Below, piece after piece: positions 1 to 64,000 of a stretch of 64,000 nt of DNA. The notes beneath the pieces were generated by a model. That model saw only the letters and a list, made by a program, of their open reading frames with translations. It was not told where the DNA came from and did no database searches. Made by a program: the position numbers and the translations under genes. This DNA is from Branchiostoma floridae (lineage: Eukaryota > Chordata > Leptocardii > Amphioxiformes > Branchiostomatidae): the NCBI RefSeq assembly GCF_000003815.2, contig NC_049994.1:12970382-13034381 (forward strand), read 5' to 3'. Every line of letters begins with the position of its first letter. Position 1 is the stretch's first letter.

Positions 1-1395
1 CACGGTATGATTTGATGGTTTGGCCACGGTACTATCACCCAAATGGATAAGTGCTACTTAAGTAATTATCTAAAGCAGTCTTGCCGCAATTGCTTAGTGC
101 CCGCGTCGTTTTACCATGTAAGGACCTTCTGAATCATCCATTCGCGGCCGGCCTTGGTTACTCGATACTTGGGGATATATCAGCAATAGTCAATAGCCTT
201 GCTAATGAGAAGGGGAAACAACTTTTCACAGCTATGTTAGAGCTTGTGACGGACGTCAAGGGCCACATGGTCTTCGCATGATAGACTTAATGGCTCTCCC
301 CAGAATTTTTTGGGAGTGGTGCTCTAGCGAGCCACGAAGTGGCGATCGGGGTGTAGGTAGGGGAGGGGGTGCCCAACCTCCCGTAGGGGGGGGGGGGTGG
401 CTGTGGGCCTCCAAAGTCACTTAAAGCACCAACTTAAAAAAAAGAGAAAACAGGGATATTGTGGTACTCTCCAAGCAGAGGTCGAGTCGCGGAGATATAC
501 TAAATTTAGTAGTCGAAAAAAAGTAGGAGGAGTGGCTCTCCTTGGAGAGTATATTGTGGCACTGCACTCAAGTTAGTAATGTTAAAGCTCCCAATGCAAT
601 TCGTTCCTTACCTTACCCAAATGTATTCGGGAGCTTCTTTATGATATTCTCTTGGAGGGCGCCTTTTTAGATCTGGTTTGCAATCATTGAGTTCTGGCAA
701 GTCAAACCTTATTCAGGCATTAGAGGACACGGGGGTAACACCATACGGTGTGAAATTTGGGGAGCTGTCATGTCATCATTTTTTTATGTTCATTGAAATT
801 ACCTCTTTTATTTTTCATGTCTTAAGAATGCATAGTTGAGCGCTCCGGCGTTTGGGAGCCAAATGCGTATTGCTATTAATCATTTCATTAGAGCCTCAGG
901 CGTTAAGCAATAACTCTTTCCTTGTTAAGACCAATTTTATTTCATACTTTTTATCATCTCATAAAGAAACATAATTAATCTCTGGAAGAAAGTGTGTGAC
1001 TATGAATTTCTGAAGGCCCAACTTTGAATACAATTCTGCTCAATCAAAAACTATATTTTACCTACGATTTGGAGAATGCATTAGTCTTATTAGTTGCATC
1101 TCGTAAACTAAAAATGTCCATCAAAATAACCGTATTTTGTCTATGCACACGATGCACTCGTTTTCTTATCAGCCACCACAAATAGATACCATTTATGTTA
1201 AATAAAATTCTTCAAAACGTCCCCAAAGATCAAGCACAATGAGCAATTAATTGTAATTCGCAGCCTTGTGCGCCCTGTGTTATCCATTATTCACGTTCGG
1301 TTTCCGCCATATGCAAGTACAGAAGCGTTGCGCGCTGCTCCGTTTATATCCTGACACTGTGTCCCCCTCCCCAGGTGTGAGGAGCCGGTCTGAGG
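1..1395. other. No gene recognised
   Basis: A 66-codon frame at 81-281 has no known motif. A G-rich run lies at about 361-400. Nothing else can be supported. Confidence 0.5.
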
Positions 1396-1397
1396 TA

Positions 1398-1625
1398 GCC
1401 TCCGTTGCAGTCTTCGAACGGAGGTGGGGTTTTTTTTGGGGGGGGGGGCATTAGTTCGCGATTTTCAACGTTGGCTATGTTCTCTTGAAAGGGAGTTTGC
1501 TGTGGAACCCACTTCGCCTCGTCTCTTCCCGGTACAAGAGAACATAGCCAACGTTGAAAATCGCAAACCAACACACCGCCCACCCCCCACCCCCCAAACC
1601 CCCGTTCGAAGACTGCAACGGAGGC
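1398..1625. mobile_element. Fold-back MITE with about 90-bp arms, TA flanks
   Basis: The left arm (1398-1487) and right arm (1535-1625) are inverted copies beginning GCCTCCGTTGCAGTC. Both contain cgatttt-caacgttggctatg, and a long G run is matched by a C run. A 47-bp spacer separates them. The TA dinucleotides on both sides (1396-1397, 1626-1627) fit a TA target duplication. No transposase is encoded. Confidence 0.75.
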
Positions 1626-1645
1626 TAGAAGAGAGGAGCGTTGGC

Positions 1646-1703
1646 GTTAATCGGGCTCTGATGGGGGTTTTATCGTTAATCGGGCTCTGATGGGGGTTTT
1701 ATC
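1646..1703 (+). repeat. 29-bp tandem repeat, two copies
   Basis: gttaatcgggctctgatggg plus nine further bases is repeated without visible change at 1646-1674 and 1675-1703, directly beside the fold-back element. Confidence 0.9.
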
Positions 1704-2151
1704 GTGTAAAAGCACATAACTGCTCCGGGCGGGAGTTTTACGGCAGGGGGAAAAGGTCCGTTTAGTTGGATGGGGCGTGCGTTTGTTGTTCCTGTCGTAT
1801 TTTACATGGCAGCCGCGGGCAAGTAGTATCATTAGGTGCACATGCATTCCTCCATTTATATTTATATCTATATTTATACGTTTGTTCTTAGCGTACGGTG
1901 TTGAAAAGGCAAATACAATCAATTGAAATAACTGATGTTTGTTCTTGGCAAGATGTTTGTAAATAATGTAGACATTATCCTTGTCCTTTGATATGAAATT
2001 GAAAATCTTTTCTAGTTCACCTGTTGCTTTTTTGTTTATATAATTACTAACACTCTAAAAAAAATCGTAACTTTTTCGAAAACTTCAGGATTAAAGTTGC
2101 TCAAAATGTAGAACCAGTGATAAAATTTTTTTAATGAATTTTCCTTTCAAA

Positions 2152-2854
2152 TTACATACAACTTATAGATAATGATTGAAAATATCTCAAAATGGCAAAA
2201 TAACGCGATGAAATGCAAATGGAAGTTACATTGTTTAGCGCGATAAGATAGCTCCAAACAGGTCCATGTAGCCATGTGTAATTCCGGCCAGTTATTGTAG
2301 CACATCGATCGAGGCAGGCACCGGTATTGGACACCTCATCACTTTCACACACTGAGGTGACCGGGAATCGATGCTCGCAGTGGTAAAACTTGGTCAAATT
2401 ACAGCCACTTCCATCAAAACTTGAGAATTGCAACATTAAGTCCGTTTTTATTGACTCGCAGCTGCGCGTGAGGAGGCGGTACTTGACACAAATCGAGCCC
2501 GGTACAATTTCCGGAGGTGTGGTGATCCTTCACCGGACACCCGCACGCCGGGATGGGTGTTTTCCAATACTGAGCGCCATAAACTGATGGAGTAAATTTC
2601 AACACGGGACCATCTGATGTAACCTGGAGGTTATTATCACCGCAGTTAAGAACATGTAGCAATGTTTTGTTATGGTGTTGCTTCAATTGATCTACGCACA
2701 TATCGGTACATCGGCATTCCGTGCAAGTATGAGCACGTTCCGCCCCACCTCGCACCTCTTTAATCCTAGAATTACTGGAAAACCTTTCCTTTTTTTTTCT
2801 TTGCCAGTTCCAGAATACACGGAAATTGCTGTAAATTGAATTTTCCATGGCCAT
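2152..2854 (-). pseudogene. Cys-rich open frames, possible broken or exonic gene piece
   Basis: Two overlapping minus-strand frames (2414-2854 and 2152-2436) are rich in Cys and N-glycosylation-type sites (HTCTECRCTDMC, NCTGLDLC, then CHCEH-like and GACLDRCATITGRNYTW). They look like one secreted or extracellular sequence shifted by a frame at about 2414-2436, or two exons. I cannot name a family. Further minus frames at 2938-3237 and 3272-3505 could belong to the same locus. Confidence 0.25.
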
Positions 2855-5800
2855 GTCTGCACAAAAATACTAACTGTATTTACGTATTAACCCAATCGTT
2901 ACCCTGTATCTGTGTAATGTTGTTGCTTTTCAACCGCTTAAACTATTCTAAGAAAATAATCGTTAGGATTTTCTAGGATCCTCGACATTTTGTTGAGCTT
3001 TACTCGAATTATCATCATCATCATGCGTCCGGAATTCACCGGTGAGGTACCTAGATATAGCTTTTCCTTCGTGACAGACAAAGCATTTTTAAGTTGACTC
3101 AACATAGAAAATATAGATGTCAAAACGTTTGCTGCTTCTAAATGGAACTGAAACTTTTCCGTAACGTTGATGCCTTCGGAAGATTGATTGTGCGGATCAC
3201 GATTAATTGATAGATTACAAAAAAAAAATGCTTCCAAAAAAAGGAAAGGGGAACAAATTGAATTTGTAAACTCATCGTGTCAGTTCAGGAAAACGGAAAG
3301 TTGCCCATTTGGTGACGGCATCCAGAAACGTATCTAATAACGCCAGAAATTCCCCATCAACATATAAGAACTCGTCCGGAACGCCATGCCGTAAACTACC
3401 CGGGGTCAGAACGGTGACGTCCAATATAACACACGACGTGACAACCATTCTCCTCGCTATGTTGTGTATGAAGGACTCCGGCGGATGTTTTTTATTATGA
3501 TTCATTCAGAACCAACACCATTAAGGCGGTCTGATTTCAACTGCTTGCCTGGAGAGACTCATCAACGGTTTGATGTGAAAAAGGTCGATAAAACCCCCCA
3601 ATTATAGCCCAAATCTACGACACTAACAATCTTTACTTGCAGGAAGGCTATAATTGCTAGGGAACACACAGATACTATAAATATAACATAAATGTCTATA
3701 GACATATTTGATATTCTACGTTCTAGTAATATTTGAATATAAGCAAACGCATGTGTAACATAAAAACACAAATTAATTCTTATCAGTATTTTCTGTAAAG
3801 CCTTAGTTTGTTCTTGCTAACTATATGTGGATACTGTTGGTCTGGTATTTGCACTGTATAAATGTTTTCTACTCGCTTCAGTTGCAGTCTATATCAATTT
3901 TACATCTTGTTTTAAGTTCTTCCATGCAGCACACCGTGTCTGTCCCTAGTTCTAGACCAGCAAGGCCACAAGGGACTGCAAAGATTGCTGTGTGCAGTTT
4001 GATATACTGTCACTCCCCCGCCCAGCCAGTTATTCCAATGACCACCCTTCTCTAATAATGGCCGGTGTGTGCAGTGTTCGCCCCTCCCAGACCATTGTCT
4101 GAGTAAAATATTACCCTGTTTGGGTTCGATACTCTATCAAATACAGCGGCAACAGTTCATTAGGGATAATCCATTGATCCTTGCGGAATAGGGGCCGTCT
4201 CTTCTCGCAACGAATGAGTGATAAAATTGTTTAATAGAGCTTGTTTGTGAAAGCAAGTAAGTATGATGCATGACATTGCCGGTTCTTTAACGTCATAGGG
4301 AACAGTGCATACGAACATCCAGCTTAGAGAATAACGCAAGCGTAATATATGAATGTTATATATACTATTTCAACCCAATCTCAGGTTAACTCTTGTTGGT
4401 TGTTTGTCTCGTTTAGATACTTTTCACAATCTAGAGGGATGACAATAATCGCAAAATGTTGAGTTTTTGTTGGACTGGGGTGATCCCCTAACACTGGGGT
4501 TTATACTGGGGTTCATACTGGAGTTTTAATCTGACACACCCTGGGATACCCTCTCCACAGCACATATATGAACCAGCCCTATCTAAACGGCTCCCACTCT
4601 GATCGCATCTTCGATCTCCGTTCCCGCGCTGGCGCGCTCTTTCGAGCGCGACCGTTTTAATGCCCCGGCCTGGTAAGTAATTTAGTCCGCCCTCGGCACT
4701 GGGGTCGACCCGGTGAGCGCAGGCGGAGTCTCCCTGTGCAGATAGTACGTACTGTACATGCGTCAGGCAGGACCACCACCTCCGGTACTGTGGTACACAT
4801 CAGCGGGGAAGCCGTGGTGTGCTGCGGGTAAGGTGGGCAGGTCGGTACGGTAGGATCTTTACCACAACGTTCTGTATACTATCATTTGCATCAGACATTT
4901 GATGAGGTAACACGTGGATGTAAACGGGGTTCATTTGTATGAGAAGAACGTAAAGGTACGGTTAGGTTAGCTTGTCCTTTGAGGAGCTTAGAAATCATTT
5001 AAGTTGCTAGCGATCAACTCAAAATCATTTTTAACATTATGAAACTTTGGAATTTTTAACGTTAAGAAACAATGTTACCGGACGACGTTGCCTACTATAC
5101 GATGATTTTGCATAGATTGTCAATGCGATCAGATAATGCTGACACTGTATCGATGGTTTTCTCGATAAGCTAGCAAATGTTACCAGATTCAGTTGCATAC
5201 AGGATAGGTATTTTGCCATTTGATCTTCCATTTCCTGTATCAATTCATATTCCATTTCCTGTAATTGCTACATTAGCTGGGTAACTATATATAGCTACAA
5301 TTTGAGTAACGATGAGATATTCTAATTAGTGTCTGATTGTAGCATTTCTCTCTCTATCACCCAACTAAGCTTTGATAATTTCATGGTTAAGTTTTTTCAA
5401 TGCTATACACGAATCGGTTATGATAATTTCCATAAAATGTACAATTTAGCTTAAATAGGTTGGTTTGATAGCTATATTTGTCAGCTTCAAGGAGAAGGAC
5501 GCTGGGCCCCATATGAAACTTCTGGAAGCAATCGCCAGTCGCTATCTATTTGTTTGCTGATGAATATGTGACATTGTCATTTGGTAATACATAAAATTGA
5601 CTAATATTTTGAAACAAGTTTCCCGCAACTCAAACTATACATAAAATATAGTATTCAACAGGTAAAGCTGTTGCTTATTCCCATCTCACCCTTGACTTTT
5701 GGCATAGCGAAGTAGTCGATCGCATGAATCGATCAACATACCAAAAATAGTCTTAAACAACAAGCTATAAGTTCTAGCATCTCCCTCCGCCTGGGAAGCG

Positions 5801-6154
5801 ATGTGTAACGGTCTGCACTATTTATCATTCAGCTCAACGCCCGTCTCAAATCCGAAGCTCGTACCAAGTCAATACCCGAACCTGCCTTAGGCGTTTCTCA
5901 TTTAGAAACACAATGCCATTAGAGGCAATCAGTCTTGTTGTTGAGTCCCCACCATAACTGCTAGCATACTAACGGGCAATCTGTATTCGTAAAGTTTCTC
6001 CTTCTTGTATGCATATATCCTCGTTACACCGATGGCGCCTTTTGAGGAGTCATTTTATGGCAGCAGTAAAAAAAAGGTACTCGTTGATGACGATTAAGTA
6101 ATCATTATTCCTGTAGTCATGGACAATTTGTGATACATTCAATCTACGCTCTAA
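2855..6154. other. No gene recognised
   Basis: Mostly AT-rich intergenic DNA with short frames only. Near 4470-4530 the phrase actggggt is repeated three to four times. A GC-richer patch lies at 4590-4860. Confidence 0.5.
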
Positions 6155-6960
6155 CTATGTCGTATGCCAGTTTTTCTTTTCCTTACCTTGATTATATGAT
6201 GAAATGTACAAGTCGCTGGTATGGGCATGCGGGTATACCTTAGAAACGTAATTAGCGTAACTACTAAAATGGTAAAAGTTGTTTGGTAAATGGTCTAGCT
6301 CATCTGCAGAGTCAAGCTTTACAAGGCCAAATTGTGATGAATCAAAGCTCCAAGCTAACAACCTTAATCTTTCATACCTTGCCTTGATATGATGGGATGT
6401 ACAATTGGCTAATGTGGATATATGCGTTAGACTGAGAAACATTATAACTTATGAGTGCAGCTACAAAAGTTATGTGAGAATTTTGAAATCGGAATGGACA
6501 AGTTTGACGAACTGCTTCTATCTAAAATCATGCGAATATGAGCTACTAATGTGTACAGATAGGCAGGCATTAGAAAAGTTGCATTTGTAGCAAATAAAAG
6601 TTGTTTGGGAAGTATTTTAGCTCATTTGCAGCGTTCAGCTTGGACAACTCATGGCGCTTTATCTTTAGGTTAACGAAGTGAATGTTGTTTGCTTTTTCTG
6701 TCTCTTACTTTTATCCTCTGCTCCTTGCCTTCGTATGATATGGACAATGACGAAATATGGACTACACTGGATGTATGGGTTTCGTTGTCCTTGGAAAAAC
6801 CATTAGTTTAGCTACAAAATGCATGAACTCGCCGTGGACAAAATATATGGCTATAAATTGGCTAATTTGTATATCTGGCAATATAAGTGTACCTTAGAAA
6901 CATCATCATTGTAACGCTAGTTCACCTTTATCCGTGGGGTAACCTATATCCGTCATTTTC
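6155..6960 (+). repeat. Degenerate tandem repeat, roughly 200-bp units
   Basis: Recurrent blocks: ttgccttgatatgatg/ttgccttcgtatgata, taaaagttgtttggtaaatg/taaaagttgtttgggaagta, and ataccttagaaac/gtgtaccttagaaac. They recur in the same order with heavy divergence. Unit borders are approximate. Confidence 0.5.
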
Positions 6961-7598
6961 AAAAACATGGCAGTTAGAATGTATCATGTCAGCGGGTGGT
7001 GCAAAATTTTGAAAATAACTGCAGATTTAAAACCACCGTCTGTCGATTTGGTATCCATAAATACCCAGCTTTAAAAGCAACGGATATGGGTTACCCCGCG
7101 AATAAAGGTGAATCAGCGTTAGTCACAAACGTTTGTCTGCGAAATATAGCTCATACGCACCCATTGTTAACTGAGAATCCGTTTTCGCCGACTGGCCATT
7201 CGTTGATGTGATTAAAAACGCATTTACCAGAGAGGCAACCGATAATTGTTTATCAGTCTTGTATCACAGTTTGTATCTAATTACGTTTTGTTACCAGATA
7301 CCACAGAATTGCAGGGCTGTGCATTTCCTTACATTTACTTTCCATTCAATAGAATTAAGTCCCCAGTGCGAAGACTACAATGAAGTAGATTATATAGAGA
7401 AATCATATTTGGTCATGTAAATAGTATTTGTGGTGCTCCAGTGGTCTACCAGGCCAACGGGCAGATAATAGCGGTAAAAAAATAAACACAGTTACTTTCA
7501 AGGCCAGGGTCAGGTTTATCACCCGGAAAGATCTCATTTTTTTCACCTGTCGACATACATTAGTGAGGAGAAATCGCTGGTGAGCGGTGCTAAAAACG

Positions 7599-8238
7599 TT
7601 GACGTATTTCTTTTCAGTTGTGAAACACCTCTTCCAATGCTAATACTACTGCATACTGTACTATTATCTACAAAGTATAGGAGAATAAGTAATATTGGCA
7701 CTGCCCAGCCTACGTAATGAAAGTTTAATACTTTCCTGCATTAGCAAACGCCATATTAGCCAACACCATTTGATGCTCGTTCCGTTTGAAGACCCTTCTC
7801 AGCAGTATTTCATTCCTTGACGTATCTTTTTTTCAGTTGTAAAACCTCTGCCAACACCAATTGGTACTAATGCATACTGTACTATTATCTACAAAGTATA
7901 GGAGAATAAGGAATGTTGGCACTGCGCAGCCAATGTAATGAGCGTTTTCAAGTCTAATACTTCCCCCCATATTCGCCAACACAACTTGATGCTCGTTCCG
8001 TTTGAAGACCCTTCTCAGCAGTATTTTATTTCTTGACGTATCTTTTTTTCTAGTTGTGAGACACCTCTGCCAATGCCCATACTACTGCATGCTGTATTAA
8101 AAATTTATTATCTATAGGGTAAAGATAAATAAGTAATATTGGCATAGTTTAATACTATCCTACAAACGTCCATATCCTCCATCACCGTTTAATACTCGTT
8201 CCATTTGAAGACCCTCCTCAGCAGTATTTCATCCCTTA
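7599..8238 (+). repeat. Three-copy tandem repeat, about 216-bp unit
   Basis: Units start at 7599, 7817 and 8033, each with ttgacgtat and ending in cttctcagcagtattt or a variant. Each contains ctgcatactgta/actattatctacaaagtata and gctcgttccgtttgaagacc. Copies differ by small indels and substitutions. No gene is seen in it. Confidence 0.85.
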
Positions 8239-8393
8239 TCTCTTGCCTCCGGGCCTCGCCAGGAGAGAGGGGAGACGGGATCGCTGCTCCAATTTATTTT
8301 GAGTTATGTCGGTACTTATGAAATGCACGGCAGAGATTTAGGGATGGCGATATACCGAGGAGGAGAGGATAGTGATCAGAATCTGCATGATCT

Positions 8394-8476
8394 ATGCAAC
8401 GATTAGGATCATTTTTGCAAGAATTTCTATCACAGGAAGTAGATATACAATATATATATTATATATATATATATAT

Positions 8477-8550
<74 letters not shown>

Positions 8551-8606
8551 CGTGTGTAATGAAGTTGTGTATCTCTCTCTTGCAAAAATGATCCTAATCG
8601 TTGCAT
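8394..8606. repeat. 29-bp perfect inverted repeats around a (TA)n(TG)n microsatellite
   Basis: The arms, starting ATGCAACGATTAGGATCATT, lie at 8394-8422 and 8578-8606 and are perfect inverted copies. The interior is (TA)n from about 8440 to 8518, followed by (TG)n to about 8546. It could be a MITE with an expanded microsatellite core. No clear target duplication is seen. Confidence 0.8.
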
Positions 8607-8967
8607 TTATATATATGTTGGTTTTAGTAATTATTCCAGGCACCATGGCCAATACACAAATACAATATATATAGAGAGAGTAGGAGGCTTTAGCGTGATT
8701 TAGACTCTATCTACAGAGTAGACAAGGTGATAAGAACTTAATGCTCATCAAATATCAAATTTCTTAAGTTACGCGCTGCATAGAAATTAGAATGTACAAC
8801 TAGATATTACCATGTTTCACAAGAAGGATTATCATGATATTGTTTTGATGATCTAGCTTGCATTATTCAACTGAACTCATTTTCACAATAGCAACGGATA
8901 TGGAACTTGGAAAACTATATCAAACTGGCACCCAGAACCATGGCACTGTGTTCGGCCTACGTCACAT

Positions 8968-9134
8968 TTCCACACCGGGGCCCGGCCGGGCTGTTTGAGA
9001 AAAATAGAATTGTATAAGTAAAAATATACACAAATAATGCCCACGGCTATTCCCTTTACGTCTTGTGTACTTTGCTGCCTTTTATATCATACTTTTCGTT
9101 CCCGAAAGCTGCCCGGCCGGGCCCTTTTGTGGAC
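8968..9134. mobile_element. MITE copy 1 (CCGGGGCCC family)
   Basis: Ends are GC-rich inverted repeats (ttccacaccggggcccggcc ... ggccgggcccttttgtgga). The interior contains gtataagtaaaaatatacac and the inverted-sense cttttatatcatacttttcg. The same order occurs at 56601-56777, defining one family. Confidence 0.75.
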
Positions 9135-9829
9135 ATGTGACCTTAGCCTTACTCAAGCTCAATGTTCTGATGTGCATGGTCCGTCTGGGACAATATTCCA
9201 TCTGATAATGGTCTCCATTTGTACTGAACATCAGACGAAGTCCATTTCCGTCTGCATATAGACGAAATCCCTCTTCTTGAAGTCCTACTCTCGACACTGG
9301 ATAAGATCTTGACGCTGGGTCTTTGTAACTTAGGGGCTTTCCAGCAACTTAAAGTCTCCTTGAAGTCTGCTTCTTATTCTAGACGGTGCATCTCCCCATG
9401 GAGTTTCCTCTCGACTGAGATAACCTCCTTCCTCCACCACCGCCCTTCTGTAAGACACCCTTCTCACTCAAAGTTTACTTTTGTCGATAAATTCAATTTA
9501 AGACCAACTCCTACCCCGACCCTTAAATCCCTGGCGGCTTCCGGTACGTGTAATCACCAGACGTGCAGGAGTAGGCGTTAAGAACCTGTCACAGTCCGGG
9601 TCTTCTCGGGCCTCTGCTCTGGTGCACCATCAATCTGGATTTGAATAACCGATCGCGCTCGGAGCTTCATTCGGAGTATCTCCGAGGAATTCTACTTACC
9701 AAACCTCGCCAGGGTCCGCAATATTTCTTCATTGTACGCCCAATTCTGTGGGACGTGTTTCCTACTTTTGCTACTATCTTGTTTGCAAAGGGCAAAGGGT
9801 CTGTCAACAAAGTTACAGGCCTAGACAGA

Positions 9830-10435
9830 CCATGTACTATTGTTATCACGGGTTATTTACTTGCATAATGGCCAGCGATTGCACACTGGCAAGGATTGTC
9901 CGAGGACCAGGTCATTATTTTGATAATGACCTAAAACCAGGTCATAATTTTGATAACGACCTATGCATTATTACAACTCGACCTTACAGAGAAGTCTGAC
10001 TTATTGAAAGCAAATGCTATATTTAAGTAAACTGCCAGAATTTCTGTCTGCCAGGGTTTCCAGACCCTCTTGAAGTAGGGGGTATTACTTTTGTTTTACT
10101 GTGTTTTTGCTATTAATAATTTTCCTATCAATTGGCCATACCTTACCATATATCATTGAAAAACTAAGGACCTTTACTTTAAGATAGAGTATTCTAAATG
10201 TAGCCTGCTATCAGTAGTAATGAATTGCAAGGACAACTACGAAAGCCCTGAACAAATTTACAGACCTAAGACAGGCCACAGTTTACTAACTTGTATTATG
10301 ACCTGGCAAGGGTCGTCCAAGGACCAGGTCATTTTCTTTGATAATGACCTAACACCAGGGCATAATTTTGATAACGGCCTAGTTATCACAGAGAAGGCTG
10401 ACCTACTAGAAGCAAATGCTATCTTTAAAAACATT
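9830..10435 (+). repeat. Direct duplication, about 180 bp, 420-bp offset
   Basis: 9830-10015 and 10256-10435 are diverged direct copies. Both hold two adjacent palindromic units made of aggtcat/a...ttttgataa(t/c)gacct. The first is a perfect stem AGGTCATTA-TTTTGA-TAATGACCT at 9907-9930. Confidence 0.75.
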
Positions 10436-10741
10436 ATTCAGCTTCGAAAAGTCCTCTCTTGTCCCCTCCTTAAAGTAGCTCTTTATATTCCACCCACAGT
10501 TCTCCCTTATCTGACGTCCCAACGAATCCGCTACTCATTACAGCACCTTTCAGCCTCCATCAGGAAGATTTGCTATAAATTCTTGAGTCGTCAATTGGCA
10601 GCCCGGCGCGAGGTGATCTATGTTTCCCACCCACACAATCAATTTTATTGCGCAACAGTTATTACTGGGGACGGCTGGAGCACCTGTCTAGCATGGCTGA
10701 TGACGGGGGGAATATGGAGGTGGGCGGGGCAAGTTCTGTGA
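10220..10741 (+). CDS. Unrecognised 173-codon open frame
   Basis: An open frame overlapping the second copy of the direct duplication. I see no known motif, no convincing exon structure and no homology I recognise. The 5' third is repeat-derived. It may be chance or an old mobile-element remnant. Confidence 0.15.
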   Translation: MNCKDNYESPEQIYRPKTGHSLLTCIMTWQGSSKDQVIFFDNDLTPGHNFDNGLVITEKADLLEANAIFKNIIQLRKVLSCPLLKVALYIPPTVLPYLTSQRIRYSLQHLSASIRKICYKFLSRQLAARREVIYVSHPHNQFYCATVITGDGWSTCLAWLMTGGIWRWAGQVL

Positions 10742-13700
10742 GTGGCAGGACAAGCAAAGTTTTCTCTTCTGAAAAACATGAAGTTGCTGTGAAGAAGGAT
10801 GACAACTAGAAGCAAAGTTTGTTTTTTCTTCGTGTGTTAATTACAATATCAATTTCAAGAATTACTAAGCAATTACTAATAATTGTACACTGAGTTGGTT
10901 GAGTCTTTCTCAGACATCACTCAACACTACTACTACTACAGTGTCAATCATAACATGACGTGTTGGGAAAGAATATTTGAAAGATCTTGAGAGGGATCTT
11001 GAGAAAGGCAGCGAAAGTGTGCCATGGGGAGGGACGTCGTGCCAAATGTGCTAATGAGCAGACCCTGATAAATGTAGCACAGTATACCAGCGGCTTTAGA
11101 TCATTGCACATGTTCACTCCTCTGAGTTGATATGAACAAAAGTAGTTGAAAAATGTTATATGGCAAGCTTGCGTATATCACAATACACAAGCCAAATCCA
11201 TTTTTGTTCAAACCTTGTGGTTGTTTTGTATTTTTCAAAGTCAAAGTTACCACTGTACACGCATGAAATGCACCGTAACATGGAATGAACTTTCAAGGAT
11301 AACGATGAGTGATTGCACCGTCAGCAGAAGCATATGGGAGACGCTACAGGAAGTCGTGTGAACAATCACTCTGTCAATACAATTAATACTTGTAGCTGGG
11401 AGCACTATTCACGAAGTTGTATGACAGCAAAGATCAGGTTTGCGGCGGGTTTTAAGGTCTTACCTGAAACTCAATACTTTATCGATATTTGTGAGTGGCA
11501 CATCATTCATTGCCTACAAGGAAGTCCCCTCACTCTGTCCTGTTGTAAACCACTGGCACTAGGGGTGACGTTTACAACACTATCGGGACGTCATTACAGC
11601 GTTTATTACACCTCAGGTAGATGGGTTAAAACACTGGGCACAATAGAAAAGGCGTTAGATTCAAACATGCTTATTCAATAAAGGTTCGGGTGTCTGATAA
11701 TCAAAAGAATCTGTCTAAACAAAAATATGCAATTGTTATTAATAGGTTTGCTTCGAGTCGTTATTATCTAACTGTTAGCATAAACATGCCCCAAGGGTGT
11801 CATAAGATCGTGCACAACAAGATAAGGACGCGTGTACGGATTATTCCTACAGTGCAATTAAATTCCTATCATAGTAAACAAATGGGAATGAATTGCGAGA
11901 TATACTTAATACTGGGGGTAGGATTTTGTGCACCGCGGGGCAGGATTTACTAGTCTGTAATAGCGACGTTATTGTCTGAGCTAGCCCAGAGAATGTTCAT
12001 GTATCATGACTAAGAGAACGGAAGTCCCCTCGGCAGAGGATGGAATGGCAGTTTTGATTGCAGACGTGCTGATGTAAGGATAGGGCAGATCCAAGGTCCT
12101 GAATGACAGCTCCCATTATGGAAATCGCTGCACTAACTCGGCAGCACCGTGGGTTTCCAGGTGCTGAGGGAATGAGTAAAACTCCCGGAGGTCTTCAATG
12201 GTCTTTTCTTATTAACACTAAAAACTAGGTGGCGCCGATACAATAACTCTAACCAGACAAGTTCGGCTCTGCGGCGAATGAAACAGATATGTATGATTAT
12301 GGTGACGTAACAAACATGTAAGAGTGCCAATGGCAACACTAAATATTTCAGAAATAGTTCAAACAAGAATCCAAATATCCCATACCACCGTTGAATTTTT
12401 TTTCGTTAATACGTTATGGGGGGAATATCTAAACGTTAGTTAATGTTAGCTGTATTCGTACCATGCTCAACAAGTCACAAACCTTCTGTCTTTTGGAAAC
12501 TGAGGCTATTGACCTAATCGAGCAGACAAGACTGTCTATGGTTATACCACACTACTTCAGGAAGGGAGAGTCGAGCTATAATGCTACAGAAGCTGGAACT
12601 ATTGGTAAGGGTCCCAAAATCACCATGTTTCTTTGGGACCTCAATAACTACCCACATACCAAAATCCATTTAATCCATCAAAAGAATCTTGCGTTATAGG
12701 TGCAAACAGATGAAAACAACCAAAAACACATACAGTCATACACCCTCGGAGGTGAACTTCTACTAGTCAGGGATTGAAGTTGACATTGAGACTTATAATT
12801 GGGCAATAACGACAAGAAAGCCCCTTAGAGTGTGCTAACAGCTATGACATTTCGGTAAAATCATGCATGCAAAAAGGAATGCCATCGTCTGGATATCGAA
12901 GAAATACTCCTTTCTTCTGAGCACCGCACGAATCCTGCGCCCGAGGGCACCCTTCAAATCAAATGTAGAAATACCTTTTATGGGATTAACTAGCTACGTA
13001 TACTTACTGATGGAAAGTAAGTCATTTATTATCTGCATAAATAACACAATACTCTCAATTCTTCGACCGGCAATGCCTAAAATCAAAATATATAGCTGCA
13101 TTGCTGACTATCATTGCTGATCCGTAACTTGTCATATCAATCTTTCAAAACACTCAAATATTTCCAAACAGGCCAATCTATTATGAAAATTACTTTAAAA
13201 GACGTAAAAGAGTAATCAATAACCATAGAAGTTGCATAAGGCCCTTATCACTCAAGTACAAATGTGCGAATTAGGCAGTTTTGCTTGTATTTTGGGCTGA
13301 TCATTGTTGTCCTGGGTACTACATTCTAAATCTCGCCATACTTTCTCGTCATTTACTGTACACATATCTCTATCAAATGCTGCAACATTTACAATCGCCA
13401 TTTTTTCCATAAGTACAAACAAGCTGGACGAATGGTATCGTTTGATTAATATATCCCCTCTTATAACTATTATGATACAAGTTTCACTGTGATGTTGCAA
13501 ACCTTCGTAACCTTTTATATCAAACTAACTAACATCATCATTCATTACATTCATGTCGTTTGAGATCACAACTGGCAGGCTGATGCCAATGAAGCTTTAA
13601 TAAGTTATTACTGCGTGAATTGAGTTTTCAAAAAGCCCTGAGTGGCAATAAATCATGTATAAGAAGGACGTGTAAACTCTGTGGAGAACTGTCGTAACTG

Positions 13701-16700
13701 TCCTGTGTTATATCCCTGGGAATCTGCACGGCGCCGACAAAATGGTCGTGGACAGCTGAGGGAGTCGGGAGGACCTGAACAGATGTCAACTTTGATTAAA
13801 GTGAGTGCCGAAGCCTGCCGCTCGCAACTTCTGCTGATTAGTTTGTGCCAAAGACAGTCACACTTCTGTTTGCTTAAAGTTTGTAGATATAATCGTACCA
13901 TTCGTCTTGTACATACGTGCAGTATTTACGATATGATAACATATGTGTCCTGATATGCCAGCCCTTACTTTGCCTTACGTTCTCTCTCTCCCTCTGTCTC
14001 ATACACCTTTCTCACGCGGCGGACTCGATAGATCGAAATCGAGGCCAATGTGGCAAACAAAAGACTGTCCATCATAGTTATCAGTTTTTCTGTCAAATAA
14101 TTTGCATTATTCCTTTTTTGATTTTTCATCTATACAATACTCTAAATTGCTACATCTTTTCAAGTAAGAAGTATAACACTGCTTATAACATTTATTATTC
14201 GATCTTATTTAGAATTTCAGCATAGTTCGGGAGAAAAATGAATGGTACATGATTTTATCAATATTTTTTGCTTTTTTGCCTCATTGACCTCGCTTTCGTT
14301 CTGCCATGTCCACTACGTGAGACATGGTTGAGATAGACTGACTCGATAAAACGTATTTCTTTTTTAAATATGATTTATGAAATTGAATGTTCATATGAAG
14401 GTGTCCCAACTGGTCCTACGGTGGCCATATGTCAGCCATGTGCATGTTCCCACAGGGGCGGCCTGGATATGTCACATGGCACATAACAAATGGCGTTGGC
14501 TGGCGAGGTTATCATTTATTCAGATAATATATGTTATAAATGTCCTGCTATGTTATTCAATTAGACGTGACCCAGATAGCAAAATTGGGGTCAGGAAAGC
14601 GAGAAATGGTTATCATATTTCTTTGAATATAAATCAAGTAGAGCATGTTGTGGTGCGGTTTAGGTTGGTAAGGAATGTAAGAATTTGCAAGTTTGTAAAT
14701 AAAAGAAAAATTGTGTCCAGTTAGTCTTGGAGGCACAGCAAGGTAGAATCAAATGAGTAGTTACAGAGAAACTACATGCATGATTTCTACTTATGCGTAA
14801 AACGTGTAGAGAGATTCACAAATAGTGAACTAAACCCCTGCTGTAGTTGCTTGCAAAAATGTGTAGCCCAAGGGCTACAGAAATGGATATGGGAACCACC
14901 CCTTAGCATCTGTTACAGATGCATGGGCAACTGTCTTGCCAGCGGTAGATCTACTTGGAGATTATAAAGTAATTACCCGCGGACGACGTTATCTCTTGAC
15001 GGACAGGCAATAGCATTAACGTCTTCCCATCATTACTTCCATATAACCTAGTTCATTGGACACGTCAATGGATCATTGTGGGGTCACGATTTGTATCGTC
15101 GGAAGCCGCAGGATACACTGTGGTAAATTAAAACCCTTCAGTTATTCATACAATGCATAAATAATGCAAAGTTCTCATTCAAACTTCTTCTGGTAAAGTA
15201 TATCATTGGTAAAAATATAAAAAAATTATTTAGTCATTTTGTAGCATCATTATCGTCTTCTTACGATCTTAAATACTATGGCAAGTAAAAGAATAGAAAA
15301 AAACAACTTATTGGTAAATGAAATAACATAGCTGGTTAGACAGAATAATTGCATAAAGGCAAACAGTTTATGAGGGTTAGTTATCATTTGTTCCTGTGAT
15401 AATTCTTATTGTTTTCTAGATCTAATTTATCTATTTGTACATTGTAGCTTCAAGTTGATTCTTTATTTTCCTCGTCATACTTTGATTTTGAAGACTAATG
15501 AAAATGAACGATACCAAAAAAGACACTGAGAAAGGCAAAGCCTCCAGTAGCGAGCTTCACGTTGTTGAAATCACGACAGTTTTACTGCGTAGAATTTGAA
15601 GCTGTTGCAGCGCGATATTGTTCAATATACTCATCGCCTGCACACTTCGTCACCTCGAATATCGATTTTCTGCAGGATCTAAATTGAAGTCCAAAAGGCC
15701 ACAAGTGACCGCAAGGAACCAGATCAATTCCCTTGTCACCCGACATAAAAGACTTTCTGGGACGTGTAAAATGTTGTGGACAGGTCTTTATGGCGCTATC
15801 GCCATGACAGACAGGTAGGAGAGAAAATAGGCAGACCAGGTGCCCTCTCTCGTTTCCTCATAGACCAAACCTTCAGTAAGCATTCGTCACTGTCACGGCC
15901 GTCCGCTGAACGGAAAATAATCGTCCGGCTGAGATTTCATCTGGCAAGAACAGTCGGCTATCGGCTAATTAAAGAGCTGAAGTCGTGGCTAGACAGTAAC
16001 TCACTTTGCCTGGCTATTCACTAGTGATACTAGATGTAGATTCTCATTTATCTATAGGGTTCAAATCTGCAAGAATTCAAGAAAAACAGTCAAATTTCCT
16101 AATCTACAAGAAATTGGATGTTCTCTTCTGTGTTTTTAGATTTGGTGAATACTCATTTAGCTAGTAAGTTTGACAAGTTGCCAGGCATATTGACAGTCAG
16201 GTGAATTGTTAACGACTTTGTTGGTTGTTTCCGTGCAATTCATTGTGTTATCAGGATCATTATCAAATTTCCGGACTTCGATTTTGCATGTGTCAAACAT
16301 TAATTTCCTACGTGTGAACCATTAAAAAATAATGTACAATTCAGTTTCTTTTTATTTTAGAAATCAAGTCCCGTTGGTGTTTCACGTTGGAGCTAAGTTA
16401 TCAAATAACTCAGCATATTTTGCAAAAACTCATCAGCATCACTTCTTACCCAATGTCAGCGCTTATCCTGGCAAGATCTCGTTAGCCACGAACGACGCCG
16501 CTATCTGGGGACTCTCTGGAAGAAAAATCACGGCTTACGCGTCAACTACCGTTCACTCGCTCCCCACGCAATTTATTACGACGAGTCGTCTCTTATCTAA
16601 AATGAAATCGTAATCCATAAGCTGAGTTATACGATAGGCTAGCATTCACTTTATTTCTCGCTACTTACATCATCCCGTTTCTTTTCCCTTGTTTGACTAA

Positions 16701-17426
16701 AAAGGGGATACAGCTTCTTCCAATTTTAACTGCATCATCTCTTATTTTTTGTTTAAAATTCTCTTGGTTTGTTCCGTAATCACCGAAAGTTATGTTTTCT
16801 ATCATGCTATGGTGGAGTGGCTGTGGATATCTCAAGAAACAAAGCTGCTGATAGATTTTTAGTCTGTAAGTGAAGGAAAAATGAAGGTAAAGTACGATGG
16901 TGGTCATCTTAGCTGCCTCGTACCGCACTGCAGCGGAACTTGTATGTATGTTTCTTTGTTTGTTTGTTGATGTATCTTCATTTAGTAGGTAAGGGGGTGT
17001 CGTAGAAAGAAAGGTCGAGTTCGATAATACGCCTCCTGGTGTCTTCCTTCGGTCCTGCAGCAAGACGTCCAGGTTTAAGAACTCGTATTCTGAAAGAAGT
17101 GTGGTTGTGATTTTGAATAGTGAACAGCACTTAGGGTGGGGAATTAATGATGTACATTTTGGCCTTCTCGTTTGTAACTACAGTACTTGTTTGTTTTCTT
17201 TTATTATTGTTTTATTTCTGTTTTATTTAGACAGGGTGGACAACTCAGTACTATGCGTTCTGCTTTTCAGTTGTGCCCTGTACACAAAATAGCATAACAA
17301 GAAATAAGATACAAATCAAATGAACAAATCAAAGTAACAATATATACATAAACATAAATCAAAATCATAACTCATTAATCGAAGTTAGTGCCGGGTCAGG
17401 AGGTCAGGGGTCAGCAGTGATTACCG
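10742..17426. other. No gene recognised
   Basis: Only short open frames (up to about 130 codons) without known motifs, coding-like splice pairs or clear repeats. I cannot exclude small exons of a gene extending outside what I can recognise. Confidence 0.45.
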
Positions 17427-17552
17427 TTTCTTATCAGTTTCTTGAACGACAGTGCAGAACTGGCCACTTTAACCGTTGGCGGCAACTCGTTTCTTATCAG
17501 TTTCTTGAACGACAGTGCAGAACTGGCCACTTTAACCGTTGGCGGCAACTCG
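17427..17552 (-). repeat. 63-bp in-frame tandem duplication at the LINE 3' end
   Basis: Two apparently identical 63-bp copies (17427-17489, 17490-17552) lie head to tail. 63 is a multiple of 3. The duplication falls at the C-terminal end of the LINE-derived reading frame and looks recent because no difference is visible. Confidence 0.85.
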
Positions 17553-18225
17553 TTCCATGAAAATGCACCCCTGTATTCGAATTTTCTACGGCCAGATTCA
17601 AGTCTGACTTTCGGTAGTTGTAGTGATAGGTTTGAATTAAGCCTTGTTGCGTATGTGTGAGATGTTCTGTTAAATGGTGGTGCATTTTCCTACGAGATGC
17701 CAGAGATTTCCAACCTAATGTAGACAGATGGTCATTATCTACATGTGATCTACGTGACAGACCGAGCACAAGCCGTGCTGCACGGTTTTGGAGTTTCTGG
17801 AGATTGTCAGAGAGAGATTTTCCGCAGTTGCCCCATACAGTATCACAATAATCAATCTTAGGAAGAATCATACAGTTAAACAGCATGGAAAGTGTCTTAG
17901 GTGGTAAAATGGGTACTAAACGTCTTAACACTCCCAACCTAGAGGACACCGTACTGCATAGTTTGTTAATGTGTATACTCCATGTAAGACAGGAATCAAA
18001 CCAAACACCTAGATATTTAAAACATGCAACAACTTCCAAATAAGTACCAGAAAGGGTAAGATTTAGTTCTTCTGTTTCTAGACGCAGCCTTCTTATAGTG
18101 CCAAAAAGCATAGACTTGCATTTACGGACATTGAGAGTTAGCCTGTTTGCATCCAACCACTTCTCAATATTGCAGAGATCAGCATTCAACGCTCTGTTTA
18201 TATCAGCGACAGACTTTTGTTGCAA
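17497..18225 (-). mobile_element. LINE reverse-transcriptase C-terminal fragment
   Basis: About 240 codons open on the minus strand match the end of a non-LTR retrotransposon ORF2. Seen: a thumb-like stretch with KWLDANRLTLNVRKCKSMLFG, YLGVWFDSCLTWSIHI, LFNCMILPKIDYCDTVWG and LQKLQNRAARLVLG. The catalytic YADD region and the endonuclease are absent, so the copy is 5'-truncated. The sequence style is of the CR1/Jockey superfamily; the clade is uncertain. Its 3' end contains an in-frame 63-bp duplication. It is inactive as it stands. Confidence 0.85.
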
Positions 18226-19190
18226 GCTCTGTAGGAGAACTAAAGCAGGGGTTGATGGATCGTCATTTTAAGGTATCTTAGGAGAAGATAAAATGGAATG
18301 GCAAAAACTAAAATGATAAAATCCAAAAATCTTAACTTAGTATAACCTTCTTTGAGAAAGTATAAAAACTATTAGTACGAGGAAGTGTAAAAAAGTCAAA
18401 CGACTCCCTTATCTCTACTTTCAGCGTTGATTAAAGTTGTCATTTCATTATGAAAACATCAAGACGGCCCCCAAGGACGTAAACTAATCTTCCTGGTTGG
18501 CATGTAGCAATTTTGCGCCTACGTCATTATCTCATGCACAGTTGTGATCAATTTGGCAATTTTCTGATTAATTATTGAAAATTGAGTTGACAATATTTTG
18601 TGATCATTTTGTTAATTGCCAATTCGATCTCACGTGTTCTAATCAAGCACAAAATGTGCTATGTTAAGGACAGGATTAGTATATATTTTTTTGTGTGCAT
18701 CATTTGCAGGATTGTTGTGCACCATACACCCACATACCATTCTTTATAATCACTAATGGTCACCCTTGGGACACTAATTATTATCTTATTGTAACATATA
18801 GCTGTTTGATCAATGTCTAATTTATGATATAGAGAGCGCTGAACATGACTCTGCATATATAATCTAAAATCCATTTAGTACCAATAAGGACTAGCATTCC
18901 CTTGTGATAATCTCGAAGCATGCACCTCTAATTAGATCAGAAATTGATTAATCAAAATTATGAAAAACCAAAGTAACGTCTCCCAAGAGCCCAGAACATC
19001 CAACATGTGCGCAACCCATTCATATGGCTTAAAGTAGTTGAAGACAAAAGACTTGGATCAAACTAAATCGCAATTTGCCGTCCCTAGTCCTTCAGGAAAT
19101 CGTACTAAAGCCTCGATCACATGGAATAAAGTACAACGTAGTGAAGTTTCCATTAGTAATTATAGATGGCCTTGTAGCTGTCTGATAGAA
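18226..19190. other. No gene recognised; one weak inverted repeat
   Basis: gatcaatttggcaatt at about 18547 is inverted as aattgccaattcgatc near 18632, possibly an old MITE. Otherwise featureless. Confidence 0.45.
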
Positions 19191-19192
19191 TA

Positions 19193-19449
19193 CGAGGGGT
19201 GGTCAATAAGTTCTCGGCCTAACTCTGAAATAATAAGCACAACTCAAATTTTGAGGCACACTTCACCCTTCTTTTTCTCGCCACTTACCTTCTAATTTGC
19301 ATAAAACGAATGCCTGGAAAGTAATGACTCCAATGATTTGTAATTTGGAGGATATTGATAAAAGGCTTCATACTATAAAGTTGTGCCTCAAAATTTGAGT
19401 TGTGCTTATTATTTCTGGGTTAGGCCGAGAACATATTGATCACCCCTCG
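19193..19449. mobile_element. Tc1/mariner-type MITE with 70-bp arms and TA flanks
   Basis: Arms 19191-19260 and 19382-19451 are inverted copies (about 66 of 70 match when the TA is included), starting TACGAGGGGTGGTCAATAAG. TA at 19191-19192 and 19450-19451 fits the TA target duplication of mariner elements, and the CGAGGG start is of that style. The interior of about 120 bp encodes nothing. Confidence 0.8.
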
Positions 19450-19992
19450 TACCTAAAGCAATCCGCATTCCCTCACTAGAGCAAGATTTACGAGTCGATT
19501 CTGAACAGCATTCAACGAATGTAGAACTATGCTATATTTGAAATGTATTGTATTTCTAATACATTTACAAAGTATCATTCACTCATTTTTTCATCATTAT
19601 AATATCCTATAGCTTGGATTACTGTCATTCTGGTTCTACGGACATTAATTGAACGTGCACTAATGATTTTAAATAATCCGTCTGTCATGTAGCCGTAATG
19701 AAGAATAATGTGGCTCAATGGTCTATGGAACTGGGGCAGGTTAGTGCAGCCCTGTATACCATATGGTGTAGAAGGAAATTCACCTCTCCTGTGAAGAGCT
19801 CACAAAACACCCTCTTTTTACGATGATTATCGTCGACCTACTTTCCCGGCAATGTAAGCTCGTTCCGACTGATGCTACTGACAATTGACTTGACACAATT
19901 TCCGCTCCTTTCTGGGTCACGTCATCACAGTTCATCAGAGAGCGCCGTGCTGTGATGAGCTTCCAGCGAAATGTACAGGTGTGCACTTCATT

Positions 19993-20230
19993 AAGGTGGT
20001 ATCTCACTACACTAGGGGCACCGTTGCGGCACTGCAGGGTTGCTGTCTCACGTTTTGTGTATTTTGTTTACGTTTGTGTGTTACGTTTTGTGTCTTCTTA
20101 GTCACACTTTTTCGTATTACGCAATCTCTGAAGTATAAAAAAATCGGCTAAAATAACACAACAGTGCCGCCGCAGTGAACGAACCCCGCAGTGCCGCACC
20201 ACTGCCCCAAGTGCAGTGAGATACCACCTT
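19993..20230. mobile_element. MITE, AAGGTGGTATCTCACT family
   Basis: Termini of about 48 bp are inverted copies (AAGGTGGTATCTCACTACAC... against AAGGTGGTATCTCACTGCAC...). The interior shares aacacaacagtgccg and gcagtgaacgaac with the element at 36868-38155, so the two are related. No transposase is seen, and no clear target duplication. Confidence 0.75.
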
Positions 20231-20442
20231 TTTCCAACGCTTTCACCCGCCACACGGACAAAGAAAGCAGCAATTTCGAAAAGCAGCGGCTTTAATCAAC
20301 AAAATGTTCCGTGCCTAATGAGATGCATGAATATCTCATAGGAATAGAAAAGCTGTCTATTAATTACCAATGAGATGTGCAAAGATAGATAGTGCCAGGA
20401 AGATTCACATAAACTTTCAAACTTTTTGCTTAATTACGATTG

Positions 20443-20460
20443 CAGTCCCTATAGGGACTG
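20443..20460. repeat. Perfect 18-bp palindrome, possible LINE 3' hairpin
   Basis: CAGTCCCTATAGGGACTG is self-complementary and is followed by a ttgtattgattg-like tail, as at LINE/SINE 3' ends. Confidence 0.5.
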
Positions 20461-22287
20461 AGTTGTATTGATTGTGCATCATTCTAATTCTGCCTTGTCA
20501 AACACACTGCAATGAATTAAAATTGAAATAGCATAAAACAACATAACATAACATATAAAAGCTTATATAATTAAAATCTGACAATAGGGCTCTTAGGATA
20601 AAGGTAGTTCTGTCGAAAGAGAGTGGCAGAAAAATGCTTGGAAAAATTATAACATGATTTTTTACAGCGAAGTTGACAGAAAATGAAAACAGCTTGGAAT
20701 GATCTTCATCAGAAGTTGGCCCACTTCGCCGCATGACGTCACGAGTAGGTCAAAGGTGACCGGAAGTCGATATCTACTGTCGCCATAAATCAGTGCGCGT
20801 CAGGAAATTCCTGATCATGACCGATGGCTACGGTCTGGTGAAATTTGGGGAGTTGTTCTCTCACAGGAGAAACTTGCATCGAGCCAACATAGCTGACCTG
20901 TATTACGTATATAAGGCCACAACGAGTAGATTGTATGGATGGCATTGACCGCGCATTGGTTTTTGCCTTAACTTCGAAGGACACAGTAAAATTTGGTTCC
21001 CTTACGCGTTTAGTGTTGTTGTAGAAGTGATACCATTGACTGTACTGTAAAATATGTTAGACTAAGTGTGGTAGTTGCAGCAACTCTACAATAACACACT
21101 AAGACTAGTGTTTCCTTTTGCACTTCTAGAATATAGAAATAATGCACTTGTTTTATCGCCACAATGCTCATATCCCACGTACAACGTTTGTATTGTTTAT
21201 TTTGAAGATTAAGGCATACTAGTTTTTTGCCATCCTTATTTTTTATCACACCCTTACAATAGATTTGAAGTATGCAGAAGATGCTACCCATGAAATATCC
21301 GATTGCTGTTACCTTTCTTAGTTTCTTTGGCATATCACACTAACAGGGTCATAGCTACCACGTATGCCCACCACATTTGCATACTGTTGGTGGGATCGGC
21401 ATTTTATCTTCCTTCATTTGACGATGATACATCAAACTGCAACTATTAAAGAGGTCCCTAAAGAGTCCTTGCCGCCGTAATCAACTCTACCGGCAACTCT
21501 GTTGATGCTTGACATGCTTTGATATCTTTTACTTCAAATAACTGATAGACGTGTCATTAATCAAGTGTGGGAATGAAGTCCCATTAGTCATCAAGAGGGA
21601 CTCTTAAGAAACCCGGACGTTGTGGGCATATGCCTTGTTCGTGGTTTTAAGTTCGGAGGTCAGTGGTCAAGCACTGGCACTAAGAGCATGTAGTGGTCCA
21701 GGACTGAAACTTTTTTACGTGTTTAGACGTTTTATCGGGCTTTCTATTTTGTATCTTTTTCTTCGTGTCTTACGGCCTTGATGGCCAGATAAAAACGCCT
21801 AAAAACGTTTCATGTTGTACTCATGAAGGCGTCGTATGGTCGTCGAAACGTTTACTGAAGAATCAAAGAAGGTTGTGTAACGAAGAAGACTTTGTTCAAT
21901 TGATCTACTCAGTGAAACTACTTAGTAATACGGAGCCGAACCTCTGCTTTGAGAGTAAAACTCTAGCAGCTCAAGGCTAAATGATACAACCTCAAATGAG
22001 TGATCCGAGAAACAATGCTTTCATTTCTCCTGCCCACCAAGACTCCATCAAACAGCACATGTTGAGATGAGGTCCCGGGAGACACCCCCGTCAGTGTCAT
22101 CAGCCCTGCCCGCACAATTTCCTTCCCGCCCGCTCTATTCCGTATTGATCGTCACACAGGCTGATTGTAGCCGACTCCTTCTCAACACAACGTTACTTCT
22201 TACGACGGGATGGCCTGTAGACCACCACGTCCACTCGAATTGGCTGTAAAAGTGATGACTGCTTGTGTACATAAAGGCGCCTACGGG
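20461..22287. other. No gene recognised
   Basis: Short frames only. The frame 21765-21980 has no motif I can identify. Confidence 0.45.
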
Positions 22288-23060
22288 GGTACATGATAGC
22301 GAACTGGCAGTGTAACTAGGTAGGAAGACAGCTATGATTTCCATCTATGCATTTCAGGCAGCCAGAAATCCACACTTCAAGCGAGTGGCTGTAAAACCAA
22401 TGACACATGACGAAAATAACCTAGCACCTTTGCTGAAAACACACAAATCAAATTGATATTGACTGAGATCAATCAATGTATGCCCTACATGTGACTAATT
22501 TATTGATCTGTCTATTGATTGATATTGATTGAATGTGTTTTCAACCATTTAGACATTGTTTCTGGTGGATAATTAATCATAGGGCCATTTTTTAGCTTCT
22601 CTTCGCTCTGCATCTGAGAAGTTATTTTGTGTATTTTGTGTAACAGTAGGATGCTATTGTATCTAACACTTCCGGGTACACGATAGCGAACTAGCAAAGA
22701 AGCTACGAAGCTATGATTTCCATCTACATGTACTATTATGTATTCATGGCAGCCAGAAATCCGTATCCACACTTCAAGAAAATGGCTGTCAAACCAATGA
22801 TACGTCGCAAAAACAACCTAGCACCCTCGCTGAAAACCCTCAAAAATCAAATCGATATTGGCTGACTTCAATCAACGTATGCCCTACATGTGACTAATTC
22901 ATCGATCTGTCTATTGATTGATATTGATTGAATGAGTTTTCAATCATTTAGATATTGTTTCTTGTGTATAATCAATCTTAAGGCCATCTTAAAACTTCTC
23001 TTATTTCTTTGAAGTTATCCTGTGGAACAGAAGGGCGGTGCTGTACCCAGTGTTTGAGGA
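22288..23060 (+). repeat. Tandem duplication, about 387-bp unit
   Basis: Two head-to-tail copies (about 22288-22673 and 22675-23060). Shared blocks are gatagcgaact, agctatgatttccatctat/c, gcagccagaaatcc, tatgccctacatgtgactaa and tctattgattgatattgatt. They are diverged by substitutions and small indels. No gene is recognised. Confidence 0.85.
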
Positions 23061-23992
23061 TAAACATGATTAAATGTCTACACAATTTTCTGTGTTCGTT
23101 CAACCAGCACGCTGTTTGTAATAGAGACCAAAGGTTCGTCTATACCACTTGATGTGTTAAATTGGAAAGTTTCTGGCTCGTGTATCATTGCCTCGTTATT
23201 TCATCATTGGCAACAATTTAGTGTTTGTAACGGGCCATTCATCAAAATTCACCATGAAACACGTTTATATCTTTAATCAGAGGACCATCAGAAGTTGTAA
23301 AAGTCATGATATTATTTGTATGCATTGTCATGCTATTGTTGTTGTTTCTGTTTGCTGTTGTTCAATATATAATTGTCTGTGCTTTGTGGCTTGACATACT
23401 TGTCTCAAAATGTCCCTTAAAAATTGTATAGATTTTACAAAAGGTGCATTATCTGTAAAGAAATGTGACTATAAAGATACAGATATGTTCTGTGATATTC
23501 ATATACAGTACAGAGCAACTAGAATTGATGCGGCCAGATGGACTGTTTCATTAAGTTGCTTCAAATCTACGTCACCACAACAATTGACTTTATTGATCAG
23601 TTACGTCTGTGTATTACCACAAGCTCTCTACGGTGACACCGCATACACCCCGGCCTGCATGTACTAGACTATTGCTTGTACATTTGTACGTAACACCCAA
23701 AAAGATGAGGTTTTTTTTTACTTCATCATCTCGCAAATTATCATTCAAGTCTCTCACTGATAAAATCTTAGGACCATATGCATTTTTCCCAGGCAAAAAT
23801 TATTATTCAAAACCTGAATCCCGACATCCGCACGTTAAACTGTGATACCACCGGGAGTCATGGATGTTCATGAACAGTTGATGTGTTAAATTAAACTGCC
23901 GCACAGTCATGAGTTATTACGCGGGACGAGCCGCTCCAACTGGCGCGGGGAGAGCCCAGTGGCCCGGACTTAATCTCACTCTACTACCCGGT

Positions 23993-24830
23993 AACGGTGT
24001 GAACCCTAACCTGGAATCCAGTCCTTACGGCGGGCTAGCCGGCTACGAAGCTAGGGTGGGCCCTCTCCGGGAAGATAAAGCTTTCTACCGCCGGGGTAAT
24101 CGTCTGCACCCGGTAGGATTTTCTCGTGGTAGCACTTTGTCCAGTGAGAGTTTAATATTGTCCAGCCGCGAGAATGGCTAATTCAACTTCCACCGTGGAA
24201 CGGTGTGAATCCTAACCTGGAATCCAGTCCTTACGGCAGGCTACGTATCTGCCTTGGGCTGGAAAACCTTAACATCCAGGAGAAACTTGCACCTGCTACA
24301 AACAATGTACAGGGTAGTTAACAATGAACTTCCTAAATACGTCAATAGTTTTCAAAGGACTTCTGACTCCCACAGCTATCCCACCCGACACAGTCAGAAT
24401 CTATCCCTGAAACTACCGCTTGTACGTTTGGAATGTGGGAAGCGCAAGTTTTCTTATAGAGGTATTACAGAGGTTTTATACCATTATTATTTATTCATGA
24501 TTCGTATTATTGTTTACATCAGTTTCATTACTATTGTTATTTATTCATTTCATTTATTGTTTATTAATTTTATGTTTGCATGTTTATGTTTCATTTCAAT
24601 TCATGTAATGCAGGGCTCCACTACAAAGCAGTACAAAAGTACTGATTTGGACAACCCTGGGTAAAAATGACAGAAATGAATAAACAAATAAATAAAATAC
24701 GTAGCTAGTGTACGCTCTCTATGGGAAAGATAAAGCTTTCTACCTCCCGGTAGGATTTTCACGCGGTAGGACTTTGTCCAGTGGGAGTTTCATCGTCCAG
24801 CCACAAGAATGTCTACTTCAACACCCACCG
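23993..24830 (+). repeat. 206-bp tandem repeat, second unit split by a LINE
   Basis: Unit 1 is 23993-24198. Unit 2 starts at 24199 with the same aacggtgtga..., continues to 24247, and resumes at 24704 after the LINE insert, with the matching sequence ending near 24830. Shared landmarks include tggaatccagtccttacggc, agataaagctttctac and actttgtccagtg. The host unit is GC-richer than its surroundings and has an open frame of 90 codons (23909-24181) that I do not recognise. Confidence 0.75.
24248..24697 (+). mobile_element. 5'-truncated LINE insertion with target duplication TACGTA
   Basis: A 450-bp insert encodes LINE ORF2 C-terminal sequence (LGWKTLTSRRNLHLLQTMYRV..., then a His/Arg-rich YPTRHSQNLSLKLP..., FSYRGITEVLY). 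It ends in an AATAAA-type tail rich in aataaa/caaata. TACGTA flanks both sides (24242-24247, 24698-24703) and the insert splits a tandem repeat unit, so the target site can be recognised. Confidence 0.8.
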
Positions 24831-25919
24831 TGCAAACCGTCCTACCGGTTGTGAAAGATTACGGCAGCGGCAGAAAGGTTCTCCTATCCCGAAGGTAGCC
24901 TGGACAACCCACGGTAGACTGGATTCCAGGTTATGTGAACTCGTGCGCCACGACCTCAGCATGACGTGTGCGTCTATACGCGCAGGCGGTAAAGCCGGGA
25001 AGTTTACCAAGTTTATTAACGACGCATCCATCCCCAGAAACGCCAGGGGAGTATTGAGTATTAACTTCTCCACTGATCCCTCACCGCGCTGACGTACAGC
25101 AGAGGGGAAAACCAATAATGGCTTCGGGCAGTCAAGTAGAAAAAGCTGGAAGAGGACGTTTCTGGAGATGGGATGAGAGGATGTACGGGATGTATCACAA
25201 GATGACTGTACCGACAGCGACGATCGGCAATTCTCACATAACTGGCGAGCGGAAATGGTGAAAGCTTCCATTTCATCGCCTAAATTGCATGCTTAATGCG
25301 TGGTGCTGTACTCTATGATAAAGCTGAGCCCGTTTCCATATGGATTTCCGATACTTACGAAGCACACGCGATAAGCTGATGGACTGCATCAATGTTTAAG
25401 GAATATGCAAACAGTTCTCTATAAGACGCTCATCTTTAGAAGAAAACGCAATTTTACCATAAACTAAAACTATTTGACTACATACTTATACATGAAGTAT
25501 ATAGAATTGTTTTACATAAAAATGGTATCATTGAACTTGATTATGAAATATCTAATATTCCATCTATTCTTAGTGCCACGTCAGATATGAGTTTGAAATC
25601 TGAAATCCTGTAGTTATCGTGAATGGACAGTCCGTCTGAACAGGCATTAGGTACGCTTTGACATGGCTGTTGGGCAGAGATAGCAGTTTATTGCTTTCAT
25701 CTAAACTCTGTGAGCTTATCGAACGTGACTGTTTCTACATGCTTCATATGCAGAGCCATGAGTTGTAGGGTGTTCCGTTATTTGGACCGCACACGTTTTC
25801 ATACAACAGCAAAAGCATCAACAAACAACAACTAAAATATAATTAGGTCGGAAAGCAATAACCGCCATTTCAGCACCCTGGAAAGGGCTACAATGTAGTC
25901 TACTGTATACTAATATACA
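24831..25919. other. No gene recognised
   Basis: A 152-codon minus frame (24813-25271) and a 103-codon plus frame (24781-25092) overlap each other in GC-richer DNA and start in repeat sequence. Neither shows a known domain. Confidence 0.4.
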
Positions 25920-26365
25920 GATATCGCCGGGCCATGACCAAACTAAGGATAAGCGATCATCCACTGGAAATTGAAGCTGGTAGATATAACCGAACTCCCC
26001 CTGATAATAGATTTTGTATATTTTGCGATAAGAGTTTCATGTATGTAGAAAACGAAGTACACTTTGTCCTAGAGTGTTTGCTGTACAAAGATCTGCGAAA
26101 TGCATTCGCTAATGCTACACATATAGATAAAGAATATGCGCACCTGACGAAGGAAGATCTGTTCAAATACCTTATGTCATCATCCAACTACGATATACTG
26201 GAAAAACTCTGTAAGCTCGTCCACGCATATTTTAAGAAGAGAGAAGAAGCATGTAAACTGTAATATATATGTATAGCTTTCCGATTACTTACTATGTACC
26301 AAACTGACTGCATTTAGCCCCAATGGGGCATGAATATGCAATAAACTTCATTGTCATTGTCATAT
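25920..26365 (+). mobile_element. LINE 3' end: C-terminal zinc-knuckle-like tail and 3'UTR
   Basis: The frame 25934-26263 encodes MTKLRISDHPLEIEAGRY..., then C-x2-C ... H-x4-C (FCIFCDKS...ENEVHFVLEC), typical of LINE ORF2 C-termini. It is followed by a hairpin GCCCCAATGGGGC (about 26317-26329), AATAAA (26340-26345) and a cattgt-type microsatellite tail. No reverse transcriptase core is present upstream, so the copy is 5'-truncated. Confidence 0.8.
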
Positions 26366-26949
26366 AAGACATGAATCCATCATGAGCACCAGCGTTATAA
26401 TTTGGAAGTATCTTATTTAAGTAAAGACATGATATAAATACCTGGTAAGCAGTTTCTTCAGGGATAAAAGATGATTTTTCCAGCGACAGATGATCCATGA
26501 CTTTACGTTACCTGTATAGGACAATAAATATTTTTTTTAATCAAAGAAGAACATATCTTTTAGCTTATGTATATCTGTAAACATTTTTACTCTAATTGAT
26601 AAGATATACAACTAGATTCATCCATGCCCATCTCAACTGATTTCTTTTTGGATTCGACTTGTATTCATGATTCCAACACAAAATTCACTCATGATTCAAA
26701 AACTGTTTTCCTGACGAAAACAAATTGTTTAATCTTTTCCCAAGTATTTACATTATGCTGATACTTATGGTGTTTTGGACAACTTACAGTACACTGGGCA
26801 GAAATAACTCTCTTTCAGCTACATAGTTAGAGCACAGTGTTTCCCGTTTCATTCTTAGAGGGTTTGTGCTTTCTTCTCACTGCGCAATTAAGTTTCGGCA
26901 CCGGTGACAAAACGAAGTCCCAGTAGTGCGAGTGACACCCGTGTGGCGG

Positions 26950-27180
26950 GTCGATATGAGCTGTCAGAATGATGTGCGCTTTCTACTATGAATATGGTGC
27001 AAAGTGCTATCCTATATGCTATATATTCTATATGCTCGTGTTCTTGCTATAATATAGTATGTTTCTAAGACACTGGTGTGACTAGTCGATACTTACTGTC
27101 ATAATGATTTGTATTCTCTACTCTGAATATGACATGAAATGTATCATATATGCCACTCTTGTTCTTTCCAAGTTCAGAAT
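26950..27180 (+). repeat. Diverged two-copy tandem repeat, about 135-bp unit
   Basis: gtcgata...ctgtca.aatgat...tctact.tgaatatg recurs at 26950 and 27085, followed in each by an atcctatatgc/atcatatatgc block and ttgttctt or a variant. Confidence 0.55.
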
Positions 27181-27355
27181 TTTGCGGAGATAATACGACG
27201 CATATCTGTTGGGGGCACAGGCGATGTCTGCAAATAGCATTGCCAACAGAGATTTGTACAATCAACATGATGCATGCCACACCTTTGTGCTCATCATGTT
27301 ATTGACTGAAGTTATTTTCTTACGCCTTTACAGTTGAGATAAGCATTAAACTTAA

Positions 27356-27880
27356 AGGGGCATTCCACTCCGCACGAGAGTGTTATTTTCGGATAGATAT
27401 CAATTTCAGGAAGTGATAACTGCATACTACTTCACATTATACGATAAAGTACCCAGTTGCTCAACATGCCTCAAAAGCATTCAATGTTCTACTAAACTCC
27501 CCAAGTACCCTCTAATTGAATTGATCCTATGGCTGAATACAATGCAAAACGTTTAGGTAAGGTTACAAAACTGATTTCAGGTTCGCTAAGAAATCTCGTC
27601 TTGTTTTTGTATTCTTTGCTATCTTATGAGCAATTTGCCTTCTCTGTGTGCTTAGCGTACCTCATTTATTCCGAAAATATGTACGATAAACAAAGTGTCT
27701 ATACGTATAGGGAATACATGGGTAGGGTCTGCATGGGTTTAGTGAGTGTCATTATTGTTTTATAAAACACACATCACGTAATTCATCTCGAGGTGAATTC
27801 CACAAAATTCGGCTGATCATGTATTCATTGACACATTATCTATTGGAAAACAATACTCCCTTCTGGAGTGAAATGCCCCT
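27356..27880. mobile_element. TTAA-flanked MITE (piggyBac/Kolobok-type)
   Basis: Terminal inverted repeats AGGGGCATTCCACTCC (27356-27371) and its near-complement (one mismatch) ending at 27880. Both are directly flanked by TTAA (27352-27355, 27881-27884). TTAA target duplication is the hallmark of piggyBac and Kolobok elements. The 78-codon open frame inside (27529-27765) is not a transposase I recognise. Confidence 0.85.
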
Positions 27881-27989
27881 TTAACCAAATATCAGGTCCA
27901 GATATTGATCTGTAAAGGCTAAAGCTTCAGCAGAGCAATTTTCACAAATCTTTCTCTTAAAGAGGTTTTTGCGCCGGTAGGCGAATAAT

Positions 27990-28010
27990 GTTACAATTTA
28001 AAATTGTAAC
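27990..28010. repeat. 21-bp perfect hairpin palindrome
   Basis: Arms GTTACAATTT and AAATTGTAAC surround a single A. The function is unknown; it may be chance in AT-rich DNA. Confidence 0.5.
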
Positions 28011-28720
28011 GCTGTTTTATATGATAGGGTTATGCGTCTTTCCTGCCATCCAGGCACTTTTATAGGCCCGCTGAGGCAGAACGTAACACTTGGGGGTCAT
28101 TCTAATATCGATTTGGTAGAACTTTATTCCGATTGTTCCTGTAGCGATCAAGGTCGAACGCATTGTGAGTCAGCCTATTACCTACACGGAAATTGCAGAA
28201 GGGCCGTAGCTTACCGTGGGCTGGGCCCAAGTGATCCGCCTTCGCTTCTGATGCAATTACGCCATCTATAATGGGCTCATGTGCTTATGTGGATGTTATA
28301 GATGTATGTTACTGCGATACTCGGAGTAGACGTAAGTTATACCCCCTTTAGCTTTCCACTAGGACGGCACTCTCGCCGTGCTCTCTCTGCGACCTAAAAT
28401 TTTACAGATTGCTCAACGAATTGTATAGAAAAGAAACGTATTCTTTACACTTGTGTGTTTTGTTGTCCTCTCAGTCACATGCTGTATGATATACTCAGTA
28501 TGAAATCAAAGGTTACACATATCCTATTCAGGTCGCAGCAAGAGAGCATCGCGGCCTGCGTCTAGTGGCAAGGGGGCCTTAAGCTTAGCATTCTTAAGAT
28601 TGGGCCAGATAGCAGTCTGAGAGGGAGCTGAAGAAAGTGACATCAAGAGTGATGTTGGGTCATTGGAGTTATTTCTTGATATCCGAGTTATATGAGGACG
28701 CATAGAGGCTGTTCAACTTA

Positions 28721-29118
28721 GGCCATGTTGATTTGATTATATGGGTGACATCTACTTAAGCATCACTCTTCGGCCGTTTCCACACAAACATACTGTAAAC
28801 CGTAGAAAGCAGCTGCAAAATGAGCAAATTTAACCCGTTAATTGCAAAACAAAGATATCGAACACCGGCTAGTAATTTCGACGAATTGTAGTCAGCCCGA
28901 AAGTCAAAGAAGAATATGTGAAAGAACAAAATGAATTATCTAATGTTCGTTATAACAAATGATGCGTGTTCAGCCATTTGTGTGACCTTCCTCACCACTT
29001 CGATATCATATACATAGTGAAGGCAATACGAACTTGACAAACTTTGTTTTCTTCGAATACTCGCATCAGTTTTGGGGTTCCCAGAGGATGTCATCCATAT
29101 AATCAAATCAACATGGCC
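28721..29118. mobile_element. TTA-flanked MITE (PIF/Harbinger-like)
   Basis: About 32-bp terminal inverted repeats with one mismatch, starting GGCCATGTTGATTTGATTAT. They are flanked directly by TTA (28718-28720 and 29119-29121). A 3-bp TWA-type duplication is typical of PIF/Harbinger elements. The interior is non-coding. Confidence 0.8.
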
Positions 29119-29121
29119 TTA

Positions 29122-32100
29122 CTGATATTTCAAACGGGCACTATGTGGTGTAGCTATCTGACTGGTTAATTGATAAAAATAAAGCTATTTTTTTAAACGA
29201 AGACTTGGTACATTTTAAAGCATATGCATCTAGCAGAAGTCTATGTGGCTGGACTCCGCGTTTGCAAGTAAATCTATCAGTAAGTATATCAGTGCACGCT
29301 TGCTCAAAGAAAGCAGTGAAGTTTCGCTTTTACTGCAGATGTTTACCGCTATATACTGGACGGCTTTTTTACGTTCACATCGGATAAGAAGAATACAACT
29401 CATAACTATCCATCTCCAGCGTGGACGTGAACCCTTGATCTATGGATCCACAGAATTTGACAAGCAAAAAAAACTGCCCTTCTCAGGTTCCTTCAGCCAG
29501 TAACTTCATTACTTTGTCGACTTGCGGGGGTGCGTGGCGGATGATCTATAACATGAAATGACTTGACACCTACACCCCGCAAACCTAATTCCAAGATTTG
29601 ATTAAAGCTGTAGAAGATACTCTCCCCAACCGCACTCGATGGATACGTGTGAAGATTTACAATAGTTCGTGGAAAGAATCAATTTCTTGACTTATGGTTC
29701 CAAAACGTGTAGTTTTAGCTGTTTATCGCTCTTTTAATGAGTAAGGTCTTGAATGATGCTCCTTTCAGCGCTATCACTGTCACTGAAAGTAGAAATTATT
29801 GGACCTGGACGCCTTCTATACCAAACCATTTCCTTATCCACTCGCCCAGCCGGCGGAGTATCGAATGTTGATGGATTGAAGAGACGAGTGAACCATTTTG
29901 TTTCTATTATACTTTGAATAACCGACGTGGTTCACGACCACTTTGACAGAAAATGAAGTTTGGTATATGATGTACACAACACGGTCTAAAATTCAAAAGA
30001 ATAACGGTCTTCTTCCATTTCAAAATCTTAGTGAAACTGCGCGAGTGGAATACAAACTACTCGTACCAGAGACCTATCTGACCCCCATTCTATAAGACGG
30101 AGACTCGCTACGACCTACTTGGGATTTGTGTAGCTCTTTGGCTTCATAACAGGATATATCACGCAGAGTGTAAAGCTATTACGACTAAATACAGTCACAA
30201 AGCATCAAGAGATTTGTTTTCTTCTTCTGTGAACTTTGTTCCGGAGTGCTCCTTCAAACCGCTCGGTCACAGGAAATTCGCGGCGAGGGCGTCTCCCTGG
30301 GGGAATAGCGGTGCTACAGCAGAGATCAGGAATCATCCACAGCTAGCCGTACAACCACGTCATTACACGTCACGTTAGGTCAGGTCTGGTCAGGGTTCTA
30401 GGAGGATTCATGAGGATCATTCTGTGCTACTACGTCAATGCAGACACAAGGTCCTCAAGCCGCAAGGAATCGTACACAGAAGGCTCAACTTCTCCGAGCT
30501 TTATCTTTTCAAAAATACAAATTCACGTCCGAAAGCTCATTTCATTAGCAGATAGTAAGCATAAGACAAGGTCACGACCGACAAATCTGTAAGATTCTGC
30601 CTGCAAACTCATAAACTGATAATATTAACAGGACACGGACTACCTGGACCTAATTAGAACACTGTAAACCTCCACGTACGCTGTGGGTAAGAGAATACGT
30701 ACTACATAACATGTAAAAGTAACGATTAGACAGTCTACATCGCCACCCTTCCTTTGCAAGGGTACAGCTATGATAGACTTCTCGTAGATGGATAGCTATT
30801 AGCGCTTTCAGAAGAGTGCAGCTGACAGCCTTCGGAAACGATGCATAAAACCACATTTGTCACTTCTCTTTCCTTCAAAGATCTAGATCCTGTTTCATCA
30901 CCTGAAACCTGAAGTTAAGACTGATCAGAGTAAATTGATAGGATAGAAATGCTGGGGTAGATACTTAACTTCTGTCCGCTTTATGTGCAATTCATAACCT
31001 TTCTTAACTCAAACGAGACATTCTTAAACCTTGCCTATGTAAATGTATGTATTTATGTATAATTTCGTGTATCTATGTTGTGATGATGCTGTGCTGTAAT
31101 ATTATGATATGTTTTTATTTCGACCAATGGAAATAAAAGCTTGCTAAAATCAAGGTAAAAGTGGAGCGGAATTACTAATAGATTCAGAATCACTTATTGT
31201 TCCTATGTATAACTACGCAAGAATCAAATGTGAGAAAAGCTTATATAGATCTATTTGGACTCAGCAACTGCAGAGCCTGGAGTTTCATGGCATCAAATAT
31301 TCTCAATTTCAATCTTGGTCATCTGCCAGATACGACGGTTTCACAAATCATTTCCAATGCCATCAGTCTTGCGTACCTCTACCTCCCGTCTAGAAGGAAC
31401 AAACCTGATGTATCACCGCGACAGTACCACATGGACACGCTCTTTGTGCAGTCAGATTTCTACCCCCTCATGATGCTATCGATCCAGACAAGAAGGAGCC
31501 AAACTTGAGCCGACAAATGCTTCTTTTCGCATCAATCGCGTCATTTTGGGATCCTGGGTTACTCCTGTGCCCCTACATAGTCACTAACAACGGCACGCTG
31601 CGCCGGCAACTTCTGGAAAAACTATGATTCATGCTGCCAACTACCAGAGGCGCTGGAATTACTTCGTGTGACGCAATAGATCACATAGCTTCTCAATGCA
31701 CTCACTGAAAGATATCACTTTTGCTAAAGCTCGCGGAAAACTGTCAAAATTGATATAAAGCCACTTCACGTCCCAAATGAGCCAATTAAAAGCAAGTGCC
31801 AGTCACATTGCCGCTCATAAGATAAGAAATTTATGATGAATGTAGTTGTTTAAACGACAATATTTGAGTTGAGCGCATTGGGATATTACGACTTGCGTGT
31901 ACTATACATCATCGTCTACTTAACATTTCTCCATCTTTTTCCTCTGTGGCTTGTATTATATACCAAACGAAATAAGTTGAATGTTGTTGAAATGTCGGCG
32001 TGAGTCGGGTTTTTTTTACTGTACTACACGACCGATTTTGATAAACTGTCGATGTTGATGATGGCGATGATAACAATAATCTTCTTGTGTAACAATAAAT

Positions 32101-32160
32101 GAAATAGTTCTTGTTCATGTTTTTCAGAACAGTCCATCTGGTTGACATGACCTACCTGAT
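29122..32160. other. No gene recognised; possible LINE tail near 31000-31150
   Basis: The stretch ending tcgaccaatggaaataaaag (about 31119-31140) resembles a LINE 3'UTR with a polyA signal. The 103-codon frame 31197-31508 is unassigned. Confidence 0.4.
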
Positions 32161-32303
32161 CACGTGAAAAAAGTGCTAAGAACGGAAACAAGTTTTATGG
32201 TTATCACGTGACGAAAAGCATGTCCATCACGTGATGATCGAGCAGACATTGGTCGTCTGGACGTCTCAGCCATTGGTGGAAATGATCACATGATCCTCAC
32301 GTG
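32161..32303. promoter_or_regulatory. Cluster of four CACGTG E-boxes
   Basis: CACGTG occurs at 32161-32166, 32205-32210, 32228-32233 and 32298-32303, three of them in the wider TCACGTGA or TCACGTGAC context. A near-match CACATG is at 32287-32292 and one more CACGTG at 32542-32547. These are bHLH-Zip (USF/MITF/TFEB or Myc/Max) sites. They sit about 1.2 kb upstream of the sulfotransferase coding exon. Regulation of that gene is inferred only. Confidence 0.5.
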
Positions 32304-32965
32304 ACAAAGGTGTGTTATATGTCGGCATACTTTGTGATTGGATGTTTCCAGATCTTACAAATTAGAATTTTTATATTTGCAGCAGCCATTATGAACTTTG
32401 AACTTTATCTATCATACCACATTGCAGACTAGTACTATCAGGAGTTTATGGTGGGTATGTATAGACCCAACATGGTGACTGACCGTTCATAATGCATGGA
32501 TGATGATTCCAAGATCTGAGTTTTTTTTTTTTCATATCCTTCACGTGTTCAGGATATTTGTCTTGAAAATCGCGCATAATTGATTCTGATTAACAAACAA
32601 TACTGATCAATTTTAATCCAAAAAGTAACACGTCGGGCCCTGTGAACATGATAACAGCACGTTGTTGTTGGGTAAATCATGCTGACATCAAACAATACAT
32701 ACCTAACGTTATATCAAGACATCTTCATTTGGTTTTGTACAGTGACCCCCGTGTAACGACATGCAAGAGTTGTTAGAGGTCCTTCACCTCCTCACCTCTA
32801 ATTGTATCTCCGGTACGGACCAAAGTATACAAAACATGTCGCTGTCAATTCTCTGATCCTTCAAATATATTTTTTTAAACATATGATTGGGGAGAAACTA
32901 TCAACAAGGGTGCACTATATAATCCGGCTGCATTGACATATCTTATAGATACTTTGATGGACTTG

Positions 32966-33313
32966 CAGGGCTCGAAATACCACCTGCATATGCACATTAG
33001 TGCAGGTAAAATTGGAGCTGTGCCGGTATTTCTGATGTCTACCTGCACCTAACCTGCACTGGGCCATATCCTGGGTTTTATATAATGTCCTATGATGTAG
33101 GTGTATATGGATTGTTGACTGCTGCAATAACTGTTAACACCTATAAGGTATAAAAGAAAAAATAGCAATGGTTTCTAAACAATGTTAGTATGAATACTAT
33201 GATCCATACCTCCTAAATTCATAGTGGTGCAGGTAAAATTTGTCTGGTACAGGTAATTTTCAATGTTACCTCCACCAGTGCAGATATGTAGAAAAACGTA
33301 TTTCGAGCCCTTG
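32966..33313. mobile_element. hAT-like MITE beginning CAGGGCTCGAAAT
   Basis: Ends CAGGGCTCGAAATACCACCT and the inverted counterpart (CAAGGGCTCGAAATAC). Inner inverted blocks are built on acctgca...tgcaggt. CAGGG-type ends are common in hAT elements. No clean 8-bp duplication is visible, so the class is tentative. It lies just upstream of the sulfotransferase gene. Confidence 0.65.
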
Positions 33314-33581
33314 ACAATGTTTAAAAAATTCTGTAATTGGTTTCTGCAAGTTGTGACGTATTTGCGACGCACACAGAACAGAAGAACCTTCAAAGCTGCG
33401 GCGTGTGTAAATATGGCAAAGAGGATGTAAGCTGCAATCTTGTTCCCCTCTATTTTTAGTGTCGGGGCTGTGGCATAAACATAAAAACAAGGATATGCGA
33501 TGTTATTGCCGTGTATTCCAGATAGCACGTCCCTTTTCTCTTCTTTCCAGCCCCGTGTCCGAATCACAACTAGGCGTCAAG

Positions 33582-35970
33582 ATGAGTGTTCGCGGAGCGG
33601 TGGGCCTGGTCATGTTGGTCCTGACCTTGTTCTGCCTGTTCATGATGCTGTTCCTGGGCCACCTGGACCTATCCCGACCCCGGATCGCCCTGCTGAACGA
33701 CGTCCTGGCGGGCATACAACCCAGCCAGCGGGGAACGCAGAGAACTTTCCCGGTCCAGCAGACTGTATCACAGGAAACAGTCTTACCGGACACACGTACG
33801 GTCTCAACAAGGCGGACGGTGTACCCGAATGAGACCATGGCAGACATGGAGTCCGTGGCGCGGTCAATAGAGTATGAAGAAGAGCCTATTAACAAGGAGG
33901 ACCGACTGTTAGCGATAAAGCAAAGGTGGGAGTACTATGCTGGTAACGATTACGGTGAGGAGGGGGGACAGTTCGGCAACCAATCGGGGCTAAGCGGCGA
34001 CCCGGCCCGTCGGCTAACTGTGGTGGTGTTTGCTCAGATGCGTACGGGGTCCTCCTTCACCGGGCAGCTCTTAAACCAGAACCCCTCCTTCTGGTATATG
34101 TTCGAGCCGCTCTGGCACCTGAATCACGCACAGAACTTTGTCTACAAACCGATTCCAGTGGTGAACGGCCGGGCCACGGTCCGCCTCACTAACGTTGCAT
34201 ACAGCAGGCCCCCTGAGTCCACGTACAGCAAGGTGCTCGGGGGCATCCTACGATGCGACTTCGGCCAGTTGATGAAATTCATCGGAAGAAAGGAACTTTT
34301 CGGCGCCAGGGGTAGCAAGGCTCTGCTACGATTCTGTGACGAAGTCTTGCACTATCCGCCTATTCGGTGCCCTTGGGTGCTGAAGCCTCAAACCTTACCC
34401 AAGGTGGTAAATTACTGCAAAAGGACACCCAACATGGCAGTGAAGACAATCCGAATTCAGGACATGACTTCCCTAGAATACTTACTGGGCGATCCTACAC
34501 TGGACTTAAAGATAGTCCATCTGGTAAGGGACCCACGAGCGGCAATTACGTCAAGACTATCTTTAAAGGGCCCACGCCATAGACCGAAGCTTCCTTTCCC
34601 TCCTCAAATTCTCAATGAGAGAGACATTAACAAACTTTGTGACTGGATCAAGAAAAACACTGTGACAACGGTAAGTGAACTTGAAGGATATTGCCTCACT
34701 TACAAAATTTCATCAGCCACATTCGGACTCCAGGAAGTATAGCGGTACCACTTCGGTGGTATCGCTAATGGAGATCCTAATAAAACAAACAAACAGCAAA
34801 CATCCGTTAATTGAGAATTAGTCTTTATACACAACCGATTAAAAATACGGTTCATGTAGACGGGAACGTCTGATGTACAGAAACAGTGTTGGACAATTGA
34901 CTTACAGCAAGAGAAAAAACATCTGAGATTGGTTAATTTGGTCATGATTGTGAAAATACTGGTAAAAGATACCTGTGGAAATGCAATATGGATTAGTTGT
35001 GAAAACGTTTGGTTTCTTGTTGGTATTGCTGAGATATGACAAGGGGCCGGGGAACCTTTCAGTAATAAGTTGATAAAAGCACTAATATATTAATGTACTG
35101 TTAGATAAAGTTTTAATATCTAACATAGGAATGTTTAAACTTCAACAACCTTCCACGGGCTGACCTTTAGCTGTAATACTTGTCATCGCTGGGTGGCGCT
35201 ACAGCAAGAAGTGTACGGGCTCAAACGTGACTAAGCTTCAATCCCCCTCATCCCAACTTCTCCAGTCATATATCGAGATGGCAGGGATAAAAACTTAGCC
35301 ACGTTTGAGACCATGTTCTTCTTGCCACAGTGATGAAAGGTAGCATATTAAAGTGGCACTGGGAAAGGAATTGTTTTGTTTTGGTTTGTTTTGTTTATGT
35401 AAGTGGGTGGCGGCTGTCACGGTGTTTGTGTGTGTGTGTGTTCAATGTGGGAGTTGTCTACATATGAAATCATTATAGATAATGCTTAGGATTCAGATGG
35501 ATAGCAATTTTATCTTTAGTATAACTAGCTAACAAAGATTTTACCTTGTTGACATAGGATGAATCTCATGTTTGTGTCGCATTCAGGACGTGCCCTCCCC
35601 ATGGCGAGGCCGGTACACCCTGGTCCGATACGAGGACCTGGCAGAGCATCCCGAACTGATGACCAAAAAGCTGTACGACTTTCTGGGCGTGCCCCTGGAC
35701 GACGCGGTGCTCAGCTGGGTAAGAGAGAACACAAAAGGAGACGGCAAACCGCACGACCAGTTCAGCACCAAGCACCACGACGCCAACGCTACGGCCAAGA
35801 TCTGGAGGTACAGGTTGAGTTTTCCTGCCGTGGCCAAAGTACAGGAGATGTGCAGAGATGCCATGAAAATTGTGGGGTATAAAGAAGTGGACTCGTCGGA
35901 GGCATTGAGAGACTTAGAGACATCTTTAGTGGACAAAATCCCCGATAACGTCATTGCGATTCGACCATGA
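33582..35970 (+). CDS. Carbohydrate 6-O-sulfotransferase, CHST1/3/7-like (2 coding exons)
   Basis: Predicted Golgi type II membrane sulfotransferase that moves sulfate from PAPS to the 6-OH of Gal, GalNAc or GlcNAc in glycans. Coding exons are 33582-34670 (donor GTAAGT) and 35587-35970, both phase 0, giving 490 aa, close to CHST3/CHST7. Seen: a short cytosolic tail, one membrane segment at about residues 7-28, a stem with possible N-glycosylation sites, the 5'-phosphosulfate loop RTGSSF at residues 154-159 after a beta strand, FEPLWH, the 3'-phosphate motif HLVRDPRA near 313-320, and VRYEDL early in exon 2. The start is ATG 33582 (context caagATGA). A pyrimidine-rich acceptor ending at 33550 suggests an upstream 5'UTR exon, so the in-frame ORF extension upstream of 33551 is probably intronic. 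A polyA signal candidate AATAAA lies at 36442-36447. The exact acceptor sugar, and so the orthologue, cannot be decided here. Confidence 0.9.
34741..34795 (+). repeat. Hairpin plus taaaacaaac tail, probable LINE/SINE 3' end
   Basis: agcggtaccac-ttc-ggtggtatcgct forms a near-perfect hairpin inside the sulfotransferase intron, followed by taataaaacaaacaaacagc. This is the layout of many CR1/L2-type 3' ends. The body of the element is too diverged to define. Confidence 0.5.
35203..35327. repeat. Imperfect inverted repeat in the sulfotransferase intron
   Basis: gcaagaagtgtacgggctca and following bases (35204-35238) are inverted at about 35291-35326. It is probably a degenerate MITE. Confidence 0.5.
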
Positions 35971-36164
35971 TGATAAAGTCACATTTCCAAAACGATGCCC
36001 AATCGGGCTATTTTTTTAAAACTTTCGGTGGGGTCTTTTATGGCTGCCATTCAAAAGTGATATTTCCTAAATGCGATTATGTTAATTGATTGTGATCATG
36101 GTCAGAAGTCTGTTCCGTACATAAAAGGTTCTGGGAAGACCGATGCACCGTCTATCATAGGGGG

Positions 36165-36260
36165 ATAGGGAATATCTTTTTCCCAAACCAGTAATGTTTC
36201 TCACCTGCTCAGTGACGTTTCGATGACTGTCAGACACCTTTATCAGAGTTAATGACTGGT
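36165..36260. repeat. Dispersed repeat arm, cacctgctcagtgacgtttc family
   Basis: This block resembles the arm at 36577-36700 in order (cacctgct.agtgacgttt, ctgtcagacacctt, cagagttaatgactgg), so it is a further copy or half-copy of the same family. Confidence 0.55.
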
Positions 36261-36867
36261 TGTGTAAAAGAAAATTCAAATATTATCCTGTGATACCAAC
36301 GTGATGAAATTATTAAGGAAATGGAGTATTTTGCTACTGTATTTGATATGAGGACTGCAGATATCCAATTATCTTATACCAGACAACCTTTGCTACGTTA
36401 GGCCCCATTCCCACAAAGCGGAGGTTTCCCGATGAGTGACAAATAAACTGTTGGTTATTTAGGGATCACTAGAATACATTCGAGATGATTAAGAGTTCAC
36501 TGCTAGTTGAGGCATCTGTCCAATTTTAGATGTATAACGGCCTCCCAATGGTTTGGTCTTTTTCGAAAATAATTTCATCAGGTTGGTAGAATATGGGATA
36601 TTTCAGATTTCTTTTGCACAATCAGAATGGCTCTTAGTTACCTGCTGACGTTTTAATGCCTGTTAGACATCCTCCTCAGAGCTTTTTACTGGAGTTATCA
36701 GTCTCCAGTGGATTAAAAACGCAGTTTGGATAAGATAGTCAACCTCAGTGATGAACACTGGCGAGGGGGGTACAAACTCAGCCACGTTTGTGATTGTGTT
36801 CTCGCCGCAAAATCGCCACTTACATATAGCGGCGAGATGCAGAACTCCAGTTAAAAGCTCTGAGTAA

Positions 36868-38155
36868 AGGCCCCCTCTCACTTGACGTGCGGCACGCTTG
36901 CGGCATTGCTGCGTTCGAAAACGCAGATGTACCCCCACGGAACCTAGAGGTGCCGCAAGCAAACCTAGAGGTGCCGCAAGCAAACCTAGAAGTGCCGCTT
37001 GCAAGCGCGAAGTTTTTTAAAACGTTTAAAAATAACGCAAGTGGCAAGATGCCGCAACAGTGCCGCAACAGTGCCCCAACGGTGCCCCAACGGTGTCCCA
37101 ACAATGCCCCAACAGTGCCGCCACGATGCCCCAAACAGTATCAAGGATATATTTTGCCTATTTTACACCAAGAATCAAAAGTAAACATCATTTTATCACC
37201 GAAAAACTATTTTAGATGCATTTCTGATAATTTTACAGCGGTTTTCGATCCAGTTAAAACACTGCGAATNNNNNNNNNNNNNNNNNNNNNNNNNNNNNNN
37301 NNNNNNNNNNNNNNNNNNNNNNNNNNNNNNNNNNNNNNNNNNNNNNNNNNNNNNNNNNNNNNNNNNNNNGATTTATTTAATGGAAAGTAGGTCAGTATTT
37401 TATACTTGAAAACAAAAAATAAGTAACTGGTTTATCGATTAACCTACGGATGTAGAGATAAAGGTTATCGTACAACGTTCAAAAAGAAATTATTTATGTT
37501 GGATTATAACGAGTTTGCGTTTGCGTTATAACGTTACAAGCTAATCATTGCTGGTAGCCTGCCACCGATAAAATGTAAAATTGCAGTCATTCAGACCCAT
37601 GGGCCATATTTTTCTCACTTTTTACAAATATGATAGACTTAGACATCAATAGGCTGGCAAGCCATCCGCCGACAATGAAAATACTCAGCGTCATACAAAA
37701 AAAGTATGAAATATCAAACATTTTCATTTTAGAAATTTGCAAAATTGGTGAATAAACATATAAACATACATAATTACACATAACGTTACATGGTGCAAAA
37801 CGTACACATCGAATGAAATCTGGTATATAGTTCGTGTCCGTTCATTTGGGTCATTTCCTTTACTGTAAAAGTCTTTCAAGGTTATTTATAGCATATGTAC
37901 CATATAATTCATTATCATAAGGGAAATCTTTTCATTATAAATCTCATTTTGGGGCATTCTCATCATTTTACGGTGATTTTTCATAAATTGACAACGCTGC
38001 AATTGTCAATAACATGTTCATTTAGTCTAGAAACGCAACGGTGCCGCACGTCAGTGTGAGTGCAAGACAAAATCGGCGAAATTAACACAACAGTGCCGCA
38101 GTGAACGAACGCAGCAATGCCGCAAGCGTGCCGCACGTCAAGTGAGAGGGGGCCT
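36868..38155. mobile_element. Inner DNA transposon (non-autonomous) with 49-bp perfect ends
   Basis: The terminal 49 bp are perfect inverted copies, beginning AGGCCCCCTCTCACTTGACG. The sub-terminal region holds three 21-bp repeats (36940-37002, ...cctagaggtgccgcaagc) and an array of about 12-bp tgccgcaacag-like units (about 37048-37135). Repeated gccgca motifs near both ends suggest transposase binding sites. A 100-N gap (37270-37369) hides part of the interior, and no transposase is seen in the visible part. It is related to the element at 19993-20230. Confidence 0.8.
37270..37369. other. Assembly gap (100 N)
   Basis: Exactly 100 N inside the inner transposon at 36868-38155. 100 is a conventional placeholder, so the true size is unknown. 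Confidence 1.
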
Positions 38156-38247
38156 GAAGATGCCTGACCGTGAGACATCAAAACGTCAGCAAGTAAGAGG
38201 CATACTTGTTATGCAAAAGAAATCTCTAATATGCTGGTTTCGTCTTT

Positions 38248-40628
38248 GTGGAAGCAAAACTTTTTATGACATCCATGGAAATGTTGGTGATATTCTATTT
38301 TTTTTGCTGATCAGTGGAAATGTTCTTCACTCAGTCTTTCTGATGCCATCGGCACCATTGTATACGATATATAGGGTCGACGTTATTTATCGACCTCGTC
38401 AGTACCATGCCATAGCCCAAACGTGCCATGACGTGACATGTAAAGGAGAGGATATCCAGTGTGTCATACTTGTATGTATTGCAAAACGTAATGTGATATT
38501 CATGCAATGCACGGATTTTCCCAATTCTTCGTTAGGTATATGATATTATATGTATACATGAAGAAGTTACTACAAATCTTCAAATTATTATGCAACCTTT
38601 ATAAGGTACAAAAGATACGTATACCTGCGGTTAAGCAGGAGGTGATGAGATATGTATGAATTTTCTCATATTTTTTTAATCTTTGACACATTGTTCAGAA
38701 CTGTAATGCTTGCTACTCTCTAGTCATGATCACTACATATCTCTTCTACCTATACTCAACATCTGTTGATCCTTAACCTCACGCAAAGACGGGCTTTGGA
38801 CTATATTCAGTGCTAAACTGAGCACGAGACAGAGACAGTTTAAAAACAAATACACATGAACATGTATTTTGAACAGTTTTAACTGTGGATACGTCGTTTC
38901 TGCGCAATAAAGCTTTAAGGTTCATGATGGCTGTTTGGTTTATGTAACACCACTCTTTCTTACAGTTCACACACGATGAAACATATAGCTATTGATTTGT
39001 CCAAGGGAAATATAGACCGATCGATTCAATGTTAAGGTATATATATAAGAACCTAGTAAGAAGCCTGAATAAAGTGGCACAAATCAAAATAACCAAACAA
39101 TGAGAAAGATTTAACATTACTGAAATCTTTTTGAAGAGGTGTGACGGGCAACGGAATTGGACGCAACTGGGTAATTACACAAAATGGACCGATCCTGAAG
39201 CCCTGTGGCTCTCGCTCTCACAATACCTATACCAAGGAGAAAAGCTCCTTGCCTATACTCGGTGGGTGAAGTCTTCAACAAAGAGTAGCATAGCATTTTT
39301 ATTTGACCATTTCTGTTCAACTGGGGCTATTTTTGACGGAGGTGATCGAAACAGAATAGGGGGTTATATCTGGTTCTATTTGTTCGATATGACGTTCGAT
39401 TGGGATCGGTCCATTGCAGAGCGGTATGATAAATACAGGGGAATAATAGATACCAATAGTTTTTAACCAAGTCTAAGATAACATAAAGCACCGCACGAAG
39501 AGGGTATGCTATTATTTTCATATCGATGATTAGATAACTGTATTTCTGTCCTCACCCGTTATAACCCTGAGTTCAAGGCCAAGCTTATATTCTCCCAGGG
39601 TCTTAGTGTTTGCATACACAACATTTCACAGTTTCTACAATATGGATTTCCTGACAGAGTAGGTCTCTGGAGGCGCCACTGTTAACATAAATCAATGTGA
39701 AGTTACATTAGGCAACAACGCCATTGGCACCTTTTCAAAATCCCCAACGGTAGAGCTTATGAAATATAGCAAGTAGCTGACTTCATTTCAAGAAGGCCAT
39801 ACATTGATACTATCTTAGGGAAGATATGGATACACGATATCCAGATGTATCGCTGAAGGATCTTCAGATCGCAGTTAAGGTTAGACGATCTGGAATATTT
39901 CATTTCGTAGACATCATCTTCAAAATATTCATATTTCACCCCTGTACTTAATTTTAGACATAATATACACAAGACATGAACAGCATTACATATATCAGTG
40001 GTACGGTAACGAATACCTTCTATACCGAACTCTAGAAGACAGAAACTCGTTGAATACCGTCGTTGCCTGTTTGTTACTTGATTAAATGTTGAAACGCATA
40101 ACAAAGGCAAATGAGCAGAAAAGAACATGTTTGGCGCATGGTGGGTATTTGGTAGTCTCTATCAGACTGACTACACTGGCTATCATAGGGAGAATAATAT
40201 AACAGGGGAGTTTTGCTGCCGGAAGAGTTGGTCTCCGGAGGGGAAACATAATCCTTAGCATGGACTGACTCCCCTGGCCAATTTTCCGATTTTCATGCCG
40301 AATTCTACGATCGGCGCACCCCCGTAAGAAGGCCTGGTGGAGGCTAGGTATTCAGGTATTCCAACATGCTACCACCATATCAAAAATGTCGGTCGCTCTC
40401 CCAACTATACGGCATGGTTGGTGAATCGTGACTTAGCCAAACTCTTCTACAAAGTGTAATTACAGGAAATCGGTGGATTTCCTTATCATTAACCGAAATC
40501 GTGATCCGCCAGACGTGCGTGCAAAAGAAGTCTAATACAGCGGCAATGATCGCATAGTTGATAGTGGGATACTGGGCACAGAATCTAAGCGCAGCCGTCT
40601 TGATTGGATCAAGGATGTTCAATAAATG
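38248..40628. other. No gene recognised
   Basis: Short frames only. The 111-codon frame at 39131-39466 and the 123-codon minus frame at 39757-40128 show no family motif. Confidence 0.4.
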
Positions 40629-40827
40629 AGGGTCTGCATGGGGAGTTCCGACAACGATTTACGCTGAATTTAAAAGAACCCCCTACGTATTACGCTAAAT
40701 CAAGGAAGGCAATTACGCTAAATTTGGTCGCCTCGCTACGAATTACGTAGATAAGATGGTTTTCCCTACGAATTACGGGAAATAAAATTGGCTGCCTACG
40801 CCTTACGTAAAAGAGCATGCAGACCCT
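40629..40827. mobile_element. MITE with AGGGTCTGCATG ends and an internal TTACG array
   Basis: Inverted ends AGGGTCTGCATG (40629-40640) and CATGCAGACCCT (40816-40827). The 8-bp flanks AATAAATG and CATAAATG match at 7 of 8 positions, fitting a hAT-type 8-bp duplication (other cut points are possible). The interior has about six units of the kind cctacgaattacgctaaat spaced about 30 bp apart. Confidence 0.7.
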
Positions 40828-41879
40828 CATAAATGGACAGCACAGCCTTCTCCGATCATGTCCTCCAACGACCTTGAAAGATCGATACACATTCCTGTTA
40901 TTAGTCAACCGTATGTATCAATGTACACTTTTCCTACGAAGAATGGCTAACATTGATGTAAAGCCCCTAAATTTGCACCAGGAAATGCCAGCGGACGCGG
41001 GCCGCCCATACCGGCCCAATCAGTCCGCGGAACCAAGATGGTACTTAAGATACAGCTCCGTGAGTGGGACTAAGAAGGATGCAGAGATAAGAAGGCCTGC
41101 GCGTCTTAAAGTGCCTCGACTTCGATCTGCAGGAAGCAAGGCTACCCATCACCAATGTATATGGGGTGGAGGAACATGTATGGTGATTTAGATAAGAGCC
41201 GTGCCATTTACTGTAAGACGTTTTACTCTCAGGAAGAAGTGGACGAACTAGAAGAATTTGGTGATTGATTTTAGGTGTCACGTATTTCTCTGAGAAGTCA
41301 CCTAACTCACAGCAGTGCTCAAGCAGATGAATATCCCATATTTGAAGGTTTTGTGTCACACAGTCATTTTAGCTAGAACTATGGAAATGTGTCAGTCACC
41401 TTCCTGTTTGGCTAATACTTAAAGGTAAAAGACGTCTGGGTTGCTACATTCTTTACAATTCTGGGGGGTTCAAAAATCCCAAAATTAAAGTGGACGGGTG
41501 GAAATTACGTGTACATCATCGAGAGAGACTAGTTACAATTTGCTAATCACCCCCTCCTGAGTTACTTCTGAAAGTGGAATAACTTCTCAAGGGCTTCACT
41601 CAACACTGGCAACATTTGTGATTCTATATTGTTTAGTCTAGATTATTTCGTGAGCTTAGCAATGGACCGCCATCTTTTATAGAACTGGGGCGGGGCTGAT
41701 ACCTACTTCCAACCACCTTTGACCCATTGCTCACGTCACACTTCAATGAGGTCGCGTTTTCGAAGTAATCGGGTCTTCAGTCATCCTGAAGAACACTAGA
41801 GCGCTGGTCTAAAATTCATGTTCAGTGAGTCAAATCTTTACGTCGGAAAATTTTGTCATTTACCCATTTTCCACAATGT

Positions 41880-42030
41880 TGTATGCAAATGATAATCATA
41901 GTCATAATAATAATCTTTTGTATTTTGCCAGCCAGTAGGTACCCAATGAGTAATGAGGCTGTTTAACGTGGCCGAGGCACCTCCTCGAACACGTGACCCC
42001 CGTTTTACGTCCCTCCCGGAAGACGACTTC
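41880..42030 (-). mobile_element. Probable SINE/LINE 3' end, minus orientation
   Basis: Read on the minus strand, a GC-rich block (ggacgtaaaacgggggtcac ... ggaggtgcctcggccacg) runs into cattactcattgggtacctac and then aaaagattattattatgact, a trinucleotide tail. The layout is that of a short retroposon 3' end. The family is unassigned. Confidence 0.45.
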
Positions 42031-42077
42031 GTGGAATAACCATGCTTGGTCCGGCTAAAAACGCAGATGAACTTTCC

Positions 42078-42222
42078 TAGCCTCTACCAGGCTCCGTGGA
42101 TCGGTAGAATCATTATCCTCACCACGTACCCTTCTGGCCGGCTAACTCCCCTAGCGTACTATAGATTTTATTTGTCCAATTCTACAATTTGACCACCGAT
42201 CCACGAAGCCTGGTAGAGTCTA
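42078..42222. mobile_element. MITE with 30-bp ends and 9-bp target duplication
   Basis: Ends TAGCCTCTACCAGGCTCCGT and TAGACTCTACCAGGCTTCGT are inverted copies extending about 30 bp. GAACTTTCC flanks both sides exactly (42069-42077, 42223-42231). The element is 145 bp and non-coding. Confidence 0.8.
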
Positions 42223-42231
42223 GAACTTTCC

Positions 42232-42831
42232 TGCCACTTTAGATTCTGCACATAGTCTGAAACCAAATATTCCTTACACGTCAAAAAGGTCTTACCGCTA
42301 ACTTGTCCCTTAAGCGGAAGCATTAAGAATGCTTTTACTGGATTTTTTGTCATCGCAAGCACAAATGGTATTTCATTATGACGATAAAAGCACAGCCAAG
42401 TACCTCTGCAAATACCTATAAAGTGTTTTCTGACCGGGGTAACTAAATAATGTATGGTACGATCCTTGTAGGCATGCATGAACTTAGTAAAAGCTACCAT
42501 TTGTGTCTTCTGTGTGCATCGATGAACGCCGTGGGTGTTCTCTCATTACGCAAACCACACACTCGGCATGCACAACTTGTTCTAACGGTAACAGGGCTTC
42601 CAGACAGTTACCGATAGCTGTGCGCATGTAGGTGCTAATGGTTAGGAGGAAAATGTAATGGAGAACCACAAGATGAAGAATAGTGCCCATGTTGGTAGTA
42701 AATTAGTATTATTTTCCCCATTGAATAACCAACATATCTGTACAGATTAGAGAGGATACGAGACAAGGGAGGATACGAGACAAGAGAGGATACCAATTAT
42801 GGATAAACGATTGTGTGTTTGTATGTATGTA

Positions 42832-42870
<39 letters not shown>

Positions 42871-44178
42871 ACTGCTACTTATCATCTAAGGGCGCGTGTT
42901 GAGTATTGCCAGTTTAGTCGCTGCTGTGCTCAAAACTGCACTTCATGTTCCCGTTCACATAAATCCCTACGCAAAGATTGTTCAATACTTGAGACAGCCT
43001 GCTTACCTTTCTTCTTCACTTCACAAGAGACGCCAAGCGGTTTCATTTGGGGCTGCAAGACAAGAAAACCAATTGCATGCTTTTTCATCAATTCTGTATA
43101 GCTATGATGGCTTCAGAATGCCACATAAATTCGTAATGAAATCGTTAAGACTCTCCCCATATTGCCAATCACATGCATCTACTCTGTAGATGCCCTCGTT
43201 CTAGACATGTGATCATAAGTTTGGGTGGGGGGGCGACACAACATTCTGTGGTAACATAGTAACAAGCGGCGAATATGTGGATATTTCTCGTTTCGACTCT
43301 GCAGCGCGCTTCCTTTAAACCTTTATAAGACTACACTGATCTAACCTTACTTCCTAGCCTTGACAGCATACAGTCATACACACTCATACAGTCCAATCTC
43401 ATTCAGCATAACATCGCAGTAAGTGCTTGTTTTACCTTTCTGTCCTGTCATGGTTTGTCTCTCCCGCCACAAGCTTAGTGGGCTGAACCATTCAAAATGA
43501 AGGGGTGATAATTTCGAAGTTAAGATTTGCATAATAACTTTTATCACGTGCGTCATCACTTAGGTTATCCACATACAAAAAACACTTTAAGGGGCTTGAA
43601 CATACAACATATACCCTCTGCCACAAGTCATCTACCACTGAAAAATCATAACCATAGTATGTCTCAGAAAGCTACCAGGGGTAATTAACAAACTTGACCT
43701 ACATTTTTCTGACCCCTGCCCTACTACCAAATATCATAAGCATCCATCCATGGCTTCTTCGGTCATACTGTTCACACATAGACGGACACACAAAATACTA
43801 TAACCTTCTTTGCAGAGGTAAAAAAACTCACTTATAGTTTTCAACACCCACCCCTACCGACACCCCCCACTCCCCGCGCCTGATCGTGCATAGGGCAGTG
43901 CCCATCTGTTTCCGTAGCCCTGGGCCACACAACGCAATAACTACAGCAGGAGGCTAGTCCACTGGTAGTGGTGTGTGTTCAACTTTCATACTCTTTCCCG
44001 AATGCTGAGTGCTAAGCAGAGAAAGCAGCATGTACCATTTTTAAAGTCTTTTGGTATGACTCGACCGGGAATATGTTAATCAATCTTGCTGTCTGTTAAC
44101 TAGTAGAAAGTGCATTGATAACAAAAGAAATATTTCTTCAAATAAAAACAAAAGTGTGTTTCATTTTGTTATCAAAAC
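42232..44178. other. No gene recognised; (TG)n at 42837-42868
   Basis: A TG microsatellite and AT-rich DNA. The minus-strand POFUT2 3'UTR may extend down to about 44160 from the right. Confidence 0.45.
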
Positions 44179-44739
44179 TTTATTGCATTGAACAAATGTG
44201 CCTTTGTTTACACTATGAGTAACTATGGTGATGAAGTAATATCTAAATATTATAAATATTGTCGGAACTCAGGCTGAAGACATTTCCATTTCATTAGCGA
44301 GTAGTATTGCAAATATAACCTTTAAAATACAGGACAATAACAAGAAAATACTGCACATACCGTATCAAACACCAATCAAAACAATAAATATAAAATGCAA
44401 TGTTGGACAGGGGAATCATTTTCCAAAAATGACTTTACATAATACAGTAAATTTCTGATACGGCATTTTTTAAATATACAAATGCTAGATAATTGGTCTT
44501 TATTGCATTTGCATGTATACAGGTTTGGCATTCTGTTGAATAAGTTGTGACAAAATCACTTGAACTTGTTGGTTTTAATCTGTTCAGAACAACCCCTGTT
44601 AAGCACCACTATGAAATAAACATATGATATAAAGGTTTGACCACCAGGGAAAATATACCCCCGGATATTCTAAAGAAACTGCTATTACAAAAGTCCATTC
44701 TTTCCTAATATGATAACTATAGCAATAAAATATTTGTCG

Positions 44740-47700
44740 TTAATAAACCACTGGCCAAGCAGAAGGCTGCTCACACTCTTCAGCACTCTGGTTGTCGGCA
44801 CATAGTCGGTTGTAGGTGGTTTTGGGTTCGAAGCCCAAGATTGTGCGTTCTTCATGGATACGGAAGGAAAAGGTGGAGAGAGCTGTTCCTACAAAATACC
44901 TGTAACAAGGACAAAATCAAAGAGTTTTATCATGGTTACCATAAGATGTTTGAAACACCCTTTAAGTTGGTAAAACTATATACAGAACTGAAAAATATGC
45001 TTACACTCAAATGTTCTGAAACTGTTAAAAAATGCGCAAATGTGTCTTCAAATGTCAATTTTCCTCCCAAGTCAGAGCTGCAGCAGACACTAGATGTACA
45101 GTCAAACATATCTATAGTGAGCAATCATGGGACCTAAAGAAAATGTTAAAAGTAGAAGGGTGATCAATATTGACAGGGTTATAAATGCTTGAATCAACTG
45201 GAAATACTGGACAGGTGTATCCAAAGGATCACAAAAAAGTGGCCTTGAGGTGGTAACCAGTATAGGTCTAGATGTGACTATGATCAATACAATGGAGATT
45301 GTTTGTCCTGACCCTACGTACCTTGCATGTGAACATATCCACTGGTCAATGATGGCAATTCCTCCATCCTTCATCTTATTCAGTTCCTCTTTAGAGGGCT
45401 TGAACCTCACTATACCTTTCACCATCTTCTGCAGCTCTTTTACTTCTGCAAGCGGAAATGAAATGAAAAGTAAGAACAGGAAGTTTTAAACCTCATTAAA
45501 TGTAACACAACTTTCTTTATATATTTTAACTAGGTAGATGATGGTTGGATGGAGGAAAGAATGAGAATGAGGAGTGGAGAGGAGAGGAGAGGAGGAAAGG
45601 TACATTTGTAGGAAGGATAGAATAATGGAAGGAAAGAGGGGTGCATTAAAGGCCGAATGGAAGGAAGGGTGGGTGGATGGATGAATGAATGAAGGGAGAG
45701 AAACATAGAAGAAAGGGGGGTAGAAGGATGGGTAGCAGTAGAAGGAAGAAAGAATGGATAAAAGGAGGGATGGATGGAAGGAATGAAAGTTTTTTGTTCA
45801 GATCACCCACCTTGGTCATTAGCGTCTGTTGCCAAGTAGACTTTCTTGAGTTTTTGTTCCTTCTTGATCTGCCTGATTTGTTTGGCGGCCCCCTGCAGAC
45901 TGGGGACGTTCTTACTGTGGCTGCGGGCAAAGTCTCCTCTGCGCAGGTGGACAGCTAAGTAAGGACCACCTTTAGCTGTCCCTACTGCTGGCTGTAATGT
46001 GTGTAATAGCAAGTGTTAGTTACTGATTACTGGGGACGTTTTTACTGTGGCTGCGGGTAAAGTCTCCTCAGGTGAACAGCTAAGTAAGGACCACCCTTAG
46101 CTGTCCCTACTGCTGGCTGTAATGTGTCAATAACCACTGTTAGTGTTATAGAAATTGCTAAACTTTCTTGTGTTAGTGTTAGTTATCGGTTACTGTGTAC
46201 GTTCTTACTGTGGCTGTGGGCAAATTCTCCTCTCCTTAGGTGGACAGCTAAGTAAGGACCACCTTTGGCTGTCCCTACTGCTGGCTGTAACGTGTGTAAG
46301 AGAAAGTGTTAGTGTTAGCAATTATCAGATTGCCCAAATATTCTTTTCAGATTGTCTGTCTTGTGTTTGTTTGTGTGAGTGCATGAGTGTGTGTGTGTGT
46401 GTATGTGTGTGCATTCAAGTGTTGATATGCATGAATGTGTGCATTTGTTTGTGTGTGTGTGTATGTGTGTGTGTGTGTCTGTGCGTCCTCAGTGCTGCCA
46501 CTTGTACGTTTGTGGTTCTTTTTTCTTAAAGGTACCCAGTAAGACAAGCTGCATTGCAACACTATCACAGATTTTACAAGTCTAGATTATTGTGAAGTTG
46601 CAGCTTGAAATAAGACCTTTTACAGGAATACCCCATGACATTCAGAAGTTCAAAAAGTAGTTCAAGAAGAAACATCAAGAGAGATAACCTTGAATGTTCT
46701 CCAGTCTTCCCACATGATGGTCTTGTCGTCCTTGTCTGTGGAGTTCAGATGTTTCCTCCGGAATTCGTTCCCAACAAACCGCAACTCCTTGGAGAAACGC
46801 ATGCTTCTCCGGGCCTACAGAGGATACATTTTATAGATGAATTAATCCCTCTGCATTGTCATTTTTATTTTTATTTTGATGTTTAGATTTCTTTTTGCAA
46901 CATAATGGAATAGGTGGACAAAATGGAGTCTTGACTCCTTTGTTAGCATTTGGGTCCATACAGGGAGGTTGTATTTTCTTTTCTTTCCTTTTTTTTTTTG
47001 CTCTACTAAGTTCTAAAAAATATCCAAGAGGCAAAACACTGAACTGATGTGGTCAATGGATGAGATTGATATCATTCTCTGTATTACAGAAGTGGCAAAA
47101 TAATTTCTTTAATGAAATGAAAACACGACAAATAGACAGTTACAATACAAGTAAAGCTAACAAGTAAAGCTAACATAATGATGATAGAATAATTCCTTAC
47201 AGCCCAGTAGTCTGTCTGTCCATAAGCATCATGTAGAAGAACCTCTGCTCTGTTGATCATAACAGACCTGTCAGCAGTGGAGAAAATAAACAAAGACATG
47301 AAATTCCCATTAACTTATTATAAGTATAACAACAAATACAAAACAGTAAGCATACATGTTGTACCATATCCCAACAATAGTGCATTAGAATTATTTGTTT
47401 TAGTTGTTTATACTTACTATTACACGTAGTATTATATATTCTGTGCCTGCTTCAGGTAATTATGAAAGCTGCAAATGATTGGTTGATTGATTCAGGTAAT
47501 TATGCATTTTCATACAGAGGACATCACCAGTAATAAAGGTCCCACCTAAAAAACATATCTGCTTGGAGTTTGTATTTATAACTCACCTTGCTGTAGTATT
47601 TTCTGTGAGAGGTTTGACCATCAGACCAGCATTGGCCTGCGCCGACACACACTTGAACTTCAAGACATACGCCTCGTCGTATCCCCAGAACCAGCCGCGG

Positions 47701-49609
47701 TAATGTCCACTCTGGTCGGGGTGATAAACGGGAGGATCGTTACAGTCGCGTTCGTCCACCTTTTCCTCCCATTTCCCCGTCTTGAAGAATCCGTCCTTGT
47801 AACTCTGTAGGTACCACATCTCGTCCATCTCTGCTGAACCAGTTTCTGTGGGAAAGCAATTAAGATAGGATAAAACAAGATGTTCAAGAAAAACATAGAT
47901 AATTATCATAGAGACTACAATGCCCAAGCCTAGGAGATACAAGTAGAAATTCTTGGGTTCTCAAAAATCATATTTGACAGCCTTGCATACCACACATGCA
48001 AAGTGTGTTCAAGTGTGTTCAAGTTCTATGGAAGCCCATGAGATGTCATAAAATACATGTATAGACCCCACGCAATTAATAAGTACATGTAACGTTACAC
48101 GTATACAGGCTTCCTCTTTCAGAAAACATCTTTGAAGTAAAAACAATGATTATCTAAAGCCAAAACAAAGTAGATTAGAGACTGGATAACAATTGAATTC
48201 AAAAGGTCATCTGGATGTTAGTGTACATTTTTTAAGTTTTACCTTTTATGTAATCTTCAAACTCGATAACAGGAATATGTCTGTTTAAGCTCTCCAGGTC
48301 AAAGAAAGCTGACCAGGGGATTTTAGTCTGTTGTTTCTCCGTGCTGGACTTCCAGTGGTATAGGCGGCCCCACGGCGGCAGGACTAGAACCCAGGACCCG
48401 TGATCCTGCAGCTTCTTCACCAAGTTAGCCACTCTCATGTAGACATCTCTCCGCAGGTTGAAGCCCTCTCCTGGGTTAATATCGTACAGTAGGTATCTGA
48501 AATGGAAATAAGATCATTATGATTGCATATTTTTGGAAGCAGATCCTTTTTATATAACACACAAAATGAAGCCTGAAATAATTGTGTGGCGACTCTTGGC
48601 TTGCTATTCTATTCAAATAGAATGAATTATTTGCCATGGCTACCTAAAAACACTGATAAGTGAACAGCATTCAAAGATTTTGAAAGGAATATTTGTAGTC
48701 ATGACACCAAAGTGGAAGCATTTTTTCTCTCTATAGTATTATAACAATTATCTGCTTGTACTGTAAGGTCGAAGGAAGTGATTATTTAAACTTTGTTTAA
48801 AGTTACATGAAAAAGAACTGCCCCAAAAATTCTTCTTAAGAAGAGGGAATCAATTTAAGGCATAAGGTATTATCCCAGCTCGTAATTGCTTTTTTCAGTG
48901 ACAGTTTCCACTCTTTATCTCTCAGTTACACATTTCTTAGTTTTAATGCCAATGCCTAGTGTGCAAATAAATTATTAGCTTATCATGCAAATCTTCCTTT
49001 CTATTAAAGCAACATATTCCACTATACAATGGTACCGATTATCTCGACGTGTTTACAAAATGAATAATACATTGAGCCGACTGATGAGTCTTGAATGGCC
49101 ACAACAATCCTGTATGGAACAGCTGTTTCGAAATTGAAAAGAACTTTTCCAAACTGAAGTAACAGCTTGACTTCCGGGTTTAGTCATTTGATTGAATGAT
49201 CTTCAAGAATATATCATAAACCAAGAATCTTCTTTGTAAGAATCTTCTTTGTTAAAAACCATCAAATCAGTCCATATCTGTTTTGATATCTTATCTATTT
49301 CTTCCATTAGTAGGAATCCGACCTCTGCCCTAAGCGTGCGACTTGATTTTGACAACAGACGAATTTTTACTCGAAGGTGGCAAAACCAGTTTGAATATTT
49401 GAACCTCGATCAATGATCTAAAAGTCCGGCCGTTTTTGAACGATATCTCACCTTCTAGGCTTTGCTACGCCAACGTTCAGTGTTCCTTGAATTCCTGGCT
49501 GGAAGATCTGTTGGTCTATGTCGTCATTGCCGCCAATAAAGGCGGGAAAACCGAAGAAAATGAGGAAAAGTGCAAGGCAGACGACCCTCCGGCACCTATC
49601 CGCCGCCAT
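44740..49609 (-). CDS. POFUT2: GDP-fucose protein O-fucosyltransferase 2 (8 exons, complete)
   Basis: ER enzyme (GT68) that adds O-fucose to Ser/Thr of folded thrombospondin type 1 repeats. Exons in transcript order: 49452-49609, 48243-48496, 47587-47845, 47201-47267, 46689-46814, 45811-45991, 45322-45445, 44740-44899. All junctions are GT-AG and phases are consistent, giving 442 aa (human about 429). Seen: a hydrophobic signal peptide in exon 1; [17 protein letters not shown], where E63 matches the catalytic Glu of the human enzyme; [14 protein letters not shown]; the GDP-fucose motif HLRRGDF at about 303-309; [16 protein letters not shown]; and [11 protein letters not shown] near the C-terminus. 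The stop is TAA at 44742-44740. AATAAA candidates on the minus strand lie at 44499-44504 and 44179-44184. The initiator ATG sits inside a YY1-type motif. Intron 5 carries extra partial copies of exon 6. No inactivating change is seen. Confidence 0.96.
45540..45795 (+). repeat. Purine-rich (GGAA/GGAT) low-complexity tract in POFUT2 intron
   Basis: Almost all A/G on the plus strand, with ggatgg, ggaagg and gagagg units. Open frames across it are artefacts of low complexity. Confidence 0.85.
46030..46310 (-). pseudogene. Two partial duplicate copies of POFUT2 exon 6
   Basis: Two extra copies of the exon 6 acceptor plus about its first 85 bp lie in tandem upstream of the real exon (45811-45991). 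Copy 2 is at about 46030-46127 and copy 3 at about 46198-46307. Both keep an intact acceptor (ttacag or equivalent) and the sense for [18 protein letters not shown]. Copy 2 has a 4-bp deletion inside the HLRR region and then a stop. Copy 3 stays in frame through HLRRGEF (Asp to Glu) and reaches a stop about 35 codons in. Neither copy has the exon's 3' part or its donor. Spacing between copies is about 125 and 168 bp. They look like local tandem duplications of an exon fragment. Inclusion as a cryptic exon would truncate the protein. Confidence 0.85.
46389..46482 (+). repeat. (TG)n-rich microsatellite in POFUT2 intron
   Basis: Interrupted TG repeats. Similar runs occur at 42837-42868 (TG), 51180-51207 (CA) and 54320-54480 (CA-rich, CEP70 intron). 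Confidence 0.9.
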
Positions 49610-49613
49610 CTTG
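49600..49613 (-). promoter_or_regulatory. YY1-type motif overlapping the POFUT2 start codon
   Basis: On the minus strand the start codon context reads CAAGATGGCGGCGG, matching the YY1 core AAGATGGCGGC. In animal promoters this motif typically sits just downstream of the TSS and can double as the translation start. This supports both the chosen ATG and a very short 5'UTR. Confidence 0.6.
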
Positions 49614-49629
49614 TTTAGGAGTCAACATT

Positions 49630-51980
49630 TGACCAATCAGAGCTGAGATACAGATGGCGGGAAATTCAAATCTAATAATATTTGCCGCGTGGATTATAAC
49701 GGGAGGGGGCCATACTTCGACAGGGGTCCAAATTTCGACAGGTTTTAAAAATCATTGTTGCGGAGAAATGCATAGATGCCTGCACATGAGAAGTACACTA
49801 GCTGTAGACTAAACCTTGTTGTAAATAACTACAAAGACGGGGTATGTGTCGAAGTTAGCAAGTCCCACAGATAACGATTGAAAAACTTGCACATTTAGTT
49901 TGACGCCTTCCGTGGAAGTTGACGAGCGAACGTATCGAGACCATGGCCCGGGAAACTCTTGAATTATTCTTCGCAAAATACGACATGTGAAAAAATACCA
50001 CCACACATAGAAATGATGTTTATTAGCCTTCCGAAAAATAATACCTGTGTTCTGTCTTGCCTTTTATTGGGTTGGATAAACGGAGCTAAAATGATGCCAC
50101 AATGTTCACGCAGTCGGGTCCCCGCCATTTTACTATCACGCACGAAGGCGGGCGAGCGATGCTCAACACGTTGAACTCAGTCAATCCGTCCGTCGAGCGA
50201 CAAACATTCAAGAAAAATCGATCCCTACCGACTAAAAAATCCTGTAGCCATTGCTGCTGCCAAAAGACAGGATGAAAAGGCAATCAAGGAAGCCAAAAAG
50301 CGAAAATGCCATCACAGTTCAACGTAACAATGCGCTGCCGTTTTGCGGCAAGTTGGTCTCACCGTGAGAGGTAAACGTTTTAACACACCGTATTGAATAA
50401 GTCGCGTAATACAAAATATGACTCATATTTGGTACAAAAAGATTATAATGAAGNNNNNNNNNNNNNNNNNNNNNNNNNNNNNNNNNNNNNNNNNNNNNNN
50501 NNNNNNNNNNNNNNNNNNNNNNNNNNNNNNNNNNNNNNNNNNNNNNNNNNNNNTGGTTGTTCTATGTCGGAGTTTGGACCCCTTTTTTGTGTTGGAACGT
50601 TCTGCTAGGACGCAAGCCGAAAACCTGCCGTAAGTTTCGTGCGCTGTCAAAGTACAGTGCGGAACGCTACTGTTAAATGAAATATATATCTGTACAGCTT
50701 CAATAACAGTTATATGGATGCATACAAAATCTTAACTTGTTTTTTGATGAGTTCACTGTAAAATGTACATTGACAAAAGCCATGCGCATCCACTTAGAAC
50801 GGGTGTCGAAGTATGGCCCCCTCCCGATACCAATCTAAGACTTGAAAGGGAGGATAGTCTATATTTTTGTAACAACCCGAGTCACTTACTCAGGTCACTT
50901 GCAGTTTTACACCATTTTGTTGATGATAGTATGTTGGAAGGCAAAGCCAAAATATTGAATCACTTTTAATTAATTTGAACGTTACAATCAAACCTGTCTA
51001 CAGCGGTCACTCAAGGGACTGGCCAAATTTGACCACTATGAACAGGTGGCTACTATTTAATCTCCTAGCAGATCTTGCTGTGGCATAAGATCACAAGCTG
51101 GGGAAGGAGTTAAGCTGACAGAGGAGTTTTATTCCAACGCATGCATGCGACGAGAGGTTTTTTAATTATGCCGACTACAAACACACACACACACACACAC
51201 ACACACAAAACAATATTTCAATTTTCATGGAGATAATAACCAACAGAACAAGGTTTGATATATTTTGCATTTGTCCATTCCAACATAGCACAATATAACA
51301 TCTAACAAAAAGCTAGACACATTTATATATATACAGTTTTGTCAATACCAGTTATGAGGCGTGAACAAACAAACAGCATTTTAGCAACAACATCTTAGAC
51401 CTACACGAATGAAAAAAGTCCCTTGATATTAAACATGCAACAGGAAAATGAAGAGACATGAATGTACTGTCCTACAAATACTGAATTTGGTTGCAACCAT
51501 ATTCCTGGATGCTGAATAAACTTATATGGTATACTTTTGAAGGTACATAATTCTTATTGGATATCAGTGCAAGATTCAACTTTCTGTTAGACATTGGCGA
51601 AACTATAAGGAATGTATATAGCACTATTGGGCATTGTATATCAATGTGGAAAAATTAACAGTTACTTAACCATTGTAATCTCATTTTGTTGCTACTGGGT
51701 AGAACTGGCACTGTAAAAATCATGTCAAAACATTCACTTTTTTCCTTCTGCACTAAGCAGGAACCTGGAGCCACAAACTTTAAGGCATAAAGCTATTTCA
51801 TAGCTGGTAAAATGATATATAGGATACATATAAGAAATGCAAATTCATATGATGTCATTTGCAGACAAAAACTTAAATAATAGGTAAAAATATACAGAAA
51901 CCAGTAATTTTGTCGGTCACATTCTACCACGTGTAATAAATAAAAATTCCAGCATGCTAATACACTCTGCTGGTGTTGAC
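49630..51980. other. POFUT2 upstream region and POFUT2-CEP70 spacer
   Basis: 49620-50350 is relatively CpG-rich and contains a second AAAATGGCGGGGAC motif (minus strand, about 50125-50138), so it may include further promoter or an unannotated exon; the frame opened there shows no known domain. The rest is AT-rich, with (CA)n at 51180-51207 and a gap at 50454-50553. The CEP70 3'UTR polyA signal lies at 51983-51988. Confidence 0.45.
50454..50553. other. Assembly gap (100 N)
   Basis: 100 N in the region between POFUT2 and CEP70. The true size is unknown. Confidence 1.
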
Positions 51981-52124
51981 ACTTTATTTGTAAGAGAAGA
52001 CACATTTTCTTGTAGCTGCCATGATATTCATTCTGAATTGTTGGGTTTTCCTATAGTAACTGTATCTGGTTTGTACCATGCTTGGTAACAGTAACACTTC
52101 TGCTATGATTGGTAATGCTGGGCT

Positions 52125-55100
52125 TCATGACAGTAGTTTTAGGGCCCTCACAGCTGGCACTATGTGCTCCATGTTGTCAATCTCTGAAAAAGTGGTTAAA
52201 CAATGGTAAGCCATAAAAACAGTGAAACACTAACAGTCAGCCACATAAGAATATAATTTTGCATGGATGTTTGAAAATAAAAATGATTTCTGATGCCACA
52301 ATATCTCAATTATACTTGACAAGCATAAACTCTTGTATACTTGACAAGCATAAACTCTTGTATACCTCACCAAAGTGAACTATACAAGAAGGAACAAGAA
52401 CAAAACAAAAGAAATACGATGTGTACAATTTACTTACCAAGGATACCTTGCAGCTGTTGTACAAGGTGGTTGAATGCTGGGAAGAATTTATCATACTGTT
52501 GCAGCCGGTCTAAAACACTGGAAGGGAAAGAAAAGAGTAGAGAAGAAACATAAGCTGTAGCCAACTGTTAACTTAACAAAAAGAGTAGCATCATTCACTC
52601 AGGATGTATGCATCACATTGCATTATCAGTATGGTGTAACTTTTAAAAAACTTAAAAAACTACTGACAGTGTACAATTGCTATTTTCTTGACAAAGACTG
52701 GAGTCACCCAGTCAAAAATTGGGAAAAGTACAATTTTGTGTTAAACTATATTTCAACTGTTATCCAAAAAGATGTTTACCAACACAGATGAACTTTCACA
52801 TTAAGAAACAATACTTGATATTTTACAGTTATTACAGTGTTGGAAGGAAAGTTAAGCAATTTTTCAATAATACTTGACACACGATGATATGATGGCGAGA
52901 GTGAACTGACCTGTCCAGACTGCTAGTGTGGAGCAGACTGTACAACTGCTGGGCTGTGGTGCTGCTGTGGGCCTCACACAGGTCTACAACTCTGTCTACA
53001 ACTGTCTGGCAACTGGCGCTTTTGTCTAAACAGAAGCATTGCAAATGTCAGTGCATTTTGTTAACTAAAGATGGTAAATGAACATATTGTGCCAACTATG
53101 TAGGTTCTCCCAATATCCAAAATTCATAAAAAAGCTACTATTGAAATTGCTATACATCATCAGAAAAGTGTCTATGCGCCAATGTGTCCTGTGTTTTCAT
53201 CTTTGCATACTTTACATTTGTATACTTTAAACACTTTTTACACCTTATCAGCCATAAAACAATGACATGGCATATATGTGGACTGTACCATACAGACTGT
53301 TAGGGAGGGGGTTTCCGGTACATACCAAGTTTCAGGGCCTCCCTGACAGAGTTCATCATGTTCTGCATCTCCCCCAGCCTGCTGTATACTTGGTTCATCC
53401 TGACGTAAACCCCGCTCAGCTTTGGCACATCAAACAGCTTCTGGAAGTGTCCCACCATCGTCTGGAGCACCGCAGCACTGGGAGCCTCCTCCGTCCCCTG
53501 AAATTCATGTCAGTGTTATGTCTACCTACACAAAAGGGAAACATATTGTTTTTCCTCCGTTTGTTCTCCTACTTCTTATGCTCAAAACAAATAAGGTCAA
53601 TTACCAGAACCAGATGCTGGCTCAACAGAGATATTTGTTTGAGTACCAATAAACAGAGCAGTAGTCTGTTAGGCTAGACCATGTAAAAGTAAACATTATG
53701 TATTTGCTTGCAAATGTTAGTACCTTTCTTAAGCTTGATTGATTTGATTAATTTAGCTTAGCTTAGCTAAGTTAGCTATGTTTTCTGCTTTAAGCTTAGC
53801 TATGTTTTTTGGGTAGAAATGAGCTGATCTCTACTTTGACATTGCATTGGCAGCTCTGCGACCTTGTAGTGGTGCCCTGACATACGTGACTATCACATAA
53901 AGTCATAAACACAAGAATCTTATGGACACTTGTTGGTTACACCACCTCTCCATCAAGGAGAAACTGAATTAATGAGGACTCAGTATTGCTTGTCCAATAG
54001 TTAAATTCCACGTACCTTGATGTGTGGTGCTTGTCTGACTTTTTTGGTCATCTCGTTTATGTTCCTTGCAATGTCAGCTGTGCTGGGGCATGCCTCTCCC
54101 TCAGGTACTGTCTGGAAGGACGTGTCCCAAGGAACCACCTGTCCAGCCAACTGGGTCACAGAAGCTTGGAGATGCTGCAGGGGATTTAAAAGAATACAAT
54201 GCAAAAAAAAACTATAAGTACAGATTGAGGGTACAGCACCATTAGATCAAATAATGCCACTATGCTACAGTCACCATTCACTTGAAAACTTAGTAATGTT
54301 TTCTAAACTACACATGTACACACCCACACACACACACACACATCCACACAGACACACACATATATTTCTACATATTAAACACATACATACACTTATACAT
54401 GCACACACATGTACACAAACACATACAGTACAAACACACCCACGCAAACACACAAACACGCATACACTTGCACATCAACACATACCAAGCCAAACAAGCT
54501 ACAAAGCAAGAATCCCTCATATTTAACTGACCTTCATCCCAGCCAGATTGTGTAGCCAGATCTTGAGTTTAGGTAGAACATTTCTGTAGGATTTCTCACA
54601 CCAGGCAGCATGGCTGTGTCCTGTCTGTCTCATCTCCAGTACAGGAGCTCGCTTGTCTTCTACTATAGACTTCACCTCATCTGCAAACTGTACACGGAAA
54701 TATTCCATAAGAATAACTTTTGTAATGTTATCATTTTGAGATTATCTTAATGTTCTTAATAAGTATAAAGACTAGATAAGGCTCATTGACACAATAACAA
54801 AGGGACATCTGAAGACTTGAAATTTCCTTAATAATACGATTCCTATGAAACTTGGATTCCAGTAAAAAACAGCAAGCAGAGCACACATTAGATATTTATT
54901 CTTTACCACATGGCATGTGATACAGAAACAGTCAATTGCTAACCACCAGATTATTACATCTTCATCACAATAATACCTTTTCACAAAACTCGTGATACTT
55001 CACAAACTCATAATCACACACACAACAATTTATAATCACTCCATTTCTTGCACATTGCAAAATTGACTTACAAGTAGAAAAGGCTGACCTCATACAAATG

Positions 55101-58100
55101 GATTATGAAAAGCAAGTCTCAATCCTTTTATGAAACAATGATCCAACACAGTTACAGGTTTGCTCACCTTCTCCAGCCCACTCACTCTGTCTGCTGTATT
55201 CTCAAGGGCACGGATGTGCCTCAAACCCTCCTGAAGGTCGTCTACTTTCAGTCGACTGGCAAACGCCTGGAGAGAAAAACAGTAACAGCTTATGAATTCT
55301 TTTCTTAATCAAGGACTACTTATCTTAATAGGTTCATCTGCATAAAAGCATTAACTCACTTCATGAGATGTTGACTTTACAAACTCATAATTTGAATAGA
55401 ACTCAAGCTGCAGCAACTGTTAGGGTCTAACATTTGCTGTACAAACTAGTTATCCACTTTTTGTTTCTATTACATGTTTAATATGGAAGCTGTATACATA
55501 TAATAGTATTAAAAAGTATGTGCAAATCATGTTGGACATGGACACAATTACAATGACAGGCATTAATTTTTGCGCTTTGCAAAAAAAAAAGATGTCAACA
55601 TGTATTGGTTGTTCAATCAATTAATTGACCAATATAAAAACAATAGGTAATATGACATTACAAAATGTACCTCCAGCCATTGTCTGCAGACATCTATAGG
55701 CAGGTGAGGAATGTCAGACACGTCTGTACTGAGACTTTGGGAGTCTTCCTTTTTGTGTCTCCTTCTTCTGTTGGACAAGCTTCAGGAAAAGAGAAAGAGA
55801 AGGAATGAATCATTGTTTATATACAGCATGCAGGGATAAGTAATAAGGTAACTTTACAACACCATCTACATTAAACAATCACCAGTACAGGCTGTGATGT
55901 CATTTCCAGTTTCAACCTCGCCGGACAACCAGCATAGTTGAGGGTGGCGTTTTCGGTGACTATGCATTCAAAATCCCTTTTTAACGGCAGAGCCATGTAA
56001 ATGCTTTGTGGTCGTATATGTCAGTTTAATAATACTATATGATTGTAACATATACTCTGTGATTATCATTTTTAAGTGTCACAAGCTGTTTAAACATGTA
56101 TAAGTTAGTGCTAGATAGCAGGGTTTAATACATACCCAGCAGAACTAACAAATTAAAGCTATCCTTTACCTGAGGTTGTTTTGAGCCAGAAGTTTCTCTG
56201 CCTTGGTCAGTCTGTGCTGTACATACTGTAGCTCTTTCTGCTGTGGTCTGGAATACATGAAGCAGAGTTGTCATCACTCTGATCTCACTACAATTGTAAC
56301 CAACTGTGCATNNNNNNNNNNNNNNNNNNNNNNNNNNNNNNNNNNNNNNNNNNNNNNNNNNNNNNNNNNNNNNNNNNNNNNNNNNNNNNNNNNNNNNNNN
56401 NNNNNNNNNNNTGTTATGAAATGCATATTCTCTTCTTCATAAAATTACGCATTTAGATATTTCTGGCTTTGGCTCCAAGAATTTCTCACAATTCCAGAGA
56501 ACCAGCTATGGTGCTGAAGACACAATTAAGGTTTTCAGTGATCATACTTTTCTGTACTCATATCGTAACATTTCATGTCAATGTAATGCTAGGGTCACAG
56601 TTCCAAACCGGGGCCCAGCCAGGCTGTTTTAGGAAACGAAAAATAAAAATGTATACATTACTTAAATAAACACAATCACACCCACGACTATCCTTTTTAC
56701 ATTTTGTGTATGTTAGTTCTCTTTTACATCATATTTTTGGTTCCCCCAAAGCTGCCCAGTTGGGCCCTGGTTTGGAAATTTGATTTAAGTATTTGATACC
56801 TGGTGTTTAGTTCCTCCTGCAGCTGGTTGATCTGCACCTGAAGCAGCCTGTTCTCAGCTGTCACCTGCTCCACCTGCTTCTGTTTCTCTTCCAGCTGTGC
56901 CTCATAAGACTGGAGAAAAAGAGACATACAGAAAATTCCTAATGTAGGTGTCATGAATATGCAACTGTGTAAAGATATATATTAGGGTAAAGTGCAATCT
57001 CATTCTGTTGTTTTTGGGTGGGCTGACTACTCTGCCAGTAGAGATGATGATCAGTGCCTGACAAAAACATTCCATTAAAAGAGATAACCTTTCAACTTTG
57101 ATTCGTGTCAGTTTATTTCGATCAATGGATTGACTTGAAATCTATGATAAATGGGAGACCATGCACTTTTTCACATTTCAAGCATTTTTCAACTCTGATT
57201 GGAATAATTGTTGACTCTACCAGATTGCAAGCTCAACACTGGTAAAAAAAAGAAATTTGTGACATTTTGCTTGAAACAGGTATAAAAAAGACAACACAGA
57301 AGGCAATATTGAAGACTAACATGTAGCATAAGACTGACGTTACCTTGAGTAGAGCCTTGTAGTTAACAGTGGCGTCAAAGTCGGGGTTGTCAGCAGGTCT
57401 CAAGATATCTGCTGTCACATCCTCTTCTCTGGAGATGGGCAATGAAGATAATCAGATGACAATGAAACAGACAATGAATAACTGTATTGCTAAGAAGACA
57501 CTACAAATGGAAAGTGATTTTATCTGCACATGCACCCAAAGTACTCATTTACCAAAGAAGCACAACGGATTATCACATTTTGTGGTTCTTACTTTTCTCC
57601 CCCAACACCACGTGTGCTGGTAGCTTGCTGCTGAGGATCCTCAATTTCATCTGCCCGGGTCTGTAGTCTTTTTTCCTCCTGGGAGACAGACAGACAAAAA
57701 TACAAAATTTTATTAACATATTAGTCAGGAAAAGACAGTCAACCATTTCTACATGATGCTGTACAAAACCCTGCCTGGTTTTTAAAGTTTCAGAAAGATC
57801 ACTACAATGACCATCAAGAGGAAGATAGAAAACATAAGGAAAGATCTTTATCTCATCAACCTACAACAAGTGCACAGTGCCAACCCTAATACCCCCCTCA
57901 CATTAGGCCCGATTCGATCGGACGACGAGTCTACGATCTCTAAATTACGAGGAGGCATGACCCTGATGGGATGGGGCCCATGACCAAGGGGAAACTCTGC
58001 CATTTCTTTGTCGGCATCAGGGTCATGCCTCCTCGTAAATTAGAGCTCGCAGACTTGTCGTCCAATCGAATTGCGCTTAATAATGTGAGGGGTGTATAAA

Positions 58101-60897
58101 GACAGAGGCTGCTGGCAAGCTGCCATCTATGTGCTAGCACACCTAACCCTCATCCAACGGGGAAAAACAGGCAATAAACACAATAGAGTGAGTGATACCT
58201 CACCTACCAAGAAGGAAATCCACTCTGGGATTGTACAGGCTAAAATAGATATCTTCAAAGATACATTTGTATACACAAAATACAGACCTCCTGTACTGCT
58301 AGTTTGATCTTGGCCTTCATCCTGTGAATGCGCTGGCGTTGCTCCTGTACTGTAGTCTCCAGCTCCCGGCACCTCTGGACTAATGTCTCCTGATTGTCCT
58401 GTAGGAGCTGGACTTCACTTCTGTGCTGACGTTCCTTCTCCGTCTTCTTTCTGTCTAAAGTCTGGACAAACAGAAAGTCGCAAGGGAGGGCACAGGATTA
58501 ATTGAGTACTGTAAATGCATTTAAGTTTGCAGGGATTTACCCGGTAGCGGGAAAAAGGACTCTTCGCGGTGGTTTTAAGTTCCCGGTAACACGACAGACT
58601 ACAGTCTAATACCATAATAGAAAAATGTTTGCAGTGGTTTTAAGTTCGCGGTGAAGTGGTCACCGCGAAAACTGCCAACATGAATCAACCGCGAACATTT
58701 CTGTAGAAGACATACACAAGTAAAGCAAGTACAACACATACTACATATGGTACATGTAGTTGTTACTTTTTTATTATTGTACGTGTGTTGAAACTCTACC
58801 TTAGCCATAGCCTGTGACTCCATGAGCTGTTGTTGTAGCTGCTGAAGTTGTTGTGATGGCTCTGCTGCTGCTGTGGATGTCCTTCCAGTCTTCTCTCTAC
58901 AATACACAAAATCACAGAATACTTTTTAGTCAACCAAACTTTATCATGCATATATACGTACTAGTACTAGTACCCCTGACTTTGACCTAGAAGTGACAAT
59001 GTGACAGGTTTGTCAAATTTCAAAGGGGGAGCAATGTCAGTGCAATCTTTAACGTTGTTGGCCACAATAAGCGTGATTTGATAAAGTCAGCGTCCTGCTA
59101 CCTTCCTATATTAAATTTCTACACAACTGAACAGTACTACCAACATTCCTCATCCATCCCTTGATAGCCCCAGACACAGGCTACTCACTTGAGCTGGTTG
59201 TTGGTGAGGATGAGGTCCTGGATGAGGACCTGACGTCGGTCACAGTCCTGTATCAGGCTCTTGAGGCTGTCCCGTAGTGACTGGGCTGTGGCTCTGTCAA
59301 GCACTGTCACATCTACATTGATACAATACATAGTTACACATCATTAGACAGACTTTACAATGTCACAATGTTATACTTGCTGGTTACGTAGCTGACTTTG
59401 CATCTGCAGCGCTATACGACTGTTACTCTGTATGTGGACATGTATTCACCATAGACAAGATCTTTGTAATGTGTCAAACTCAAAAAAGTCAAAGGCAAGA
59501 ATTGACTATAGGGACTTGAGACCACCAGAAGTGGTAGTCATATTGACCCTTGTGTAGGGGTGGTCACAAGCTTCTACAGATTTGATTGTATGTGGATAGA
59601 AACCCAGCGTTATTGTTCTACATTCCATGACGCAGTAAATGGCCAACAACACACCTATCACTGTCAACCATGGCTTTGTTATGACCCAGTTCAGCAACAT
59701 GCTTATATGTAACACACCTGCAGACAGTGCCCCATGCCCAGGCTGTACAGGAACAATGACTGGGAGACCGTGCTCCTTCAGTAGTAGGTTCACCTCACTC
59801 CAGGGGGTCTGAAATTAAAACAATAGATTCTTAAGAGCTGTATGTAAAAGTGGGGGGTTGAAGTAGTGCTAAATGATCACACCAAACGGCTGTCAGGCTT
59901 TTGGCTCGATCAGTTAGACCGCTGGTGTTGTGATCCTAAGGACCCGGGTTCGATTCACGGGTCGGTCGGGATATTTGTATATATTGTTTCTTTCTGTTCT
60001 ACTCGCCCCTCTGACTTCTTACATTGGCGCCCGACGTGGCCCTGGTGGATAACAGGCCAGAGATGTGCCTGCCCACAGGGTGCTCGAACTCGGAGATTCG
60101 AGGACGAATCTTGAGAAGAAGAGGGGGAGTAGTGTAACAGTGGGGGGTTGAAGTAGTGCTAAATGATCACGCCAAACGCCTGTCAGGCATTTGGTTCGAT
60201 CAGTTAGACCGCTGGTGTTGTGATCCTAAGGACCCGGGTTCGATTCACGGGTCGGTCGGGATATTTGTATATATTGTTTATTTCTGTTCTACTCGCCCCT
60301 CTGACTTCTTACATGTATGAGAAAAAATTAAGAAGAGTACAAGAAGATAGACAACATCCATACAACTTATAAGCATTACCAGGATCACCCACGTACTGAC
60401 ACATAGACATAGATGATTTTGTAAGTGCATCTAGGGCATGACAAGTGAGTTAAGTGGGTTCAGAGTTTGTATTTCAAATGCTTTTGAAAATGAATGATCA
60501 TCCATGTTTTGTTTTGTTTTTGTCTAGCTCATATTGTTTTACAATAGAATGTTATATAGTCCAAAAAATTCTATATTCAAAGAGGCGATTGTAAAATCAG
60601 TTACAGTAAGAGTCAAAGTGGAAAATGCTTTTGAATTCGTTAACTGATGCTCGAGCTACAAAATAATGCTAGTTGTAATCAAAGGACTTTCACTTTTAAT
60701 TACCTAATGTTACACAGTAGTCTGTTATTTTCTTCAGTTCTACAAACATGGCAAGAACATTCAAATATAGTACGATCTGGGATGTGGAGGGAATTCTTTG
60801 TCACGAAGATCCTGTTTTCAGAAAGTTATTGGTCTAAACAACTCAGTTTCAAGTACAGAGTTTGAACTTGGTACAGAAAAGAAAACAATACCTCCAT
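52125..60897 (-). CDS. CEP70: Centrosomal protein of 70 kDa (17 coding exons, complete)
   Basis: Coiled-coil centrosome protein that in vertebrates binds gamma-tubulin and helps organise interphase microtubules, the spindle and cilia. Exons in order: 60892-60897, 59718-59808, 59189-59312, 58800-58896, 58288-58461, 57593-57678, 57344-57428, 56800-56909, 56170-56247, 55671-55779, 55168-55266, 54532-54687, 54016-54174, 53326-53497, 52911-53025, 52438-52517, 52125-52183. Every junction is GT-AG and phases join without error, giving 599 aa (human 597). Seen: N-terminal WSEVNLLLKEHGLP; Gln/Glu-rich heptad-like coiled coil over about residues 33-290; the strongly conserved HFQKLFDVP at 475-483 followed by VRMNQVYSRLGEM; and the C-terminal IVPAVRALKLLS. 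The first coding exon supplies only Met-Glu; an in-frame TAA lies 24 bases upstream of the ATG. AATAAA (minus) lies at 51983-51988, about 140 bp past the stop. An N gap (56312-56411) falls inside an intron. Confidence 0.95.
56312..56411. other. Assembly gap (100 N)
   Basis: 100 N within a CEP70 intron (56248-56799). The splice phases on both sides agree, so no exon needs to be hidden here. Confidence 1.
56601..56777. mobile_element. MITE copy 2 (CCGGGGCCC family) in a CEP70 intron
   Basis: Same family as 8968-9134: it begins ttccaaaccggggcccagcc and ends gggccctggtttggaa. The right end is 22 bp from the CEP70 exon at 56800-56909, on its donor side, so it lies close to a splice site without touching it. 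Confidence 0.75.
57892..58095. mobile_element. Long-armed fold-back MITE in a CEP70 intron
   Basis: Arms of about 80 bp are inverted copies: ACCCCCCTCACATTA at the left against ACACCCCTCACATTA at the right. Both include ttcgat.ggacgac.agtct and tacgaggaggcatgaccctg. The spacer is about 45 bp. No firm target duplication is seen. Confidence 0.75.
58507..58706. mobile_element. MITE with tactgtaaatgc / ttcgcggt repeats in a CEP70 intron
   Basis: The left end tactgtaaatgcatttaag is loosely inverted at the right (cgcgaacatttctgtag). Internal copies of gtggttttaagttc and an exact palindrome ggtcaccgcga/cgcggtgaagtggtcaccg are seen. It resembles a common dispersed family; its class is uncertain. Confidence 0.5.
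59902..59956 (+). promoter_or_regulatory. Pol III A-box/B-box-like segment in 5' LTR of the TRIM
   Basis: TGGCTCGATCAG (A-box-like, 59902-59913) and GGGTTCGATTC (B box, 59946-59956) lie at tRNA-like spacing, with a T-arm-like stem (CCGGG...CACGG, one mismatch). The anticodon stem does not pair well, so this is a tRNA-derived head rather than a working tRNA gene. Confidence 0.65.
60192..60246 (+). promoter_or_regulatory. Pol III A-box/B-box-like segment in 3' LTR of the TRIM
   Basis: This is the second LTR copy of the same tRNA-like segment: A-box-like TGGTTCGATCAG at 60192-60203 and B box GGGTTCGATTC at 60236-60246. The B box is identical between the LTRs. Confidence 0.65.
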
Positions 60898-62052
60898 AGT
60901 TGAGCCTTTCTGTGGGTTTTAGCTGAGTAAAACTGGTTCTTTTTCACACATAGGGCGTGGAACCACCATCTGAAGCGCTACATGTAGAGAAACGGCGCTG
61001 CAGATACGGTTGGAAGAGCAGCTTCGCCGTTACATCAAGTATTCCCACAACAAACATCAAAACATCACGGGCAGACGAATTTCGGCGCCCTTTGGTCCAT
61101 TCATCGCTACTAACATGGATACAGAACACTGTAACGGACCGGTACACTTGTCCGTGCAGGGGTGGTCAATTATAAATGTGTAGCTAAATGGTCATCAAAT
61201 ATGAATTAAGCGTAAAAATCATTGATAAAACCATTATTTTTTTACTTTGTTAAATTCTGTTTCTTGGTCTTCTCTTTCTTTTTTAGAATTTTATTCTCCA
61301 CTATTTATAATTCTCCCTCAAAATGCTCTCGGAATGTAATATGCCAAAAGGTCACAGAAACCCCTTAGCTGTATATAAAATGTGCATGTTTATCATAAAA
61401 GAAAATGAAAGCAAACAAATATTAAGATTAAACTAGCCAAAATATTAGTATCTTGATATGATTCTGTTAGTAAAGTAGAATAATTTTTCTATGTCTGAGT
61501 TTTGAATCAGTTCAGGATGTTTAAAATATTTTTACCTAAGGGGACTTGTCGACCTAGTACCTCCAAGATGGCAGCGTCCACGAACGTGGTTTGGCCGTAA
61601 CTTTCACGAAAATTAGAGTTTTATCCATTTATCTGAAAGCCATATTCATCCAGAGTTTTTCAAATACTCTCAGTAAGTCCTATACTATATTTGTATGTAA
61701 AAATACGTAAGTTAAATGGTGCTAGTGTTGACGTAGAATCCCTTATGATTTTATGTTCGAGTTTCGTAACATGCCATGGACTACAAACTACGAAGTCGAT
61801 TATACAAATTGTGTCTTTTCTGTGACGATGATTCTTTGTGATGAATTTTCGGCATGAGACGGACAGATCGAGAAATATCAAAATGCGTTTTGTTTTCCAT
61901 TTGGGGAAAGGCTTGATCTGTTATATACCAAAATATTAGCTTCCTCAAAAGACACAGTTCAACAGTTGTATACTTTAAAGTGCCTTTAGCTTTGCTTTCT
62001 TTAGATGTGACCAGTGATTCACTGCAAGTAACAGTTCTTTTACTTCCCTTAG
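60898..62052. promoter_or_regulatory. Head-to-head intergenic region between CEP70 and TBRG4
   Basis: About 1.2 kb separates the two divergent start codons. The part at 60940-61150 is relatively GC/CpG-richer than its surroundings and probably holds the CEP70 5'UTR and TSS. The rest is AT-rich, with the YY1-type site at 61563. A shared or bidirectional promoter is plausible but not shown. Confidence 0.45.
61563..61600 (+). promoter_or_regulatory. YY1-type site and 10-codon uORF, probable TBRG4 5'UTR exon
   Basis: CCAAGATGGCAGC at 61563-61575 is close to the YY1 consensus. Its ATG (61568) opens a 10-codon upstream ORF ending TAA at 61598-61600. A good donor, GTAAGT, follows at 61673, and an acceptor ends at 62052 just before the TBRG4 coding exon. 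A first non-coding exon of about 61550-61672 is inferred; no transcript evidence is available. Confidence 0.45.
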
Positions 62053-62099
62053 GCCAACCTTAGGCCCTGTGAATAGAGAAACAAGATTCCAATATCACC

Positions 62100-63796
62100 A
62101 TGGCAACACGACTACTCCGTATTCTCCACCTAAGACATCAGGCGTTGTCTCTCTGGAAAGGACCGCCAGGTTACATGAACAGGACTCTTCTGTTGGGAAG
62201 ATTACCCAGTAGCACTGTATCAATGGTCCACAGTCAGCATACAGATGTAGAGAGTGGTGTAGTCACAGCTGAAGGCTCGCAAACGACAGACTTAGAAACT
62301 GAGAGGTTCACCTTGGAGACAAGGTTAAGAAATGCGCAGAGTCCCGAAGACGTCTGGAAGGAACTGAACGAAGAAGGCATGACCGGAGACAATGCAGTTC
62401 TCGCTATCTCCAAGTTGAATGGCTTTACACAAACCATGAAGGAGGGGGGAGTCACAAATGATGCTATTCTCCAAGATCCGAACTTCCTAGTCCTGTGTAA
62501 CGTTGCTAACAACAGCGTGACTAAGATGTTCACCGGTAGCGTCCTTTCAATGCTCAGAAACTTGCTACAGATCGGTATGAACCCAGAGAGCAAGATAATC
62601 AAATCCTTGGAGACTGAAATCCGATGGCGCATGCGCCGACTGAACATCTACCATCTCTGCTTTCTCGCGCAATTCCCCATGCACGATGGATCCGCCACGG
62701 AGAGTCAGAAAGAGCTCATGAGCGAGGTGTTGCGGAATCTGGACATGCGCTGGACCGAACTCCGTGAACCACGGTCCGTCGTACAGCTGATGGCAAGCGT
62801 GGGTCACCTGTCCACAGGGTTGATGGAGAGGTTAGAAGACAAAGTGCTAGAGATGGCGGAACAACTCACACAAGAGGAGACAGCAAGAGTGCTGCAGGTC
62901 TTAGCCAATCGGGGCAGGCGGACGGTACCGCTACTCCGGGCTCTGGCCTACCACCTGTCCCGGCGACAGTTTCGGCTGGACCACAACGTCGCCTCCACCA
63001 TCGCGTACGCTTTCGCCAGCCTGAACTTCCCGAACACCGCCGTTCTGCAGAAGATGTCGTCAGAACTCGTGGAGCAGGTGCCTGAACTGAAGCCCCCCAC
63101 CCTCATCAGTTTTGCCAAGTCCTACTCCTACCTGAAGTGGCACCACCAGCCACTCGTGGACACCATGGCTGCTTACCTCACAACAAACCTCAAGTTTCTG
63201 TCGGAAGAACAGGTCAGAGCTTTGGGATTTGTTCATTTTCCCCCTGTCTATTAATCACGATCAAATATATCTATCTATATCTCCCCCAGACAGCTGCGGA
63301 CTTCTGGATTAGATTTTATCGGAAGTACCATTAGACTAATCTCCCCAAGCAGNNNNNNNNNNNNNNNNNNNNNNNNNNNNNNNNNNNNNNNNNNNNNNNN
63401 NNNNNNNNNNNNNNNNNNNNNNNNNNNNNNNNNNNNNNNNNNNNNNNNNNNNACAGCAAGATCTGCTTGGAGATTACCAATAGACTATTTTGAATGACTG
63501 ATATGTATGTACAGCCAAATGGTGATCTCCAACCATGTGTGGAAAAGCAAAATGGAAACCTGTGTCAATCTCCTGATTATGTGGAGCAGAAAGGCACACA
63601 GGAACTTGAGAAAATGATTTTTCCACATCTGCTTGGACTTGGAGATAAGGGCAACTGTTAAAGCATATTGTTAAAGGCTTGTTGTTATTCATCTATTCTT
63701 ATATTTTTTTCTACATCCTCTCAGGTGGCAAACTTTTTGCTGGCATTTGGAAGGCTGAACTTCACTCCAAGCAGTGCAGATGAGTTTTTTGATCAG
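62100..63796 (+). CDS. TBRG4: FASTK-family mitochondrial RNA regulator TBRG4/FASTKD4 (5' part, runs off window)
   Basis: Mitochondrial RNA-binding protein that in mammals stabilises and processes a subset of mitochondrial mRNAs. Coding exons seen: 62100-63212 (371 codons, phase 0, donor GTCAGA) and 63725-63796 (24 codons, donor GTAACA); the rest lies beyond 64000. The N-terminus is Arg/Leu-rich with no acidic residues for about 45 aa, as in a mitochondrial presequence. Landmarks shared with human FASTKD4: EIRWRMRRLN, RWTELREPR, VGHLSTGLMERLEDK, RRTVPLLRALAYHL, and LLAFGRLNF in exon 2. The helical-repeat N-terminal region is present. The FAST_1, FAST_2 and RAP domains would be encoded mostly downstream. 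The ATG has a strong context (caccATGG), and an acceptor ending at 62052 implies a 5'UTR intron. The intron at 63213-63724 contains an N gap. Confidence 0.93.
63325..63500. repeat. Inverted repeat around an assembly gap in the TBRG4 intron
   Basis: ctaatctccccaagcag just left of the gap is inverted as ctgcttggagattacc just right of it, with further related blocks near 63520 and 63630. It is probably an inverted-repeat element whose centre was not assembled. Confidence 0.5.
63353..63452. other. Assembly gap (100 N)
   Basis: 100 N within the TBRG4 intron, at the centre of an inverted repeat. Confidence 1.
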
Positions 63797-64000
63797 GTAA
63801 CAAATTCATTAAATAGTATATAATTTATATGTCATAAAATGTTAACTTGAAGTTGAACACTTCAATATATCAGTGCCATGTGTAAACTGTAAACTATGTG
63901 ACAAGCCAAACCTGCTCTTATATTGAATTTGAAATCAAAATCATGATGTGTCCATCATGAGCCAAAGTTCATAGAATCATACCATGCAAAAGCTTCAGCA

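Follow-up and report, generated by a model that had tools for sequence, protein, structure and literature searches.

The window analysed here (the whole stretch of 64,000 nucleotides from Branchiostoma floridae) contains two direct repeats, at 59843-60024 and 60133-60314, that are 97% identical with a start-to-start spacing of 290. To the base, they form an element with the layout TGTA, 181-bp long terminal repeat (LTR), 109-bp interior, 181-bp LTR, TGTA, and the following features were assigned to it (related loci in the genome are designated by L numbers):

59839..59842, + strand: left target-site duplication (TSD) TGTA, from the sequence and sister copies
59843..60023, + strand: 5' LTR, 181 bp, TGTAA...TTACA, from the repeat comparison, with an equal unit in sister copies
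59899..59902, + strand: TTTT adjoining the A box (LTR positions 57-60), present in 56/58 near-full LTRs
59902..59913, + strand: A-box-like segment TGGCTCGATCAG (LTR 60-71), from box scoring
59947..59957, + strand: B-box-like segment GGTTCGATTCA (LTR 105-115), from box scoring, A-to-B spacing 45
60024-60132: interior, 109 bp, with first bases TTGGCGCCCGACGTGG and last bases GAAGAAGAGGGGGAGTAG
60025..60039, + strand: primer-binding site (PBS), 15 nt pairing with the CCA end of tRNA-Lys(CTT) with one mismatch (G for A), from the tRNA-Lys fossils in sister copies
60094..60111, + strand: pre-PPT hairpin AGATTCG-AGGA-CGAATCT, from comparison with relatives
60115..60132, + strand: polypurine tract (PPT) GAAGAAGAGGGGGAGTAG, 5' of the 3' LTR, from the PPT-LTR junction pattern in the genome
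60133..60313, + strand: 3' LTR, 181 bp, with six substitutions relative to the 5' LTR
60314..60317, + strand: right TSD TGTA, from the sequence and sister copies

These features support the identification of the window element as a miniature LTR retrotransposon (TRIM) with LTRs, PBS, PPT and a 4-bp TSD. The original prediction had placed the 181-bp LTRs, their ends, the PBS, the PPT and the TGTA duplication correctly to the base. A one-base spacer separates the 5' LTR from the PBS. The six substitutions between the LTRs fall at LTR positions 6, 39, 47, 57, 63 and 148, and the 3' LTR has ATTT in place of TTTT at LTR 57-60. As predicted, coding capacity is not evident, the longest stop-to-stop frame over the element being 88 aa (59848-60114). 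Two open frames flank the insertion, one of 102 aa beside it (59506-59814, - strand) and one of 393 aa on the other side (62073-63254, + strand); each may be an exon, and no Pfam match was obtained for either.

Copies of the family in the genome

In the search of the element's own genome (513,431,437 bases in 431 contigs), scoring 40 of 701 candidates yielded at least 55 matches, and many of these span query positions 5-475 of 479. The element is a repeat with genome copies far beyond chance. We fetched 39 places, and the comparison of TSDs and LTRs comprises the 16 rows in which both LTRs are near-complete, including the window copy; the remaining rows were truncated, tandem or solo. Exact 4-bp TSDs were present in 14 of the 16 near-complete copies (the exceptions are L009 and L010), and six of them (L009, L011, L012, L017, L020, L025) have identical LTR pairs. 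Since L025 and L026 have a common TSD and near-identical flanks, they are alleles of one insertion, and 4-bp TSDs thus occur in 13 of 15 insertions. L025 is located on an unplaced contig (C245) and L026 on a chromosome (C1), where L026 reads N at the site of the tRNA-Lys insert described below for L025. Among five solo LTRs, a 4-bp TSD was found in three, one has a flank reading N, and one has no TSD. Both the full copies with target duplications and the solo LTRs that the original prediction proposed to search for are therefore present. This TRIM family is recently active; the insertion at the window, previously called fairly recent, is so in a relative sense, as the two LTRs are identical in six of the 16 copies and the window copy has six substitutions. 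The LTR pairs of L014 and L018 agree up to approximately position 66 (except position 17 in L014) and differ beyond it, a pattern that resembles a different R-U5 source for one LTR.

Related copies (e.g. L051, L052, L063, L065 and L071) retain the same LTR ends, interior and U5 block and differ in the tRNA-like module, and 4-bp TSDs were found in 7 of 10 checked copies with other modules. The primer site is also exchanged, as a Lys site replaces a second type of site within the otherwise common interior of related TRIM copies; this second type we take to correspond to tRNA-Glu and call Glu-type. Pattern searches of the genome identified 320 PPT-LTR junctions, 292 Glu-type sites and 36 Lys-type sites (zero for each of the three patterns in the reversed-pattern control), the PPT-LTR and Glu-type places amounting to 100 each among the matches listed. 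In 11 of 13 sampled Glu-type places, the PPT is no more than 150 bp from the PBS; it is about 950 bp away in L075, and L077 has no PPT. The Glu-type copy L075 has an interior of about 950 bp.

A tandem pair of tRNA-derived SINEs, instead of an LTR element, would account for the presence of both box motifs (A and B) in every unit and for the tandem units at some loci (L023, L036). We consider this reading extremely improbable, because a tandem SINE pair is ruled out by the constant LTR-interior-LTR order with TSDs, and the 181-109-181 arrangement is accompanied by PBS, PPT, solo LTRs and tRNA primer fossils. A tRNA-derived SINE is a single unit without LTR, PBS or PPT, whereas the window element has all three. 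Since full copies and solo LTRs exist, the family consists neither of single 181-bp units only nor of plain tandem SINEs, the two outcomes named beforehand as contrary to the prediction.

Copied primer tRNA and the choice of primer

Reverse-transcribed tRNA-Lys is preserved beside the LTR at four sister loci (L025, L032, L050 and L053), two of which (L025 and L032) have the complete LTR-interior-LTR structure. In L025, 73 bp separate the LTR from the PBS, and 71 nt of these correspond to the complement of tRNA-Lys(CTT) with 68 matching positions (three mismatches), a stretch that begins at the CCA end and extends to roughly nt 6; the insert is also a tRNA match in Rfam (45.5 bits). The L032 insert matches the tRNA-Lys complement in 51/51 nt and reaches nt 26. 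In L053, 23/24 nt match tRNA-Lys up to nt 53; the next 17 nt repeat the end of the LTR, and ATAT bounds the entire insert on both sides. In L050, a T-arm piece is joined at GCTC to a D-arm/acceptor piece that ends at tRNA nt 1. None of the four tRNA-Lys genes fetched (three of which ARAGORN recognised) encodes CCA, and therefore the CCA complement in the inserts derives from mature tRNA. The CCA end with 29 nt has 7 matches in the genome, and among these only the two at TRIM loci include the CCA complement.

The four fossil loci are new, direct evidence of tRNA-Lys priming, and they demonstrate that this TRIM family is primed by tRNA-Lys and replicates with strand transfer of the retroviral type. 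Plus-strand strong-stop DNA normally stops at m1A58, and when the tRNA is unmodified copying continues as far as the end of the molecule (PMC13191261). A comparable product is the cloned MMLV circle with a copied primer tRNA (Colicelli and Goff 1986, as cited in PMC12220202); in both cases plus-strand synthesis past the usual stop copies the primer tRNA, but the products described here are germline TRIM insertions.

We detected no autonomous element carrying the Lys site. With up to one mismatch, ATTGGCGCCCRACGTGG has 36 matches in the genome, 35 of them in TRIM-matching loci, and the remaining place (C13:14923540) did not match the LTR and matched the interior over no more than 16 nt (E below 0.1). 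The sequence TGGCGCCCAACGTGGGGC, again with up to one mismatch, has four matches, which are three TRIM tRNA fossils and the same place on C13, with no autonomous element among them. Neither L048 nor L049 matches the TRIM LTR, and inspection of L048-L050 revealed no long Gypsy frame. Since an autonomous Lys-site element was not found, these searches suggest that the TRIM may have changed its primer by itself; alternatively, its helper may have a diverged site or be absent from the assembly.

A candidate helper and the source of the RNA

The original prediction envisaged a longer Gypsy element sharing LTR ends, PBS and PPT with the TRIM. A search with the Gypsy integrase domain gave at least 128 matches (150 of 174 candidates scored), and the 24 surrounding loci inspected include one, L079, that carries the TRIM PPT-LTR. 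At this locus, 1,467 bp of Gypsy sequence from a family designated GyA (97.8-99.1% identical to five GyA copies) are joined to the TRIM 3' end through TCCCAC inside the PBS. One GyA copy has LTRs that are 99.8% identical, start with TGTAAC and are flanked by the 4-bp TSD CTGC. In this copy, the Glu-type primer site T/TGGTTCCCACACCG precedes a motif that resembles the one in the Glu-type TRIMs (26 bp, 84.6%), and the PPT-LTR junction reads GAGGGGGAGGTAG/TGTAAC. Altogether, GyA and the TRIMs have in common the LTR ends, the Glu-type site (present in the TRIM relatives), the pre-PPT hairpin, the PPT and the TSD length. The anticipated partner is thus matched by a Gypsy family with common LTR ends, related PBS type and PPT, but not in the LTR bodies, between which blastn detected no similarity apart from the ends.

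The hairpins of the TRIM and GyA have an identical AGGA loop and two compensated stem pairs, and at least 6 Watson-Crick pairs are kept at 45 of 55 TRIM junctions. Plant Gypsy elements have a motif like this hairpin. Gypsy loci fetched with 1.5-kb flanks mostly end short of the PPT. An AGGA-loop hairpin just 5' of the PPT was observed at L103:845-872, L106, L100 and window positions 60094-60111, that is, in two Gypsy families and the TRIMs, with compensated pairs distinguishing the stems. The GAGGAC word with a stem was counted in 10/70 cases versus 6/419 for control words; this count is inflated by one non-PPT Gypsy site in seven copies and proves nothing by itself.

From these common traits we infer that the helper is probably GyA or a relative, a case that rests on the Glu-type relatives because no autonomous element with a Lys site was found. 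L079 could be a genomic deletion, and the corresponding reading, in which the helper is not GyA and a chance deletion joined a Gypsy copy to a neighbouring TRIM, falls only a little short of an even chance. The junction is single-copy among the best 40 of 303 candidates scored, the join has 6 bp of microhomology, and the chimera is 5'-truncated, a 5' LTR being absent from the 3.8 kb of upstream sequence retrieved. Moreover, the third Gypsy end, L100, has an AGGA loop (on a different stem) and a TGTAAC start, and these traits therefore extend beyond GyA. Against a chance deletion, the join lies inside the TRIM PBS, the natural end of minus-strand DNA, and GyA shares the Glu-type site and its following motif with the TRIM relatives.

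The predicted tRNA-like Pol III promoter is a sequence resemblance, consisting of the A- and B-like boxes at their spacing of 45, and the A box is variable. The window A+B score (14/17) was equalled by 28/500 shuffles for the 5' LTR and 27/500 for the 3' LTR, and it is therefore weak by itself. L009 and L017 score 15/17, reached by 2/500 and 0/500 shuffles, and relatives score 15-16 of 17. ARAGORN identified no tRNA in the 64-kb window, Rfam matched no tRNA in 59800-60360 at E values of up to 10, and the sister LTRs had only sub-threshold tmRNA matches in Rfam (13-19.6 bits versus a cut-off of 47). In the main subfamily, 56/58 near-full LTRs carry the TTTT next to the A box; it is absent from the Glu-type copies L072 and L073. 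Linkage between LTR sites, used to map R by recombination, showed no clear minimum at 45-63.

Transcription by Pol III from the tRNA-like module is plausible, mainly by analogy with Helenus and Cassandra, and we would put it somewhat above an even chance. The element may instead be an ordinary Pol II-transcribed TRIM whose tRNA-like segment, without a promoter role, is left over from a captured SINE or resembles a tRNA by chance, which we consider possible though somewhat less likely than not. This reading would fit the conservation along the LTR, where the A box is among the more variable parts (158/170 windows are as conserved or more), the B box is unremarkable (57/171), and the U5 block and the 5' end are most conserved. 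It would also fit the shuffles that equal the window score, the fold of the module, which is on a par with that of shuffled sequences (z -0.28), and the T5 run (TTTTT) between the A-like and B boxes of L063, a young copy with LTRs 98.9% identical. In contrast, A and B boxes at tRNA-like spacing recur in differing modules, each matched by no more than 5/500 shuffles versus 281/500 for the GyA LTR control. Ten of 11 related elements have no T4 run between the A boxes, an outcome that 8-41% of shuffles also yield, and the argument from T4-run avoidance is weak.

In the mechanism that we propose, a Ty3/Gypsy element would supply its enzymes in trans and copy the TRIM RNA; a host tRNA-Lys would anneal just 3' of the 5' LTR, where reverse transcription would start; plus strands would start at the PPT; and integration would create the 4-bp duplication. 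This account of a gene-less TRIM is in our view highly probable as a whole. The helper would be a GyA-family Gypsy or a relative and, more tentatively, Pol III would produce the RNA from the tRNA-like module. A more specific scheme appears unlikely in its entirety. Here the TRIM lineage would use tRNA-Lys, as no autonomous host element was found to do, its own PBS having changed from the Glu type of the helper; Pol III would set the RNA ends, with a start just upstream of the A box, a stop at the TTTT adjoining the A box in the 3' LTR and a very short R; and the helper would recognise the pre-PPT hairpin and not the LTRs or the primer.

Comparison with Helenus and Cassandra

A TRIM with a tRNA-type module in its LTRs has a precedent and already has a name. 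Helenus (TRIMp3), named by Kojima 2024, is a TRIM with a tRNA-derived LTR segment reported in six animal phyla, with PBS and PPT, a 4-bp TSD in animals, a Gypsy-like PBS, tandem arrays and primer changes (PMC10886601). Our assignment is by structural features, and the named Helenus families were set beside the element by description. The window element is likewise a short non-coding two-LTR TRIM with a PBS after the 5' LTR and a PPT before the 3' LTR, and the 4-bp TSD agrees in the near-complete copies and in those with other modules. Its LTR module, a candidate for the tRNA-derived segment of Helenus, has box motifs at the scores given above and no window tRNA in Rfam or ARAGORN. For the likely Gypsy helper of Helenus, the candidate here is GyA with its common traits and one chimera, and no Lys-site Gypsy was found. 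Kojima expected but did not prove Pol III transcription of Helenus, and inferred the priming and Gypsy dependence of animal Helenus from PBS similarity (PMC10886601). The methods, results, discussion and tables of that paper do not describe preserved tRNA cDNA, tRNA modules that are exchanged while the interior stays constant, a Lys site that this assembly shows on TRIMs only, or a candidate Gypsy that has the hairpin in common with the TRIM. The main text of Kojima 2024 contains neither 'Branchiostoma' nor 'lancelet', and its Table 1 lists none (PMC10886601). No amphioxus report of such TRIMs was found in the literature searched, whose scope excluded subscription journals and Repbase.

The family belongs to a known kind, and the evidence that it provides on how the element replicates is unusually direct. 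It offers relics of a replication intermediate in the form of copied primer tRNA, it has in GyA a concrete candidate linked to it by a hairpin that co-varies and by one chimera, and in this assembly its primer site was found on TRIMs only. How a helper recognises a TRIM with unrelated LTRs, and whether a TRIM can switch its primer independently of its helper, become testable.

Cassandra, as described in PMC10886601, is a plant TRIM with a 5S rRNA promoter in its LTRs. It resembles the present family in carrying a small-RNA promoter-like segment there, but the segment is of the 5S type in Cassandra and of the tRNA type here, with no 5S match in Rfam for the window or the sister LTRs. As a minor observation, L023 and L036 are tandem LTR-interior-LTR-interior arrays, and tandem arrays are known for a zebrafish Helenus (PMC10886601).
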